Below are positions 1 to 64,000 of a DNA stretch of 64,000 nucleotides, in pieces; position 1 is the first letter of the stretch, and every line of letters begins with the position of its first letter. Origin of the DNA: Pseudacidovorax sp. RU35E (GTDB lineage: Bacteria > Pseudomonadota > Gammaproteobacteria > Burkholderiales > Burkholderiaceae_C). Below the pieces are notes generated by a model, which saw only the letters and a list, made by a program, of their open reading frames with translations, was not told where the DNA came from and did not search any database. Both the position numbers and the translations under genes were made by a program. Location of the stretch: positions 310,001 to 374,000 of the forward strand of contig NZ_FTMY01000002.1 of the NCBI RefSeq assembly GCF_900156165.1. Reading direction: 5' to 3'.

Positions 1-60
1 TTTGAATGCACGCTTCTCGACGCTCTTGAGGAAGTCTGAGAGTTCTTGTTCGGTGGCCAA
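1..60 (-). CDS. RNA polymerase sigma factor, N-terminal fragment (partial)
   Basis: Only the first 20 codons lie in the window; the gene runs off the left edge. Reading leftward from a TTG at 60-58 gives (M)ATEQELSDFLKSVEKRAFK. This resembles the start of an ECF/RpoE-type sigma factor that commonly sits divergently beside ilvB in Comamonadaceae (recalled from family knowledge, not searched). The reading frame stays open upstream to a GTG at 129-127, so the exact start is uncertain. TTG is preferred because the family usually begins with MA-x-EQEL. Its function as a sigma factor is inferred only from this short stretch. Confidence 0.6.
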   Translation of the reverse strand, partial: MATEQELSDFLKSVEKRAFK

Positions 61-171
61 GCGCGGGTTGCCGTAGGGCGCGAGAGGTGGAGCGACTGCA
101 GGGTGCCGGCAGGAGGCTGTGACAAACACACGCCGGCAGACGATTTGATTATTGCATCGGCCAGTTGGATG

Positions 172-200
172 CTGGCTTTCGTCCTACGCGGTGTCATAAT
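172..200 (+). promoter_or_regulatory. Candidate promoter for ilvB
   Basis: A CATAAT box at 195-200 is the best -10 match in the 292-base gap between the divergent sigma-factor gene and ilvB. A weak -35 (CTGGCT, 172-177) lies 17 bases upstream. This would give ilvB a leader of about 145 nt. The rest of the gap shows no leader peptide rich in Ile, Leu or Val codons and no clear terminator, so attenuation is not supported here. Confidence 0.35.
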
Positions 201-352
201 CCGCGATTCGCAATCAAAAGGCAAACGGGTCAAAGTCCGGCGGTTCACCTGTCCGCCCATGGTTTTGGCCTCAAGTCCTGACGCGGCCCCACAAGGGCTG
301 GCAAGGGGCACCCAAGGTTTTTCGTTCCCGAAAACTCGGAAGGTTCATCAAA

Positions 353-2119
353 ATGGAAATCTCCAAGGCTGAGAGCGCCGCCGTCGCGGCTGGCCAACCT
401 CAAGAACTCATGGGCTCTGAAGTGCTGATCAAGGCACTGCAGGCCGAAGGCGTGAAGTACATCTGGGGCTATCCCGGTGGCGCCGTTCTTTACATCTACG
501 ACGCGCTCTACAAGCAGGACACCATTCAGCACGTGCTGGTGCGTCACGAGCAGGCCGCCGTGCATGCCGCTGACGGCTATGCCCGCGCCACTGGTGACGT
601 GGGCGTCGCGCTGGTCACGTCCGGCCCCGGCCTGACGAATGCCGTCACCGGCATTGCCACGGCGTACATGGATTCGATCCCCATGGTGATCGTCGCTGGC
701 CAAGTGCCGACGGCCGCCATCGGCCTGGACGCCTTCCAGGAATGCGACACCGTCGGCATCACCCGGCCGATCGTGAAGCACAACTTCCTGGTCAAGGATC
801 CCAAGGATCTGGCAGCGACCATGAAGAAGGCCTTCCACATCGCGCGCAGCGGCCGCCCCGGCCCGGTGGTGGTGGACGTGCCCAAGGACGTGTCCTTCAA
901 GAAGGTCGCCTACCACGGCTACCCGGACAAGATTGAGATGCGCTCGTACAACCCCGTGCGCAAGGGTCACGGCGGTCAGATCCGCAAGGCGCTGCAACTG
1001 CTGCTGACGGCGAAGCGCCCTTACATCTACACCGGCGGCGGTGTGCTGCTGGGCAATGCCACCAACGAACTGCGTACGCTGGTGGACATGCTGGGCTATC
1101 CGGTCACCAACACGCTGATGGGCCTGGGCGCCTATCCGGCGAGCGACCGCAAGTTCCTGGGCATGCTTGGCATGCACGGCACCATCGAAGCCAACAACGC
1201 GATGCAGAACTGCGACGTGCTGCTGGCCGTCGGAGCGCGCTTCGACGACCGCGTGATCGGCAACCCCAAGCACTTCGCGCAGAACGAACGCAAGATCATC
1301 CACATCGACATCGACCCGTCCAGCATCTCCAAGCGGGTGAAGGTGGATGTGCCGATCGTCGGCGACGTCAAGGACGTGCTGACCGAGCTGATTTCGATGA
1401 TCCGCGAGAGCGGCACCAAGCCCGACGGCGGTGCGTTGGCGGATTGGTGGAAGACGATCGAGACCTGGCGCAGCCGCGACTGCCTGAAGTACGACCGCGA
1501 CAACAAGGATGTAATCAAGCCCCAGTACGTCGTCGAGACGCTGTGGAACATGACCAAGGACGTCGAGGCCTATGTGTGCTCCGACGTCGGCCAGCATCAG
1601 ATGTGGGCCGCGCAGTACTACCGTTTCGACGAGCCGCGCCGCTGGATCAATTCCGGCGGCCTGGGCACGATGGGCGTGGGCATTCCCTACGCCATGGGCA
1701 TCAAGCTGGCCAAGCCGGAGGCGGAGGTCTTCACCATCACCGGTGAAGGCTCGGTGCAGATGTGCATCCAGGAGCTGTCGACCTGCCTGCAGTACAACAC
1801 GCCGATCAAGATCTGCTCGCTGAACAACCGCTACCTGGGCATGGTGCGCCAGTGGCAGGAGATCGAATACTCCGGCCGCTACAGCCACAGCTACATGGAC
1901 GCGCTGCCCAACTTCGTGAAGCTCGCCGAGGCCTACGGCCACGTCGGCATGCTGATCGAGCGGCCGCAGGACGTCGAACCCGCGCTGCGTGAGGCCCGCA
2001 AGCTCAAGGACCGCACCGTGTTCATGGACTTCCGCACCGACCCCACCGAGAACGTGTTCCCGATGGTGCAGGCCGGCAAGGGCATCACCGAGATGCTGCT
2101 GGGCAGCGAAGACCTTTGA
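353..2119 (+). CDS. ilvB: Acetolactate synthase, large (catalytic) subunit
   Basis: Thiamin-diphosphate enzyme that condenses two pyruvates to acetolactate, or pyruvate with 2-ketobutyrate to acetohydroxybutyrate, the first common step of valine, leucine and isoleucine synthesis. The 588 residues match the usual length. E66 in RHEQAAVHAADGYAR is the ThDP-activating glutamate. The FAD/central domain and the C-terminal ThDP domain follow. The metal-binding motif reads GEGSVQM (464-470) with NN at 491-492, so the usual GDG aspartate is glutamate; this appears lineage-typical and is probably functional. The start at 353 follows a GGAAGG ribosome site (338-343). ilvN lies 127 bases downstream and ilvC follows, indicating an ilvBNC operon. 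Confidence 0.96.
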   Translation: MEISKAESAAVAAGQPQELMGSEVLIKALQAEGVKYIWGYPGGAVLYIYDALYKQDTIQHVLVRHEQAAVHAADGYARATGDVGVALVTSGPGLTNAVTGIATAYMDSIPMVIVAGQVPTAAIGLDAFQECDTVGITRPIVKHNFLVKDPKDLAATMKKAFHIARSGRPGPVVVDVPKDVSFKKVAYHGYPDKIEMRSYNPVRKGHGGQIRKALQLLLTAKRPYIYTGGGVLLGNATNELRTLVDMLGYPVTNTLMGLGAYPASDRKFLGMLGMHGTIEANNAMQNCDVLLAVGARFDDRVIGNPKHFAQNERKIIHIDIDPSSISKRVKVDVPIVGDVKDVLTELISMIRESGTKPDGGALADWWKTIETWRSRDCLKYDRDNKDVIKPQYVVETLWNMTKDVEAYVCSDVGQHQMWAAQYYRFDEPRRWINSGGLGTMGVGIPYAMGIKLAKPEAEVFTITGEGSVQMCIQELSTCLQYNTPIKICSLNNRYLGMVRQWQEIEYSGRYSHSYMDALPNFVKLAEAYGHVGMLIERPQDVEPALREARKLKDRTVFMDFRTDPTENVFPMVQAGKGITEMLLGSEDL

Positions 2120-2246
2120 CGTACCGGGCGTCGCCGGCGTGTCCGGTCGGGCGCCTTCTTCCCCTTTCTTTCAGACGAATCTATTGCCCGCCAAGCCTGC
2201 GCATTACCGTGTGCAGGGGAGGGCGGCGAAAAGAGGAATCGACATC

Positions 2247-2738
2247 ATGAAGCACATCATTGCCGTGCTGCTCGAGAACGAGCCCGGCGCACTCTCCCGC
2301 GTGGTTGGGCTGTTCTCGGCCCGCGGCTACAACATCGAGTCGCTGACGGTGGCCCCCACCGAAGACCCGAGCCTGTCGCGCATGACCATCCAGACCCAGG
2401 GTTCGGACGACGTGATCGAGCAGATCACCAAGCACCTCAACCGCCTCATCGAGGTGGTCAAGGTGGTCGACCTGACCGAAGGTGCCTACACCGAGCGCGA
2501 GCTCATGATGGTGAAGGTGCGCGCCGTGGGCAAGGAGCGCGAGGAGATGAAGCGCATGGCCGACATCTTCCGCGGCCGCATCATCGACGTGACCGACAAG
2601 AGCTACACCATCGAGCTCACGGGCGACCACGGCAAGAACGACGCCTTCCTCGACGCCATCGACCGCAGTGCCATCCTTGAGACGGTGCGAACGGGTCCGA
2701 GCGGCATCGGCCGCGGCGAGCGCATCCTGCGCGTGTGA
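2247..2738 (+). CDS. ilvN: Acetolactate synthase, small (regulatory) subunit
   Basis: Regulatory partner of IlvB that confers valine feedback inhibition and raises activity. The 163 residues begin MKHIIAVLLENEPGALSRVV, the typical ACT-domain start with the ENEPGALSRV effector-binding loop. A second ACT-like half follows. The frame is open further upstream (to 1989, overlapping the end of ilvB), but ATG 2247 is chosen because it starts exactly at the conserved N-terminus and is preceded by AAGAGGA. The gene is often named ilvH in E. coli-style annotation. A repeat element fills the 151-base gap to ilvC. Confidence 0.95.
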   Translation: MKHIIAVLLENEPGALSRVVGLFSARGYNIESLTVAPTEDPSLSRMTIQTQGSDDVIEQITKHLNRLIEVVKVVDLTEGAYTERELMMVKVRAVGKEREEMKRMADIFRGRIIDVTDKSYTIELTGDHGKNDAFLDAIDRSAILETVRTGPSGIGRGERILRV

Positions 2739-2761
2739 CGACATCGGGGCTCGGTCCTTGT

Positions 2762-3906
<1,145 letters not shown>

Positions 3907-3938
3907 TCGGGCCTTGGCGGGTCATCTCCGCCAGGCGC

Positions 3939-3970
3939 AAAGGCCACCGCGTGCGGTGGCCTTTTTCTTT
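3939..3970 (+). terminator. Rho-independent terminator after ilvC
   Basis: AAAGGCCACCGC, two loop bases (GT), then GCGGTGGCCTTTTT followed by CTTT. The stem is 12 bp with a T-rich tail, 32 bases after the ilvC stop. It separates the ilv operon from pssA. Confidence 0.9.
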
Positions 3971-4087
3971 GTCGTCACCCTCGATGGCGTGTGCACCGAT
4001 GTCCTTCGGCAGCCTCGGTACTGCACAGGACGCGACAACGTCATTGACTACACTGCCAAGTTTCCCGGCAGGCCGGAGGCCGAACTC

Positions 4088-4912
4088 ATGCACGACCATT
4101 CCCCCTTGAACGACGCGCCGATCCGCAAGCGCCGCAAGGGCATCTACGTACTGCCCAACCTGGTCACGCTGGCGGCGCTGTTCGGTGGCTTCTATGCCAT
4201 CGTCATGGCCATGAACGGCCGCTTCGACCTGGCCACGGTGGGCGTGTTCTGCGCCATGGTGCTCGACAGCCTGGATGGCCGTGTGGCACGCATGACGCAC
4301 ACCCAGAGCGCCTTCGGCGAGCAGATGGACTCGCTGGCGGACATGGTGTCCTTCGGCGCGGCGCCGGCGCTCATCGCCTACGAATGGTCGCTCAAGGGAC
4401 TGGGCCGCTGGGGCTGGATCGCTGCCTTCGTGTACTGCGCCTGCGCGGCGCTGCGGCTGGCGCGCTTCAACGTCAACACGGGTGTGGTCGACAAGCGCTG
4501 GTTCCAGGGTCTGCCTTCGCCTGCAGCGGCAGCGCTGGTGGCGGGCTTCATCTGGCTGATGACCGACTGGGGTCGGCGCGGCGCCGACGTCTGGTACCTG
4601 AGCTGGACGCAGATCACCTGGATCACCTTCTTCTTCACGCTGTACGCGGGACTGTCGATGGTGACCAATGCGCCGTTCTACAGCTTCAAGGACATGCAGA
4701 TCCGCAAGAGCGTGCCCTTCGCCACGCTGGTGCTGATTGCGCTGGGCATCGCGGTGATCAACATCCATCCGCCCACCGTGCTGTTCTGCCTTTTCGTGCT
4801 CTATGGCCTGAGTGGCTACGCGATCTATGCATGGCGCAAGACCAAGGGCCGACCGGTAAGCCTGATCAGCATTTCCACCGATGAGCCAGACGAGCGCGGC
4901 TTGCACGAATGA
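4088..4912 (+). CDS. pssA: CDP-diacylglycerol--serine O-phosphatidyltransferase
   Basis: Membrane enzyme that makes phosphatidylserine from CDP-diacylglycerol and serine, the precursor of phosphatidylethanolamine. The 274 residues carry the CDP-alcohol phosphotransferase signature DG-x2-AR-x8-G-x3-D-x3-D in DSLDGRVARMTH followed by FGEQMDSLADMVSFG. About seven or eight hydrophobic segments are visible, and the charged N-terminus RKRRKGIYVLPN is typical of the Bacillus-type enzyme. The frame is open back to 3914, but those codons cross the ilvC terminator. ATG 4088 matches the usual start of the family. A promoter for leuA overlaps its last codons. Confidence 0.93.
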   Translation: MHDHSPLNDAPIRKRRKGIYVLPNLVTLAALFGGFYAIVMAMNGRFDLATVGVFCAMVLDSLDGRVARMTHTQSAFGEQMDSLADMVSFGAAPALIAYEWSLKGLGRWGWIAAFVYCACAALRLARFNVNTGVVDKRWFQGLPSPAAAALVAGFIWLMTDWGRRGADVWYLSWTQITWITFFFTLYAGLSMVTNAPFYSFKDMQIRKSVPFATLVLIALGIAVINIHPPTVLFCLFVLYGLSGYAIYAWRKTKGRPVSLISISTDEPDERGLHE

Positions 4913-4930
4913 TCAAGCCCTGTGTTAGAG
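4901..4930 (+). promoter_or_regulatory. Candidate sigma-70 promoter of the leuA leader
   Basis: TTGCAC (4901-4906) and a -10-like GTTAGA/TTAGAG (4924-4930) are 17-18 bases apart and overlap the 3' end of pssA. Transcription would start near 4937, only a few bases before the leader-peptide ATG at 4942. That would make the leader nearly leaderless. Confidence 0.5.
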
Positions 4931-4941
4931 TCGCAACCCTC

Positions 4942-4998
4942 ATGAACGTTTTTGCCCTGGCGCTACTACTGGTCTCCCCCGACGGGCGGAGAAGGTAA
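4942..4998 (+). CDS. leuA leader peptide (18 aa, leucine-rich)
   Basis: ATG at 4942 encodes [18 protein letters not shown] and stops at TAA 4996-4998. Four of the 18 codons are leucine, three of them adjacent (CTA CTA CTG at 4960-4968), including the rare CTA codon in a GC-rich genome. A hairpin followed by a short T run begins 26 bases after the stop, and leuA starts 104 bases after it. This is the layout of a ribosome-mediated attenuator: scarce leucyl-tRNA would stall translation at the leucine run and free leuA expression. No obvious ribosome-binding site precedes the ATG. The function is inferred from arrangement and known leu operon attenuation. Confidence 0.72.
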
Positions 4999-5024
4999 AG
5001 GCGCACGCGCAAAACACCCTCGAC

Positions 5025-5056
5025 ACGGCCCGTTTGCACCAGCAACGGGCCGTTTG
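5025..5056 (+). terminator. Attenuator hairpin upstream of leuA
   Basis: ACGGCCCGTT (5025-5034) pairs with AACGGGCCGT (5044-5053) across a nine-base loop, a perfect 10-bp stem followed by TTGT. It lies between the leucine-rich leader peptide and leuA, so it is the likely conditional terminator. The T tract is short, so termination may be partial. Confidence 0.65.
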
Positions 5057-5102
5057 TCTATGGGGTTGCTGGTCCGTTCCAACCTCTTGCAGAGAAATCG
5101 AC

Positions 5103-6815
5103 ATGCTTCAGCAGCCTCACACCAAGTACCGCGCCTTCGAACCGATCGGCCTCAAGGACCGCACCTGGCCCGACGCCGTCATCACCCGTGCGCCGATCTG
5201 GCTGTCGACCGACTTGCGCGACGGCAATCAGGCCTTGGTCGAACCGATGGACCTCGAGCGCAAGATGCGCATGTTCGAGACGCTCGTGGCCATCGGCTTC
5301 AAGGAGATCGAGGTTGGCTTTCCCTCGGCCTCGCAGACCGAGTTCGACTTCGTGCGCAAGCTGATCGAGGAAGACCGCATTCCCGACGACGTGACGATCC
5401 AGGTGTTGACGCAGGCGCGCGAGCACCTGATCGAGCGCACCTTCGAGTCGCTGCAGGGCGCCCCGCGGGCCATCGTGCATCTCTACAACGCCGTGGCGCC
5501 GGTCATGCGCCGCGTGGTGCTGGGGCTCGACGAATACGGCATCGTCGAACTCGCCGTGACCCATGCGCGGATGTTCAAGGACCAGGCCGCGCGCCAGCCC
5601 GCCACCCAGTGGACTTTCCAGTATTCGCCCGAGATGTTCTCGGGCACCGACCTGGCCTTCTCCAAGCGTGTGGTCGATGCGGTGACCGCGGTCTGGGCAC
5701 CGACGCCCGAGCACAAGTGCATCGTCAACCTGCCGTCGACCGTCGAGCATTCCACGCCCAACATCTTCGCGGACATGATCGAGTGGATGCATCGCAACCT
5801 CGAGCGGCGTGATGCCATCGTGCTCTGCGCACACCCGCATAACGACCGCGGCACCGGCACGGCCGCCGCCGAGTTCGCCGTGATGGCTGGTGCCGACCGT
5901 CTGGAGGGATGCCTCTTCGGCAATGGCGAGCGCACCGGCAACCTCGACATCGTGAACGTCGCGCTCAACCTCTACACGCAAGGCGTGCCACCGGGCCTCG
6001 ACTTCTCGCACATCGACGACATCCGCGCCACGGTCGAGCACTGCAACCAGATCCCCGTGCACCCGCGCCACCCTTACGTGGGAGACCTGGTCTACACCTC
6101 CTTCTCGGGCTCGCACCAGGATGCGATCAAGAAGGCCTTCGCGGCCCGCAAGGACGGCGACATCTGGGACATCCCCTACCTCCCCATCGACCCGAAGGAC
6201 GTGGGCCGCAGCTATGAGGCTGTGATCCGCGTGAACAGCCAGTCGGGCAAGGGCGGCATCTCGTACCTGCTCGAGAGCGAATACGGCCTCGAGTTGCCGC
6301 GCCGCCTGCAGATCGAATTCAGCCAGGTGGTGCAACAGGTGATGGACGTGGAAGGCAAGGAGCTGGGCGCGGCCGACCTTTGGAGCATCTTCCGCCGCGA
6401 GTACCGCATGGACAACGCTCAGGGGCTGCGCCAGCGCGTGCAGTCCGTGGAAGGCGAGGGCGATCAGGCGCTCACCGTGCTGCGCGGCGAACTCATGTGG
6501 GCCGGTGAGTCAGTGGCGATCGAAGGTCGGGGCAACGGACCCATCGATGCCTTCAGCCGGGCGGTGGCTGAGGCCGTCGGCCAGCCGATCCGCGTGATGG
6601 ACTACCACCAGCATGCCATCGGCGCCGGCGCCGACGCGCGCTCGGTTGCCTATGTGGAAATGCGCATGGGCGACTCGCGCACGGTGTTCGGCGTCGGCAT
6701 CGATGCCGACACCACGGCCGCCGCGCTCAAGGCCATCGTCTCGGGCATGCAGCGTGTCGGAAACACGGGGATGCAGCAGGCACAATCGCCGGTTGCCGCC
6801 GAGACGACGGCCTGA
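5103..6815 (+). CDS. leuA: 2-isopropylmalate synthase, long (yeast-like) subfamily
   Basis: Condenses acetyl-CoA with 2-ketoisovalerate, the committed step of leucine synthesis. The 570-residue length and N-terminal segment [16 protein letters not shown] mark the long LeuA subfamily (TIGR00970 type). The TIM-barrel catalytic start [17 protein letters not shown] and the metal-binding [16 protein letters not shown] are present. A C-terminal LeuA dimer/regulatory domain (about 430-560) provides leucine feedback. The frame is open to 5034, inside the attenuator hairpin. ATG 5103 is preferred because it begins the conserved [13 protein letters not shown] second, shorter synthase starts 27 bases downstream. 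Confidence 0.94.
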
Positions 6816-6842
6816 AAGCGCAACGCCCACAAGGAGCCCACG

Positions 6843-8381
6843 ATGACCGACCAGCTGATCATTTTCGACACCACCTTGCGCGACGGCGAGCAGTCGCCCG
6901 GCGCCTCGATGACGCGTGACGAGAAGCTGCGGATCGCGCGGCAGCTGGAGCGGCTCAAGGTCGACGTGATCGAGGCCGGGTTCCCGGCCAGTTCCAACGG
7001 CGACTTCGAGGCGGTGCAGGCGATCGCCAACGCGATCAAGGACTCGACCGTCTGCGGCCTGTCGCGTGCCAACGACCGCGACATCTCGCGGGCCGCGGAC
7101 GCGCTGGCCGGCGCGGCCCGCGCCCGCATCCACACCTTCATCGCGACGTCGCCGCTGCACATGGAGAAGAAGCTGCGGATGACGCCAGAACAGGTCCTGG
7201 AGCAGGCCAAGCTGGCCGTGCGCTTCGCTCGCAACAAGGTGGCTGATGTGGAATTCAGCCCTGAGGACGGCTATCGCAGTGACGTGGATTTCCTGTGCCG
7301 CGTGCTGGAGACAGTCATTGCGGAAGGCGCGACCACGATCAATGTGCCCGACACCGTGGGATATGCAGTGCCCGAGTTGTACGGCAACTTCATCAGGACG
7401 CTGCGTGAGCGCGTTCCCAACAGTGACAAGGCGATCTGGTCCGTCCATTGCCACAACGACCTGGGCATGGCCGTGGCCAACTCGCTGGCCGGCGTCAAGA
7501 TCGGCGGCGCCCGGCAGGTGGAATGCACCATCAACGGCCTGGGTGAGCGCGCCGGCAACTGCTCGCTCGAAGAGATCGTGATGGCCGTGAAGACGCGCAA
7601 GGACTATTTCGGCCTCCAGCTCAACATCGACACCCAGCACATCGTGGCGGCCAGCCGCATGGTGAGCCAGACCACCGGTTTCGTGGTGCAGCCCAACAAG
7701 GCCGTCGTCGGTGCCAATGCCTTCGCCCATGCGTCCGGCATTCACCAGGACGGCGTGCTCAAGGCACGCGACACCTACGAGATCATGCGAGCCGAAGACG
7801 TGGGCTGGACCGCCAACAAGATCGTGCTCGGCAAGCTCAGTGGCCGCAATGCCTTCAAGCAGCGTCTTCAGGATCTGGGTGTGTCGATGGACAGCGAAGC
7901 CGACCTCAACGCGGCTTTCCTGCGCTTCAAGGAACTGGCGGACCGCAAGGCCGAAATTTTCGACGAAGACATCCTGGCCCTTGTCAGCGCGGAGCAGCAG
8001 TCGAACGTTGACGAGCAGTTCAGCTTTGTTTCGCTCTCCCAGCACAGCGAGACCGGTGAGCAGCCTCATGCACGCGTCGTCTTTGTCGACCATGGCAAGG
8101 AAGTGGTGGGCGAGTCCGGTGGCAATGGCCCGGTTGATGCTTCGCTCAAGGCCATCGAGTCGCATGTGAAGAGCGGCGCCGAAATGGTGCTGTATTCGGT
8201 CAATGCCATCAGCGGCTCGACCGAAAGCCAGGGCGAAGTGACGGTGCGGCTGCAGAATGCGGGGCGCGTGGTCAACGGAGTGGGCGCCGATCCCGACATC
8301 GTCGTGGCCTCCGCCAAGGCCTATCTGAGTGCCCTGAACAAGCTGCACAGCCAGACTGAGCGCGTGGCCGCGCAAGGCTAG
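6843..8381 (+). CDS. leuA: 2-isopropylmalate synthase, LeuA type 1
   Basis: A second isopropylmalate synthase of 512 residues in the E. coli-like subfamily. It begins [20 protein letters not shown] with the DTTLRDGEQ active-site motif, has [15 protein letters not shown] for metal binding and a complete C-terminal regulatory domain. It shares chemistry but little sequence with the long-form gene just upstream, so this is not a recent tandem duplication. Start ATG 6843 follows AAGGAGCCCACG. The two genes are probably co-transcribed behind the leucine attenuator. A citramalate synthase or homocitrate synthase role is possible, but the GEQ-SPG signature and domain layout favour LeuA. Confidence 0.9.
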
Positions 8382-8413
8382 TTTCGGGCGTTTTCCTGCT
8401 TGCTTGAAGAAGG

Positions 8414-8445
8414 AGGCGCAAGTCACTGATTTGCGTCTCTTTTTT
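8414..8445 (+). terminator. Rho-independent terminator after the leuA pair
   Basis: AGGCGCAAGT (8414-8423) and ATTTGCGTCT (8429-8438) pair with two G-U wobbles across CACTG, followed by CTTTTTT. It closes the leucine genes 33 bases after the stop codon. Confidence 0.85.
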
Positions 8446-8497
8446 GTATTCGATAGACTGCGGCACCTTGTCGATTTCCAAGCCGCTGGAGTAGTTG

Positions 8498-9646
8498 ATG
8501 GCCGAAGCCCCCGCGCAGCCTGTTTTGTCCCGAATTTCCTCACAGCGGTATCTGCCCGCCCTGCGCCTTCTGGCCGTGGCGCTCTGTGCAGCATCCTTTT
8601 TCACGCCCGCCGCGCATGCCAACGGCAAGAAGCAGCAGGCAGCAGCCAAGAAGCCGGCCGCGGTCAGCAAAGTGGCGGCCAAGCCTGCGAAGGCGTCCAA
8701 GGCGCGCACCGAAGAGCGCGTCGTGCGCGGCGGCCGCAACGTCATTGCCACGGTGCGAAAGAGCGGCGGCAAGACGGTGGTCGCTGTGCAGCGCCGCTCG
8801 GTGGTGCGCGTCGCCGAGCCGCCTCGCCAGTCCTTCGGGCAGCTTGCAGGTCTGCACCATTCGCAGGACCCCCTGGACCTCAAGTCCAGCGTGGCACTGG
8901 TGATGGATCAGGACACCCGTGAAGTGCTGCTGAGCAAGAACGACCACGCCGTGCTGCCCATCGCGTCGATCACCAAGCTCATGACGGGCCTGTTGATCAG
9001 CGAAGCCAAGCTGCCGATGGACGAGCCGATCACCATCACCCAGGACGACGTCGACACCGAGAAGTTCAGCCGCTCCCGTCTGGCCGTTGGCACCACGCTG
9101 CCGCGCGGCGAATTGCTGCACCTGGCTTTGATGTCCAGCGAGAACCGTGCAGCCCATGCGCTTGGTCGGACCTACCCCGGCGGCCTGGCCACGTTCGTGA
9201 GTGTCATGAATGCCAAGGCGCGGATGCTCGGCATGAAGGACACCCGCTACGTCGAGCCGACCGGCTTGTCGAGCAGCAACCAGTCGACGGCACAGGATCT
9301 GGCTCTGCTGGTCGCCGTAGCCTCCCAGGATTCGCTGGTGCGCAGCCTGACGACCTCGCCAGAGTACCAGGTCGAGATCGGCAACCGGACGCTTCAGTTC
9401 AACACCACCAACCGGCTGGTGCGCAGCCCCGACTGGGACATCGGTCTGCAGAAGACGGGTTACATCTCCGAGGCGGGTCAATGCCTCGTGATGCAGGCGC
9501 GTGTCGCCGGTCGCAAGCTGATCATGGTGTTCCTCGATTCGGCTGGCAAATTCAGCCGGATCGCCGATGCCGAGCGCGTGCGTCGGTGGGTCGAGACGAA
9601 CCGCTTTGCGCCGGTGCACACGGCCAGCAGCCAGATCTCGGGATAA
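8498..9646 (+). CDS. pbpG: D-alanyl-D-alanine endopeptidase (PBP7-like)
   Basis: Periplasmic penicillin-binding protein of the S11 peptidase family that cleaves peptidoglycan cross-links. The 382 residues start with a signal peptide (hydrophobic 21-38, likely cleavage after AHA at about 41), then a lysine/alanine-rich basic linker to about 110. The catalytic domain has all three motifs: S157-I-T-K160, S214-E-N216 and K319-T-G321. ATG 8498 is chosen; a TTG one codon earlier (8495) is also possible. The basic linker is longer than in E. coli PbpG and may bind peptidoglycan or anionic polymers. It is transcribed alone, between two hairpin terminators. Confidence 0.92.
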   Translation: MAEAPAQPVLSRISSQRYLPALRLLAVALCAASFFTPAAHANGKKQQAAAKKPAAVSKVAAKPAKASKARTEERVVRGGRNVIATVRKSGGKTVVAVQRRSVVRVAEPPRQSFGQLAGLHHSQDPLDLKSSVALVMDQDTREVLLSKNDHAVLPIASITKLMTGLLISEAKLPMDEPITITQDDVDTEKFSRSRLAVGTTLPRGELLHLALMSSENRAAHALGRTYPGGLATFVSVMNAKARMLGMKDTRYVEPTGLSSSNQSTAQDLALLVAVASQDSLVRSLTTSPEYQVEIGNRTLQFNTTNRLVRSPDWDIGLQKTGYISEAGQCLVMQARVAGRKLIMVFLDSAGKFSRIADAERVRRWVETNRFAPVHTASSQISG

Positions 9647-9675
9647 GCCGGCGCGGCACCCGTGCCGACCAGACG

Positions 9676-9697
9676 AAAGGGCCCTTCGGGGCCCTTT
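9676..9697. terminator. Hairpin terminator between convergent genes
   Basis: AAAGGGCCC, a TTCG tetraloop, then GGGCCCTTT: a perfect 9-bp stem between the pbpG stop (9646) and the stop of the minus-strand IclR gene (9749). A-rich and T-rich ends on both sides make it suitable as a bidirectional terminator. Confidence 0.85.
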
Positions 9698-9748
9698 ACG
9701 CTTTGCGTCCGCGACGCGGTCGCTTGAACAGCGCTCTGTGGCGGAAGG

Positions 9749-10570
9749 TCAGGCGGCGCGTGCTGCCGAAGAGGTGCCGTCGGACGGTGGCGTCGCACCC
9801 GCATAGCCCAACGCGCCCGAGATCTCGTTTGCCGTCGCCTGCAGCTTGGGCAACCAGCCGTCGTCGAGCCGATCGGCCGGCGCAGAGATGGACAGGCCGG
9901 CCACGAGCTTGCCCTGGTCGTCGTAGATGCCTGCGGCCATGCAACGCACCCCGAGCTCGAGCTCTTCGTTGTCGCGTGCAATGCCGTACTGGCGGGCGCG
10001 GGCCAGCTCGCGTTCGAGCACCGGCAACTGCGTGATGCTGTTGCGGGTGTGTCCGGCCAGACCCGTGCGCGTCGCGTAGCTGCGCACGCGCGGCTGTTCG
10101 TCCGCCGCCAGGAACAGCTTACCCGTCGACGTGAGGTGCAGAGGCGCCCGACCGCCGATGGCGCGCACCACCTGCATGCCGGAGCGCTCGCTGTAGGCTC
10201 TTTCGACATAGATGATCTCGTCGCCCTGGCGCACGCTCAGGTTGACCGGCTGCTGGATGAGCTTGTGCAGTTCGCGCATCGGCCCGAGCGCTGCATCGCG
10301 GACGTTGAGCCGGCCTTTCACCAGGTTGCCCAGTTCGAGCAACCGCATGCCGAGCCGGTAGCTGCCGGGCTCTGGCCTGTCCACGAAACGACCCACCGCC
10401 AGATCGTTGAGGATGCGGTGGGTGGTGGAGGGGTGCAGGCCCGTTTTCTCGCTGATCTCCTTGAGCGAGATGGCGTCCTCGCGAGACGCCAGCACGTCGA
10501 TCAAGGCAAACATGCGCTCGATGACCTGAATGACGGGCGTGGCAGGAACGTCGGTGTTGTTCTTTCTCAT
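9749..10570 (-). CDS. IclR-family transcriptional regulator
   Basis: DNA-binding regulator of 273 residues. The N-terminal winged helix-turn-helix includes SLKEISEKTGLHPSTTHRIL (about 40-60). The C-terminal IclR effector domain spans about 85-255, with GGRAPLHLTSTGKLFLA and the typical ELELGVRCMAAGIYD and VAGLSISAPADRL segments. The start is taken at ATG 10570 (MRKNNTDVP); the frame extends to a TTG at 10588. It lies 43 bases downstream of bpt in the same direction, so it may be read through from the aat-bpt pair. The ligand and target genes are unknown from sequence. Confidence 0.88.
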   Translation of the reverse strand: MRKNNTDVPATPVIQVIERMFALIDVLASREDAISLKEISEKTGLHPSTTHRILNDLAVGRFVDRPEPGSYRLGMRLLELGNLVKGRLNVRDAALGPMRELHKLIQQPVNLSVRQGDEIIYVERAYSERSGMQVVRAIGGRAPLHLTSTGKLFLAADEQPRVRSYATRTGLAGHTRNSITQLPVLERELARARQYGIARDNEELELGVRCMAAGIYDDQGKLVAGLSISAPADRLDDGWLPKLQATANEISGALGYAGATPPSDGTSSAARAA

Positions 10571-10613
10571 GGGACGGCGCTGAACCAAACGGCCGCCATT
10601 TTACAGCGTGAAA

Positions 10614-11348
10614 TCAAACGTCGCGCCAGTTGCCATCCACCAGGATCTGGTGGGGCGAAAACTTGGCCTTGTAGGCCATCTTGGCGCTGTGCTCGATCCA
10701 GTAGCCCAAGTAGACGTGCGGCAGGCCCAGTTCGCGGGCCTGGGCAATCTGCCAGAGCACGCCGTAGGTGCCAAAGGCCGTTCCGTCTTCCGGCTCGTAG
10801 AAGGTGTAGACGGCCGAGAGGCCGTCATTGAGCACATCCAGGATCGACACCATCTTCAGCGCGCCCGGGCTGCCGTCTTCGGTCGGCTCGCGGAATTCGA
10901 CCAGCCTCGAGTTGACCCGGCTCTGCAGCAGGAACTGGGTGTATTGGTCGATGCTGTCGTGGTCCATGCCGCCGCCTGCATGGCGGCCGTTCTGGTAGCG
11001 CAGGTAGAGCTGGTAGTGCTCGGGCATGAAGCACAGCCGCAGCACCCGGGCCTGCAGGTGCTGATGGCGCTGCACCGCACGGCGTTGGCTACGGCTGGGG
11101 GTGAACTTGTCGGCCAGGATGCGCAGTGGGATACAGGCCCGACATCCGTCGCAGTAGGGGCGGTAGGTGAACATGCCGCTGCGGCGAAAGCCGCCCAACA
11201 CCAGATCGGAATAAGCGTCGCTGTTGATGAGGTGGCTGGGCGTGGCCACCTGGGAGCGCGCCTGACGGTCGGGCAGATAGCTGCAGGGGTAGGGCGCAGT
11301 CGCGTAGAACTGCAGCGTCTGGAGCGGCAGATCCTTGAGGAGCGTCAT
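10614..11348 (-). CDS. bpt: Aspartate/glutamate leucyltransferase
   Basis: Bacterial protein transferase of the ATE1-like family that adds leucine from Leu-tRNA to proteins beginning with Asp or Glu, creating N-degrons for ClpS/ClpAP. The 244 residues show the N-terminal cysteine-bearing segment APYPCSYLP and [18 protein letters not shown], which are conserved in the family. The C-terminal GNAT-like half ends with [20 protein letters not shown]. Its start codon overlaps the aat stop by four bases (ATGA), so the two N-degron transferases are translationally coupled. Confidence 0.93.
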
Positions 11349-12106
11349 TGCGGTGCCGGCAGGAGTTCATTCCAGTATATGGGGTCGAATTGCCACGTCG
11401 GGATGGCTGGCTGCTTGCACGCGTCGCCGATGTGGGCGAGGAATGGCGCCCTCGGCCATTCGCTTGCGCCCAGGCTGGCGAGGTGGGCCGTGTTCTGCTG
11501 GCAGTCGATGGCCTGCACGCCATGATGGCGACAGAAGGCCACCAGCGCCGCCAGCGCGATCTTCGAAGCATCGGTTCGTCGCGCGAACATCGATTCGCCG
11601 AAGACCGACCGGCCCAGCGCGACGCAATAAAGGCCACCGACGAGCTCGTTGTCGATCCAGGTCTCCACGCTGTGCGCATGGCCGGCGCGGTGCAGCGCGC
11701 GGTAGGCCTCCTGCATCTGCGGAAGGATCCAGGTGCCCGACTGCCCAGGCCGCGGTGAACCTGCGCAGGCGGCGATCACCTCATTGAATGCGTGATCGAT
11801 GCGGACTTCGCACCGCGGCATCTGCTGGCGAAACACCTGCAGCGTCTTTCGCAGCGAGCGGTGCAGCCGGAAGTCCTGCGGTCGCAGCACCATCCGAGGG
11901 TCGGGGCTCCACCACAGGATGGGCTGGTCGTCGCCAAACCACGGAAAGATTCCGTGGCTGTACGCATCGAGCAGCGTGGGCACGTCGAGCGCGCCCCCGG
12001 CGGCCACCACGCCGGGGACGGGGTCGCTCGGGCCCCAGGCGGTTTCGGCCGGCGGCAAGGGCTCGCCTTCAGCGAGCCAGGGCAGTTTTCGAGGAGATCG
12101 GGCCAC
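11345..12106 (-). CDS. aat: Leucyl/phenylalanyl-tRNA--protein transferase
   Basis: Transfers Leu or Phe to proteins with N-terminal Arg or Lys, feeding the N-degron pathway. Family motifs are [42 protein letters not shown] and [11 protein letters not shown] 12106 ([16 protein letters not shown]) gives 253 residues and places the conserved LPWL near the N-terminus, as expected. The frame is open to a GTG at 12208, but those extra 34 residues are not family-like. It is the first gene of the aat-bpt pair and overlaps bpt by four bases. The 242 bases upstream, toward the divergent response regulator, show no clear promoter. Confidence 0.92.
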
Positions 12107-12348
12107 AGGCCGATTCTGGGGCAATCCCTTGGCGCACCCGCGGCCCTGGACCTGGAAGCTGTCGAAGCGCCCGCTCGGACGTGCGCCCCCCTCCTCGGGC
12201 CATGTCACCCAAAAAGGCTACGTGCTCAACCGAGATTGCGGCACACTTCCGGCCGGCCGGTTTTTACCGAGCCATCGAGGGCGCCGACCCAGACTTCGTC
12301 GGCGTCGAGAAGAAGTTTCGAGGCGAATCCGCCTTTCCAGGAGCTTGC

Positions 12349-12984
12349 GTGTTTCGCCTGCTGATCTGTGACGACCATCCGCCCATCCGGACGGCACTGC
12401 GGCTGCTCGCCCGACAGGTCGATGCCACGAGCGACGTCACCGAAACCGGCAACGCCCGGGATCTTGTCGAGGTGCTGCGGGGTCGTCGTGACTTCGACCT
12501 GCTGGTGCTCGACCTGCAACTGCCCGGCATGTCCGGCCTCAACGTGCTGTCGGAAGTGAAGCAGCTGCGCCCCGAACTGGCCGTGCTCGTGCTCTCGGCC
12601 GACGAAAGCCCCCAGAGCGTCGATGCGGCCCTGCAGGCCGGTGCTTCCAGCTACCTCTTCAAGTCGGCAAGCGAGACGGTGCTGTTCCAGGCGCTCAAGG
12701 ACGTGTGCGGCCGCCGGCTCGCCTTGCCCGAGAGCATCACGGCCAAGGCCGGTGGCCGCGGTCGCACCGTGCCCGACGACGGGCTGGCGCTTTCCGCCCG
12801 GCAACGTGATGTGCTGAACTGCCTGTTGCATGGCATGTCGGCCAAGCAGGTCGCGCGTACGCTCGGCTTGTCCGAAGGCACGGTCAAGAGCCACACCGTG
12901 GCCGTCTTCAGAGCCCTCAATGTGAGTTCGCGCGCGCAGGCGGTGGTCGAGGCGCATCGACGGGGCATCACGCTTGGATGCTGA
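12349..12984 (+). CDS. Response regulator, NarL/LuxR type
   Basis: Two-component response regulator of 211 residues. The receiver domain starts FRLLICDDHPP and carries the phospho-acceptor D55 in LLVLDLQLPG. The C-terminal LuxR helix-turn-helix is LSARQRDVLNCLLHGMSAKQ then VARTLGLSEGTVKSHTVAVF. The start is GTG 12349, preceded by CAGGAG at 12338-12343; upstream frame extension to 11788 is antisense to aat and rejected. The 3' end overlaps the hybrid kinase gene by 11 bases, so kinase and regulator are coupled. The giant fusion gene follows directly and is a candidate target or co-operon member. Confidence 0.9.
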   Translation: MFRLLICDDHPPIRTALRLLARQVDATSDVTETGNARDLVEVLRGRRDFDLLVLDLQLPGMSGLNVLSEVKQLRPELAVLVLSADESPQSVDAALQAGASSYLFKSASETVLFQALKDVCGRRLALPESITAKAGGRGRTVPDDGLALSARQRDVLNCLLHGMSAKQVARTLGLSEGTVKSHTVAVFRALNVSSRAQAVVEAHRRGITLGC

Positions 12985-14674
12985 GTCCTACGAACGCGAA
13001 CTGATCGGTTTTGCCCTGGCCCAGGCTGCAGCTGCGGCCAAGCTGGCCCTGGTGGGCGTGCTCATCCTGGTCGCCGTGACCTGGCACGATGTGGGCGCAT
13101 GGGGCGTGGCGGCCTGGGGCGTGTCCGCGGCGGGCACGCTGTTGCTGCGCAACCGCCTGATCGCGCGACCGACGGACTTGCTGGCGCAAGGGCGCCCGGC
13201 GCCGCAGGCGCGCCGTGTCCTCTGGGTGTCGTCGCTCGTGCTGTCCGCTGTCCTGGCCAGCCTGCCCGCGGCCGGACTGCCCCACATGGAGACGGAAGTC
13301 GGGCTGCTGGTGACGCTGTTCTTCTGCTGCTGGGGCGCGGCGGGAATGTCGTCCCTGGGCATCGTGCCGCGGCTCTACACGAGCTACCTGGGTGTCATGC
13401 TGGGCGGGGTCGCACTGGGATGGGCGCGCGATTTCACGACCTCGTTGTCGCCGGCGATCATGGGCGGCCTGCTCATGTACTGGCTTGTGCTGAGTGCATT
13501 CGGCCATGGCTTCTCGCGCCGGGTCGCCGAAGGCATCGCCATCCGCGCGGAGAACGCGCAACTGGTCAAGCAGCTGTCGGCCGCGAATGCGGCCAAGACA
13601 CGCTTCATCATGACCGCCAGCCATGACCTGCGCCAGCCGCTACATGCCATCGGGCTGCTGGGCGGCGTGCTGGCGCGTGCCACCAGCGCCGAAGACATCC
13701 ACCGGGCGCGGGAGGCCCTGTCGACCGCGCTCGAAGGCCTGCAGCAGCTCTTTTCGGCGATCCTCGATCTGTCCCGCATGGACAGCGGCACGCTGCGCCC
13801 CGATCTGCGCTACGTCCCGATTGCGCCGCTCGTGGCCCGCCTGGACATTGAATACCGCGCACTCTGCCTCGAAGGTGGCCGGCGCTGGGAGTGCCGCGCC
13901 GAGACGGCCCACGTGCGCACCGACCTCGCGCTGCTCGAACGCGTGCTGCGCAACCTTCTGGACAACGCGCTCAAGCACGGCGGCGATGGCGGTGTCTGCC
14001 TGGCGCTTTCCACGCCATCCGGCCAGGTGATGCTCGAGGTCTCGGACACCGGTCCGGGCATTCCGGTCGAAGAGCGCGAACGCGTGTTCGACGAGTTCTA
14101 CCGCAGCCGGGACGTGACATCCGCCGGCATGGGCCTGGGCCTGTCGATCGTGCAGCGGCTGGCCCGGCTGCTCCATGCGGAATTGCGGATGGAGTTCGTC
14201 GACCCGGTCCGCCGGACCGGCACGCGGGTCATGCTGGTGCTGCCGATGGCACAGCCCTCCGACGAGCAGGCGGTCGAGCCCGAGGTAGCGCTGCCCGACC
14301 TTCACGGCCTGCGAGTGCTCATCCTTGACGACGAGGCGGCCGTGCTCGACGCCACCCGGGCCCTGCTGGAGCAGTGGGGCTGCGTTGTGGCGACCTGCCG
14401 CTCGGGCAGCGAGGTGGCCGGGGCGGTGCAGCGCCTGGGCGCGCCGCACGTCGCCTTGACCGATTACCGCCTGAGCCCGACGGAGAACGGGTTGGCCGCG
14501 CTGGAGGCCCTGCGGGCCGAGCAGCCGGAGATGGGCTGTGTGATCGTCACCGGCGAGTCCGATCCCGCCATCCGCCAACGGCTGGCGGACGAGGGTCTGC
14601 CGGTGCTCGAGAAACCGGTGGATCCTGAAGAACTGCGTGCGGTGCTGGGACTGTTCCGCGCCATGGACGACTGA
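12974..14674 (+). CDS. Hybrid sensor histidine kinase with C-terminal receiver domain
   Basis: Membrane sensor kinase of 566 residues starting at TTG 12974, overlapping the regulator gene. About six hydrophobic segments fill residues 20-180, with no large periplasmic loop, suggesting sensing in or at the membrane. The HisKA domain has H217 in ASHDLRQPLHAIG. The ATPase domain has NLLDNALKHGG, DTGPGIP and GMGLGLSIVQRLA. The C-terminal receiver (about 435-560) starts LRVLILDDEAAV with D497 in ALTDYRLSP, and K in LPVLEKPVDP. Such kinases often pass phosphate through the internal receiver. The fusion gene starts 18 bases downstream. Confidence 0.92.
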   Translation: MDAESYERELIGFALAQAAAAAKLALVGVLILVAVTWHDVGAWGVAAWGVSAAGTLLLRNRLIARPTDLLAQGRPAPQARRVLWVSSLVLSAVLASLPAAGLPHMETEVGLLVTLFFCCWGAAGMSSLGIVPRLYTSYLGVMLGGVALGWARDFTTSLSPAIMGGLLMYWLVLSAFGHGFSRRVAEGIAIRAENAQLVKQLSAANAAKTRFIMTASHDLRQPLHAIGLLGGVLARATSAEDIHRAREALSTALEGLQQLFSAILDLSRMDSGTLRPDLRYVPIAPLVARLDIEYRALCLEGGRRWECRAETAHVRTDLALLERVLRNLLDNALKHGGDGGVCLALSTPSGQVMLEVSDTGPGIPVEERERVFDEFYRSRDVTSAGMGLGLSIVQRLARLLHAELRMEFVDPVRRTGTRVMLVLPMAQPSDEQAVEPEVALPDLHGLRVLILDDEAAVLDATRALLEQWGCVVATCRSGSEVAGAVQRLGAPHVALTDYRLSPTENGLAALEALRAEQPEMGCVIVTGESDPAIRQRLADEGLPVLEKPVDPEELRAVLGLFRAMDD

Positions 14675-14692
14675 CGAACGAAAGGGCGATCG

Positions 14693-17600
14693 ATGCAGTG
14701 GCTTTCCGACAACCTGGAGGCGCTGCTCCAAGCGCCCGATGACCAGCGGTGTTCCGATGTCGTGGTGGTGGGCTCGGGCTACGGCGGCTCGGTCGCCGCC
14801 CTGCGAATGGCCGATGCCGGCCTGAAGGTCTGCATGCTCGAGCGCGGCCAGGAGTACGTCGCGGGCGAGTTTCCGAGCGACCTGGGCGACGTGGGCAAGC
14901 ATGTGCGAGCCCAGTGGCAAGGGCCGGCAGGGGTGCAGAGTGCGGGCTACGAAGAGGCCCTCTTCGACTTCCGGGTGGGGCAGGGCGCTGCAGCCCTGGT
15001 GGGCAATGGCCTGGGGGGAGGCAGCCTCATCAACGCGGGTGTGGGCTTGCAGCCCGATGCCGAGGTGTTCCAGGCCGAGCCCTGGCCGACCGCGATCCGT
15101 CGCACCAACCTTGGCCCCTGGTTCGACGAGGCCCGCCGCATGCTGGAGCTGTCGGATCCGGCCGACCCGATGCGGGTCTTCGACATGCGGTCCACGCGCA
15201 AGTACCAGTCCTTGCAGGCCCTGCACGAACGACTGCCGAGCCGGATGCCTACGCCGGACACGGCGACGGTGGGGGCGGTGTTCGAGGAAGTGCCAGTGGC
15301 CGTGTGCCTGCACCCGTGGCAACTGGACGCGGACGGCGGCGCGCTGGGGCCACGTTCGGCCTGCATCGGCTGCGGCAACTGCGTCAGCGGGTGCAACGAG
15401 GACGCCAAGCTCAGCCTGACCAAGACCTACCTGCCGGCGGCGCGTCGGGCTGGTGCGCGCCTCTTCACCGGCGCGACGGTGCTGAGCGTCCATCGGGACG
15501 ACGGGCATCGCTTCCCGTGGGCGCTGCGGATCGTGCGCACGGCCGAGCGCGCGCTGTACGAGGGCCTGCGCGCGGATGTCGCGGCCGCCATGCCCACGCA
15601 GTGGGTCCATGTCCTGCGGGCGCGCCATGTGGTGCTGGCCGCAGGCACCTTCGGCAGCACCGAGATCCTGCTGCGCTCCCGCGTGGCGCAGACCGATGCC
15701 GACGGACTTCGCTGGCATGGCCTTTCCACCAGCGAGCGCCTGGGCGAGCGCGTCTCCGGCAATGGCGACGACGTCGCCTGCATCGCGGAGCTGGAGGCGC
15801 CCGCCAACGCCCTGGGCGAGACATCCGCCGGGCCGAACGACGAGCCGACGGGGCCGACCATCTCGGCCATGATCCGCTTTCGCGACGGCGGGGACGCGCG
15901 TCGTTCCACGCTGGTGCAGGACGGCGGCGTACCCGGCCTGCTGGGTCCGGTGTTCCAGGAACTGATCCAGACCCTGACCACCGTGGCCCGACTGGACGAC
16001 CCGGCGGCGCCACCAGCCGACGGCTCGGACGATCTCGCACCGCAACCGCAGGTGCGCACTCATTCGCTCACCCTGCTCGGCATGGGGCACGACGACAGTC
16101 CCGCGCGGATCGAACTCGATGCGCAGGGCGACCGGGTGCGCTGGCTCTGGCCCCGACCGGAGCAGGCGGAGGCGCCGCCGCTGCACCGGGCGCGCGTGCA
16201 GGCGGGCACGGGCGGCCGCCATGGACGCTACCTGCGCAACCCCGGCAGTGGCATCCTCCCCGACACCCTGAGCAGCCTGATGAGCGGCCCCGACATGGGC
16301 CAGGTGCTGGCCACGGTCCATCCGCTGGGTGGATGCGCGATGGCCGACGATGCGACGCAGGGTGTGTGCAACCATGTCGGCCAGGTCTTCCGCGGTGCGG
16401 GCGGCACCGACGTCCACGAGGGCCTGTACGTCATGGACGGCTCGGTGATTCCCACCTCGCTGGGCGTCAATCCGATGCTCACGATCACGGCCCTGGCCGA
16501 GAGAAGCTGCGCCGAGCTCATCGCGCGGGAGCAGGCCGCGGGAGGCGCCCGCGCGCCGGTGCCGTCCACCGCCACCCGCCGGCCGCTTCCGCCGCCCCTG
16601 GACCCTGCGCCCCGACCGACGAGCACTGCGGGCGCCGTGCCGGCCGGCGCATCGCTGCGCGAGGTGCTGCGGGGTCCGGTGGCGGTGGATACGGCGCTGC
16701 AGCTGTGCGGGCCCCTGCCATCGGGCATGGCCGCGTCAGAGCATGCCGCATCGCTCTTCGTGAAGATGGAGGTGGCGGACTGGGCCGCGTTTCTCGCCGA
16801 TCCCCGCCACCGTGCGCCGGTGCAGCCATCGTGGACGACGAAGCCCAAGACCTACGAGGCGGCGCGCCTGCGCCTCAAGCTCGAAGGACGGGCCGAGCGC
16901 ACCTTGTGGGTGGAGCAGGGCCATGCGGACCTCTATGCGCGTCGAGCCGAGCCCTGGCCCGTGCATGCCGGCCGCTTCGTGCGGTTGGGCCTGACCTACA
17001 CGATCAACCGCTGGTGGCCAGACCGGGGCAGGACGCCTGGGCAGAGCGGCGGGTGGCGCCCCTCGAGGCTGTGGCGGACGGCCAAGCTGCTGCGCAGCAC
17101 GCTGACGATGTTGTGGCAGGCGGCCGAGGTGCGCGTCTTCGACTACCGGCTGGTGCTGCGCATGCAGGAGGCGCCCGACCAGCCGCTGTACCTCCAGGGC
17201 ACCAAGGTCATCGACGGTGCGGCCTCGGGCGAGGCCCTGCGGCACTGGCTGGCTGAGCGGGTGAAGCACGGCGGCTGGCCGGCGGTGGAGCGGCTCAGCA
17301 TCTGGAGCCAGCTGGGCGAACTGCCGGTTTCGCTCACCGATGCGCCGGATGGCGCGGGCCGCGTCCTCCTGCAGGGCCGCTTGCGCATGGACCTGCCCGA
17401 CATCGCCCGCAACCTGCTGCCGCAGCTGCATGCGGGCCGCGACAGCCTGACGGCGACCATGGCGGCGCTGGGCTATCCGCTGCTGCTGGCGCGCGGCCTG
17501 CTGCGCACGCGCTTTCTGGACTTCCGGGCGCCTGACTATGCCGAGCGCACCGTCCCGAAACTGCAGGACGAGGGCAAGGATCCGCCGGCGTACCGGCGCG

Positions 17601-20600
17601 CCAGGGACGAGCGGGTCTGGCTGCGCTTTCCCGAGGGCTGGGAGCACCTGGGCTTTCCGCCTTTGCACCGGCGCGCCCACCCCGACAAGGCGCCGTGCCC
17701 GCCGATCCGCCTGCAGGTGCGGGCGCGTCTGGACGATCCGGCCGCCTCGCCCGTGGAACTGGCGCTCGTGCGCTACCGGCAGGACGACCTGCACGTCCAG
17801 CCACGCGATGCCCAGGGTGCCCGGCGCGTGCGTGCGCTGCTGATGATGAATGGCTTCGCGCAGTCCACCTTGCCCTTCGTCGAGCCTCTGATGCACAGCG
17901 ACAGCCTCGCCGCGCGTCTCTATGACGAGGGCTGGGACCTCTGGCTGCTCGAGTACCGGGTGAGCCCGCTGCTCGAAGCCTCCGCCCGCTTCGCGACCAT
18001 GGACGACATCGCCGCCTTCGACATCCCGGCGGCCGTGGCGCGCATCTGCGAAGAGCTGGGCGAGCAACTGGGCATGCCGCCCGAGCTCGTGCGCATCCAC
18101 GCCTTCAGCCACTGCGTGGGCGCGGCGTCGCTTGCCATGTCGCTGGCGGGCGGTCACCTCGCCATCGCGCATCCGGACGGGGGCGAGGACAAGATCCATC
18201 GTCTGGCCGGCGTGGTCTTCTCGCAGTTCCAGCCCTACGTCATCGGCTCCAACTCTGCGCAGCAGCGCCTGCAGCTGGGCGCTTTCATGAACAACGTGCT
18301 GGGGCGCGAGTACCTGGAGTTCGCGGCGGGCGTGGGCACGCCGGACGTTCTGCATGGCCTGCTCGACCGTGTGTTCGCCACCATGCCCCATCCCGACCTG
18401 CCCTGCGTGCCTCGCGGCGAGGCCTGCCCGCACCAGGACGCGGGTTGCCCCCACGGGGCGCGCTGTCCGCACAAGACGCAGGCCTGTCCGCATGAATCGG
18501 ACCTCCGCCTGCACCAGCCCGACACCACCACCTGCAAGCGCATGTCCGGACTGCTCAGTCCGCTGTTCGATCACGGGCGATTGGGCGAGACCTACCACGC
18601 GCGGCTGGACATGTACTTCGGGCGGACCAATCTCGGCGTCTTCCTGCATGGCGCCAAGTGCGTGGAACATGAGCGGCTGGTGGACAACGATGGCCGCGAC
18701 TACCTCTCCGACGACAAGGTGCGCCAGTACCTCGACATGCCGATCATGCTGATGCATGGCAGCGACAACCAGCTCTTCGACATCGGCTCGCTGGCACGCA
18801 GCGCGGACCAGCTGCGCCGCGTCTTCGGAGAGGAGGGGCCCGTGGACCCGTCCGCCACGACCATGCCCCGCGTCACAGCGCATCGGCTTCCCGGCTTCGC
18901 GCATTTCGACTGCACGATCGGCCGCGCGGCGGCGCAGGAGGTCTTTCCCCGCATCGCGCGTTTCCTGGCCGACGCCTGGGACCGGCCCCTCGCTCAGCCC
19001 CCGGTGCGACGCCATGTCGAAGCCCGACTGCCCGCCACCGGCCCGCTGATGGGCTGGGTGCGGCCGGATGAAGACGGGGGCACCGTGGTCCGCGTCTGGG
19101 CGGAGTTCGGCCGCCGCTACAGCGGACTGCTGGTGGGCGGCCTGACCACGGCACAAGGAATGCGCGATGGGAAACCCTGGCGCCTGGACCAGGCCTGGCC
19201 CACGCGCACCGTGGTCCTGCGCACGCAGCCGGGTGCCGACGCGCCGCCGGGCACGGCCTACCCGCTCAGCATCCTGGTGGCCGACGTGGTGCTGCCCGTG
19301 GATGTGACCGAGGCGCACATCGACGTCTTCGGGCTCTACACCTTCGACGGTGGCGCAGCAGCTGGCGCCGGAATGCTGCTTGGGCAGGCGGCGCCGGCGG
19401 CCGATGCGCTGGCGGATGCAGGCAGGCGGTGGGACCTGGAGGCGCGTGAGCTCGCCCAGGCCCGGCTCGACTTCGAAGCCATCACCAGCCAGGGCGCCGG
19501 CGTGGTCGAGCCGGCGCAGGGCGCGACCGTGGACCGCGGCCCCGTCGGCATGGCGCGCCCTGCGCCCGGCGACGTCGACCCGCCGTCGGCGAAGACGCCT
19601 CGCCGCCTGATGCCCAGAGTGGCCCGCGTGGCGCTCCCGCCGGAAGGCGCCGACGCCGACGACAGCCCGTTCGGCAAGGACCACCTGATCGGACCGGTGA
19701 GCGGACAGGGCGCGGTCTTGGACCAGGACTTCGTGGAGGCGTTGATCGACCGCCTGTCGGCGGAGCTCACACGGCGCTCCAGCGCCGCACGCAGCGCCGA
19801 TCCCGCGACGCTGTCGCGTGTGGCCCGCGAGCTCGCCACGTTGGCGCAGGCCCGGGTGCAGGTGGCCGACGCCCTGCGCCGTCCTGACGACATCGACACC
19901 ACCTTCTATGCCGCGGCCTGCCGGCATCCGGGCATCTCGGGTTTCGAGACCGCGCGTTCGGACGGCAGCCTTGCGGCCCTGACGGCCGCACATGCCGCGT
20001 CGGGAGAGGCTCGCTTCATGGCCATGCTGGGCGACCAGGTCTATGCCGATGCGCGGGCCGGCCTGTTCGACACGGCTTCCGAGCTGGAGCGCATCCTGCC
20101 GCGCTACCGCGACGCCCTGGGCTCTCCCGGCTTTCGTGCGCTGGCCGAACGTCTGCCGCTCTACATGGTGCTGGACGACCATGAGATCGTGGACAACTGG
20201 ACGCGTGAGCAGCTGGATCTTGGCCGCAACGGTCTGTGGCGTGCCAGCACGGCGCGCACGGCGTACCGCGCCTTCCAGCGCGCGCATGGACCCGATCCCT
20301 TCCTGGGCGAGCTCGGGGCCACGGACGACCTGCAGCACCATGGGGCCTTCCGGTGCGGCGGCGTGTCGGCCTTCCTGCTCGATACCCGCACGGCGCGCCG
20401 CCTGGGCACGCGGGCCATCCTGTCGACCACCGCCTGGTCACTGCTCGAGAAGTGGCTCTGCGCGCAGCAGCGCGAGCGGGGCGATGCGCCCAAGTGGGTG
20501 ATGTCCGGCTCGGTGATCGCGCCGGGCCTGCGCGAATCCGCAGGTCGTCCTTCGCCCCGCCAATCGGACAGCTGGCAGATGTCGCCCAGCGACCGGCAGC

Positions 20601-20974
20601 GATTCTTCGATCTGCTGGTGCGCCACCGGATCCAGAACGTGGTCCTGCTGTCCAGCGACTATCACTGCAGCGCTGTGGCCCGGCTCGAGATCGGCCCCGC
20701 GCTGCGCGGCTTGGCCATCGTCGCGCCGCCGCTTCACGCACCCATGCGCTTCGCCAATTCGCTCGCGCAGACCGTGATGGCGGACGAGCGGTTGCCGATC
20801 GGCGAGGGGCTGCAGGTGAGGGTGACGGGGCTGGGTGCCTGGGACGGTGAGGGCTGGCTGTCCGTGCTCCAACGGCAGTCGGATGGCAGGCGCTGGCGGG
20901 TGTCGCTGGACTTCCAGCTGCGCGGGCTGGAAGAACGGACCCATATGCCGCACACGCTGGACGTCGACCTGTGA
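14693..20974 (+). CDS. Giant fusion: GMC (cholesterol-oxidase-like) flavoenzyme + alpha/beta-hydrolase + PhoD-like phosphatase
   Basis: A single 2093-residue frame. Residues about 20-625 form a GMC flavoenzyme: FAD motif GSGYGG (27-32), active-site H543 in HPLGGC and N593 in GVNPM. Inserted in it is a ferredoxin-like C224-x2-C227-x2-C230-x3-C234. About 720-1000 is an unrecognised region. About 1044-1430 is an alpha/beta-hydrolase with a cysteine elbow (SHC1141VG), D1358 and H1404. It carries an insert with four CPH units (1245-1267). From about 1450 a beta domain, then a PhoD-like metallophosphatase with D1781 (LGDQVYAD), DDHE 1828-1831 and SSDYH 1987-1991. No signal peptide is visible, so it is probably cytosolic. 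Start ATG 14693 is 18 bases after the kinase gene. The substrate is unknown; sterol-like or lipid phosphate substrates are inference only. Confidence 0.85.
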   Translation: MQWLSDNLEALLQAPDDQRCSDVVVVGSGYGGSVAALRMADAGLKVCMLERGQEYVAGEFPSDLGDVGKHVRAQWQGPAGVQSAGYEEALFDFRVGQGAAALVGNGLGGGSLINAGVGLQPDAEVFQAEPWPTAIRRTNLGPWFDEARRMLELSDPADPMRVFDMRSTRKYQSLQALHERLPSRMPTPDTATVGAVFEEVPVAVCLHPWQLDADGGALGPRSACIGCGNCVSGCNEDAKLSLTKTYLPAARRAGARLFTGATVLSVHRDDGHRFPWALRIVRTAERALYEGLRADVAAAMPTQWVHVLRARHVVLAAGTFGSTEILLRSRVAQTDADGLRWHGLSTSERLGERVSGNGDDVACIAELEAPANALGETSAGPNDEPTGPTISAMIRFRDGGDARRSTLVQDGGVPGLLGPVFQELIQTLTTVARLDDPAAPPADGSDDLAPQPQVRTHSLTLLGMGHDDSPARIELDAQGDRVRWLWPRPEQAEAPPLHRARVQAGTGGRHGRYLRNPGSGILPDTLSSLMSGPDMGQVLATVHPLGGCAMADDATQGVCNHVGQVFRGAGGTDVHEGLYVMDGSVIPTSLGVNPMLTITALAERSCAELIAREQAAGGARAPVPSTATRRPLPPPLDPAPRPTSTAGAVPAGASLREVLRGPVAVDTALQLCGPLPSGMAASEHAASLFVKMEVADWAAFLADPRHRAPVQPSWTTKPKTYEAARLRLKLEGRAERTLWVEQGHADLYARRAEPWPVHAGRFVRLGLTYTINRWWPDRGRTPGQSGGWRPSRLWRTAKLLRSTLTMLWQAAEVRVFDYRLVLRMQEAPDQPLYLQGTKVIDGAASGEALRHWLAERVKHGGWPAVERLSIWSQLGELPVSLTDAPDGAGRVLLQGRLRMDLPDIARNLLPQLHAGRDSLTATMAALGYPLLLARGLLRTRFLDFRAPDYAERTVPKLQDEGKDPPAYRRARDERVWLRFPEGWEHLGFPPLHRRAHPDKAPCPPIRLQVRARLDDPAASPVELALVRYRQDDLHVQPRDAQGARRVRALLMMNGFAQSTLPFVEPLMHSDSLAARLYDEGWDLWLLEYRVSPLLEASARFATMDDIAAFDIPAAVARICEELGEQLGMPPELVRIHAFSHCVGAASLAMSLAGGHLAIAHPDGGEDKIHRLAGVVFSQFQPYVIGSNSAQQRLQLGAFMNNVLGREYLEFAAGVGTPDVLHGLLDRVFATMPHPDLPCVPRGEACPHQDAGCPHGARCPHKTQACPHESDLRLHQPDTTTCKRMSGLLSPLFDHGRLGETYHARLDMYFGRTNLGVFLHGAKCVEHERLVDNDGRDYLSDDKVRQYLDMPIMLMHGSDNQLFDIGSLARSADQLRRVFGEEGPVDPSATTMPRVTAHRLPGFAHFDCTIGRAAAQEVFPRIARFLADAWDRPLAQPPVRRHVEARLPATGPLMGWVRPDEDGGTVVRVWAEFGRRYSGLLVGGLTTAQGMRDGKPWRLDQAWPTRTVVLRTQPGADAPPGTAYPLSILVADVVLPVDVTEAHIDVFGLYTFDGGAAAGAGMLLGQAAPAADALADAGRRWDLEARELAQARLDFEAITSQGAGVVEPAQGATVDRGPVGMARPAPGDVDPPSAKTPRRLMPRVARVALPPEGADADDSPFGKDHLIGPVSGQGAVLDQDFVEALIDRLSAELTRRSSAARSADPATLSRVARELATLAQARVQVADALRRPDDIDTTFYAAACRHPGISGFETARSDGSLAALTAAHAASGEARFMAMLGDQVYADARAGLFDTASELERILPRYRDALGSPGFRALAERLPLYMVLDDHEIVDNWTREQLDLGRNGLWRASTARTAYRAFQRAHGPDPFLGELGATDDLQHHGAFRCGGVSAFLLDTRTARRLGTRAILSTTAWSLLEKWLCAQQRERGDAPKWVMSGSVIAPGLRESAGRPSPRQSDSWQMSPSDRQRFFDLLVRHRIQNVVLLSSDYHCSAVARLEIGPALRGLAIVAPPLHAPMRFANSLAQTVMADERLPIGEGLQVRVTGLGAWDGEGWLSVLQRQSDGRRWRVSLDFQLRGLEERTHMPHTLDVDL

Positions 20975-20992
20975 GCGTCCATCCCTGTGCAG

Positions 20993-21016
20993 CGGCGGCC
21001 TCAAGGCGGGCCGCCG
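20993..21016. terminator. Hairpin between the fusion gene and pobA
   Basis: CGGCGGCC and GGCCGCCG form an 8-bp stem with an eight-base loop, 18 bases after the fusion-gene stop. There is no T run, so factor-independent termination is doubtful. It may still mark the transcript end between these convergent genes. Confidence 0.35.
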
Positions 21017-21092
21017 ATCACCGTCCGCCATTCGCGCAGGGTGTCGCCCCGCCTTCGTAGGGCAGGCGGCCGGCAGCCGCAGTGCCGAAGAC

Positions 21093-23196
<2,104 letters not shown>

Positions 23197-23206
23197 GAAA
23201 TCAAAA

Positions 23207-23223
23207 ATTCACTTTGTGTGAAT
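23207..23223. promoter_or_regulatory. AT-rich palindrome upstream of a small gene
   Basis: ATTCAC-TTTGT-GTGAAT, perfect 6-base arms, sits in an unusually AT-rich patch 46 bases before a 78-residue gene. It could be an operator or part of a promoter. No partner regulator is identified. Confidence 0.45.
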
Positions 23224-23268
23224 TTGTTGCATAGCGGCAACCTTTGGTTCGGCCGAACATTTCGGCCC

Positions 23269-23505
23269 ATGACGCTGTCCCTTCTCCACCGCCTTGCCGC
23301 CACGCAACTGCCTGTGTCGCTGACGGGCGGCGCCGACGTCGACGCCGTACGCATGCTGGCCCTGGCCGGCCATGTGCAGGCCGTGATTCCTCGTCCCGTG
23401 CGCACCCTCACAGGCCATCACCAGCCGCCCGCCACCGTCTCTGGCATCACGCCCCTGGGGCGACAGATGATCGAGCGCTTTCCGCGCGAAGCCGCCGTCG
23501 CCTGA
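23269..23505 (+). CDS. Small hypothetical protein (78 aa)
   Basis: ATG 23269 gives MTLSLLHRLAATQLPVSL and ends TPLGRQMIERFPREAAVA. I do not recognise a characterised family. The sequence has plausible amphipathic helices and a motif-like TPLGRQMIERFP near the end, similar in style to small conserved proteins I associate with Comamonadaceae. The frame is open from 23218, but the ATG at 23269 follows a promoter-like AT-rich region and begins the more protein-like part. Evidence for coding is the position, composition and a separate upstream palindrome. It lies convergent to the dehydratase gene. Confidence 0.5.
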   Translation: MTLSLLHRLAATQLPVSLTGGADVDAVRMLALAGHVQAVIPRPVRTLTGHHQPPATVSGITPLGRQMIERFPREAAVA

Positions 23506-23547
23506 ATTGAATGACCAGGGGCCGCCGGCCCCCGCCGGTCGACCCGC

Positions 23548-24531
23548 TCAGCGCGCGGCGGCCGGCTCCGCGATCAGCGCGCAGAAGCGCGCCATGTCCA
23601 CATTGCCGCCGCTCAGGATGACGCCCACGCGCTGGCCGCGCAGCGACGCCTTCATGGCGCGCGCCGCGGCGAAGGCCAGGCAGCCGGTGGGCTCGACCAC
23701 CAGCTTCATGCGCGTGAAGAAGAAGCGCATGGCCTCGATCAGCTGCGCATCGGTGGCGGTGAGGATGTCCTGGACGTCGCGGCGGATGATGGCGAAGGTG
23801 TAGGCGCCCAGGTGCTGCGTCTGCGCGCCGTCGGCGATGGTGCGCGGCGTGTCGATGTGCACGATGCGGCCGGCGCGCAGGGACTGCTGGCCGTCGTTGC
23901 CGGCCTCGGGCTCCACGCCATACACCTTGCACTGCGGCGACAGCGCCCGCGCCGCGAGCGCCGAGCCCGACAGCAGCCCGCCGCCGCCCAGGCAGACGAA
24001 GAGCGCGTCGAGCGGGCCCGTGTCCTCGATCAGCTCCTTGACCGCCGTGCCCTGGCCCGCCAGCACGTCCGGGTGGTCGTAGGGCGGGATCAGCGTCATG
24101 CCGCGCTCCTCGGACAGGCTGCGGGCGAGCTGCTCGCGGTCCTGCGTGTAGCGGTCGTAGGTGATGACCTCGCCGCCGTAGCCGCGGGTGGCGGCGATCT
24201 TGGCGGCCGGGGCGTCCTCCGGCATCAGGATGGCGGCCGGCATGCCCAGCTCGCGCGCGGCCAGCGCCACCGCCTGCGCATGGTTGCCCGAGGAGAAGGC
24301 GGCCACGCCTGCGCGGCGCTGCGCCGCGTCCAGCTTGGCCAAAGCATTGAATGCGCCGCGGAACTTGAAGGCGCCCATGCGTTGCAGGTTCTCGCACTTG
24401 AAGAAGACCTCGGCGCCGAATTCCTCGTCGGCCGTGCGCGAGCGCATCACGGGCGTGCGGTGGGCATGGCCGTCGAGCCGCGCGGCCGCAGCGGCCACGT
24501 CGTCGTAGGTGGGGAGGGTCAGGTCGGTCAT
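23548..24531 (-). CDS. PLP-dependent threonine/serine dehydratase-like ammonia-lyase
   Basis: Fold-type II pyridoxal-phosphate enzyme of 327 residues. The PLP lysine is K56 in MGAFKFRGA, with the asparagine loop SSGNHAQAVA and the phosphate-binding glycine loop GGGGLLSG. There is no C-terminal ACT regulatory domain, so it is a short catabolic-type enzyme. Candidates are catabolic threonine dehydratase, serine racemase/dehydratase or threo-3-hydroxyaspartate ammonia-lyase; sequence alone does not choose. ATG 24531 begins the typical MTDLTLPTYDDV, while the frame extends to 24594. It is divergent from cobQ and convergent with the small gene at 23269. Confidence 0.88.
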   Translation of the reverse strand: MTDLTLPTYDDVAAAAARLDGHAHRTPVMRSRTADEEFGAEVFFKCENLQRMGAFKFRGAFNALAKLDAAQRRAGVAAFSSGNHAQAVALAARELGMPAAILMPEDAPAAKIAATRGYGGEVITYDRYTQDREQLARSLSEERGMTLIPPYDHPDVLAGQGTAVKELIEDTGPLDALFVCLGGGGLLSGSALAARALSPQCKVYGVEPEAGNDGQQSLRAGRIVHIDTPRTIADGAQTQHLGAYTFAIIRRDVQDILTATDAQLIEAMRFFFTRMKLVVEPTGCLAFAAARAMKASLRGQRVGVILSGGNVDMARFCALIAEPAAAR

Positions 24532-24681
24532 GCGGCGGAGCATGCCATGCGCCGCAGGCCGCGGACCGGAACAGTTGGGGGCCCGTCGTGGCACAACAGC
24601 CTGCAGCTATGATTTTTCGATGCCCTGCGCCTGCCACCGACTACATTCCCGAACCTTCCCTTCGAACGGCGCGCCCCGCTG

Positions 24682-26148
24682 ATGGCCGCCCGTTGCGTGA
24701 TGGTCCTCGGCACCACCAGCGGTGCCGGAAAGAGCTGGCTGGCGACGGCGTTGTGCCGCTGGTATGCGCGGCAGGGCCTGCGGGTGGCGCCCTTCAAGGC
24801 GCAGAACATGAGCAACAACGCCCGCGTGGTGCCGGCCCCCCATGACGCGGACCTGGGCGGCGAGATCGGCAGTGCCCAGTACTTTCAGGCCCTGGCCGCG
24901 CGTGCAGTGCCCGACGTGCGCATGAACCCGCTGCTGCTCAAGCCCGAGCGCGATACCGCCAGCCAGGTGATCCTGATGGGCGAGGTGCACGACGCGCTGA
25001 CCCGTACGCCCTGGCGCGAACGCAGCGCCGCCGTGTGGCCCCGCATCGCCGAAGCCTTCGACAGCCTGGCCGCCGACCACGACGTGGTGGTGCTCGAAGG
25101 CGCCGGCTCCCCCGCCGAGATCAACCTGATGGCCAGCGACATCGTCAACCTGCGCATGGCCCGCCATGCCGATGCGCGCTGCCTGCTGGTCACCGACATC
25201 GACCGTGGCGGCGCCTTCGCCCATCTCTACGGGACCTGGGCATTGATGCCCGAAGCCGACCGCGCACGTCTGGCGGGCTTCGTGCTCAACCGCTTCCGCG
25301 GCGACGCATCGCTGCTGGCGCCCGGGCCCGAGCAGTTGCAGGGCCTGACCGGCGTGCCCACCGTCGCCACGCTGCCCATGTGGTGGCAGCACGGCCTGCC
25401 GGAGGAAGACGGCGTGTTCGACGACCGGCCGAGCGGCGACCGTGCACCCGGCGGTCTCACGGTCGCCGTGGTCGCCTATCCGCGCATCAGCAACCTCGAC
25501 GAATTCCAGCCGCTCAAGAAGGTGCCGGGCCTGCGGCTCGTCTGGGCCCGAACGCCCGAGGCGCTGGCCGGCGCCGACTGGATCGTGCTGCCCGGCTCCA
25601 AGGCCACCGCCAGCGACCTGGCCTGGCTGCGCGCGCAGGGCCTGGACCGCGCCATCGCCGCGCATGCCGCGGCGGGCGGCCGGGTGCTGGGCATCTGCGG
25701 CGGCCTGCAGATGCTGGGCGAGGCCCTGGTCGATCCGCATGGCATCGACGGCAATGGGCCCGGCCTGGGCCTGCTGCCGCTGGTCACGGTGTTCGCGCGC
25801 GAGAAGACCGTGCGCCTGCGCCGCACCCGCTTCGAGGCCGTGAGCGGTCCGTGGTCCGCGCTGGCGCAGGTACCGCTGTCAGGCTACGAGATCCACCACG
25901 GCCAGACCGGCGTGCATCCGCAACTGGCGGCCCAGGGCCGGGCCGTTCTGCCGGACGGGCTCGGCTGGCAGAACACCGCGGGCAATGTGCTGGGCCTCTA
26001 TCTGCACGGCCTGTTCGAGGACCCGGACGTGGTGCGCGCGCTGTTCGGCGCGCAGGTGCCCACGCTCGATGCCACCTTCGACGGCTTGGCCGACTACATC
26101 GACCGACACTTCGCGCCCGGCGTGCTGGCCGGGTTGATCGAGCCCTGA
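24682..26148 (+). CDS. cobQ: Adenosylcobyric acid synthase (glutamine-hydrolysing)
   Basis: Amidates four side chains of adenosylcobyrinic diamide using glutamine and ATP. The 488 residues start MAARCVMVLGTTSGAGKSWL with a P-loop-like nucleotide motif. The N-terminal DTBS-like domain includes KAQNMSNNARV and EGAGSPAEINL. The C-terminal class I glutamine amidotransferase has the nucleophile C339 in LGICGGLQML and histidine/glutamate near the C-terminus. It is the first gene of a cobQ-cobT-cobS-cobC run. The 150-base upstream region lacks a recognisable cobalamin riboswitch. Confidence 0.95.
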   Translation: MAARCVMVLGTTSGAGKSWLATALCRWYARQGLRVAPFKAQNMSNNARVVPAPHDADLGGEIGSAQYFQALAARAVPDVRMNPLLLKPERDTASQVILMGEVHDALTRTPWRERSAAVWPRIAEAFDSLAADHDVVVLEGAGSPAEINLMASDIVNLRMARHADARCLLVTDIDRGGAFAHLYGTWALMPEADRARLAGFVLNRFRGDASLLAPGPEQLQGLTGVPTVATLPMWWQHGLPEEDGVFDDRPSGDRAPGGLTVAVVAYPRISNLDEFQPLKKVPGLRLVWARTPEALAGADWIVLPGSKATASDLAWLRAQGLDRAIAAHAAAGGRVLGICGGLQMLGEALVDPHGIDGNGPGLGLLPLVTVFAREKTVRLRRTRFEAVSGPWSALAQVPLSGYEIHHGQTGVHPQLAAQGRAVLPDGLGWQNTAGNVLGLYLHGLFEDPDVVRALFGAQVPTLDATFDGLADYIDRHFAPGVLAGLIEP

Positions 26149-26238
26149 GCCTGCGGGGCAGACCTTTTGGCCACGCACAGCGCCCTGCCTCACACTGACT
26201 GACAGACGCCCACGCTGGTCGGCGCCATTGAAACCGAC

Positions 26239-27306
26239 ATGACCTTCCCATCAGACTCCTTGCTGCAGGACCTCGACCTGCCCCCCGTCGCCGACCTGCA
26301 CGACGCTGCCCTGGCAGAACGCCTTCAGGCGGCCATCGACAACAAGACCAAGCCCCTGGGCGCGCTCGGTCGGCTGGAGGCCCTGGCGCTGCGCCTGGGG
26401 CTGATCCTGGGCAGCACCGCGCCCGCGCTGCAGCAGCCCCAGGTGCTGGTCTGCGCCGCCGACCATGGCCTCGCGCAGCAGGGCGTGTCGGCCTATCCGG
26501 CCGACGTGACCTGGCAGATGGTCCACAACTTCCTGGCCGGCGGCGCGGCCGTCAGCGTGCTCGCCCGTCAGCACGGGCTGGCGCTCACCGTGGTGGACTG
26601 CGGCGTGCGCCAGCCCTTCGACGCGGCGACCGGCCTGCTGTCGCGCCGTCTCGGTGCCGGCACGGCCGATGTCTCCCAAGGCCCGGCCATGACCCCGCAG
26701 CAATGCGCGCAGGCCCTCGCCAACGGCCGAGAGGTGGTGCGCGGCCTGCCCGGCAATGCGCTGCTGCTCGGGGAGATGGGCATCGGCAACAGCTCGGCCG
26801 CCGCGCTGCTGCTGGCGCGGCTGACGGGCGCCGACATCGACGCCTGCACCGGCCCGGGCACCGGCCTCGATGCGGCAGGGCTGGCCCGCAAGCGCACCGT
26901 GCTGCGCCAGGTGCTGGCGCTGCATGCGGATGCGCAAGGCCCGCTGGCCGTGCTGTGCGCCTTCGGCGGCTTCGAGATCGCCACATTGGTGGGCGCCGTG
27001 CTGCAGGCGGCCGAGGAGCGGCGGGTGATCGTGGTCGACGGCTTCATCGCCAGCGCTGCCGTGCTGGTGGCGCAGGGCCTGCGGCCGCAGGTGGTGCAGC
27101 GCTGCGTCGCGGCCCACGGCTCGGCCGAGCCAGGACATGCGCGCCTGCTGCAGGCGCTGGGCCTGCAGCCCTTGCTGGACCTGGGCCTGCGCCTGGGCGA
27201 AGGATCGGGCGCCGCGCTGGCCTGGCCGCTGCTCGAATCGGCCTGCCGCATCCTGGGCGAGATGGCCAGCTTCGAATCGGCCGGCGTTTCGCGCCAGTCG
27301 GAATGA
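26239..27306 (+). CDS. cobT: Nicotinate-nucleotide--dimethylbenzimidazole phosphoribosyltransferase
   Basis: Makes alpha-ribazole 5'-phosphate from dimethylbenzimidazole and nicotinate mononucleotide for the lower ligand of cobalamin. The 355 residues match the family. Conserved segments are NKTKPLGALGRLE, CAADHGLAQQGVSAYP, LLLGEMGIGNSSAAA and the catalytic glutamate E321 in LGEGSGAALAW. ATG 26239 lies 90 bases after cobQ, and cobS follows after seven bases. Confidence 0.95.
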   Translation: MTFPSDSLLQDLDLPPVADLHDAALAERLQAAIDNKTKPLGALGRLEALALRLGLILGSTAPALQQPQVLVCAADHGLAQQGVSAYPADVTWQMVHNFLAGGAAVSVLARQHGLALTVVDCGVRQPFDAATGLLSRRLGAGTADVSQGPAMTPQQCAQALANGREVVRGLPGNALLLGEMGIGNSSAAALLLARLTGADIDACTGPGTGLDAAGLARKRTVLRQVLALHADAQGPLAVLCAFGGFEIATLVGAVLQAAEERRVIVVDGFIASAAVLVAQGLRPQVVQRCVAAHGSAEPGHARLLQALGLQPLLDLGLRLGEGSGAALAWPLLESACRILGEMASFESAGVSRQSE

Positions 27307-27313
27307 GGCCCGC

Positions 27314-28111
27314 ATGAACGGCGTGCGGCACTTCCTGCTGGCGCTGCAGTTCTTCACGCGCATCCCGGTCACGGGGCGGCTGGCCGCGTGGGTGGGCTAC
27401 AGCTCGCAGATGCTGCGGGCGAGCGCTGCGCACTTCCCCGGCGTCGGCTGGGTGGTCGGGCTGATCGCGGCCGTGGTGTTCGCGCTGGGGCTCGCCGGCC
27501 TGCGGGGCCCGATGGGCGCGCTGGCTGCCGCCGTGCTGGCCACGGCCGTGACGGTCTGGGCGACCGGCGGCTTTCATGAGGATGGGCTGGCCGATACGGC
27601 CGATGGGCTGGGCGGTTCGTCGCAGCGCGAGCGCGCGCTGGAGATCATGAAGGACTCGCGCATCGGCAGCTTCGGCGCGCTGGCGCTGGTGCTGGCGCTG
27701 GGACTCAAGGCGGCCCTGCTGGCCACGCTGGCAGAGCAGGGCGCGGCGGCTGCCGTGGCCTCGCTGCTGGCGGCGCATGTGCTGTCGCGGCTGGCGCCGC
27801 TGTTCATCATCCGCGCGCTGCCGCATGTGGGAGACAGCGCGACCTCCAAGTCCATGCCGCTGGCCGATGCCTTGCCGGCCGGGGCGCTGATGGTGGGCCT
27901 GGCCTGGTCCGTGCCTGCCGCGCTGTTGCTGCTGGCTGCCCAAGGCCTGTTGCACGGGCTCGCAGCGCTGCTGCTGGGCGCAGCCGCGGCGGCGTGGATG
28001 TTCCGCCTGCTGCGGCGCCGGCTCGGCGGCTTCACGGGTGACGGCCTGGGGGCTACGCAGCAGCTGGGCGAGCTGGCGATCTACTTCGCGCTGGCATGGC
28101 GGCCCTGGTGA
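27314..28111 (+). CDS. cobS: Adenosylcobinamide-GDP ribazoletransferase (cobalamin synthase)
   Basis: Integral membrane enzyme joining adenosylcobinamide-GDP and alpha-ribazole (phosphate). The 265 residues start MNGVRHFLLALQFFTRIPV, a hallmark of the family. The metal-binding motif GGFHEDGLADTADGLGG and EIMKDSRIGSFG are intact. Several transmembrane helices follow, and the C-terminal RLGGFTGDGLGATQQLGE is typical. The start at 27314 is chosen because the upstream open frame lies inside cobT. It overlaps the start of the next gene by 16 bases. Confidence 0.95.
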   Translation: MNGVRHFLLALQFFTRIPVTGRLAAWVGYSSQMLRASAAHFPGVGWVVGLIAAVVFALGLAGLRGPMGALAAAVLATAVTVWATGGFHEDGLADTADGLGGSSQRERALEIMKDSRIGSFGALALVLALGLKAALLATLAEQGAAAAVASLLAAHVLSRLAPLFIIRALPHVGDSATSKSMPLADALPAGALMVGLAWSVPAALLLLAAQGLLHGLAALLLGAAAAAWMFRLLRRRLGGFTGDGLGATQQLGELAIYFALAWRPW

Positions 28112-28683
28112 GCGGTCCCGATGCCATGACGCCCCCGCTTTGGCTGATGCGGCATGCGCGTGTGCGGGTCGCGCCGGGCCTGTGCTACGGCATCACCGAG
28201 GTCGAGGCCGATCCGGTGGCCACGCAGGAGGCCGCGGCGGAGGCGGCGCGGCTGTTGCCAGGTGACGTGGCCGTGCGCTGCTCGCCCGCCCGGCGCTGCC
28301 AGGACCTGGCGCGTGCGCTTCACACGCTGCGCCCGGACCTCGCGCCGAGCACCGATCCGCGCCTGGCCGAGATGGACTTCGGCGCCTGGGAGGGTCGGCC
28401 GTGGTCCGACATCGGCCGAGAGGCGATGGAGGCGTGGACCCGGGACTTCGGTGAGACGCCTCCGGGCCTGCATGGCGAGAGCGTGCATCGCTTCCTCGAC
28501 CGCATTGGCGCCGCGTGGGAGGAGTGGCATCGAGCCCGCCGGCCCGAACTCTGGATCACCCATGCCGGCGTGATCCGCGCGGTCGAGCTGCTGGGTCAGG
28601 GCCGGCGGCGCATCGCCGCTGCGGCGGACTGGCCGGCCACCCCCGTGGCCTTTGGCCAATGCACCGTGTGGGCAGCGCCCTGA
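28096..28683 (+). CDS. cobC: Histidine phosphatase, probable alpha-ribazole phosphatase (CobC-like)
   Basis: Phosphoglycerate-mutase-family phosphatase of 195 residues, expected to dephosphorylate alpha-ribazole phosphate or adenosylcobalamin phosphate. The catalytic motif reads LMRHARV, so the usual RHG glycine is alanine while R and H are kept. GLCYGITEVEADP, RCSPARRCQDLA, EMDFGAWEGRPW and WITHAGVIRAV match CobC-type enzymes. Two starts are possible: ATG 28096, overlapping cobS, or ATG 28126 (MTPPLWLMRHARV). Placement at the end of the cob run supports the role. Confidence 0.85.
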   Translation: MAALVSGPDAMTPPLWLMRHARVRVAPGLCYGITEVEADPVATQEAAAEAARLLPGDVAVRCSPARRCQDLARALHTLRPDLAPSTDPRLAEMDFGAWEGRPWSDIGREAMEAWTRDFGETPPGLHGESVHRFLDRIGAAWEEWHRARRPELWITHAGVIRAVELLGQGRRRIAAAADWPATPVAFGQCTVWAAP

Positions 28684-28693
28684 GCCCCGGGGT

Positions 28694-29215
28694 TCAGCGC
28701 CCCGCCCAGAACGCCTTCTGCATCGCCACCGTCTCCTCCGCGATCTCCGGCACCGGCCCGATCAGCTCGACCGCCTTCTGGCAGTGGTCGAACACATAGC
28801 GCGAGGACACGCTCATCGTCGGGTTCTCGGCGTGGTCACCCGTGGCCTCGAGCAGCTGGTGCTCGGTCATGCCGAACACCACGCGCCCGATGTTGGCCCA
28901 GTAGGCGGTGCCGGCGCACATGCAGCAGGGCTCCACGGCGGTGTAGAGCGTGCAGCTCCACAGGAACTCCGGCGTGAAGTTGGTGGCCGCCACGCGCGCC
29001 AGCGTCGACTCGGCATGGTTGACCGTGTCGATGTTGCATTGCTCCAGCAGCACCGTCTCCTGGTCCGGGCCGACCAGGATCGCGCCGAAGGGATGGTGGC
29101 CCAGCGCCATGGCGCGCCGCGCCACGTCGTTGGAGCGGCGCAGGTGGCGCAGGATCTGTTCGTGCGTGGGAGCGAGGCCCTGGGGCGGATAGGTCGTCGG
29201 CGTGGTGTCGGTCAT
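28694..29215 (-). CDS. Cytidine/deoxycytidylate-type nucleoside deaminase
   Basis: Zinc-dependent deaminase of 173 residues. Zinc ligands and the catalytic glutamate are visible in NHAESTLARVAA (HAE) and VEPCCMCAGTAYW (PCxxC). Residues such as HHPFGAILVGPDQETVL resemble guanine deaminase, nucleoside deaminase and TadA-like proteins, but it lacks the strict TadA pattern, so the substrate is unassigned. The start ATG 29215 overlaps the stop of the upstream hydrolase gene by four bases (ATGA), so the two are translationally coupled. It converges on cobC with a 10-base gap. Confidence 0.88.
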   Translation of the reverse strand: MTDTTPTTYPPQGLAPTHEQILRHLRRSNDVARRAMALGHHPFGAILVGPDQETVLLEQCNIDTVNHAESTLARVAATNFTPEFLWSCTLYTAVEPCCMCAGTAYWANIGRVVFGMTEHQLLEATGDHAENPTMSVSSRYVFDHCQKAVELIGPVPEIAEETVAMQKAFWAGR

Positions 29216-29967
29216 GGCAGCAGAGCTTCGAGTTCGGGCATCAGCAGGTCGGTGAGGGCCTGCGGGGCGGCCAGCTGCGGCACATGGCCGCAGGGCAGGG
29301 TGAGGCGGCGGGCGCCGGGGCTGAGCTGCTGCATGCGCGCCTGCAAGGGGTGGTAGACGGACTGGTCGTCCAGGCATTCCACGTAGAAGCGCGGCACGCG
29401 GCCGAAGCGTTCGGCGCTCAGGCGGTTGACCATGGCGCGTCCGCTTTCGGGCTGGGGACGCAGCAACGCCGCGGCCCGTGCGGCGGCAGCGGGCTCGCAG
29501 TCGTGCACGAAGCAGCGCAGCGCGCCTTCGGCGGGCACGCTGCTGGCGCTGCGGTCGGCGTTCCATTGCAGCCAGGGTGTGATGCCGGAGAAATCGCGGC
29601 CGGGCTGTTCGGCCTGCACCTGCCGCACCAGTTCGCCAAAGCCCATGCCGGAAGGCAACATCATCCCGGCCAGGTAGACCAGTGCGGCCACGCGCTCGGG
29701 CAGCGCCTCGGCCACCTGCGAGGCGGTGAGGCCGCCACCGCTGTGGCCCAGCACCACGGCCGGCTCGCCCAGTGCGTCGATCACGCCCGCCACATGGGCG
29801 GTGTAGCTGTCGAGGCTGGCGGGCGCATCGCCCAGCGGCGGCCAGCCGTTGCCGGGCAGGTCGACGGCATGCGGCTGCCAGCCGCGTTCGCGCAGCAGCG
29901 GCAGCCAGGCGTCGAAGGCCCAGGCGCCTTGCCAGGCGCCGTGGATGAGGACGATGTGACGAGTCAA
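29212..29967 (-). CDS. Alpha/beta-fold hydrolase
   Basis: Hydrolase of 251 residues. The N-terminus RHIVLIHGAWQGAWAFDAWL has the HGAW oxyanion-hole motif. The nucleophile elbow is LGHSGGG, and a late histidine is in LPCGHVPQLAAP. This resembles the esterase/methylesterase-like group (hydroxynitrile-lyase and MenH-like) whose substrates cannot be read from sequence. The start is TTG 29967; no better in-frame ATG precedes the conserved IHGAW. It overlaps the deaminase gene by four bases and is likely co-transcribed with it. Confidence 0.85.
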   Translation of the reverse strand: MTRHIVLIHGAWQGAWAFDAWLPLLRERGWQPHAVDLPGNGWPPLGDAPASLDSYTAHVAGVIDALGEPAVVLGHSGGGLTASQVAEALPERVAALVYLAGMMLPSGMGFGELVRQVQAEQPGRDFSGITPWLQWNADRSASSVPAEGALRCFVHDCEPAAAARAAALLRPQPESGRAMVNRLSAERFGRVPRFYVECLDDQSVYHPLQARMQQLSPGARRLTLPCGHVPQLAAPQALTDLLMPELEALLP

Positions 29968-30038
29968 GGCGGCGGTCGTCGGGTGAAAGGGCGGATGGAC
30001 GGGCTGGGTGGATCAGCTGGTTGAGAAGGCGCCCGGCG

Positions 30039-30686
30039 CTACTTCGTGGCGGGCGCTGGCGTCTTCGGCTTGAAGTCGCAGTAGGCCGCGACGGCGCATT
30101 CCCAGCAGCGCGGCTTGCGCGCGACGCACACATAGCGGCCGTGCAGGATCAGCCAGTGGTGCGCATGCAGGCGGTATTCGACCGGCACGCGCTTGCCCAG
30201 CTTGAGCTCCACTGCCAGCGGCGTCTTGCCCGGCGCCAGGCCCGTGCGGTTGCTGACGCGGAAGATGTGGGTGTCCACCGCGATGGTGGCTTCGCCGAAG
30301 GCCACGTTGAGCACCACGTTGGCCGTCTTGCGGCCCACGCCGGGCAGGGCCTCCAGCGCCTCGCGGCTGCGCGGCACCTCGCCGCCGTGCTGCTCCACCA
30401 GCATGCGGCAGGTCTCCATCAGGTGGCGGGCCTTGCTGCGGTACAGGCCGATGGTCTTGATGTAGCCCTCCAGGCCTTCGAGGCCCAGGTCCAGGATGGC
30501 CTGCGGCGTGTTGGCCACGGGGTAGAGCTTGCGCGTGGCCTTGTTGACGCCCACGTCGGTGGCCTGGGCCGACAGCAGCACGGCCGCCAGCAGCTCGAAG
30601 GGGGTGGTGTATTCCAGCTCGGTGGCGGGCGCCGGGTTGGCGGCCTGGAGCGTGGCGAAGAAGGGACCGATGTCGGCGACTTTCAT
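30039..30686 (-). CDS. nth: Endonuclease III (DNA glycosylase/AP lyase)
   Basis: Base-excision repair enzyme for oxidised pyrimidines. The 215 residues contain the helix-hairpin-helix LPGVGRKTANVV with catalytic K120 and aspartate D138 in AVDTHIFRV. The [4Fe-4S] cluster ligands C187, C194, C197 and C203 have the same positions and spacing as E. coli Nth. The start ATG 30686 directly abuts a strong inverted repeat and lacks a visible Shine-Dalgarno sequence. It is in the same direction as the ferritin-like gene, 44 bases away. Confidence 0.96.
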   Translation of the reverse strand: MKVADIGPFFATLQAANPAPATELEYTTPFELLAAVLLSAQATDVGVNKATRKLYPVANTPQAILDLGLEGLEGYIKTIGLYRSKARHLMETCRMLVEQHGGEVPRSREALEALPGVGRKTANVVLNVAFGEATIAVDTHIFRVSNRTGLAPGKTPLAVELKLGKRVPVEYRLHAHHWLILHGRYVCVARKPRCWECAVAAYCDFKPKTPAPATK

Positions 30687-30713
30687 GGGGCGGCGATTAT
30701 GGGGCGCCGCCCC
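30687..30713 (-). other. Inverted repeat abutting the nth start codon
   Basis: GGGGCGGCG (30687-30695) and CGCCGCCCC (30705-30713) form a perfect 9-bp stem with a nine-base loop. On the minus strand the stem ends exactly at the nth ATG. It could end transcription from the ferritin-like gene or block ribosome loading at nth. No T run is present. Confidence 0.5.
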
Positions 30714-30730
30714 GCGGCTCGGGCGCAGGG

Positions 30731-31555
30731 TCAGCGCAGGAAGACCTTCTGCATGAACTGGGCCACCGGCACCTGCATGGCCGCCTGCACGCGGGGTGGC
30801 AGCTCCAGCGGACGCATCAGCATCTTGAGGGTGGGGCCCACTTCGAGATTCGTGCGGATCACGCGGTTCAGGTCCTGGCTGACCTTGCGCAGGTACTGCG
30901 GATCATGGCCCTGGGCCGGCGCGCGGGCGGGCGCGATGTGGCGGATGGCACAGTCGGCATCCTCGCTCTTGAGCTCCAGCGTGCGGCGGGCCACGGTGCC
31001 GAACACGCGCATGCGGCCCAGCCGTTCCTGCGCCCGGTAGCGCCGGTAGTAGCGGTAGAAATGCTTGTAGTGGTTGACCTCGTCGGCCGCGATGCGCGTG
31101 GCCAGGTCGTGGAAGACCGGCTCGCGCGTGAACCGGGCCAGCGCCTTGTAGTAGGTGGCGGTGCCGGTCTCGACGACGCAGCGGGCCGACATCTCCAGTC
31201 CGCGCGTGGGGGCCAGCAGCTCCACCTTGCAGTAGGTGGCGTATTCGGCCAGGAAGGCGTCGTAGGCCGGCTGCCAGTCGAAGTCGGGCCACACATGCTC
31301 GACATAGGCGCGCAGGGCACGTCCATGCTGCAGTTCCTCGGGCTCCCACTGGCTGCGCAGCCAGCCGGCCACCTCGTCGTCGCCCTCGAAATAGTCGATG
31401 AGGTTGCGGGTGTAGAGGTCGGAGCCGCTTTCGATGAAGGAGGCGGAGCAGGCGAGATAGAAGAGGGTGTCGTCGCCGCGTGCCTGGTCGATGTCGATGC
31501 GTGCGAAGTCGAGGTCGTCGAGTGTCCAGTGCGGTTTGTTGTGCACGTCCGGCAT
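30731..31555 (-). CDS. Ferritin-like diiron protein (unassigned; acyl-ACP-desaturase-like ligand pattern)
   Basis: 274-residue mostly helical protein with the six-ligand carboxylate diiron pattern: E42, E74-LQ-H77, E129 and E159-VN-H162. The paired ExxH motifs, about 85 residues apart, match the ferritin-like superfamily that includes R2-like oxidases and acyl-ACP desaturases. I do not recognise a characterised family, so the reaction is unknown. ATG 31555 begins MPDVHNKPHWTLDDLDF and follows AGGAGA; the frame extends to 31600 without support. It is divergent from alaS across a 293-base gap. Confidence 0.78.
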   Translation of the reverse strand: MPDVHNKPHWTLDDLDFARIDIDQARGDDTLFYLACSASFIESGSDLYTRNLIDYFEGDDEVAGWLRSQWEPEELQHGRALRAYVEHVWPDFDWQPAYDAFLAEYATYCKVELLAPTRGLEMSARCVVETGTATYYKALARFTREPVFHDLATRIAADEVNHYKHFYRYYRRYRAQERLGRMRVFGTVARRTLELKSEDADCAIRHIAPARAPAQGHDPQYLRKVSQDLNRVIRTNLEVGPTLKMLMRPLELPPRVQAAMQVPVAQFMQKVFLR

Positions 31556-31744
31556 GGGTTCTCCTGGCAGCCGTGGCAGAGGCCACGGTGGTGGTCGCAT
31601 ACCCTATGGTTTTTCCTGATTTTTTTCAGTAGGAAATCGTCACGAGCGGTGGCCTTTTTGCAGGTATCGCGCTGGCATGCTGACGTGAACGTGACCAGCA
31701 ACTCCCCGGCTCCCTTGCGCCGCGCTGGCCATACCCCCCAAACC

Positions 31745-31750
31745 TATAAT
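31745..31750 (+). promoter_or_regulatory. Perfect -10 box of the probable alaS promoter
   Basis: The 293-base gap 31556-31848 contains an exact TATAAT at 31745-31750, followed by CGAATG. A -35 element at the right spacing is weak. The expected transcript start near 31757 leaves about 90 nt before alaS. The rest of the gap, including an AT-rich stretch near 31610-31635, shows no gene or hairpin I can support. Confidence 0.6.
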
Positions 31751-31848
31751 CGAATGTTCTGCGAAATCAGGCACTTGGGCCGGCCATCGGGGCCTGCATC
31801 AGGCGCCCCCAAGCCGCGGCGCACCGCGGTACAGAGCGACCACACCAC

Positions 31849-34473
<2,625 letters not shown>

Positions 34474-34516
34474 TCCCAATCCGCGCCGGCGCAGCCGTGT
34501 TGCTCGCTCACGCTCG

Positions 34517-35554
34517 ATGAACGTGCCGGTCACCTCCGAGCTGCCTGTGCCGGGCGAGGTGCTGGTCATGGGCGCGGGCGCCGTCGGCTGCTACGTCGGC
34601 GGCTGCCTGGCTGCCGCAGGCGTGCCGGTGACCTTCATCGGCCGGCCGCGCGTGATGGAGGCGCTCTCAGCGCACGGGCTCACGCTGACCGATCGCGATG
34701 GCGCACGCCGCGCCGTTGCCGCATCCCGATTGCGCCTGTCCCAAGCCGTGGCCTCCGATGCGCGACCGGCCCTGGTGCTTCTCACGGTCAAGGGCGGCGC
34801 CACCGCACAGGCGGCGGCCGAACTGGCGGTGAGCCTTCCGGCCGGCACGCCCGTGCTCTCGCTGCAGAACGGCATCGGCAACGACCGCGTGGTGCAAGAG
34901 GCCGCGCCTGCGCTGCGCGCCTTGCCGGGCATGGTGCCCTACAACATCGCCGAGCTGGCGCCCGGTGCCTACCACCGCGGTACGCCCGGCCGGCTGGCAG
35001 CCCGGGACGAAGCAGCGCTGCGGGCCTGGCTGCCGGTGTTCGAAGCCGCCGGCGTGCCATTGGACCTGCATGCGGACATGGCCGGCGTGCAGTGGGGCAA
35101 GCTGCTGCTCAACCTCAACAATCCCGTCAACGCGCTGTCGGGCCTGCCGCTGCGCGATGAGCTGCTGGACCGCGGCTACCGTCGCTGCTTCGCCGCGCTG
35201 ATCGACGAAGCGCTGGCCGTGCTGCACGCCGCGGGCATCGAGCCTGCGCAGATGACGGCCGTTCCGGCCCGCCGGCTTCCCGGGCTGCTGCGCCTGCCGG
35301 ACTGGCTGTTCCGCCGCGTGGCGGCGCCGATGCTCAAGGTCGACGCCAAGGCCCGCTCCAGCATGGCCGACGACGTGGCGCTGGGCCGGCGCACCGAGGT
35401 CGATGCGCTGTGCGGCGCCGTCGTCCGGTTGGCCCGCGGCCACGGCCTGGATGCGCCGCGCAACGCCCGCATGGTCGCGTTGATGGATGGCGGCTGGCCC
35501 GCGCCGCCGCCGCGCCTGGGTTCAGCCAAACTGCGCCAGGCGCTGGCGCTCTGA
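34517..35554 (+). CDS. panE: 2-dehydropantoate 2-reductase (ketopantoate reductase)
   Basis: NADPH-dependent reductase forming pantoate for coenzyme A synthesis. The 345 residues start MNVPVTSELPVPGEVLVMGA with nucleotide motif GAGAVG (19-24). LLTVKGGATAQAA carries the catalytic lysine region, LQNGIGND is conserved, and WGKLLLNLNNPVNALSG is the C-terminal domain helix. SSMADDVALGRRTEVDALCG matches the family S-M-x-D-x3-GR-x-TE pattern. ATG 34517 is chosen over frame extension into alaS. Related ketopantoate-reductase-like enzymes act on other 2-oxo acids, so the exact substrate is probable rather than certain. It ends six bases from the convergent TetR gene. Confidence 0.9.
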   Translation: MNVPVTSELPVPGEVLVMGAGAVGCYVGGCLAAAGVPVTFIGRPRVMEALSAHGLTLTDRDGARRAVAASRLRLSQAVASDARPALVLLTVKGGATAQAAAELAVSLPAGTPVLSLQNGIGNDRVVQEAAPALRALPGMVPYNIAELAPGAYHRGTPGRLAARDEAALRAWLPVFEAAGVPLDLHADMAGVQWGKLLLNLNNPVNALSGLPLRDELLDRGYRRCFAALIDEALAVLHAAGIEPAQMTAVPARRLPGLLRLPDWLFRRVAAPMLKVDAKARSSMADDVALGRRTEVDALCGAVVRLARGHGLDAPRNARMVALMDGGWPAPPPRLGSAKLRQALAL

Positions 35555-35560
35555 GGGCGC

Positions 35561-36160
35561 TCAGCGCCGCGCGACCAGTGCGGACAGCACGGCGCGCAGC
35601 GTCGCGACGGCCGCCTGCCGTCCGGCTTCGTCGGTGGCCATCTGCGCCCGCACGATGGCGCCGTCGAAGGCCAGGGCCGCGGCATCGGCCAGCAGGCCCT
35701 GCAGCGGCCCTTCCGGCAGCAGTTGCGCGATCACCTGCGTCATCTCGGCCTTGTGCCCCTGCGCCACTGCCACGGCCTCGGGCAGGGCTGGCGCCAGCTC
35801 GACCACGGTGTTGATGAAGGCGCAGCCGCGGAAGTCCGGCTGCGCGCACCATTCGTCCAGGACGTCGGCGAGCAGCAGGAGGTGCGCACTGCCGTGCGCG
35901 GCCTCGCTGGCGCCATGGCGGCCCAGCGCGTCGATGAACCAGGCCATCCAGCGCGCATGCCGGTGGTCCAGGAAGGCGCGCACCAGTGCGTCCTTGCTCG
36001 GAAAGTGCCGGTAGAAGGTGAGCTTGGCCACGCCCGACTCGGCAATCAGCCGGTCGACGCCGGTGGCGCGGATGCCATCGCGGTAGAACAGGTCGTGGGC
36101 GGTCGAGAGGATGCGGTCGCGCGCAGGCAACTCGGAATCCTGGGGGGCAGGGGAGGGCAT
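35561..36160 (-). CDS. TetR-family transcriptional repressor
   Basis: 199-residue regulator. The helix-turn-helix region is RDRILSTAHDLFYRDGIRAT followed by GVDRLIAESGVAKLTFYRHF, typical of TetR proteins. The C-terminal ligand domain has conserved GCAFINTVVELA, like the TetR_C groups near YxaF/LmrA. ATG 36160 follows a GGGGAGGG stretch; upstream frame codons to 36322 cross the operator DNA and are rejected. It is divergent from the NTF2-like gene, and two nearly identical palindromes lie between the starts, so it probably represses both genes. Confidence 0.92.
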   Translation of the reverse strand: MPSPAPQDSELPARDRILSTAHDLFYRDGIRATGVDRLIAESGVAKLTFYRHFPSKDALVRAFLDHRHARWMAWFIDALGRHGASEAAHGSAHLLLLADVLDEWCAQPDFRGCAFINTVVELAPALPEAVAVAQGHKAEMTQVIAQLLPEGPLQGLLADAAALAFDGAIVRAQMATDEAGRQAAVATLRAVLSALVARR

Positions 36161-36168
36161 GCCGCCAT

Positions 36169-36230
36169 TGTAGACAGGTCTGTCTACATGCAGTATCGTG
36201 CGACCGCCTTTGTAGACAGGTCTGTCTACT
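36169..36230. promoter_or_regulatory. Two tandem TetR operators
   Basis: TGTAGACAG-GT-CTGTCTACA (36169-36188) has perfect 9-base arms. A second copy (36211-36230) differs only in its last base. The centres are 42 bases apart, four helical turns, so two dimers would bind on the same DNA face. They lie between the divergent TetR and NTF2-like genes. Confidence 0.85.
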
Positions 36231-36272
36231 GCGGCCATCTTCCACCCTTGCCACCCCAGGAGCCTGACTCTG

Positions 36273-36743
36273 ATGACCGACACCCGCCCACCCCTGCCGC
36301 CCTTCACGCTCGAATCCGCCATCCAGAAGGTGCGCGGCGCCGAGGACGCCTGGAACTCCCGCGACGCCGACCGGGTGGCTCAGGTCTATACCGAGGACAC
36401 GGTGTGGCGCAACCGCACCGAGTTCCCGGTCGGCCGCGAGGCCGCGCGCGCCTTCCTGCAGCGCAAGTGGGCGCGCGAGCTGGACTACCGGCTGATCAAG
36501 GGCCTCTGGGCCTTCGGCGGCAACCGCATCGCCGTGCGCTTCGCCTACGAATGGCGCGACGACTCGGGCCACTGGTTCCGCAGCTACGGCAACGAGAACT
36601 GGGAGTTCAACGAACAGGGCCTGATGCAGCGGCGATTCGCCAGCATCAACGACCTGCCGATCGCCGAAAGCGACCGGCGCTTCCACTGGCCGCTGGGGCG
36701 CCGGCCCGACGACCATCCGGGGCTGGAAGATCTCGGCCTCTGA
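36273..36743 (+). CDS. NTF2-like (SnoaL/DUF1348) protein
   Basis: 156-residue protein of the nuclear-transport-factor-2-like fold. Features are [40 protein letters not shown] and [19 protein letters not shown], which match the DUF1348 group. The function of that group is not established; the cone-shaped fold often binds small hydrophobic molecules. It is divergent from the TetR gene, with the second operator 43 bases before its ATG, so it is very likely the main repressed target. No other gene joins it before the PAS kinase. Confidence 0.85.
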
Positions 36744-36792
36744 GAGACACGCCGTGCACCTTGCAGGCACGGCGGTTGCATGCCGCTGGTGC

Positions 36793-37998
36793 ATGGCTGT
36801 GCACGATCCTGGCGCCTTCGCCGGCGCGTTCCCCACCTTGGACCTGGGCGAAGGCACGCCCTGGCATCAGCGCCTGGGCCTGCTGCTGGAGTCCACCGGC
36901 GAGGGCATCTTCGGCATCGACCTGGACGGCCACTGCATGTTCATCAACCGGGCCGGGGCCGAGCTGCTGGGCCATGACGCAGCCGAGGTGCTGGGCCGCA
37001 ACATGCACGAGCTCACGCACCATTCGCATCCCGACGGCTCGGTCTATGCCGACACCGACTGCCCGATCTTCAACGCCTTCCGCCGCGGCCTGCCGTGCCG
37101 CATCGACAGCGAGGTGTTCTGGCGGCGCGACGGCAGCTGCTTCGCGGTCGAATACTCCAGCTATCCCATCGTGGACGGCGACACGGTGCGCGGCGCCGTC
37201 ATCACCTTCGTCGACATCACCGAGCGCAAGCGCGCGGCGCAGGCCATGCGCGAATCGCGCGACGAGCTGGAGCGCCGCGTGGCCGAGCGCACGGCCGAAC
37301 TGAGCGCCGCGCTCAGCCAGGTGCGTGCGCTGTCGGCCTGGATGGACTCGGTGCGCGAGGAGGAGCGCACGCGCATCGCGCGAGAGGTGCGCGACGAGCT
37401 CGGCAGCCTGCTGGTGGGCATGAAGATGGACGTCGACTGGGTCAACCGCCGCCTGGGCGAGCAGAAGGCGCGCGAGCCCGCCGAGGCCGAGGCCATGCGC
37501 CTGCAGCTGCGCGCCAAGTGCGACAACATGAGCCAGCTCATCGAGCGGGCCGTGGACAACGTGGGCCGCATCATCACCGACCTGCGGCCCAGCATCCTCG
37601 ACCACCAGGGCCTGTGGGCCGCGCTGGAATGGCAGGCCAACGAATTCGTGCAGTCGGCCGAGCTGGCCCTGGGCTGGCGCATGGCCATCGACGATGCGCC
37701 AGAGCTGCCCGAGCCCACGGCCATGGCCGTGTTCCGCATCTTCCAGGAGATGCTGAGCAACGTCGGCCGCCATGCCCGCGCCACTCGGGTCGACATCGAC
37801 ATCCGCATCGTCGGCGGCAGCCTGCACCTGATGGTGAGCGACGACGGCGTCGGTGCGCCTGTGCAGGCCTTCCATGCGCCGGGCTCCTACGGCATTCGTG
37901 GGATGCGGGAGCGCGCCCTGCATTTCGGCGGCACCGTGGACGTGCACAGCACGGTGGGGCAGGGCACCACGCTGCACCTTCGCATGCCGGCGCCATGA
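36793..37998 (+). CDS. PAS-domain sensor histidine kinase (NarX-like) lacking the phospho-acceptor histidine
   Basis: Soluble sensor kinase of 401 residues from ATG 36793; a GTG at 36754 would add 13 residues. A PAS domain (about 20-140) contains STGEGIFGIDLDGHCMFINR and HPDGSVYADTDCPIF. A coiled coil leads to the HisKA_3 helix. There the expected ARE-x-H-DELG motif reads IAREVRDELGS, with arginine R200 (CGC, 37390-37392) where the phospho-acceptor histidine should be. The N box (IFQEMLSNVGRHARA) and G boxes (SDDGVG, GSYGIRGMRERA) look intact. It could be inactive, phosphatase-only or a trans-acting partner. It overlaps the response regulator gene and precedes the cyanate operon. Confidence 0.85.
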   Translation: MAVHDPGAFAGAFPTLDLGEGTPWHQRLGLLLESTGEGIFGIDLDGHCMFINRAGAELLGHDAAEVLGRNMHELTHHSHPDGSVYADTDCPIFNAFRRGLPCRIDSEVFWRRDGSCFAVEYSSYPIVDGDTVRGAVITFVDITERKRAAQAMRESRDELERRVAERTAELSAALSQVRALSAWMDSVREEERTRIAREVRDELGSLLVGMKMDVDWVNRRLGEQKAREPAEAEAMRLQLRAKCDNMSQLIERAVDNVGRIITDLRPSILDHQGLWAALEWQANEFVQSAELALGWRMAIDDAPELPEPTAMAVFRIFQEMLSNVGRHARATRVDIDIRIVGGSLHLMVSDDGVGAPVQAFHAPGSYGIRGMRERALHFGGTVDVHSTVGQGTTLHLRMPAP

Positions 37999-38693
37999 TG
38001 CCAACCACCCCGACGACCGCTGTCCGCCCCGCCGCCGTGCGCGTGCTGATCGGCGACGACCACCGCATCGTGCGCGAAGGCCTGCGCCAGGTGCTGGGCG
38101 ACCTGGCCAATGGCGCGCCCGAGATCGTGGTCGCCGCCGAGGCCGTGACCGGGCCCGAAGTGCTGGCGCAGGTGGCCGCCCTGGGCGGACGCGCCGGCAT
38201 CGACCTGGTACTGCTGGACATCGCGCTGCCCGGCCGGGACGGGCTGGACGTGCTGCAGGCCCTGCGCGCCGACTGGCCCACGCTGCCGGTGGTGATGATC
38301 TCCACCTACCCGGAGCGGCAGTACGCCGTGCGCTGCATCCGCCTGGGTGCGGCCGGCTACCTCAACAAGAGCGCCGATGCGGACGAGATGGTGGCGGCGG
38401 TGCGCAAGGCGGCGGCCGGTGGCATCCACGTCAGTGCCGCCACGGCCGAGGCATTGGCGGCGGCCGTGGGCCGCGGTGGCGCCGCCACCGAAGCGCTGTC
38501 GCACCGCGAGCACCAGGTCTTCCGCCTGCTCACGACGGGGCACAGCGTGAGCGAGATTGGTGCGCGCCTGGGCCTGGCGCCCAACACGGTCAGCACCTAC
38601 CGGGCGCGCGTGCTCGAAAAGACCGGCACCAAGAACGACGTCGAGCTCGCGCTCTACGCCGAAAGGCTGGCCCAGGGCGGCACCCGGCCCTGA
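37995..38693 (+). CDS. Response regulator, NarL/LuxR type, upstream of the cyanate operon
   Basis: 232-residue regulator. The receiver starts VRVLIGDDHRIVREGL with phospho-acceptor D75 in LVLLDIALPGRDGL. The LuxR-type DNA-binding domain is LSHREHQVFRLLTTGHSVSE then IGARLGLAPNTVSTYRARVL. ATG 37995 overlaps the kinase stop (ATGA). The 134-base gap to cynA holds an inverted repeat that could be its binding site and a sigma-54-like promoter. Control of the cyn genes is inferred from location. Confidence 0.9.
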   Translation: MMPTTPTTAVRPAAVRVLIGDDHRIVREGLRQVLGDLANGAPEIVVAAEAVTGPEVLAQVAALGGRAGIDLVLLDIALPGRDGLDVLQALRADWPTLPVVMISTYPERQYAVRCIRLGAAGYLNKSADADEMVAAVRKAAAGGIHVSAATAEALAAAVGRGGAATEALSHREHQVFRLLTTGHSVSEIGARLGLAPNTVSTYRARVLEKTGTKNDVELALYAERLAQGGTRP

Positions 38694-38702
38694 TTCGGGC
38701 CG

Positions 38703-38728
38703 CCCGTGTAGTGGCAGCCCTACAGGGG
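38703..38728. promoter_or_regulatory. Inverted repeat, candidate response-regulator site
   Basis: CCCGTGTAG (38703-38711) and CTACAGGGG (38720-38728) match at eight of nine positions as an inverted repeat with an eight-base spacer, 100 bases before cynA. Dyads of this size are typical of NarL-type regulators. Confidence 0.5.
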
Positions 38729-38779
38729 CTCGACGGTGCGGGCACGATTTGCCGACGGCGTGGCGGCATTGGCCCATTC

Positions 38780-38795
38780 CGGCCCGCGCGTTGCA
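38780..38795 (+). promoter_or_regulatory. Candidate sigma-54 promoter of the cyn operon
   Basis: CGGCCCGCGCGTTGCA matches the sigma-54 consensus TGGCACG-N4-TTGCW at all but two defined positions. The invariant GG (38781-38782) and GC (38793-38794) are correctly 10 bases apart. Initiation near 38807 would give a 20-nt leader before cynA, whose Shine-Dalgarno GAGGTGA is at 38818-38824. Nitrogen control of cyanate use would fit. Chance matches are not rare in GC-rich DNA. Confidence 0.45.
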
Positions 38796-38827
38796 AGGGC
38801 GAGGACATTCCATCAACGAGGTGAAGC

Positions 38828-40204
38828 ATGTCCCGTCTGCCTGCCAACGACCGCCGCTCCGACCCCTACGACGCCGACCGGCCGCTGATGCTGCGCTGCG
38901 CCTGCGGCCAGGACCACGCGCCCGGCGACCACGCGACCGCCGCCGCGTCGGTGGAAGAAGCCTCGCGCGACTTCGTCGAGGCCAGCCTGGTGAAGGCGCT
39001 CTTCCCGCACGAGCCGCTGCGCCGGCGCTTCCTGCAGGCCGTCGGCGCGAGCACCGCCCGCGCGGCCATCGCTTCGCTGCTGCCGGTGGCCTCGCTGCAG
39101 GCCATGGCGCAGGAGCAGCGCCCGCCCGAAAAGAAGGACCTCAAGATCGGCTTCATCGCCATCACCTGCGCCACGCCGCTGATCATGGCCGACCCGCTGG
39201 GCTTCTACAAAAAGGAAGGCCTCAACGTCCAGCTCAACAAGACGGCAGGCTGGGCGCTCATCCGCGACAAGATGCTCAGCCGCGAGCACGACGCCAGCCA
39301 CTTCCTGTCGCCCATGCCGCTGGCCATCAGCATGGGCCTCGGCTCCACGCAGGTGCCGATGAAGGTGGCGACGATCCAGAACACCAACGGGCAGGCCATC
39401 ACGCTGCACGTCAAGCACAAGGACAAGCGCGACCCGAAGCAGTGGAAGGGCATGAAGTTCGCCGTGCCCTTCGAATACAGCATGCACAACTTCCTGCTGC
39501 GCTACTACCTGGCGGAGCATGGCGTGAACCCCGACACCGACGTGCAGATCCGCGTCACGCCGCCGCCCGAGATGGTGGCCAACCTGCGCGCCGGCAACAT
39601 CGACGGCTTCCTGGGGCCGGACCCGTTCAACCAGCGCGCGGTGTACGACGAGGTGGGCTTCATCCACATCCTGTCGAAGGAGATCTGGGACGGCCACCCC
39701 TGCTGCGCCTTCGGCGTGAGCGAGGCCTTCATCCAGCAGAACCCGGCCACCTTCGCGGCGCTGTACCGCGCGGTGATCAATGCGTCGTTCATGGCCAGCC
39801 AGCCGAAGGACCGCGAGCTGATCGCCAAGGTGATCTCGCCCACGCAGTACCTCAACCAGCCCGAGACCGTGATCGCGCAGGTGCTCACCGGCAAGTTTGC
39901 CGACGGGCTGGGCGCGGTGAAGAACGTGCCCGACCGCGCCAACTTCGACCCCGTGCCCTGGCAGAGCATGGCCGTGTGGATGCTCACGCAGATGAAGCGC
40001 TGGGGCTACGTCAAGGGCGACATCGACTACCGCCAGATCGCCGAGAAGGTCTTCCTGCTGACGGACGCCAAGAAGCAGATGGCCGCCGCCGGCTGGAAGG
40101 CGCCGGAGGGCGCGTATCCGCGCTTCAAGGTGATGGGCAAGGAGTTCGACCCCGCCAGGCCCGAGGAGTACGTCAAGAGCTTCGCCATCGCGAAGATGGC
40201 CTGA
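38828..40204 (+). CDS. cynA: ABC transporter substrate-binding protein, NrtA/CmpA family (cyanate)
   Basis: Periplasmic binding component of 458 residues for uptake of a small anion. The nitrate/bicarbonate/cyanate family is indicated by KIGFIAITCATPLIMADPLG, AGWALIRDKMLSREHDASHF and CCAFGVSEAFIQQNPATF. It has a twin-arginine signal (RRRFLQAVGAS, about 64-74) after a 60-residue N-terminal extension holding RCACGQDH, longer than a normal signal peptide. Linkage to permease, ATPase and cyanase makes cyanate the most likely substrate, while nitrate cannot be excluded by sequence alone. ATG 38828 has a good Shine-Dalgarno. Confidence 0.88.
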   Translation: MSRLPANDRRSDPYDADRPLMLRCACGQDHAPGDHATAAASVEEASRDFVEASLVKALFPHEPLRRRFLQAVGASTARAAIASLLPVASLQAMAQEQRPPEKKDLKIGFIAITCATPLIMADPLGFYKKEGLNVQLNKTAGWALIRDKMLSREHDASHFLSPMPLAISMGLGSTQVPMKVATIQNTNGQAITLHVKHKDKRDPKQWKGMKFAVPFEYSMHNFLLRYYLAEHGVNPDTDVQIRVTPPPEMVANLRAGNIDGFLGPDPFNQRAVYDEVGFIHILSKEIWDGHPCCAFGVSEAFIQQNPATFAALYRAVINASFMASQPKDRELIAKVISPTQYLNQPETVIAQVLTGKFADGLGAVKNVPDRANFDPVPWQSMAVWMLTQMKRWGYVKGDIDYRQIAEKVFLLTDAKKQMAAAGWKAPEGAYPRFKVMGKEFDPARPEEYVKSFAIAKMA

Positions 40205-40217
40205 GGCGGGCGTCGTC

Positions 40218-41099
40218 ATGGCCATGAACAGGACCTCGACCTCGCTCGCCGTGCGCGCGGGCATCGTGTCGCTGCTGCTGCTCGTGCTGATGCTGGGCGG
40301 CTGGCACCTGGCCACCGCGCCGGTGGCTTCGACCGCCAGCACCGCCGGCTTGACGCAGGAGCAGATCGACTACCTCAAGCTCATGGGCAAGGACCCGGGG
40401 GGCGAAGCGCAGAAGACGAGCGGCTTTCCCACGCCGGCGCAACTGGGCCGCACCATCGTGCAGGAGCTGTCCAACCCCTTCTACGACAACGGCCCCAACG
40501 ACAAGGGCATCGCCATCCAGCTCGGCTGGTCGCTGCTGCGCGTGGGCCTGGGCTTCGCGCTGGCCTGCGTGGTGGCGGTGCCGGCGGGTTTCCTGATCGG
40601 CATGTCGCCGCTCATGCGGCGGGCGCTGGACCCGTTCATCCAGGTGCTCAAGCCGATCTCGCCGCTGGCCTGGATGCCGCTCGCGCTCTACACCATCAAG
40701 GATTCGTCGGTGTCGGGCGTGTTCGTGATCTTCATCTGCTCGGTCTGGCCCATGCTGATCAACACCGCCTTCGGCGTGGCCTCGGTCAAGCGCGAATGGC
40801 TCAACGTGGCCAGCACGCTGGAGGTGCGGCCGATGCGCCGGGCGCTGCGGGTGATCCTGCCGGCGGCGGCGCCCACCATCTTCACGGGCATGCGCATCAG
40901 CATGGGCATCGCCTGGCTGGTGATCGTGGCAGCCGAGATGCTGGTGGGCGGCACCGGCATCGGCTACTTCCTGTGGAATGAGTGGAACAACCTGTCGCTG
41001 ACCCATGTGATCTTCGCCATCCTGCTGATCGGCGTGGTCGGCATGCTGCTGGACCTGGGCTTCGCGGCGCTGCAGAAGAAGGTGACCTATGTGGAGTGA
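40218..41099 (+). CDS. cynB: ABC transporter permease, NrtB/CynB-like
   Basis: Inner-membrane permease of 293 residues. A hydrophobic first helix (about 12-34) is followed by a periplasmic stretch, then the BPD_transp_1 domain with about five helices. The cytoplasmic coupling loop includes EWLNVASTLEVRPMRRALRV (EAA-type region). SMGIAWLVIVAAEMLVGGTG is typical of the nitrate/taurine permease family. ATG 40218 is 13 bases after cynA; ATG 40224 is an alternative. It would form the channel for CynA and CynD. Confidence 0.9.
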   Translation: MAMNRTSTSLAVRAGIVSLLLLVLMLGGWHLATAPVASTASTAGLTQEQIDYLKLMGKDPGGEAQKTSGFPTPAQLGRTIVQELSNPFYDNGPNDKGIAIQLGWSLLRVGLGFALACVVAVPAGFLIGMSPLMRRALDPFIQVLKPISPLAWMPLALYTIKDSSVSGVFVIFICSVWPMLINTAFGVASVKREWLNVASTLEVRPMRRALRVILPAAAPTIFTGMRISMGIAWLVIVAAEMLVGGTGIGYFLWNEWNNLSLTHVIFAILLIGVVGMLLDLGFAALQKKVTYVE

Positions 41100-41106
41100 G
41101 CCCGCC

Positions 41107-41976
41107 ATGATGTCCATGCCCCCGGTCCAGGCCGGCCCTGTCGCAGAGGCGGCGTCTGCGCCCGTGGCGTCGTCGGTCGCCGGCGCCTTCCTGCAGGTCC
41201 AGGGCCTGGGCCGCGTGTTCCAGCCGGGGCGGCCGGTGTTCGCCGATGTGAGTTTCGGCGTCGCCCGCGGTGAGTTCGTCTGCATCATCGGCCACTCCGG
41301 CTGCGGCAAGACCACCATCCTCAATGTGCTGGCCGGGCTGGACGAAGCCAGCGAGGGCCATGTGTTCATGGACGGCCGCGAGGTGCGCGGGCCCAGCCTG
41401 GAGCGCGGCGTGGTGTTCCAGGGCCATGCGCTCATGCCCTGGCTGACGGTGCGCCGCAACATCGCCTTCGCCGTCGAATCGCGCTGGCCGCAATGGAGCC
41501 GGGCGCAGGTGGCCGCCCATGTCGAGAAGTACGTGGCCCTGGTCGGCCTGTCGGCCGCGCTCGACAAGAAGCCCTCGCAGCTGTCGGGCGGCATGAAGCA
41601 GCGCGTGGGCATCGCCCGGGCCTTCGCCATCGAGCCCAAGATGCTGCTGCTGGACGAGCCCTTCGGCGCGCTGGATGCGCTCACCCGCGGCACGATCCAG
41701 GACGAGCTGCTGGCCATCGTGCAGCGCACGCAGCAGACGGTGTTCATGATCACCCACGACGTGGACGAAGCCGTCCTGCTGGCCGACCGCATCCTGCTGA
41801 TGCGCAACGGCGTCGAACTGCCGGGCGGCCAATGGCGGCCGGGCGGCATCGCCGAATCGGTGCAGGTTTCGCTGCCGCGCGAGCGCACCCGTGCCGGCCT
41901 GCACCGGCTGCCCGGCTACTACGAACTGCGCAACCACATCGTCGATTTCCTGGTCAGCCGCGCGCACGCGGCCTGA
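41107..41976 (+). CDS. cynD: ABC transporter ATP-binding protein, NrtD/CynD-like
   Basis: 289-residue ATPase that energises the CynAB transporter. Walker A is GHSGCGKTT from G62, the signature is LSGGMKQRVGIARAF, Walker B is MLLLDEPFGALDALTR, and the switch histidine is in MITHDVDEA. The C-terminal tail (about 230-289) is the short NrtD-type extension. ATG 41107 is chosen; an in-frame ATG at 41089 overlapping cynB would add six residues. cynS follows after 49 bases. Confidence 0.92.
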   Translation: MMSMPPVQAGPVAEAASAPVASSVAGAFLQVQGLGRVFQPGRPVFADVSFGVARGEFVCIIGHSGCGKTTILNVLAGLDEASEGHVFMDGREVRGPSLERGVVFQGHALMPWLTVRRNIAFAVESRWPQWSRAQVAAHVEKYVALVGLSAALDKKPSQLSGGMKQRVGIARAFAIEPKMLLLDEPFGALDALTRGTIQDELLAIVQRTQQTVFMITHDVDEAVLLADRILLMRNGVELPGGQWRPGGIAESVQVSLPRERTRAGLHRLPGYYELRNHIVDFLVSRAHAA

Positions 41977-42025
41977 CACCTCTCTCTTTTTTCCAACCCC
42001 AGTTTTCCGCACAAGGAGCCATCGC

Positions 42026-42469
42026 ATGAACCGCAACGACGTCACCGAGAAGATCATCGCCACCAAGGTGTCCAAGGGCATCACCTGGGCCTCCGTGGCC
42101 GAGCAGGTCGGCCTCTCGAAAGAATGGGTCACGGCCGCCTGCCTGGGCCAGATGACGCTGGACGCCGCCCAGGCCGCCACCATCGGCGAGATCTTCGGCC
42201 TGAGCGCAGACGAGCAGAAGTGGCTGCAGGTCGTGCCCTACAAGGGCTCGCTGCCCACGCCCGTGCCCACCGACCCGCTCATCTACCGCTGGTACGAGAT
42301 CGTCAACGTCTACGGCACCACCATCAAGGAGCTGATCCACGAGGAATTCGGCGACGGGATCATGAGCGCCATCGACTTCAAGATGGATATTGTGCGTGAG
42401 CCTGATCCCAAGGGCGACCGCGTGAACGTGGTGCTGTCGGGCAAGTTCCTGCCTTACAAAACCTACTGA
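42026..42469 (+). CDS. cynS: Cyanate hydratase (cyanase)
   Basis: Converts cyanate and bicarbonate to two CO2 and ammonia, giving nitrogen and detoxifying cyanate. The 147 residues comprise an N-terminal helical domain and the C-terminal catalytic domain. Catalytic residues R88 and E91 in YRWYEIVNVYG and S114 in DGIMSAIDF have the same spacing as E. coli R96, E99 and S122. ATG 42026 follows AAGGAG. It is the last gene of the operon, closed by a terminator. No carbonic anhydrase gene (cynT) is present beside it, although the reaction consumes bicarbonate. Confidence 0.97.
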   Translation: MNRNDVTEKIIATKVSKGITWASVAEQVGLSKEWVTAACLGQMTLDAAQAATIGEIFGLSADEQKWLQVVPYKGSLPTPVPTDPLIYRWYEIVNVYGTTIKELIHEEFGDGIMSAIDFKMDIVREPDPKGDRVNVVLSGKFLPYKTY

Positions 42470-42537
42470 GGCGCGCGCACCCGCACGGTGCGGCTGCCAG
42501 GCTGGACGCACCAGGGTCTGCCCAACTTCCCCCGAAG

Positions 42538-42569
42538 ACGCCCCGCCGCCACATGCGCCGGGGCGTTTT
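42538..42569 (+). terminator. Terminator after cynS
   Basis: ACGCCCCG (42538-42545) pairs with CGGGGCGT (42559-42566), followed by TTT G. It lies 69 bases after the cyanase stop and ends the cyn operon. Confidence 0.8.
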
Positions 42570-42613
42570 GCTTGGGCATGCTTCCTGCATAAAATGTTCC
42601 TGTAATAGATCGT

Positions 42614-42631
42614 TGATTCATTAGTGAATCA
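42614..42631. promoter_or_regulatory. Perfect palindrome upstream of the Bug protein gene
   Basis: TGATTCA-TTAG-TGAATCA has 7-base perfect arms in a markedly AT-rich 170-base leader (42570-42738). It lies 108 bases before the Bug gene. It may bind a dimeric regulator such as a GntR-type protein, but no regulator gene is adjacent. Confidence 0.6.
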
Positions 42632-42738
42632 AACAAACACTCTTACCTGGGAACAACCCGCATAGCAAAGCCTTTGGCAGCCCTTAATCTCGCTGTCGTA
42701 TTTCAGAAAAGAATCGTCGTTTCACCTATTAATCAATC

Positions 42739-43722
42739 ATGTCCTTTCCCACGAAACTCCTCCGCTCCCTGATGCTGGGCCTGGGACTGGTCGGTGCCGC
42801 CAGCGCCGCACTGGCGCAGGGCAACTGGCCGTCCAAGCCGATCACCATCGTCGTCGCCTATCCGGCAGGCGGCGACACCGACGCGCTGGCGCGCGTCTTC
42901 GCCGAGAAGCTGGCCCCGCGCCTGGGCCAGCCGGTGCTGGTGGACAACAAGCCCGGCGCCAGCGGCGTGATCGGCAGCGCCTTCGTGGGCAAGGCCCAGC
43001 CCGACGGCTACACCCTGCTGATGGCACCCAACACCTTCGCCATGGCGCAACTGGTGCTCAAGACCACGCCCCAGGCCGGCTATGACGTGCTGGGCGGCTT
43101 CACGCCCATCATCCAGACCGGCGCGCAGCCGCTGTTCATCGCCGCAGGTCCGGGCACCAAGGCCAAGTCGCTCAAGGAGGCGATGGACGAGTCCAAGAAG
43201 AGCGAGCTCGCCTATGCCAGCCCCGGCAGCGGCTCGCCCATGCATGTGCTGGGCGAGATGTTCAACAAGAGCACTGGCGCCAACTTCCGCCACGTGCCCT
43301 ACCGCGGCGTGGCCCCGGCATTGACCGACATCGCCGGCGGTCATGTGCCCCTGACCTGGATCACCTACGGCCCCATCGCGCCCTACCTCGCCGACGGCAA
43401 GATGCGCCTGTTCGCAGTCGCCCAGGCCCAGCGCAGCCCGTTGGCGCCCGATGTGCCGACGCTGGCCGAGCTGGGCTACAAGAACGTCGAGGTGACGGCC
43501 TGGAATGGGCTGTATGGTCCCAAGGGCCTGCCGCCGGAGATCGTGAAGACGCTGAACGCGCAGTTCAACGACATCATCAAGATGCCCGATGTGGCGGCCA
43601 AGATGAAGACCCTGGGCACCATTCCCGTGGGCGGCGCGCCGGATGTGCTCGCCAAGACGACCGCGGCCGACCTGGAGCGCTTCACGCGCGTGGTCAAGGA
43701 ACTGGGCATCCAGGCCGACTGA
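42739..43722 (+). CDS. Bug-family tripartite tricarboxylate transporter solute-binding protein
   Basis: Periplasmic solute receptor of 327 residues with a signal peptide (LMLGLGLVGAASAALAQ, cleavage after about residue 26). NWPSKPITIVVAYPAGGDTD and LDNKPGASG-type segment VDNKPGASGVIGSAFV define the Bug/TctC family, which is hugely expanded in Bordetella and Comamonadaceae. No tctA or tctB membrane genes lie nearby, so it is an orphan receptor whose ligand (often a carboxylate or amide) is unknown. The long AT-rich leader with a palindrome suggests separate regulation. Confidence 0.93.
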   Translation: MSFPTKLLRSLMLGLGLVGAASAALAQGNWPSKPITIVVAYPAGGDTDALARVFAEKLAPRLGQPVLVDNKPGASGVIGSAFVGKAQPDGYTLLMAPNTFAMAQLVLKTTPQAGYDVLGGFTPIIQTGAQPLFIAAGPGTKAKSLKEAMDESKKSELAYASPGSGSPMHVLGEMFNKSTGANFRHVPYRGVAPALTDIAGGHVPLTWITYGPIAPYLADGKMRLFAVAQAQRSPLAPDVPTLAELGYKNVEVTAWNGLYGPKGLPPEIVKTLNAQFNDIIKMPDVAAKMKTLGTIPVGGAPDVLAKTTAADLERFTRVVKELGIQAD

Positions 43723-43767
43723 GGGGAGCCGTGCAGCCCGCGCGACGTGGCGGGCATGCACGCAAGA

Positions 43768-43799
43768 AAGGGCGGTCCGACGCAAGTCGGACCGCCCTT
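43768..43799. terminator. Strong bidirectional hairpin terminator
   Basis: AAGGGCGGTCCGAC, a GCAA tetraloop and GTCGGACCGCCCTT form a perfect 14-bp stem between the convergent Bug gene (ending 43722) and the small acidic gene (ending 43851). The long perfect stem suits termination in both directions, though T runs are short. Confidence 0.8.
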
Positions 43800-43850
43800 C
43801 GTCCATGAACTCAGCGGGCGTCTGCGGCGCTGCGCGGCGCGCCAGTGGGG

Positions 43851-44213
43851 TCAGGCGTCTTCGTCTTCGCCGTCCTCTGCGGGATCGTCGTCCACCATCT
43901 CGCCGACGGCGACGCGCACATCGTCCTCCGTCATGCCGTCGTCGGGACCGATGATCCGGTCGGGCAGGATGTCGGCATCGGGCATGGCCGTGCCCTCCAC
44001 ATCCGCGCGCTCGCCCGTGCCCGAGGCGTCGGTGGCGCCGCCTAGCGGCTCGAGCATGGGACCTGCGGGGCTGTCCTCCGGACGCGCGAGGAAGGCGTCT
44101 TCGCCCACGGTGTCGCTGCCGCTGTCCGAGTTGTCGCTCGGGCCGAGCAGGGTGGTGTCGTCGTCGTGGGGCAGGGTGTTGTCGGCATTGCCGAGGATGC
44201 TGCTTCTGGCCAT
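43851..44213 (-). CDS. Small acidic, probably disordered hypothetical protein (120 aa)
   Basis: MARSSILGNADNTLPHDDDT begins a 120-residue protein rich in Asp, Glu, Gly and Ser, with no hydrophobic core and almost no lysine. GPSDNSDSGSD and DADILPDRIIGPDDG are the most motif-like parts. Similar short acidic proteins occur in Comamonadaceae (recalled, not searched), but no function is known. ATG 44213 follows AAGGAG. It ends in the run EDGEDEDA. It may be a protein-binding or polymer-binding tail; this is speculation. The 159 bases to the GH3 gene stop hold only a small GC hairpin (44231-44249). Confidence 0.72.
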   Translation of the reverse strand: MARSSILGNADNTLPHDDDTTLLGPSDNSDSGSDTVGEDAFLARPEDSPAGPMLEPLGGATDASGTGERADVEGTAMPDADILPDRIIGPDDGMTEDDVRVAVGEMVDDDPAEDGEDEDA

Positions 44214-44372
44214 GGGGTGCTCCTTCTGGAGGCCGGCGATGCGCCGGCCGGTGAATGCACCTTGCGCGGCCGTCCCGGGCCGCCATGTCGGAAGGGGCCG
44301 ATCAGGGCTGTCAGGGGCACGGGGCGATGAATGCCCCTTCTCCGTCCGAGCCGGCCACCCGCCGGCAGCGTC

Positions 44373-46655
44373 TCACCCCGGCACCAGCATGAAGGTCGTG
44401 TGCAGCCCGGCGATGGCCGAAGGCCCGACCCAGAGGTCGAACTCGCCCGTGTCCACGGTGGGCCGCATGTCGGCGCCAGTGAAGAGCAGGTCGTCCCGCG
44501 TCAGCGTGAAGCGCACCTGCACCGTTTGCCGGGCCTCGATGCGCACGCGACGGAAGTCCTTCAGCTCCCGGACCGGCCGCGTGAAGCTTGCAGCGCGGGC
44601 GCCGATGTAGAGCTGCACCGTCTCGTCGACAGCGCGACCCCCGGTGTTGGTGATGGTGGCCGTCGCCGTCAAGGGATCGCCGGACGCCAGACGGCCGGGG
44701 CTGAGCTCCAGCGCGCCGTAGTGCACCGGCGAATAGCCCAAGCCATGCCCGAAGGCATAGAGCGGCTCGTTGGTCGCATCCAGGTAGCGGGTGCGGAAGC
44801 GCCCGGGGCCACCCTGCGCATCGGGCCGGCCGGTGCGCTTGTGCGCGTAGTAGAAGGGCACCTGCCCCGGCGTCTGCGGGAAGCTCACCGGCAGCCGACC
44901 CGACGGCGACACGTCGCCGAACAGGATGTCGGCGATGGCCGGCCCCGTCTCGGTGCCCAGGAACCACGTGACCAGCAGCGCCTGCGCGTTGCGCACTGCG
45001 CCGCGCAGGGCAAGCGCCCGGCCGTTGCGCAGCAGCACGACCACCGGCTTGCCCGTGGCCGCCACGGCCTCGGCCAGCTGCTGCTGGGCCTGCGGCACCT
45101 CGATGTCGGTGCGCGAGCGCGATTCGCCGGACATCTGGTCGCTCTCGCCCAGCGTCATGACCACCACGTCGGCCTGGCGCGCCGCCGCCACGGCTTGCGC
45201 GATGCCACCATCGAGCGGCGATTCCACGTCGCTGCCGCGCACGACGCTCAGCAGCGACGGATCGGCCAGTTGCGCGCGGATCGCGTCCTCGATGCCCACC
45301 GGCGGCAACTGGCCCGGAAAGGGCCGCCACGGCCCGAACAGCGACTGCGCATCGGCAAAGGGCCCGATCAGCGCGATGCGTTTGCCCGACTTGGGCAGCG
45401 GCAGCAGGTCGCCGCTGTTCTTCAGCAGCACGATGGCGCGCTGCGCTGCCTCGCGGGCCAGCTGGCGGTGGGCGGTGCCGTCGAATCGCGGCGGCGCGCC
45501 GGGCGCGTCCTCCTGCAGGCCGCGGAAGGGCTGCTCGAACAGGCCCAGCCGCTGCTTGACGCGCAGCACGCGCCGCACGGCTTGATCGAGCCGCCCCATG
45601 GGCACTTCACCGCTGCGCACCAGCTCGGGCAGATGGCGCATGTACAGGCCGCTCTGCATGCTCACATCCGTGCCGGCCAGGAAGGCGCGGCGGGCGGCCT
45701 CGCGCTCGTCGGCGGCAAAGCCGTGGGCGATCAGTTCCTCATCGGCGGTGTAGTCGGACACCACGAAGCCCTCGAAGCCCCATTCGCGCCGCAGCACCTG
45801 CGTCAGCAGCCAGGGGTTGGCGTTGGAGGGCACGCCGCCGATCTCGTTGAAGGCGGCCATCACCGACAGCGCGCCGGCGTCGATGGCGGCCTTGAAGGGC
45901 GGCAGGTAGACGTCGCGCAGCGTGCGCTCCGACAGGTCCACCGCCGCATAGTCCAGCCCACCCTCGGCGGCGCCATAGCCGGCGAAGTGCTTGGGCGTGG
46001 CCAGCATGGCGTCGGCGCGCGACAGGTCGGCGGTCTGGAAGCCCCGCACGCGGGCGGCGGCGAAGCGGCGGGTGATCAGCACGTCCTCGCCATAGCCCTC
46101 GACTCCGCGGCCCCAGCGGGCGTCGCGGGCGATGTCGATCATGGGCGCGAAGGTCCAGCGGAAGCCATCGGCCGTGCCCTCGCGCGCGGCGGCGCGGGCA
46201 GTGCGTTCGGACAGGGACGGATCCCAGCTCGCAGCCTCGGCCAGAGGCACCGGGAACACGGTGCGGAAGCCATGGATGATGTCCACGCCGAAGAGCAGCG
46301 GAATGCCCAGGCGCGACTCGCGCACAGCCACCTCCTGCGCGCGCCGTTTGCCGGCGATGCCTTCGCCGTTGAACAGGCCCATCACGCGGCCGGCGCGGAT
46401 GTCGTCGAGCTGCTGGCGCAGACTCACCTGCCCCGTCTGGGGATTGCCGAGGATCTCATCCGCGGCAGGCGCGTACAGGCTGAGCTGGCCGACCTTCTCC
46501 TCGATGGTCATGCGCAGGATCAGCGCCTCGATGCGGGCGTCGGCGGCCAGCGATTCGGCGAGGGCTTCGGCGGGTTTCTGGATCTCGGCGCAGCCGGCGA
46601 AGCCGGTGGCGATGGGAAGCGAGGCGAGACGGAGCAGGGCTTGGCGGCGATGCAT
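44373..46655 (-). CDS. bglX: Glycoside hydrolase family 3 beta-glucosidase-like lipoprotein
   Basis: 760-residue periplasmic glycosidase. The N-terminus MHRRQALLRLASLPIATGFAG is followed by C22, a lipobox-like FAG-C, with a twin-arginine-like RRQALL start. The catalytic GH3 domain includes EKVGQLSLY, GRNFE-type DARWGRGVEGYGED and KHFAGYGAAEGG, with the nucleophile D301 in GFVVSDYTADEEL. The GH3 C-terminal domain (VVLLRNGRAL) and the fibronectin-type III-like tail (VQLYIGARAASFTRPVRELK) complete the BglX architecture. No sugar transporter is nearby. The start at 46655 is preferred over the 46673 frame start. Confidence 0.93.
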   Translation of the reverse strand: MHRRQALLRLASLPIATGFAGCAEIQKPAEALAESLAADARIEALILRMTIEEKVGQLSLYAPAADEILGNPQTGQVSLRQQLDDIRAGRVMGLFNGEGIAGKRRAQEVAVRESRLGIPLLFGVDIIHGFRTVFPVPLAEAASWDPSLSERTARAAAREGTADGFRWTFAPMIDIARDARWGRGVEGYGEDVLITRRFAAARVRGFQTADLSRADAMLATPKHFAGYGAAEGGLDYAAVDLSERTLRDVYLPPFKAAIDAGALSVMAAFNEIGGVPSNANPWLLTQVLRREWGFEGFVVSDYTADEELIAHGFAADEREAARRAFLAGTDVSMQSGLYMRHLPELVRSGEVPMGRLDQAVRRVLRVKQRLGLFEQPFRGLQEDAPGAPPRFDGTAHRQLAREAAQRAIVLLKNSGDLLPLPKSGKRIALIGPFADAQSLFGPWRPFPGQLPPVGIEDAIRAQLADPSLLSVVRGSDVESPLDGGIAQAVAAARQADVVVMTLGESDQMSGESRSRTDIEVPQAQQQLAEAVAATGKPVVVLLRNGRALALRGAVRNAQALLVTWFLGTETGPAIADILFGDVSPSGRLPVSFPQTPGQVPFYYAHKRTGRPDAQGGPGRFRTRYLDATNEPLYAFGHGLGYSPVHYGALELSPGRLASGDPLTATATITNTGGRAVDETVQLYIGARAASFTRPVRELKDFRRVRIEARQTVQVRFTLTRDDLLFTGADMRPTVDTGEFDLWVGPSAIAGLHTTFMLVPG

Positions 46656-46780
46656 GCCGCCAATTGTCAACAAAGGTCAAAAGCCCCCCGCCCAAGCTTG
46701 GACACCGCCTCTCGGGGCTTGTCATGGCGCGGACGCGTCAACCGCACGACACGTAACGGACGCCTGCCCTCCGATCAGAT

Positions 46781-46900
46781 GGCCGCGGAGCAGGCCAAGC
46801 CAGGGCACCCGCGGAACTGGCTTGGCCAGGCCGCGGGGTGCGCCCCCCTCCAAGCCGCAGGCGCAAGGGAGGGGGGAGCCGCGAAGCGGCATGGGGGGTG
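46781..46900. repeat. Structured intergenic repeat, copy A
   Basis: Starts GGCCGCGGAGCAGGCCA and ends GCGGCATGGGGGGTG, 10 bases from the stop of the minus-strand aldolase-like gene. It contains a perfect hairpin GGCCAAGCCAG (46793-46803) / CTGGCTTGGCC (46817-46827) and the small palindrome GCCGC-GAA-GCGGC (46878-46890). Nearly all of it recurs at 48460-48654. The rest of the gap 46656-46910 shows nothing else. Confidence 0.8.
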
Positions 46901-46910
46901 CCTTCTCACT

Positions 46911-47684
46911 TCAGTCCTTGTAGCCGGGGCTCTCGCGGTCGAGCTTGCGCAGCAGCGCCGGCCAGGCGATGTTGGCGCCCTGGCCAGTGGTCACCTTCTT
47001 CATCACCTGAGTGATGCCTTCCATGATCTGCGGGTTGACCGTCACCAGCTCGCCACCCGCCTGAGCATCGATCTGGATGCGGCAGGCGTTCTCGAAGGTG
47101 TACATGTGCAGGAAGGCGTCGGCCACGGTCTTGCCGACGGTGAGCAGACCGTGGTTGCGCAGCAGCATGTAGTTGTTGCGGCCCAGGTCCTGCTGCAGGC
47201 GCGGCTTCTCGTCGTCGCGCACGGCCACGCCTTCGTAGCTGTGGTACGCCAGCGAGGCCAGCACGAAGGTGCTCTGCTGGCTGATCGGCAGCACGCCGCA
47301 CTTCTGGGCACTGACGGCGACGCCTGCGCGGCTGTGGGTGTGCAGCACGCATTGCACGTCGTGCCGGGCCTCGTGGATGCAGCTGTGGATCACGAAGCCG
47401 GCCGGGTTGACCGGGTAGGGCGAGTCGATCAGCTTGTTGCAGTCCATGTCGACCTTGACCAGGCTGGAGGCCGTGATCTCGTCGAACATCATCCCGTAGG
47501 GGTTGATCAGGAAGTGATGGTCCGGCCCGGGGATGCGTGCGCTGATGTGGGTGAAGACCAGGTCGCTCCAGCCGTACAGCGCCACGAGGCGATAACAGGC
47601 GGCGAGGTCCACGCGCAGTTGCCATTCCTCGTCGGAGACGAGGCGGCGGACTTCGCTGAGTTCGGCTTGGGTGGTGGCGTTCAT
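46911..47684 (-). CDS. Class II aldolase/adducin-family protein
   Basis: 257-residue protein of the zinc-dependent class II aldolase/adducin fold. ALYGWSDLVFTHISARIPG and HHFLINPYGMMFDEITASSL are the N-terminal family motifs. Metal-binding histidines are in CVLHTHSRAGVAV (HTH) and LLRNHGLLTVG (H). Members include fuculose-phosphate aldolase, ribulose-phosphate epimerase and many uncharacterised proteins; the substrate is not evident. ATG 47684 is clear. The HD-domain gene lies 76 bases upstream in the same direction, so they may be an operon. Confidence 0.88.
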   Translation of the reverse strand: MNATTQAELSEVRRLVSDEEWQLRVDLAACYRLVALYGWSDLVFTHISARIPGPDHHFLINPYGMMFDEITASSLVKVDMDCNKLIDSPYPVNPAGFVIHSCIHEARHDVQCVLHTHSRAGVAVSAQKCGVLPISQQSTFVLASLAYHSYEGVAVRDDEKPRLQQDLGRNNYMLLRNHGLLTVGKTVADAFLHMYTFENACRIQIDAQAGGELVTVNPQIMEGITQVMKKVTTGQGANIAWPALLRKLDRESPGYKD

Positions 47685-47760
47685 GGGTGTCTCCTGGTGG
47701 GCCGCGCGGGCGGCAGGTTCGGATCGTCGCGGTACTGGGCAGCGGCGGCAGGGCGCCGCC

Positions 47761-48348
47761 TCAAGTCGCTTCTGACGTCAGGGCCTTCTTGTAGAGGCTC
47801 TGGCGCGGCTCGGCCATCAGGCGGCGCAGCATGGGCTCGAACTCGGCCATGGGCAGTGTCTCGCCCTTGGGGTCGAAGGCCGGGTTGTCGTAGCGCTCGC
47901 AGAACTCCGCCGTGCGCTCGAAGTGCGGATGGTTGCGGAACTGCTCGCGCAGGTCGCGGTCCAGCCCGATGTGGTGGAAGAAATAGTGGCCCTGGAAGAT
48001 GCCGTGGTGCTTGACCATCCAGTGGTTCTCTTCGCTGACGAAGGGCTGCAGGATGGCCGCGGCGATGTCCGGATGGTTGAAGGCGCCCAGCGTGTCGCCG
48101 ATGTCGTGCAGCAGGGCGCAGACCACGTATTCCTCGTCCCGGCCGTCACGCAGGGCGCGGGTGGCGGTCTGCAGGCTGTGGGTGTAGCGGTCCACCGGGA
48201 AGCCGCCGTAGTCGCCCTCGAGCAGCTTCAGGTGCGCCATGACCCGCTCGGGCAGCCCGCCGGCGAAGTGCATGAACTCGCCGCTGATGGCCTGCCAGTC
48301 CTCGCGCGTGCTGTCCTGCATGCGCACGAAAGTCGCCCTGTGGGCCAT
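47761..48348 (-). CDS. HD-domain metalloprotein (phosphohydrolase or diiron oxygenase-like)
   Basis: 195-residue all-helical HD-fold protein. The metal ligands start with H57 (YTHSLQTATRALRDG), H81-D82 (ALLHDIGDTLG) and H92 (NHPDIAAAIL). Several further histidines follow (VKHHGIFQGHYFFHHIG, 112-128) and D154 in FCERYDNPAFDP. This pattern resembles HD-domain mixed-valence diiron oxygenases of the PhnZ/TmpB/myo-inositol-oxygenase type more than plain phosphohydrolases, but I could not align it to PhnZ reliably. It probably shares an operon with the aldolase-like gene. Confidence 0.75.
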   Translation of the reverse strand: MAHRATFVRMQDSTREDWQAISGEFMHFAGGLPERVMAHLKLLEGDYGGFPVDRYTHSLQTATRALRDGRDEEYVVCALLHDIGDTLGAFNHPDIAAAILQPFVSEENHWMVKHHGIFQGHYFFHHIGLDRDLREQFRNHPHFERTAEFCERYDNPAFDPKGETLPMAEFEPMLRRLMAEPRQSLYKKALTSEAT

Positions 48349-48459
48349 GGTCGTCTCCGTCGTTGTCGTGGGGGAGACGGCACTGTAGGCCTGCGCGGCG
48401 GGCGGCGTCTGTCCGGCAGACGACAGGAGCCTGATGCCAGGGTCAACGAACCATCAAAA

Positions 48460-48654
48460 GGCCGCGGAGCAGGCCATGCCAGGGCACCCGAGGAACTGCC
48501 TTTGCCAGGCCTCCGGGTGCGCCCCCCTCCCAGCCGAAGGCGCCAGAGAGGGGCTGAGGGCCGCGGCTCCGAGCCTGCGAGTGCAGGCTTGGACGTGCCC
48601 GAAGAGCAGCCGCCTCTGGCGGCCGCCCAGAGCCGCGAAGCGGCATGGGGGGTG
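48460..48654. repeat. Structured intergenic repeat, copy B
   Basis: Same start (GGCCGCGGAGCAGGCCA) and end (GAGCCGCGAAGCGGCATGGGGGGTG) as copy A, plus about 75 extra bases in the middle (about 48556-48629). That insert has its own hairpin AGCCTGC-GAGT-GCAGGCT (48572-48589). It stops exactly at the trmB stop codon (48655). It fills most of the 306-base gene-free gap 48349-48654. Confidence 0.8.
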
Positions 48655-49395
48655 TCAAATTCTCTTGAACACCACGTCCCACACGCCGTGGCCGAGCTTG
48701 ATGCCGCGGTTCTCGAACTTGGTCAGCGGCCGGTAGTCCGGCTTGGGCGCGAAGCCGCCCGCATCGGGCGCGGCCGTGTCGCTCAGCAGCGGCTCGGCGG
48801 CCAGCACCTCGACCATCTGCTCGGCATAGGGTTGCCAGTCGGTCGCGCAGTGCAGGTAGCCGCCGGGGGCCAGGTGCTCGGCCAGTTGGCGCACGAAGCC
48901 CGGCTGGATCAGCCGGCGCTTGTGGTGGCGCTTCTTGTGCCAGGGGTCAGGAAAGAACACATGCACGCCGGCCAGGCTGCCGGGCGGGATCATGTGCTGC
49001 AGCACCTCCACGGCATCGTGCGCCACGATGCGGATGTTGGCCAGGCCCTGTTCGCCCGCGCGCTTGAGCAGCGCGCCCACGCCGGGCTCGTGCACCTCGC
49101 AGCAGAGGAAGTTGTCGTCGGGGCGCACGCGCGCGATGTGCGCCGTGGCCTCGCCCATGCCGAAGCCGATCTCCAGCACGGTGGGCGCCGCGCGGCCGAA
49201 GGCCTGGGCGAAATCCAGCGGGGCAGGGCGGTAGGGAATCAGGTACTGCGGGCCGAAGTCCGCATAGGCGCGGGCCTGCGCATCGGTGGTGCGGCCGGCG
49301 CGCCGCACGAAGCTGCGGATGCGGCGGTGGGGATGTTCGGTGTCGCCGGCTTCAGGCGGTGCAGCGGGGGAGTCGTTCGTTTCGTCGGCGGTCAC
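48655..49395 (-). CDS. trmB: tRNA (guanine-N7-)-methyltransferase
   Basis: SAM-dependent enzyme that methylates G46 of tRNA. The 246 residues include an N-terminal acidic/proline extension, then [34 protein letters not shown] (SAM motif), and the family signature [38 protein letters not shown] near the end is typical. The start is GTG 49395, overlapping the gluQ stop by four bases (GTGA), so the two tRNA-modification genes are coupled. Repeat copy B touches its stop codon. Confidence 0.95.
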
Positions 49396-50294
49396 GGGGC
49401 GGGATTGTAGAGAGCGGCCCAGGGGGCGACCCAGCCGGCGAGGGCCTGTCGGATGCCGTCTTCCGATCGCGCTGCGGGCAGCCCCAGGGCCTGCGCGGCG
49501 GCATCCAGCGCCGACCGGGCCGCGCTGGGCGTGCCGGTGCCGAGAGCCGCCGCGCCGTTCTGCTTGGACAGTTTCTCGCCATTGGCGCCCACCACCAGCG
49601 GCGTGTGCAGGTAACGCGGCGTGGGCAGGGCCAGCGCGCGCTGCAGCAGTATCTGGCGCGGCGTGTTGTCGGTCAGGTCGGCGCCGCGGACCACGTCGGT
49701 GATCCCCTGCTCGGCATCGTCCACGACGACCGCGAGCTGGTAGGCCCAGGGGCCGTCTGCGCGGCGCAGTACGAAGTCACCAACGTCAGCCAGCACGTCC
49801 TGTCGCTGAGGACCGAGCCGGCGGTCGGTCCATTCGACGATGGATACGGGCATGCGCCAGGTGGCGAAGCGCCAGGCCCGCGCCGGCTTGCCGTTCAGGC
49901 CGTGGCGGCAGGTGCCGGGATAGACGCGCTCGCCATGCCGGTCATGGCCGATTCCCTGGGCGGCCAGCACTGCGTCGATCTCGCGGCGGGTGCAGCCGCA
50001 GGGATAGGCCAGGTCGGCGTCGATCAGACGTGCCAGCGCGGCCTGATAACGACCCACACGCGCCGTCTGCCAGACCGGCGCCTCGTCCGGGATCAGGCCG
50101 CAGGCGGCCAGTTGCTGCAGGATGTGCTCGCCCATGCCGGGCAGGCAGCGCTCGGTGTCGGCATCCTCGATGCGCACCAGCCAGCGGCCGCCAGCGGCGC
50201 GCGCATCGAGCCAGCTGGCCAGCGCTGCCACCAGCGAGCCCGCATGCAGCGGCCCGGTGGGCGAGGGCGCGAAGCGGCCGATGTAGCCGGCCAC
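49392..50294 (-). CDS. gluQ: Glutamyl-Q tRNA(Asp) synthetase
   Basis: Truncated glutamyl-tRNA-synthetase paralogue that attaches glutamate to queuosine in tRNA-Asp. The 300 residues equal the catalytic core without the anticodon domain. The HIGH-like motif is [30 protein letters not shown] is conserved, zinc-ligand cysteines lie in [11 protein letters not shown], and the KMSKS-like motif is [12 protein letters not shown] 50294 begins [14 protein letters not shown], next to the upstream gene stop. Also known as gluQRS or yadB. Confidence 0.94.
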
Positions 50295-50298
50295 GTTC

Positions 50299-51357
50299 TC
50301 AGATCACGGCCAGCGCCAGCTCCAGCCCCGAGACGAAGGCGTCCTCGACCCGGTGGCCGATGCACCAGTCGCCAGCGATCCCGATGCCAGACGCGGCGTT
50401 CCAGAGGTGGCTGCGGCCCAGCGGCTTCTCGGTCTTGGCCTCGGTCCACAGGCGGGCCTGGGCGAAGGAGGGCTCGACGCGGATGCCGGTGATCTCGGCG
50501 AAGGCGCGCAGCAGCTTGGCCTGCACGCGTGCCGCGTCGTCGTTGATGTGCTCGGCCGACCACTCCGCGCTGGCCTGCACCGTCCAGCGCTCGATGCGGC
50601 CGCGGCCGGGTTTGGACGACTCGCGCGCGAGCCAGGCCACGCGATGGTGGGTGGAGCGGGCACAGTTCCACTGCGGGCCCAGATGCGGCAAGCCGGGCTG
50701 GCTGGCCTGCGCGAAGGCGATGTGCAGCGACCAGCAGGGCGCGATGCGCACGGGCGCGAGCGGCGCGGCCAGCGCTGGGGCTGCCGACTGCAGCAGCCCG
50801 CGGGCCACGCCGGCCGGCACGGCCAGAAGCACGGCATCGAAGCCGGCATGCACCGCGTGATCGTCGGCGTCGCCGGTCGTGCGCAGCTGCCAGCGGCCGG
50901 GCTGCAGCGTGTCGTCTTCCAGCTGGGAGACGGTCGTGCCCAGGTGCAGGGCATCGCCCAGTGGCGCGGCCCAGTGGGCGGCCACGGCGTCCATGCGGGG
51001 CAGGGCGACCCAGTGCGGCTCCAGGCCCGGCAGCGAGGCTTCGACCACCCGCCCCAGCGCGTCGAGCACGCGCACGGCGTTGGCACTCCACGGCCGGCAC
51101 GGTGCGCCGGTCGCTTCAAGCGCCTGCTTGAAGCGGGCGTCGCGCACGGTGAAGTACTGGGCGCCGGTGTCGAAGCTGCCGACGGGGCTGTCCAGGCCGG
51201 CCAGACGTCCGCCCGGGGCAGCATCTTGTTCGAACACCGCCACCTCCAGGCCGGCCTGCGCCAGCGTGCGTGCCGCTGTGAGGCCGGCGATTCCGGCGCC
51301 CACGATGGCGATGCGGCGGCTTTGGGATTCGGGAGCGTCGTTGGCGGTGAGAGGCAT
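50299..51357 (-). CDS. FAD-dependent amine oxidase/renalase-like protein
   Basis: 352-residue flavoprotein. The N-terminal dinucleotide motif is [20 protein letters not shown], followed by [28 protein letters not shown] and the C-terminal [20 protein letters not shown] match the bacterial renalase-like/amine-oxidase group (NAD(P)-binding domain_8). Substrates of bacterial members are mostly unknown; renalase-like enzymes oxidise aberrant dihydro-NAD(P)H isomers, which is one possibility. It lies four bases upstream of gluQ in the same direction. Confidence 0.86.
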
Positions 51358-51486
51358 GGCGGCAGGTCGTGCAGGCAGCGGGATAGGCGTCCGACTCTAA
51401 CCGCAGCCATGGCCGCCGATGCTGCGACAAAGCAGGGCGCACGGGTTTGTCCCTGTGCTGCCTCGCGCCGATGTGGGTCCGAAGGT

Positions 51487-52440
51487 TCAGCGCCCCCGAT
51501 GCCGCGTCAACAGCGCCTCGCGTGTGCCAGCGTGTTCGAACTGCGACAGCCACCATTGCAGCGCCAGCCCGGGCTGCGCCGCGCTGCGCACGCGCCAGGC
51601 TGCGTGCATGTTGGTGGTGGGCGGCTGCCGCTCGGTGGGCAGCGCGACCAAGTGCCCCGCTTCCAGGTAGGGCCGGGCCATCGGCTCGGGCAGGAAGCCG
51701 GCCCCCAGCCCGTGCAGTTGGGCATGCAGCTTGGCCTGCATCGTCGGCACCGTGAGCACGTCCTGACCGGCCTGCAGGTTGACGTTCATGCCCTGCGACA
51801 GCCGCGCCGAGTCTGCGGCCGCGACGGCACGGTGCTGTCGCATCATGGCTTCGGTGACGGGCAGGCTGGTGCGCGTCAGCGGATGGTTGGGCGCCACCGC
51901 GTACACGAAGGAGAGCTGCCCCAGCACGCAGCTGCGGATGCCGGTGCCGGTGAAGCCCAGCCCGTCGGCGTCGAGCACCGAACCGATGGCCAGGTCGGCC
52001 TGCCCGCTGGTCAGGGCCTCGATGGTGCCCAGCAGCGTCTCGTCGCGCAGCTTGAGCCGCGTGGGCGGCGACAACGCATAGAAGGCGCCGACCAGGTCGT
52101 AGAGCGGGTCGCGGGCGATCACGCTGTCGATGGCGATGGTCAGCTGCGGCTCCCAGCCGGTGGCGATGCGGCGCACGCGGTTGGCGACGGCGTCGATCTC
52201 TCCCAGCAGCCGCGCAGCGTCGCGCAGCAGCTCGCGGCCGGCCTCGGTCAGCTTCGCCTGGCGGGCGCTGCGGTCGAACAGCAGGACGTCCAGCGCGTCC
52301 TCGATCTGCCGCACGCGGTAGGTGAGGGCAGAAGGCACCAGCCCCAGGTTGCGGGCGGCGGCGGCAAAGCTGCCGCGGTCGACCACCGTCTGCAGCATGG
52401 CCAGGGCGTCGGGCGTGAGGACTTCGCGTGCGGTGGGCAT
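51487..52440 (-). CDS. LysR-family transcriptional regulator
   Basis: 317-residue LysR protein. The winged helix-turn-helix is MLQTVVDRGSFAAAARNLGL with VPSALTYRVRQIEDALDVLL, followed by FDRSARQAKLTEAG. The effector-binding domain starts about residue 90. ATG 52440 (MPTAREVLTPDALAML) is chosen; a TTG at 52458 is inside the operator region. It is divergent from a pirin gene across 170 bases that contain TTCAA/TTGAA repeats, the classic LysR autoregulation layout. It is the likely regulator of the downstream pirin-DoxX-flavodoxin-pirin cassette. Confidence 0.93.
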   Translation of the reverse strand: MPTAREVLTPDALAMLQTVVDRGSFAAAARNLGLVPSALTYRVRQIEDALDVLLFDRSARQAKLTEAGRELLRDAARLLGEIDAVANRVRRIATGWEPQLTIAIDSVIARDPLYDLVGAFYALSPPTRLKLRDETLLGTIEALTSGQADLAIGSVLDADGLGFTGTGIRSCVLGQLSFVYAVAPNHPLTRTSLPVTEAMMRQHRAVAAADSARLSQGMNVNLQAGQDVLTVPTMQAKLHAQLHGLGAGFLPEPMARPYLEAGHLVALPTERQPPTTNMHAAWRVRSAAQPGLALQWWLSQFEHAGTREALLTRHRGR

Positions 52441-52453
52441 GGCAGGATTGTCA

Positions 52454-52480
52454 TTCAAAAAATTTGAACGACGTCTTCAA
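52454..52480. promoter_or_regulatory. LysR operator candidate
   Basis: TTCAAA-AAA-TTTGAA (52454-52468) is a perfect inverted repeat that fits a LysR T-N11-A box. The right half is reused in TTGAA-CGACGTC-TTCAA (52464-52480), giving three alternating half sites. They lie just upstream of the LysR start, between the divergent genes. Confidence 0.65.
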
Positions 52481-52610
52481 TGCACTGCGGTTTAAAGCCG
52501 GGTCCGCCGGCCTAAAGTTCATTCCATCGCGGCGCAGATCGGTGCCGCCTACCGGGGAAGGCCGGCGCAACTGGCGCCACCGCCCGCCCCATTCGAAGGA
52601 GTTCAACATC

Positions 52611-53312
52611 ATGCTGCAGATCCGCAAGTCCCAGGAACGTGGCTATGCCGACCATGGCTGGCTCAAGTCCTTTCACAGCTTCTCGTTCGCCGGCTACTAC
52701 GACCCTGCCTTCATGGGGTGGGGCAACCTGCGGGTGATCAACGAGGACCGCGTGGCCGCCGGTGCCGGCTTCGGCACCCATGGCCACCGCGACATGGAGA
52801 TCATCAGCTACGTGCTCGACGGCGAACTGGCCCACAAGGACAGCATGGGCAACGTCGAATCCATCCCGCCCGGCGACGTGCAGCGCATGAGCGCCGGCCG
52901 GGGTGTGATGCACAGCGAGTTCAACCACAAGGCCGACCAGACCACGCATTTCCTGCAGATCTGGATCGAGCCCAATGTGCGCGGCATCGCGCCGGGCTAC
53001 GAGCAGAAGGCGGTCGAGGTGACCGACAAGCGCGGCAAGCTGGCCCTGGTGGCGGCGCCCGAGGGCGAGGCCGCTTCGGTGAGCATGCATGCCGACGCGC
53101 GGCTCTATGCCGGCCTGTTCGACGGCGACGAGTCGGCCGAGCTGAAGCTCGACCCGGCCCGCAAGGCCTATGTGCACCTGATCCGCGGCGCGCTGGAAGT
53201 CAACGGCCAGCGCCTGCAGGGCGGCGATGCGGTGATGATCGCGGCCGAGTCGCAGCTGAGCCTGACCGGCGGCCAGGACGCCGAGGTGCTGGTGTTCGAC
53301 CTGGCGCCCTGA
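52611..53312 (+). CDS. Pirin-family protein (YhaK/quercetinase-like)
   Basis: 233-residue bicupin pirin. SFHSFSFAGYYDPAFMGWGN and the metal-binding histidines in FGTHGHRDMEIISYVLDGEL (H-x-H) and MHSEFNHKADQ are the pirin signature. Residues 140-230 form the second cupin. E. coli YhiW-like pirins show quercetin dioxygenase activity, but physiological substrates are unknown. ATG 52611 follows GAAGGAG; upstream codons in frame to 52428 are antisense to the LysR gene. First gene of a cassette divergent from LysR. Confidence 0.9.
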   Translation: MLQIRKSQERGYADHGWLKSFHSFSFAGYYDPAFMGWGNLRVINEDRVAAGAGFGTHGHRDMEIISYVLDGELAHKDSMGNVESIPPGDVQRMSAGRGVMHSEFNHKADQTTHFLQIWIEPNVRGIAPGYEQKAVEVTDKRGKLALVAAPEGEAASVSMHADARLYAGLFDGDESAELKLDPARKAYVHLIRGALEVNGQRLQGGDAVMIAAESQLSLTGGQDAEVLVFDLAP

Positions 53313-53321
53313 TTGCGCGAT

Positions 53322-53350
53322 GAAGCGGCCCGCCCTGTGCGGGCCGCTTC
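53322..53350 (+). terminator. Strong hairpin between pirin and DoxX genes
   Basis: GAAGCGGCCCGC (53322-53333), loop CCTGT, GCGGGCCGCTTC (53339-53350): a perfect 12-bp stem 10 bases after the pirin stop. There is no T run, so it may be a partial terminator or an mRNA-stabilising 3' structure inside the cassette. Confidence 0.5.
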
Positions 53351-53449
53351 GCAACCGATACCCTTCGCGGTGCCGTCCGTCATGCGGCGGCCCCGCCCAT
53401 TGTTTCCAATCCGTCCGACCGATTTTTTCAACGCAAGGAGCTACTTCCC

Positions 53450-53872
53450 ATGGCCATCACCCAGACCTCCAACACCACCCCGACCCAGGACGCTGCCGCC
53501 CTGGTCGGCCGCGTGCTCATCTCGCTGTTGTTCCTTCCCGCGGGGTGGAGCAAGCTCACCGGCTTCGCCGGCACCGTTGGCTACTTCGGCAAGATCGGCG
53601 TGCCCATGCCCGAGGTCGCGGCGGTGATCGCCGTGGTGGTCGAACTGCTGGTCTGCCTGTTGTTCCTGGTCGGCTTCAAGACGCGCCTGATGGCCATCAT
53701 CCTGGCCGTGTTCACCGTCGCCACCGCCTTCCTGGGCCATGCCTTCTGGAACGTGCCGCCGGAAATGCTGATGGCCCAGAAGACCAACTTCTTCAAGAAC
53801 CTCGCCATCGCCGGCGGCTTCCTGGCCTTCTTCGCCTTCGGCCCCGGCCGCTTCAGCGTCGACAAGCGCTGA
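53450..53872 (+). CDS. DoxX-family membrane protein
   Basis: 140-residue membrane protein with four hydrophobic segments. AALVGRVLISLLFLPAGWSK and LTGFAGTVGYFGKIGVPMPE are the DoxX-family start, and GHAFWNVPPEMLMAQKTNFF is the conserved loop. DoxX-like proteins are linked to thiol stress and electron transfer at the membrane (MRC complex in mycobacteria), though the biochemical role is unclear. ATG 53450 is preceded by AAGGAG. Neighbouring pirins and a flavodoxin fit a redox or electrophile response. Confidence 0.9.
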   Translation: MAITQTSNTTPTQDAAALVGRVLISLLFLPAGWSKLTGFAGTVGYFGKIGVPMPEVAAVIAVVVELLVCLLFLVGFKTRLMAIILAVFTVATAFLGHAFWNVPPEMLMAQKTNFFKNLAIAGGFLAFFAFGPGRFSVDKR

Positions 53873-53948
53873 CGGCGCCTCGGCCGTCGCGCGCCACGGT
53901 GGCCGCGCCGGCCTTCGTCTTTCTTTCCTCCACGAACGAGTACTTCCC

Positions 53949-54500
53949 ATGACCGACATCGCCATCGTCTACCACTCCGGCTACGGCCACACCCAGCGCG
54001 TCGCCCAGGCCGTCGCCGAAGGTGCCAACGCCGCCGTGATCGCCATCGACGCCGACGGCAACCTGCCCGAAGGCGCCTGGGACACCCTGGCCCAGGCCAA
54101 GCTGATCGTCTTCGGTGCGCCGACCTACATGGGCGCGCCCAGCTGGCAGTTCAAGAAGTTCGCCGACGCCTCGTCCAAGGTCTGGTTCGTCCAGGGCTGG
54201 AAGGACAAGCTCTTCGCCGGCTTCACCAACAGCGCCACCATGAACGGCGACAAGTTCGCCACCATCGCCTACTTCTGGCAGCTGGCGATGCAGCACGGCG
54301 GCCTGTGGGCCGGCCTGGGCATCGTGCCGAGCAACAAGAAGGAGTCGACGCGCGACTCGCTCAACTATGTGGGCGGCTTCGGTGGCCTGATGACCACCTC
54401 GCCCGCGGATGCGAGCCCCGCCGAGATCCCGGCTGGCGACCTGCAGACCGCCCGCGCCTTCGGCGAGCGCCTGCAGGGTGCGCTGAAGCTGCTGGCCTGA
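53949..54500 (+). CDS. Flavodoxin-like NAD(P)H-dependent FMN reductase
   Basis: 183-residue flavodoxin-fold protein. The FMN phosphate loop is YHSGYGHTQRVAQ, and APTYMGAPSWQFKKF carries the flavin-stacking residues, as in WrbA-like and NADPH-dependent FMN reductases. MTTSPADASPAEIPAGDLQT is WrbA-like in its C-terminal layout but shorter. It likely reduces quinones or flavin. ATG 53949 lies 76 bases after the DoxX gene; the second pirin follows after 46 bases. Confidence 0.88.
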   Translation: MTDIAIVYHSGYGHTQRVAQAVAEGANAAVIAIDADGNLPEGAWDTLAQAKLIVFGAPTYMGAPSWQFKKFADASSKVWFVQGWKDKLFAGFTNSATMNGDKFATIAYFWQLAMQHGGLWAGLGIVPSNKKESTRDSLNYVGGFGGLMTTSPADASPAEIPAGDLQTARAFGERLQGALKLLA

Positions 54501-54546
54501 TCCTTTCTTTCGTCCCCATCCACGCCAACCGAACCGGAGAGCCACC

Positions 54547-55494
54547 ATGTCCGACCTTCTCACCCTTCATCCGCATGAGAAGGACCTGGGCGGTGGCTTC
54601 AAGGTCCGGCGCGTGCTGCCGGCCGCGCAACGCCGCGCGGTCGGCCCCTTCGTCTTCTTCGACCACTTCGGTCCGGCCACCGAGACGCCGCAGGATCAGC
54701 ACGATGTGCGTCCCCATCCGCACATCGGCCTGGCGACGGTGACCTACCTGTTCGAGGGCGCGATGATGCACCGCGACAGTCTGGGAACCGAACAGGAGAT
54801 CCGTCCCGGCGCCATCAACTGGATGACCGCCGGCCGCGGCATCGTGCATTCCGAACGCAAGCCCGAGGCGCTCAAGACCGAGACCTATGTCAACCACGGC
54901 CTGCAGCTGTGGTGCGCGTTGCCGCGCGAGCACGAGGAGGTCGAGCCCAGCTTCTCGCACACGGCCGCCGCGGACATTCCAGCGACCGAAGTGGAGGGCG
55001 TGCCCGTGCGCGTATTGGTCGGCGAGGCCTTCGGCCTGCGTTCGCCCGTGCCCACCTTGATGCCGACGCTCTACCTCGACATCGCGCTGCCCGCGGGCGG
55101 CGCCTTCTCGCTGCCGCCGCTGGCGCCGCAGATGGCGGTCTATGTCGTCGATGGCGACGTGATGCTGGACGGCGAACCGCTGCCACGGCACACGATGGGC
55201 GTGCTGACCGATGAGGACACCGCGGCCGGCGAACGCGCCCCGGTGCGCATCACGGCCGATGGCGCCCGTCGCCTGGTGGTTGTGGGCGGCGCGCCGCTGG
55301 ATGGGCCGCGTTTCATGAGCTGGAACTTCGTCTCCAGCCGCCGCGAGCGCATCCTGCAGGCCGGTGCGGACTGGGAGGCGCAGCGCATGGGCCATGTGCC
55401 CGGCGAGACGGAATTCATCCCGCTGCCCGACCATCCCTTCAAGACGCAAGCGCAGACGAGTGCTGCGGAGCCGGAAGGCAATTCGAAGGCCTGA
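54547..55494 (+). CDS. Pirin-family protein, long form
   Basis: 315-residue bicupin pirin, distinct from the one at 52611. VGPFVFFDHFGPATETPQD and the metal ligands in RPHPHIGLATVTYLFEG (H-x-H) and GRGIVHSERKPEA are typical. The C-terminal pirin domain contains MPTLYLDIALPAGG. The C-terminus MGHVPGETEFIPLPDHPF matches the human-pirin-like branch. ATG 54547 follows GGAGAG. It closes the LysR-linked cassette and converges with trhO. Confidence 0.9.
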   Translation: MSDLLTLHPHEKDLGGGFKVRRVLPAAQRRAVGPFVFFDHFGPATETPQDQHDVRPHPHIGLATVTYLFEGAMMHRDSLGTEQEIRPGAINWMTAGRGIVHSERKPEALKTETYVNHGLQLWCALPREHEEVEPSFSHTAAADIPATEVEGVPVRVLVGEAFGLRSPVPTLMPTLYLDIALPAGGAFSLPPLAPQMAVYVVDGDVMLDGEPLPRHTMGVLTDEDTAAGERAPVRITADGARRLVVVGGAPLDGPRFMSWNFVSSRRERILQAGADWEAQRMGHVPGETEFIPLPDHPFKTQAQTSAAEPEGNSKA

Positions 55495-55507
55495 CCGGCC
55501 GCGTCTT

Positions 55508-56299
55508 TCAGCCCTGCTTGACCGACAGGTCCGGGTCTTCGAAGGCCCGGGCGCTTGCATGCGCCGAGCGCGCGCTCAGGTCCGGCGCCAGGGCCTCGCG
55601 GCCATCGAAGACGAAGCAGTCGCCGCGGTAGTGCGCGCCGCCGACTTCCTCGAAGTACTTGAGAATGCCGCCCTCGAGCTGCAGCACGTTGGTCAGCCCC
55701 AGCTCGTGCATGTAGATGGCGGCCTTCTCGCAGCGGATGCCGCCGGTGCAGAAGCTCACCACGGTCTTGCCCTCCAGCTGGTCGCGATGCGCCTGCACCG
55801 CCGCGGGAAACTCGCTGAACTTGCCGATGCGCCAGTCGATGGCGTCCTCGAAGGTGCCGTAGTCCACCTCGAAGGCGTTGCGGGTGTCCAGCATCACCAC
55901 GGGTTGGCCGGCGTCGTCGTGCCCCTGGTCCAGCCAGCGGCGCAGCGTCGGCGCATCCACCGCCGGCGCGCGGCCGACCGCGGGGCGGATGGCGGGGTGG
56001 TCCATCCGGATGATCTCGCGCTTGTTCTTCACCAGCATGCGGCGGAAGGGCTGGTGGGCGGACCAGCTTTCCTTGGGCGCCAGGGGTGCGAAGCGCGGGT
56101 CGGCACGCAGCTCGGCGACGAAGCTGCGCACCGCCTCGGGTGCGCCGGCCAGGAAGAGGTTGATGCCTTCCTCGGCCAGCAGGATGGTGCCCATCAGCCC
56201 CAGCGCGCGGCAGCGCGCCAGCAGGTGCGGCCGCAAGCTGTCGCGGTCGTCGATGGGCACGAAGAGATAGGCGGAGATGTTGAGCACGGATTCGGACAC
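55508..56299 (-). CDS. trhO: tRNA uridine(34) hydroxylase (rhodanese-like)
   Basis: 263-residue protein of the YceA/TrhO family that makes 5-hydroxyuridine at tRNA wobble position 34. The N-terminal domain starts [20 protein letters not shown] with [16 protein letters not shown]. The rhodanese domain carries [19 protein letters not shown] and the catalytic loop [15 protein letters not shown] with the reactive cysteine. GTG 56299 ([13 protein letters not shown]) is chosen because family members begin within a few residues of NISAY; upstream frame codons are not family-like. Convergent with the second pirin. Confidence 0.94.
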
Positions 56300-56363
56300 G
56301 GCGCGGATTGTAGGAAGCCGGTCCGTGCCCTGGCCCGCGACCCCGGGCGAGGATTGACGGGCG

Positions 56364-57296
56364 TCAACCCTCGCGGGGCCGGCGCCCCGCCAGCTCGGCC
56401 AGTGCGTGTTCGAGCGTGGGATGGAGGAAGCTGTAGCCGGCACGCAGCGCGGCAGCGGGAACCACGTTCCGGCCGCTGAGCAGCAGGTCCGCCATCTCGC
56501 CCATGGCCAGACGCAAGGCGAACCCTGGCACACGCAACAACACCCTTCGGCCGTACGAAGCGGCCAGCGCATGAGCGAACTGGGCTTGCGTTGGCGTCTG
56601 CGGCGCCACCACATTGACCGGGCCCGCCAGTGTCTCGTGGGCCAAGGCGTGGCGGGCCAGCCCGACCACGTCGTCCACATGCACCCACGGTGCCGGTTGT
56701 CGGCCGTCTCCCAGCACGGCGCCCAGGCCCAGGCGTGCCGCCAGCGACTGGGGTGGGTAGGCGCCGCCGTCCGCGCCCAGCACGACGCCAAAGCGCATGC
56801 GCACCACGCGCACCCCCAGCGCCTCGGCCAATTGCGCGTCGCGCTCGATGGCAGCGCAGAGGTCGGACTGGAACTGCCCCGGCTGCGGTGGCGTGTTCTC
56901 GTCGCAAGGAAGGTCTGCACCGGTCTCGACCTTGCCGTACCAGCCGATGGCCGAGGCCACCAGCAGCGCACGGGGCGGCCGATTCAGCCGGTGCATGAAG
57001 GCGAGCAACTGCGCAGCCGGTCCGGCACGGCTGCGCAGCAGTTCCTCGCGACGCGCCTCGGTCCAGGGATGTCCGATCACCCGCGCACCGGCCAGGTGGA
57101 TGCAGGCGTCGACCGGGGTGTCCGCCGATAGATCGCCCAGCGTTGCGACGGCCCGGACCTGTGGGCCGAGCGCATCGGTAGCGCGCGCGGGGTCGCGGGT
57201 CAGGGCGATGACCGAATGCCCGTCGGCGAGCAGTCGGCGCACCAGATGGCGTCCGACGAAGCCGGTGGCACCGGTGAGGAGCAGGGTCTTGGACAT
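56364..57296 (-). CDS. TIGR01777-type NAD(P)-binding epimerase-like protein
   Basis: 310-residue extended short-chain-dehydrogenase-like protein. [20 protein letters not shown] is the nucleotide motif, [20 protein letters not shown] and VASAIGWYG are diagnostic of the YfcH/SulA-like TIGR01777 family. The C-terminal DUF1731-like segment [20 protein letters not shown] is present. The reaction is unknown for the family. ATG 57296 begins [13 protein letters not shown]; frame extension upstream overlaps the photolyase. Same direction as the photolyase pair upstream. Confidence 0.9.
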
Positions 57297-57351
57297 GAGG
57301 GCGGGGGATCGTCGTGGAGAGATTGCAGAGGACCGGGGCAGTGTGGTGGCG

Positions 57352-58899
57352 TCAGCCCGCGATCTCGCCGCGCCGGATCGCGGCCGAGCGCTCGGCGATG
57401 CGCTGGCGCTCGTGTGCATCCAGGCGCTGCAGGTTGCGCAGCTGCATCGTCATGCGCGGGTTGGCGGACAGGCGTTCTTCGTGCCGGGCCAGGAAGTCCC
57501 AGTACAGCGTGGTGAACGGGCAGGCGTCGTCGCCCAGCCGCTCGGCCGGCTTGAACCGGCAGCGCCCGCACAGGCTGCCGGCGCTCATGCGCTCGATGTA
57601 GCGGCCGGTGGCGACGTAGGGCTTGCTGCCCATCAGGCCGCCATCGCCGAACTGGCTCATGCCCAGGGTGTTGGGCAACTCCACCCATTCCACGGCGTCC
57701 ACGTAGACGGCCAGGTACCACGCATGCACCTGTCGGGGCTCCACGCCGAAGAGGAGCGCGTAGAGGCCGGTGATCATCAACCGCTGGATGTGGTGCGCAT
57801 AGCCGTGTTCGAGCGTCTGGCCGATGGCGTCGGCCAGGCAGGCCATGGGCGTCTCACCTGTCCAGTAGAAGGCGGGCAGGGTCTCCTGCGCATCGAGGGC
57901 GTTGAGTTCCAGGTAACGCGGCATGCGCGTCCAGTAGATGCCGCGCACGTATTCGCGCCAGCCCAGGATCTGGCGGATGAAGCCCTCGGCGCTGGCGAGC
58001 GGCACGTGCCCGGCGCGGTAGGCCTTTTCCGCGGCCGCCACGACCTCCCGCGGGTGCAGCAGCTTGAGGTTCATGGCGGCAGACAGCCGCGAATGCCACA
58101 GCCAGGGCTCGCCCGGCCACATGGCGTCCTGCCAATGCCCGAAGTCGGCCAGACGGTGGCGCACGAAGTCGTCCAGGGCTTCCAGGGCCTGGGCGCGGGT
58201 GACGGGCCAGGCGAAGTTCGCCAGGTTTCCGGGCCGGTCGGCAAACCTTTCGGCCACCATGTCGAGGACGCTCCGGGTGAGCGCGTCGGGGCGGAAGGCC
58301 GGTGCTTCCGGCACCAGGCCAGGCCCCTGCTTGCCGAACGCCGCACGGTTGTCGGCGTCGTAGTTCCATTGGCCGCCGACAGGCTCCTCGCCGTCCATCA
58401 GCACGCCATGGCGCCGGCGCTGTTCGCGGTAGAAGAACTCCATGCGCAACTGGCGCCGACCGCGCGCATGGGCGGCGAATTCGCGCACGGTGCAGAAGAA
58501 ATTTCGGTCCTCCCGAATCTGCAGCGGCACGCCCTCGGCGGCGGCCACGGCCTGGAGCGCCTCGAGCACCCGGTGCTCGCCGGGCGCGGTCATCACCAGG
58601 CCCTGCGGCCGATGCGTGCGGATGGCCAGTTCCAGCTCGGCGGCCAGGCTGCCGCGATTGCCTTCTCCGTCCAGTCGGGTGTAGTGCACCGTGCGACCGG
58701 CTTCCACCAGTGCATGGGCGAAATGCCGCATGGCGGCCAGAAAGATGGCGATGCGGGGCTGGATCGACCAGACATGGCTGGCCTCGTCGTCCACTTCGGC
58801 CATCCAGACCGCATCCTGCGCGGGATCGAAACCGTCGAAGCCGCTGGCCTCCAGGTCGAGCTGGTCGCCGAGCACCAGCACCAGATGGCGCAACTTCAC
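57352..58899 (-). CDS. Fe-S cluster photolyase/cryptochrome (PhrB/CryB type)
   Basis: 515-residue flavoprotein of the prokaryotic (6-4) photolyase/FeS-BCP group. LRHLVLVLGDQLD starts the DUF523-like N-terminal domain. The four [4Fe-4S] cysteines C354, C444, C447 and C460 have nearly the same spacing as A. fabrum PhrB (350, 438, 441, 454). GEHRVLEAL and YAHHIQRLMITGLYALL (HHxQRLM) flank the FAD pocket. It repairs (6-4) photoproducts or acts as a light sensor. GTG 58899 follows GGAGG and overlaps the DUF2256 gene stop by four bases. Confidence 0.93.
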   Translation of the reverse strand: MKLRHLVLVLGDQLDLEASGFDGFDPAQDAVWMAEVDDEASHVWSIQPRIAIFLAAMRHFAHALVEAGRTVHYTRLDGEGNRGSLAAELELAIRTHRPQGLVMTAPGEHRVLEALQAVAAAEGVPLQIREDRNFFCTVREFAAHARGRRQLRMEFFYREQRRRHGVLMDGEEPVGGQWNYDADNRAAFGKQGPGLVPEAPAFRPDALTRSVLDMVAERFADRPGNLANFAWPVTRAQALEALDDFVRHRLADFGHWQDAMWPGEPWLWHSRLSAAMNLKLLHPREVVAAAEKAYRAGHVPLASAEGFIRQILGWREYVRGIYWTRMPRYLELNALDAQETLPAFYWTGETPMACLADAIGQTLEHGYAHHIQRLMITGLYALLFGVEPRQVHAWYLAVYVDAVEWVELPNTLGMSQFGDGGLMGSKPYVATGRYIERMSAGSLCGRCRFKPAERLGDDACPFTTLYWDFLARHEERLSANPRMTMQLRNLQRLDAHERQRIAERSAAIRRGEIAG

Positions 58900-59063
58900 T
58901 TCGGCGCCTCCGCGCGGCGGCGCCGGCAGGCCTCGGAGCAATAGCGCACGGCGTCCCAGTTGCGGGCCCAGGCCTTCCGCCAGGTCATCGGTCGGCCGCA
59001 GACGGCGCAGGGCTTGGCGGGCAGGGCGGCCTTGTTGCCCTTGAAGCCTCGAGGTTCGGTCAT
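58896..59063 (-). CDS. DUF2256 small zinc-finger-like protein (55 aa)
   Basis: Read leftward from ATG 59063: MTEPRGFKGNKAALPAKPCA, then VCGRPMTWRKAWARNWDAVR, YCSEACRRRRAEAPK. C-x2-C (19 and 22) and C-x3-C (42 and 46) form a likely zinc site with a very basic tail. This matches DUF2256, a short family often next to or fused with photolyase-like proteins. The TGA stop overlaps the photolyase GTG (GTGA), so the two are translationally coupled. Too short for most automatic gene calls. Confidence 0.85.
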   Translation of the reverse strand: MTEPRGFKGNKAALPAKPCAVCGRPMTWRKAWARNWDAVRYCSEACRRRRAEAPK

Positions 59064-59175
59064 GGGTGGCGCTGCGGGAAGCGGGTGGAGTGCGGCTACC
59101 CTGGCCTTACGCAGTCCGAGGCTGCTCCGATCACTGGCGACCTTGCCGACCGGGGGGCTTTTTACAATGGAGGGA

Positions 59176-63661
<4,486 letters not shown>

Positions 63662-63662
<1 letters not shown>

Positions 63663-64000
63663 TGGCGGGCGGAGACGTCGCACGTCGGCAGGACCTGGCG
63701 AGACCCGAGGCCGCGCCGGACGCCTCGCCGCGTGCGGCCTTCGCGCAGCTGCTGGCCGACATCGAGGCCGCACGCGCGCGGCTGGCGGAGTGGCAGGCGC
63801 TGTCGGAGCGCTTGGGCGTGCAGTACGCGCGCGACGTGGCGCCACTGCACGAGGCCTACGACGCGCTGAGGGCGGAACTGGTCGAGCGCCTCGATGCGCT
63901 TGCCTCCGGCGGCGAGCGCCTGTCGCATCCCGAGCGCATGCGGCTGCATGGACTGATCGCGCAACTGGCGGGCGAACTCGAAGAGACCGGGGACGCGACG
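63662..64000 (+). CDS. Hypothetical helical protein (partial, runs off the edge)
   Basis: ATG 63662 overlaps the pip stop by one base and the frame is open for 113 codons to the window end, with no stop. It begins MAGGDVARRQDLARPEAAPD. The sequence is rich in Ala, Leu, Glu and Arg, with long heptad-like helices (AFAQLLADIEAARARLAEWQ onward). In style it resembles the N-terminal helical part of some DnaJ-like proteins in this family of bacteria, but no J domain is in view, so the function is unassigned. Confidence 0.6.

Follow-up and report, generated by a model that had tools for sequence, protein, structure and literature searches.

PhoD-like phosphatases (PF09423) have Fe/Ca-dependent phosphodiesterase activity, and all of the component enzymes of the locus described here are of known kinds. 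Among GMC flavoenzymes, the catalytic subunit of the FAD glucose dehydrogenase of Burkholderia cepacia (6a2u) has a Cys cluster with 3Fe-4S that carries electrons from FAD, as one study describes (PMC6719666). The kinase NahK/ErcS' and its homologue PedS1 are placed among the members of the ped alcohol-oxidation cluster in another (PMC12997753). In the window, the 64,000-nucleotide stretch of Pseudacidovorax sp. RU35E DNA that was analysed, a GMC flavoenzyme, an unannotated domain, an alpha/beta hydrolase and a beta-sandwich with a PhoD-type phosphoesterase form the four modules of a single chain (Table 1). No paper on this fusion was found by title and abstract in a literature search whose scope left most subscription journals outside.

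Table 1. Features of the fused gene and its upstream regulators, in window coordinates.
Feature	Position	Strand	Basis or remark
LuxR/NarL-type response regulator	12349..12984	+	Response_reg, GerE; GTG start at 12349 is a reading, longest frame from 11788
Hybrid histidine kinase, C-terminal receiver, NahK/ErcS-like core	12974..14674	+	HisKA, HATPase, Response_reg; overlaps end of regulator gene
2093-aa fused enzyme	14693..20974	+	ATG start, no internal stop, 18 bases past kinase stop
Module 1, GMC flavoenzyme, residues 1-620 (FAD motif G27-G31, H543, N593)	14693..16552	+	Pfam, profile search, conservation
CxxCxxCxxxC (C224, C227, C230, C234), ferredoxin-like, possible iron-sulfur site	15362..15394	+	all four Cys conserved, in 82-83 of 83 rows each
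Module 2, unannotated domain, residues about 653-985	16649..17647	+	conservation across 83 rows
Module 3, acid-lipase-like alpha/beta hydrolase, residues about 1010-1430	17720..18982	+	family profile, predicted structure
C1141, nucleophile position	18113..18115	+	Cys in 83 of 83 rows; aligns with lipase Ser
Insertion with four Cys-Pro-His, residues 1238-1267	18404..18493	+	seen in the window protein and in three rows of the same genus
N1359, aligned with the catalytic Asp of lipases	18767..18769	+	Asn in 80 of 83 rows, Ser in 3
H1404, catalytic His position	18902..18904	+	82 of 83 rows
Module 4a, beta-sandwich preceding phosphatase, residues 1441-1550	19013..19342	+	all-strand region of predicted structure
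Linker, residues 1556-1664, mostly disordered	19358..19684	+	low pLDDT
Module 4b, PhoD-type phosphoesterase, residues about 1675-2060 (C1743, D1781, Y1784, D1828-E1831, D1989, H1991)	19715..20872	+	Pfam, alignment, fold

Modules of the fused protein

The 2093-aa frame is genuine. The original prediction had described three enzymes in one uninterrupted frame, and this was borne out by three assemblies from the same genus (G001, G010 and G011) that keep the frame whole at 2098-2104 aa with 72-73% identity to the window protein, so a frameshift or assembly artefact is ruled out. The sequence AAAGGG lies just upstream of the ATG. Among 15 genomes of the genus, host included, 7 had any match and 4 a complete copy, indicating that the gene is accessory; no PHROG matches suggesting a phage link were found at E <= 1e-5. 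There is no strongly hydrophobic stretch along the chain, which suggests a cytosolic location. Conservation was counted in an alignment of 83 rows, comprising the window and 82 of 87 loci (L007, L021-L106), with near-copies retained; the five left out (L026, L045, L055, L072 and L089) had no GMC and hydrolase match within one frame. Counts for the PhoD module used 47 rows. The residues that had been read as catalytic motifs, H543/N593, C1141 and H1404, are conserved in 82, 83, 83 and 82 of the 83 rows, respectively.

Module 1 belongs to the GMC family by its domains (Pfam GMC_oxred_N, 40.3 bits with a cut-off of 23; GMC_oxred_C, 48.9 bits with a cut-off of 24.6), its active-site His and its FAD motif, in which G27, G29 and G31 are each found in 82 of 83 rows. 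The GMC profile matched cholesterol oxidase at E 1.8e-53; against the cholesterol oxidase equivalog NF058674 the score was 152.1 bits, with a cut-off of 850. The CxxCxxCxxxC motif is, judged by its sequence, a possible iron-sulfur site, and all Fer4 matches on the window protein were below the Pfam cut-off. This motif, at residues 224-234, and the further domain at about residues 653-985 were absent from the original prediction. In that domain E657, Y818 and K838 are invariant, each being kept in 83 of 83 rows; a Pfam scan of 9 segments gave it no hit above the cut-off, and a sequence search of the PDB found no match.

When the domains were searched separately, the GMC and PhoD parts proposed earlier passed Pfam, and the hydrolase region, which had no Pfam match on the window protein itself, was recognized only through its family profile and predicted structure. 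The profile found gastric lipase at E 9.8e-20 and lysosomal acid lipase at E 2.7e-16, and the top fold match of the predicted structure was lysosomal acid lipase (6v7n; E 2.4e-10, TM 0.65 by target length), so that module 3 has both the alpha/beta hydrolase fold of the acid lipases and sequence kinship to them. In place of their Ser-His-Asp triad it has Cys (83 of 83 rows), His (82) and Asn (80), and the Asn may weaken hydrolysis. D1358 had been taken for the triad Asp, a misassignment, as Asp occurs there in just 39 of 83 rows and the lipase acid aligns with N1359. The Cys-His-Asp triad of PHA synthases is likewise not found, the acid place being occupied by Asn or Ser in all 83 rows. Residues 1238 and 1245 of the insertion are occupied in 4 of 83 rows.

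The linker within module 4 is 34.5% identical to that of one related locus (L027), versus 72-75% on both flanks. Module 4b scored 73.8 bits against PhoD PF09423 (cut-off 27) and matched Bacillus subtilis PhoD (2yeq) by sequence at E 9.5e-24 and by fold at E 3.6e-12, with a TM of 0.45 by target length. The metallophosphatase motifs that had been placed at 1781, 1828-1831 and 1987-1991 are upheld by conservation: D1828, D1829, E1831 and H1991 are invariant in the 47 rows, and D1781 and D1989 are present in at least 90%.

Fused and split loci and their neighbours

Locus counts were taken from 80 matches listed in one scan, and many of these are close relatives, so the counts are non-independent. 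Among the listed matches, all modules were in one frame at 33 of 80 loci, from alpha-, beta- and gammaproteobacteria, and PhoD was the next gene on the same strand at 14 of 80. On a quickly built tree of 65 rows, for which 15 near-copies and L066, L091 and L093 were dropped from the 83, the fused and split labels change at least 7 times; the two forms thus interchange, and a single chain is not required. At 17 of the 29 two-domain loci among the 80 listed, another metallophosphatase lies directly upstream or at most 2 genes downstream, as counted with five phosphatase queries drawn from the very loci counted. Thirteen of the 17 are Pseudomonas or Chromobacterium, and both two-domain plasmid loci (L024, L025) have such a neighbour. 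The five queries found no match at the other 12 (L066, L073, L077, L083, L090, L091, L092, L093, L095, L097, L104 and L106). The contigs of L066, L091 and L093 stop inside the gene; L066 and L091, scored as two-domain, end within frames of 1513 and 1682 aa and so may be cut fused genes.

A common origin of the neighbouring phosphatases was not supported: hhalign comparisons of PhoD with two Metallophos families, and of these two with each other, gave no match, from inputs of 3 and 4 rows that are shallow enough that distant kinship within the calcineurin-like superfamily may still exist. The Azospirillum phosphatase, named metallophosphoesterase in its record, scored 19.5 against PF00149 (cut-off 21.5) and was compared by BLAST only.

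The kinase upstream of the fused gene matched NF041832 at E 2.3e-78 (264 bits, cut-off 400) and has four hydrophobic stretches, whose first residues all fall in the range 10 to 158; the top NCBIfam scores of the regulator, NarL and ErdR, were both below cut-off. Among the listed matches, a kinase like that of the window was found near 35 of 47 PhoD-bearing loci (24 of 33 fused, 11 of 14 split) and was missing near 9 fused and 3 split loci. The base rate, 48 matches in the 5.69-Mb host genome or about 1 per 118 kb, is rough because the E-values come from two differently sized searches. Given how often, among the listed matches, the modules are fused, PhoD is the next gene, a metallophosphatase lies nearby and the kinase recurs, phosphoester removal is very probably linked to the oxidase-hydrolase, in agreement with the dedicated multi-step pathway, encoded right after a two-component system, that had been proposed. 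That modules with no other connection are fused in some lineages and adjacent in others is direct evidence that they serve one process, and the kinase-regulator pair near most PhoD-bearing loci offers a handle on the inducer.

Proposed function and rival explanations

The reading we prefer, at a probability of about 0.5, is a cytosolic multi-enzyme, controlled by the adjacent alcohol-oxidation-type two-component system, that dismantles one lipid-like alcohol bearing an acyl ester and a phosphoester. The PhoD module would strip the phospho group from this substrate, the Cys-nucleophile acid-lipase module would take off or transfer the acyl group via a thioester, and the GMC module would oxidise the freed alcohol, with electrons leaving FAD, perhaps through the iron-sulfur site, to an acceptor. 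More tentatively, the locus may represent a conserved machine of four modules, in which an acid-lipase-fold enzyme with Cys-His-Asn, the Glu/Tyr/Lys domain, a phosphodiesterase and a GMC dehydrogenase with an iron-sulfur cluster would serve a novel phosphorylated-ester-lipid pathway into which phosphatases were recruited several times.

Were the Cys module a synthase or acyltransferase, the protein would build or remodel an oxidised ester lipid rather than degrade one. PHA synthases have a Cys in the same elbow, a weak profile match was found to 9knj (E 5.4e-4), and a study of PhaC reports an acyl-Cys intermediate (PMC5509742). The same study has PhaC retaining Asp (PMC5509742), however, where the module 3 family has Asn, and lipases are the top matches of module 3 both in sequence and in fold, which makes a synthase unlikely. 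Less probable still is that the tethering serves co-expression alone, each enzyme having a substrate of its own. The swapping of fusion and fission on the tree would suit such an arrangement, as would the long, low-confidence and poorly conserved linker before PhoD, but the same GMC-hydrolase is repeatedly accompanied, across lineages, by phosphatases of families between which no kinship was detected, a pattern that co-expression alone would not predict.

Sterol processing by a steryl-ester hydrolase, a sterol oxidase and a phosphatase is close to what the original prediction suggested, and the nearest solved relatives are indeed cholesterol oxidase and lysosomal acid lipase/cholesteryl ester hydrolase. 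This kinship leaves the substrate unfixed. The best match in the host genome to one KstD model reached 61 bits (cut-off 789), SQHop_cyclase_N (the hopene cyclase N-domain) had no match there, and the cholesterol-oxidase equivalog score was 152 against 850; searches with this single KstD model and single cyclase domain thus did not support sterol or hopanoid metabolism in the host, and we regard a sterol-like substrate as highly improbable. The Cys-His-Asn variant of the acid-lipase fold and the middle domain with its three invariant polar residues are testable, and the identity of the substrate would assign a function to proteins labelled just 'alpha/beta fold hydrolase' or 'GMC family oxidoreductase'.

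Comparison with known systems

A chain like that of the window, with GMC, hydrolase and PhoD, is the plasmid-borne, 1908-aa 'alpha/beta fold hydrolase' of Ensifer sp. PDNC004 (WP_205239617.1), which differs in being 29% identical to the window protein and in adjoining a guanylate-cyclase/AAA gene, with no kinase match nearby. For module 1, the best-scoring solved relatives are the bacterial cholesterol oxidases (1b4v, 4u2l), whose active-site His and Asn it keeps, whereas its four-Cys motif is missing in the aligned oxidases. The B. cepacia dehydrogenase 6a2u, matched by module 1 at E 5.3e-19, also belongs to the GMC family and has a Cys cluster, but the cluster ligands C212, C218 and C222 have another spacing. 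PhaC shares with module 3 a Cys nucleophile in the alpha/beta hydrolase elbow, but differs in its Cys-His-Asp triad, and the score is weak. Module 4b has conserved motifs and a fold in common with B. subtilis PhoD, and differs in its C-terminal place within a fused chain, which shows no evident secretion signal. Gastric and lysosomal acid lipases (1hlg, 1k8q, 6v7n) match module 3 by both sequence and fold, whereas module 3 has Cys for Ser and Asn for Asp and is part of a bacterial, fused and probably cytosolic protein.

Reality of the fused frame and its genomic setting

The original prediction of an uninterrupted frame, which an assembly frameshift might have produced, was confirmed by three same-genus genomes that keep the whole protein in one frame at 72-73% identity; in a fourth, the two ends of the protein lie on separate contigs. 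Of the 15 genomes of the genus, counting that of the window, seven have some match. An order-level sample of 120 genomes, own included, gave matches at E <= 1e-20 in ten, where open-frame reading indicated GMC and PhoD in a single frame (four), two genes (one), a two-domain GMC-hydrolase (three, one of them called from length alone) or GMC only (two). The host genome comprises 28 contigs totalling 5.69 Mb. The fused gene starts with its ATG 18 bases after the stop codon of the kinase gene.

Coordinates of the fused gene, its neighbours and features of related loci
Feature	Sequence	Coordinates	Strand	Remarks
Response regulator gene	Window	about 12349-12984		Upstream of kinase gene
Hybrid histidine kinase gene	Window	12974-14674		Overlaps response regulator gene
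Fused gene	Window	14693-20974	+	2093 residues, stop-free frame, ATG start
Four Cys-Pro-His	Window	18404-18493		Insertion in hydrolase module; only in window and same-genus rows
FAD_binding_3 monooxygenase-like gene	Window	21093-22514	-	Converges on fused gene
DUF6765 protein	L006	3319-4425		Pfam match; adjoins two-domain relative
DUF6765-related frame	L106	8232-9401		29% identical; adjoins two-domain relative of a second lineage
Guanylate-cyclase/AAA regulator	L021 (Ensifer)	5459-9469		Adjoins fused gene
Interrupted copy	L023 (Ensifer canadensis)	7605-13593		Two frames; Gln replaces GMC active-site His; decayed or misassembled
GMC enzyme and weakly hydrolase-like protein (E 2e-5)	L072 (Chloroflexi bin)	5936-9355		Two adjoining genes
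RoxA-like cytochrome c gene	L075 (Pseudomonas)	13550-15415		Right after oxidase-hydrolase gene
Calcineurin-like phosphatase gene	L075 (Pseudomonas)	15446-16687		Follows cytochrome gene

Distribution and neighbouring genes

A contig scan limited to the best 80 loci of 558 relatives, a selection that the locus counts here describe, found all three recognised enzymes fused in 33, a GMC-hydrolase followed by a separate PhoD gene in 14, the two-domain form without a PhoD match in 26 (in three more the contig runs out before the frame does) and GMC only in four, three of these at contig ends. Fused loci in this selection include Pseudacidovorax, Variovorax, Rhodoferax, Polaromonas, Ramlibacter, Hydrogenophaga, Hahella, Arenicella, Cellvibrionaceae, Ensifer, Chelatococcus and Ruegeria, and the fused gene also occurs on Ensifer plasmids. 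A quick, unrooted tree built from 65 GMC domains places the two-domain rows on one side of a single starred branch, so that one change is enough to explain the presence of PhoD. For the fused, split and two-domain states taken together, at least seven changes are required.

Among these best 80, a kinase like that of the window lay near 24 of the 33 fused loci, 11 of the 14 split ones, 8 of the 29 with two domains and 2 of the 4 with GMC only, against a rough own-genome base rate of 48 kinase matches per 5.69 Mb. The best scores, none of which reached its cut-off, were with the NahK/ErcS family for the kinase core and with NarL and ErdR for the response regulator; one account places NahK/ErcS' and the P. 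putida homologue PedS1 in an alcohol-oxidation cluster (PMC12997753). Alphaproteobacterial loci carry a guanylate-cyclase/AAA gene in the kinase's stead, and frames related to the L021 regulator were present in Mesorhizobium, Chelatococcus and Ruegeria loci, all lacking the kinase.

Metallophosphatase genes were found near 17 of the 29 two-domain loci in the selection, counts that are not independent since 13 are from Pseudomonas or Chromobacterium; none of five phosphatase queries matched at the other 12. Across two-domain relatives, plasmid loci beyond the selection included, the gene is immediately upstream in Erythrobacter, Qipengyuania, a Saprospiraceae bin, a Variovorax plasmid and an Azospirillum plasmid, and downstream in the 13 Pseudomonas and Chromobacterium loci, where a RoxA-like cytochrome c gene precedes it in 12; locus L105 has the phosphatase without a cytochrome match. 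Cytochrome c is expected in the periplasm, and this Pseudomonas neighbour does not fit easily with a cytosolic enzyme. By hhalign with shallow inputs, two of the neighbouring phosphatase families match neither PhoD nor one another. With 10 PF00149 and three PhoD matches in the host genome, chance phosphatase adjacency should be rare.

It is very likely that the GMC, hydrolase and phosphatase enzymes share one process, because they are fused, adjacent when split, and paired elsewhere with phosphatases of other families. The module chemistry suggests a single lipid-like molecule that would lose its phospho and acyl groups and be oxidised at an alcohol. A sterol-like substrate, proposed earlier, gained no support from own-genome searches for sterol or hopanoid metabolism (one KstD model and SQHop_cyclase_N).

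The four modules and their known relatives

Module 1 matches Pfam GMC_oxred_N and GMC_oxred_C, and its family profile matches cholesterol oxidase (E 1.8e-53) and glucose dehydrogenase (E 5.3e-19). The predicted active-site pair held across the 83-row alignment of the window protein and 82 loci (H543 in 82, N593 in 83). C224, C227, C230 and C234 are each kept in 82-83 of the 83 rows, whereas the aligned cholesterol oxidase members do not have them. The catalytic GMC subunit of glucose dehydrogenase from B. cepacia is described as binding 3Fe-4S through a Cys cluster (PMC6719666). The four cysteines of module 1 may bind a cluster.

The PhoD-like motifs of module 4 were likewise upheld: PF09423 scored 73.8 bits against a cut-off of 27, D1828, D1829, E1831 and H1991 are invariant across 47 aligned rows, and C1743, D1781, Y1784, H1830 and D1989 each occur in at least 90% of them. 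The 47-row profile matched 2yeq (E 9.5e-24), which was also the first match of a structure model built from 45 rows (pLDDT 78.4, pTM 0.81; E 3.6e-12, TM 0.45 by target length), with purple acid phosphatases and SMPDL3A lower in the ranking. N-terminal to the catalytic part the model places a beta-sandwich and a linker of low confidence.

Absent from the original list of domains was module 2 (residues about 653-985), which had no over-cut-off Pfam match and no match among PDB sequences. Its model is mostly confident, with strands and long helices, and E657, Y818 and K838 are invariant (83/83 rows).

The fused protein's components are of known kinds. One public protein record, named 'alpha/beta fold hydrolase', has the same architecture, and literature searches aimed at the fusion returned no paper about it by title and abstract. 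There is a minority chance that the middle domain and a Cys-His-Asn module make this protein something new.

A 50-row profile covering modules 2 and 3 matched the gastric lipases 1hlg (E 9.8e-20) and 1k8q (E 5.2e-18) and the lysosomal acid lipase 6v7n (E 2.7e-16); PHA synthase was a weak match. The top Foldseek match of the hydrolase model (47 rows, mean pLDDT 85.6, pTM 0.88) was 6v7n (E 2.4e-10), with an rmsd of 7.4 and a target-length TM of 0.65. The Cys-Pro-His insertion of module 3 is a possible metal site. As to the proposed triad of C1141, D1358 and H1404, its Cys and His stood (83/83 and 82/83 rows), but position 1358 is Asp in only 39 of 83 rows, and it is N1359 that aligns opposite the Asp of the lipase GGxD, which we take to be catalytic; position 1359 is Asn in 80 rows and Ser in the other three. 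In the profile alignment, gastric and lysosomal acid lipases have Ser and Asp where module 3 has C1141 and N1359. The triad of PhaC is described as Cys-His-Asp (PMC5509742), and module 3 differs from it in carrying Asn at 1359, in 80 of the 83 rows, instead of the Asp.
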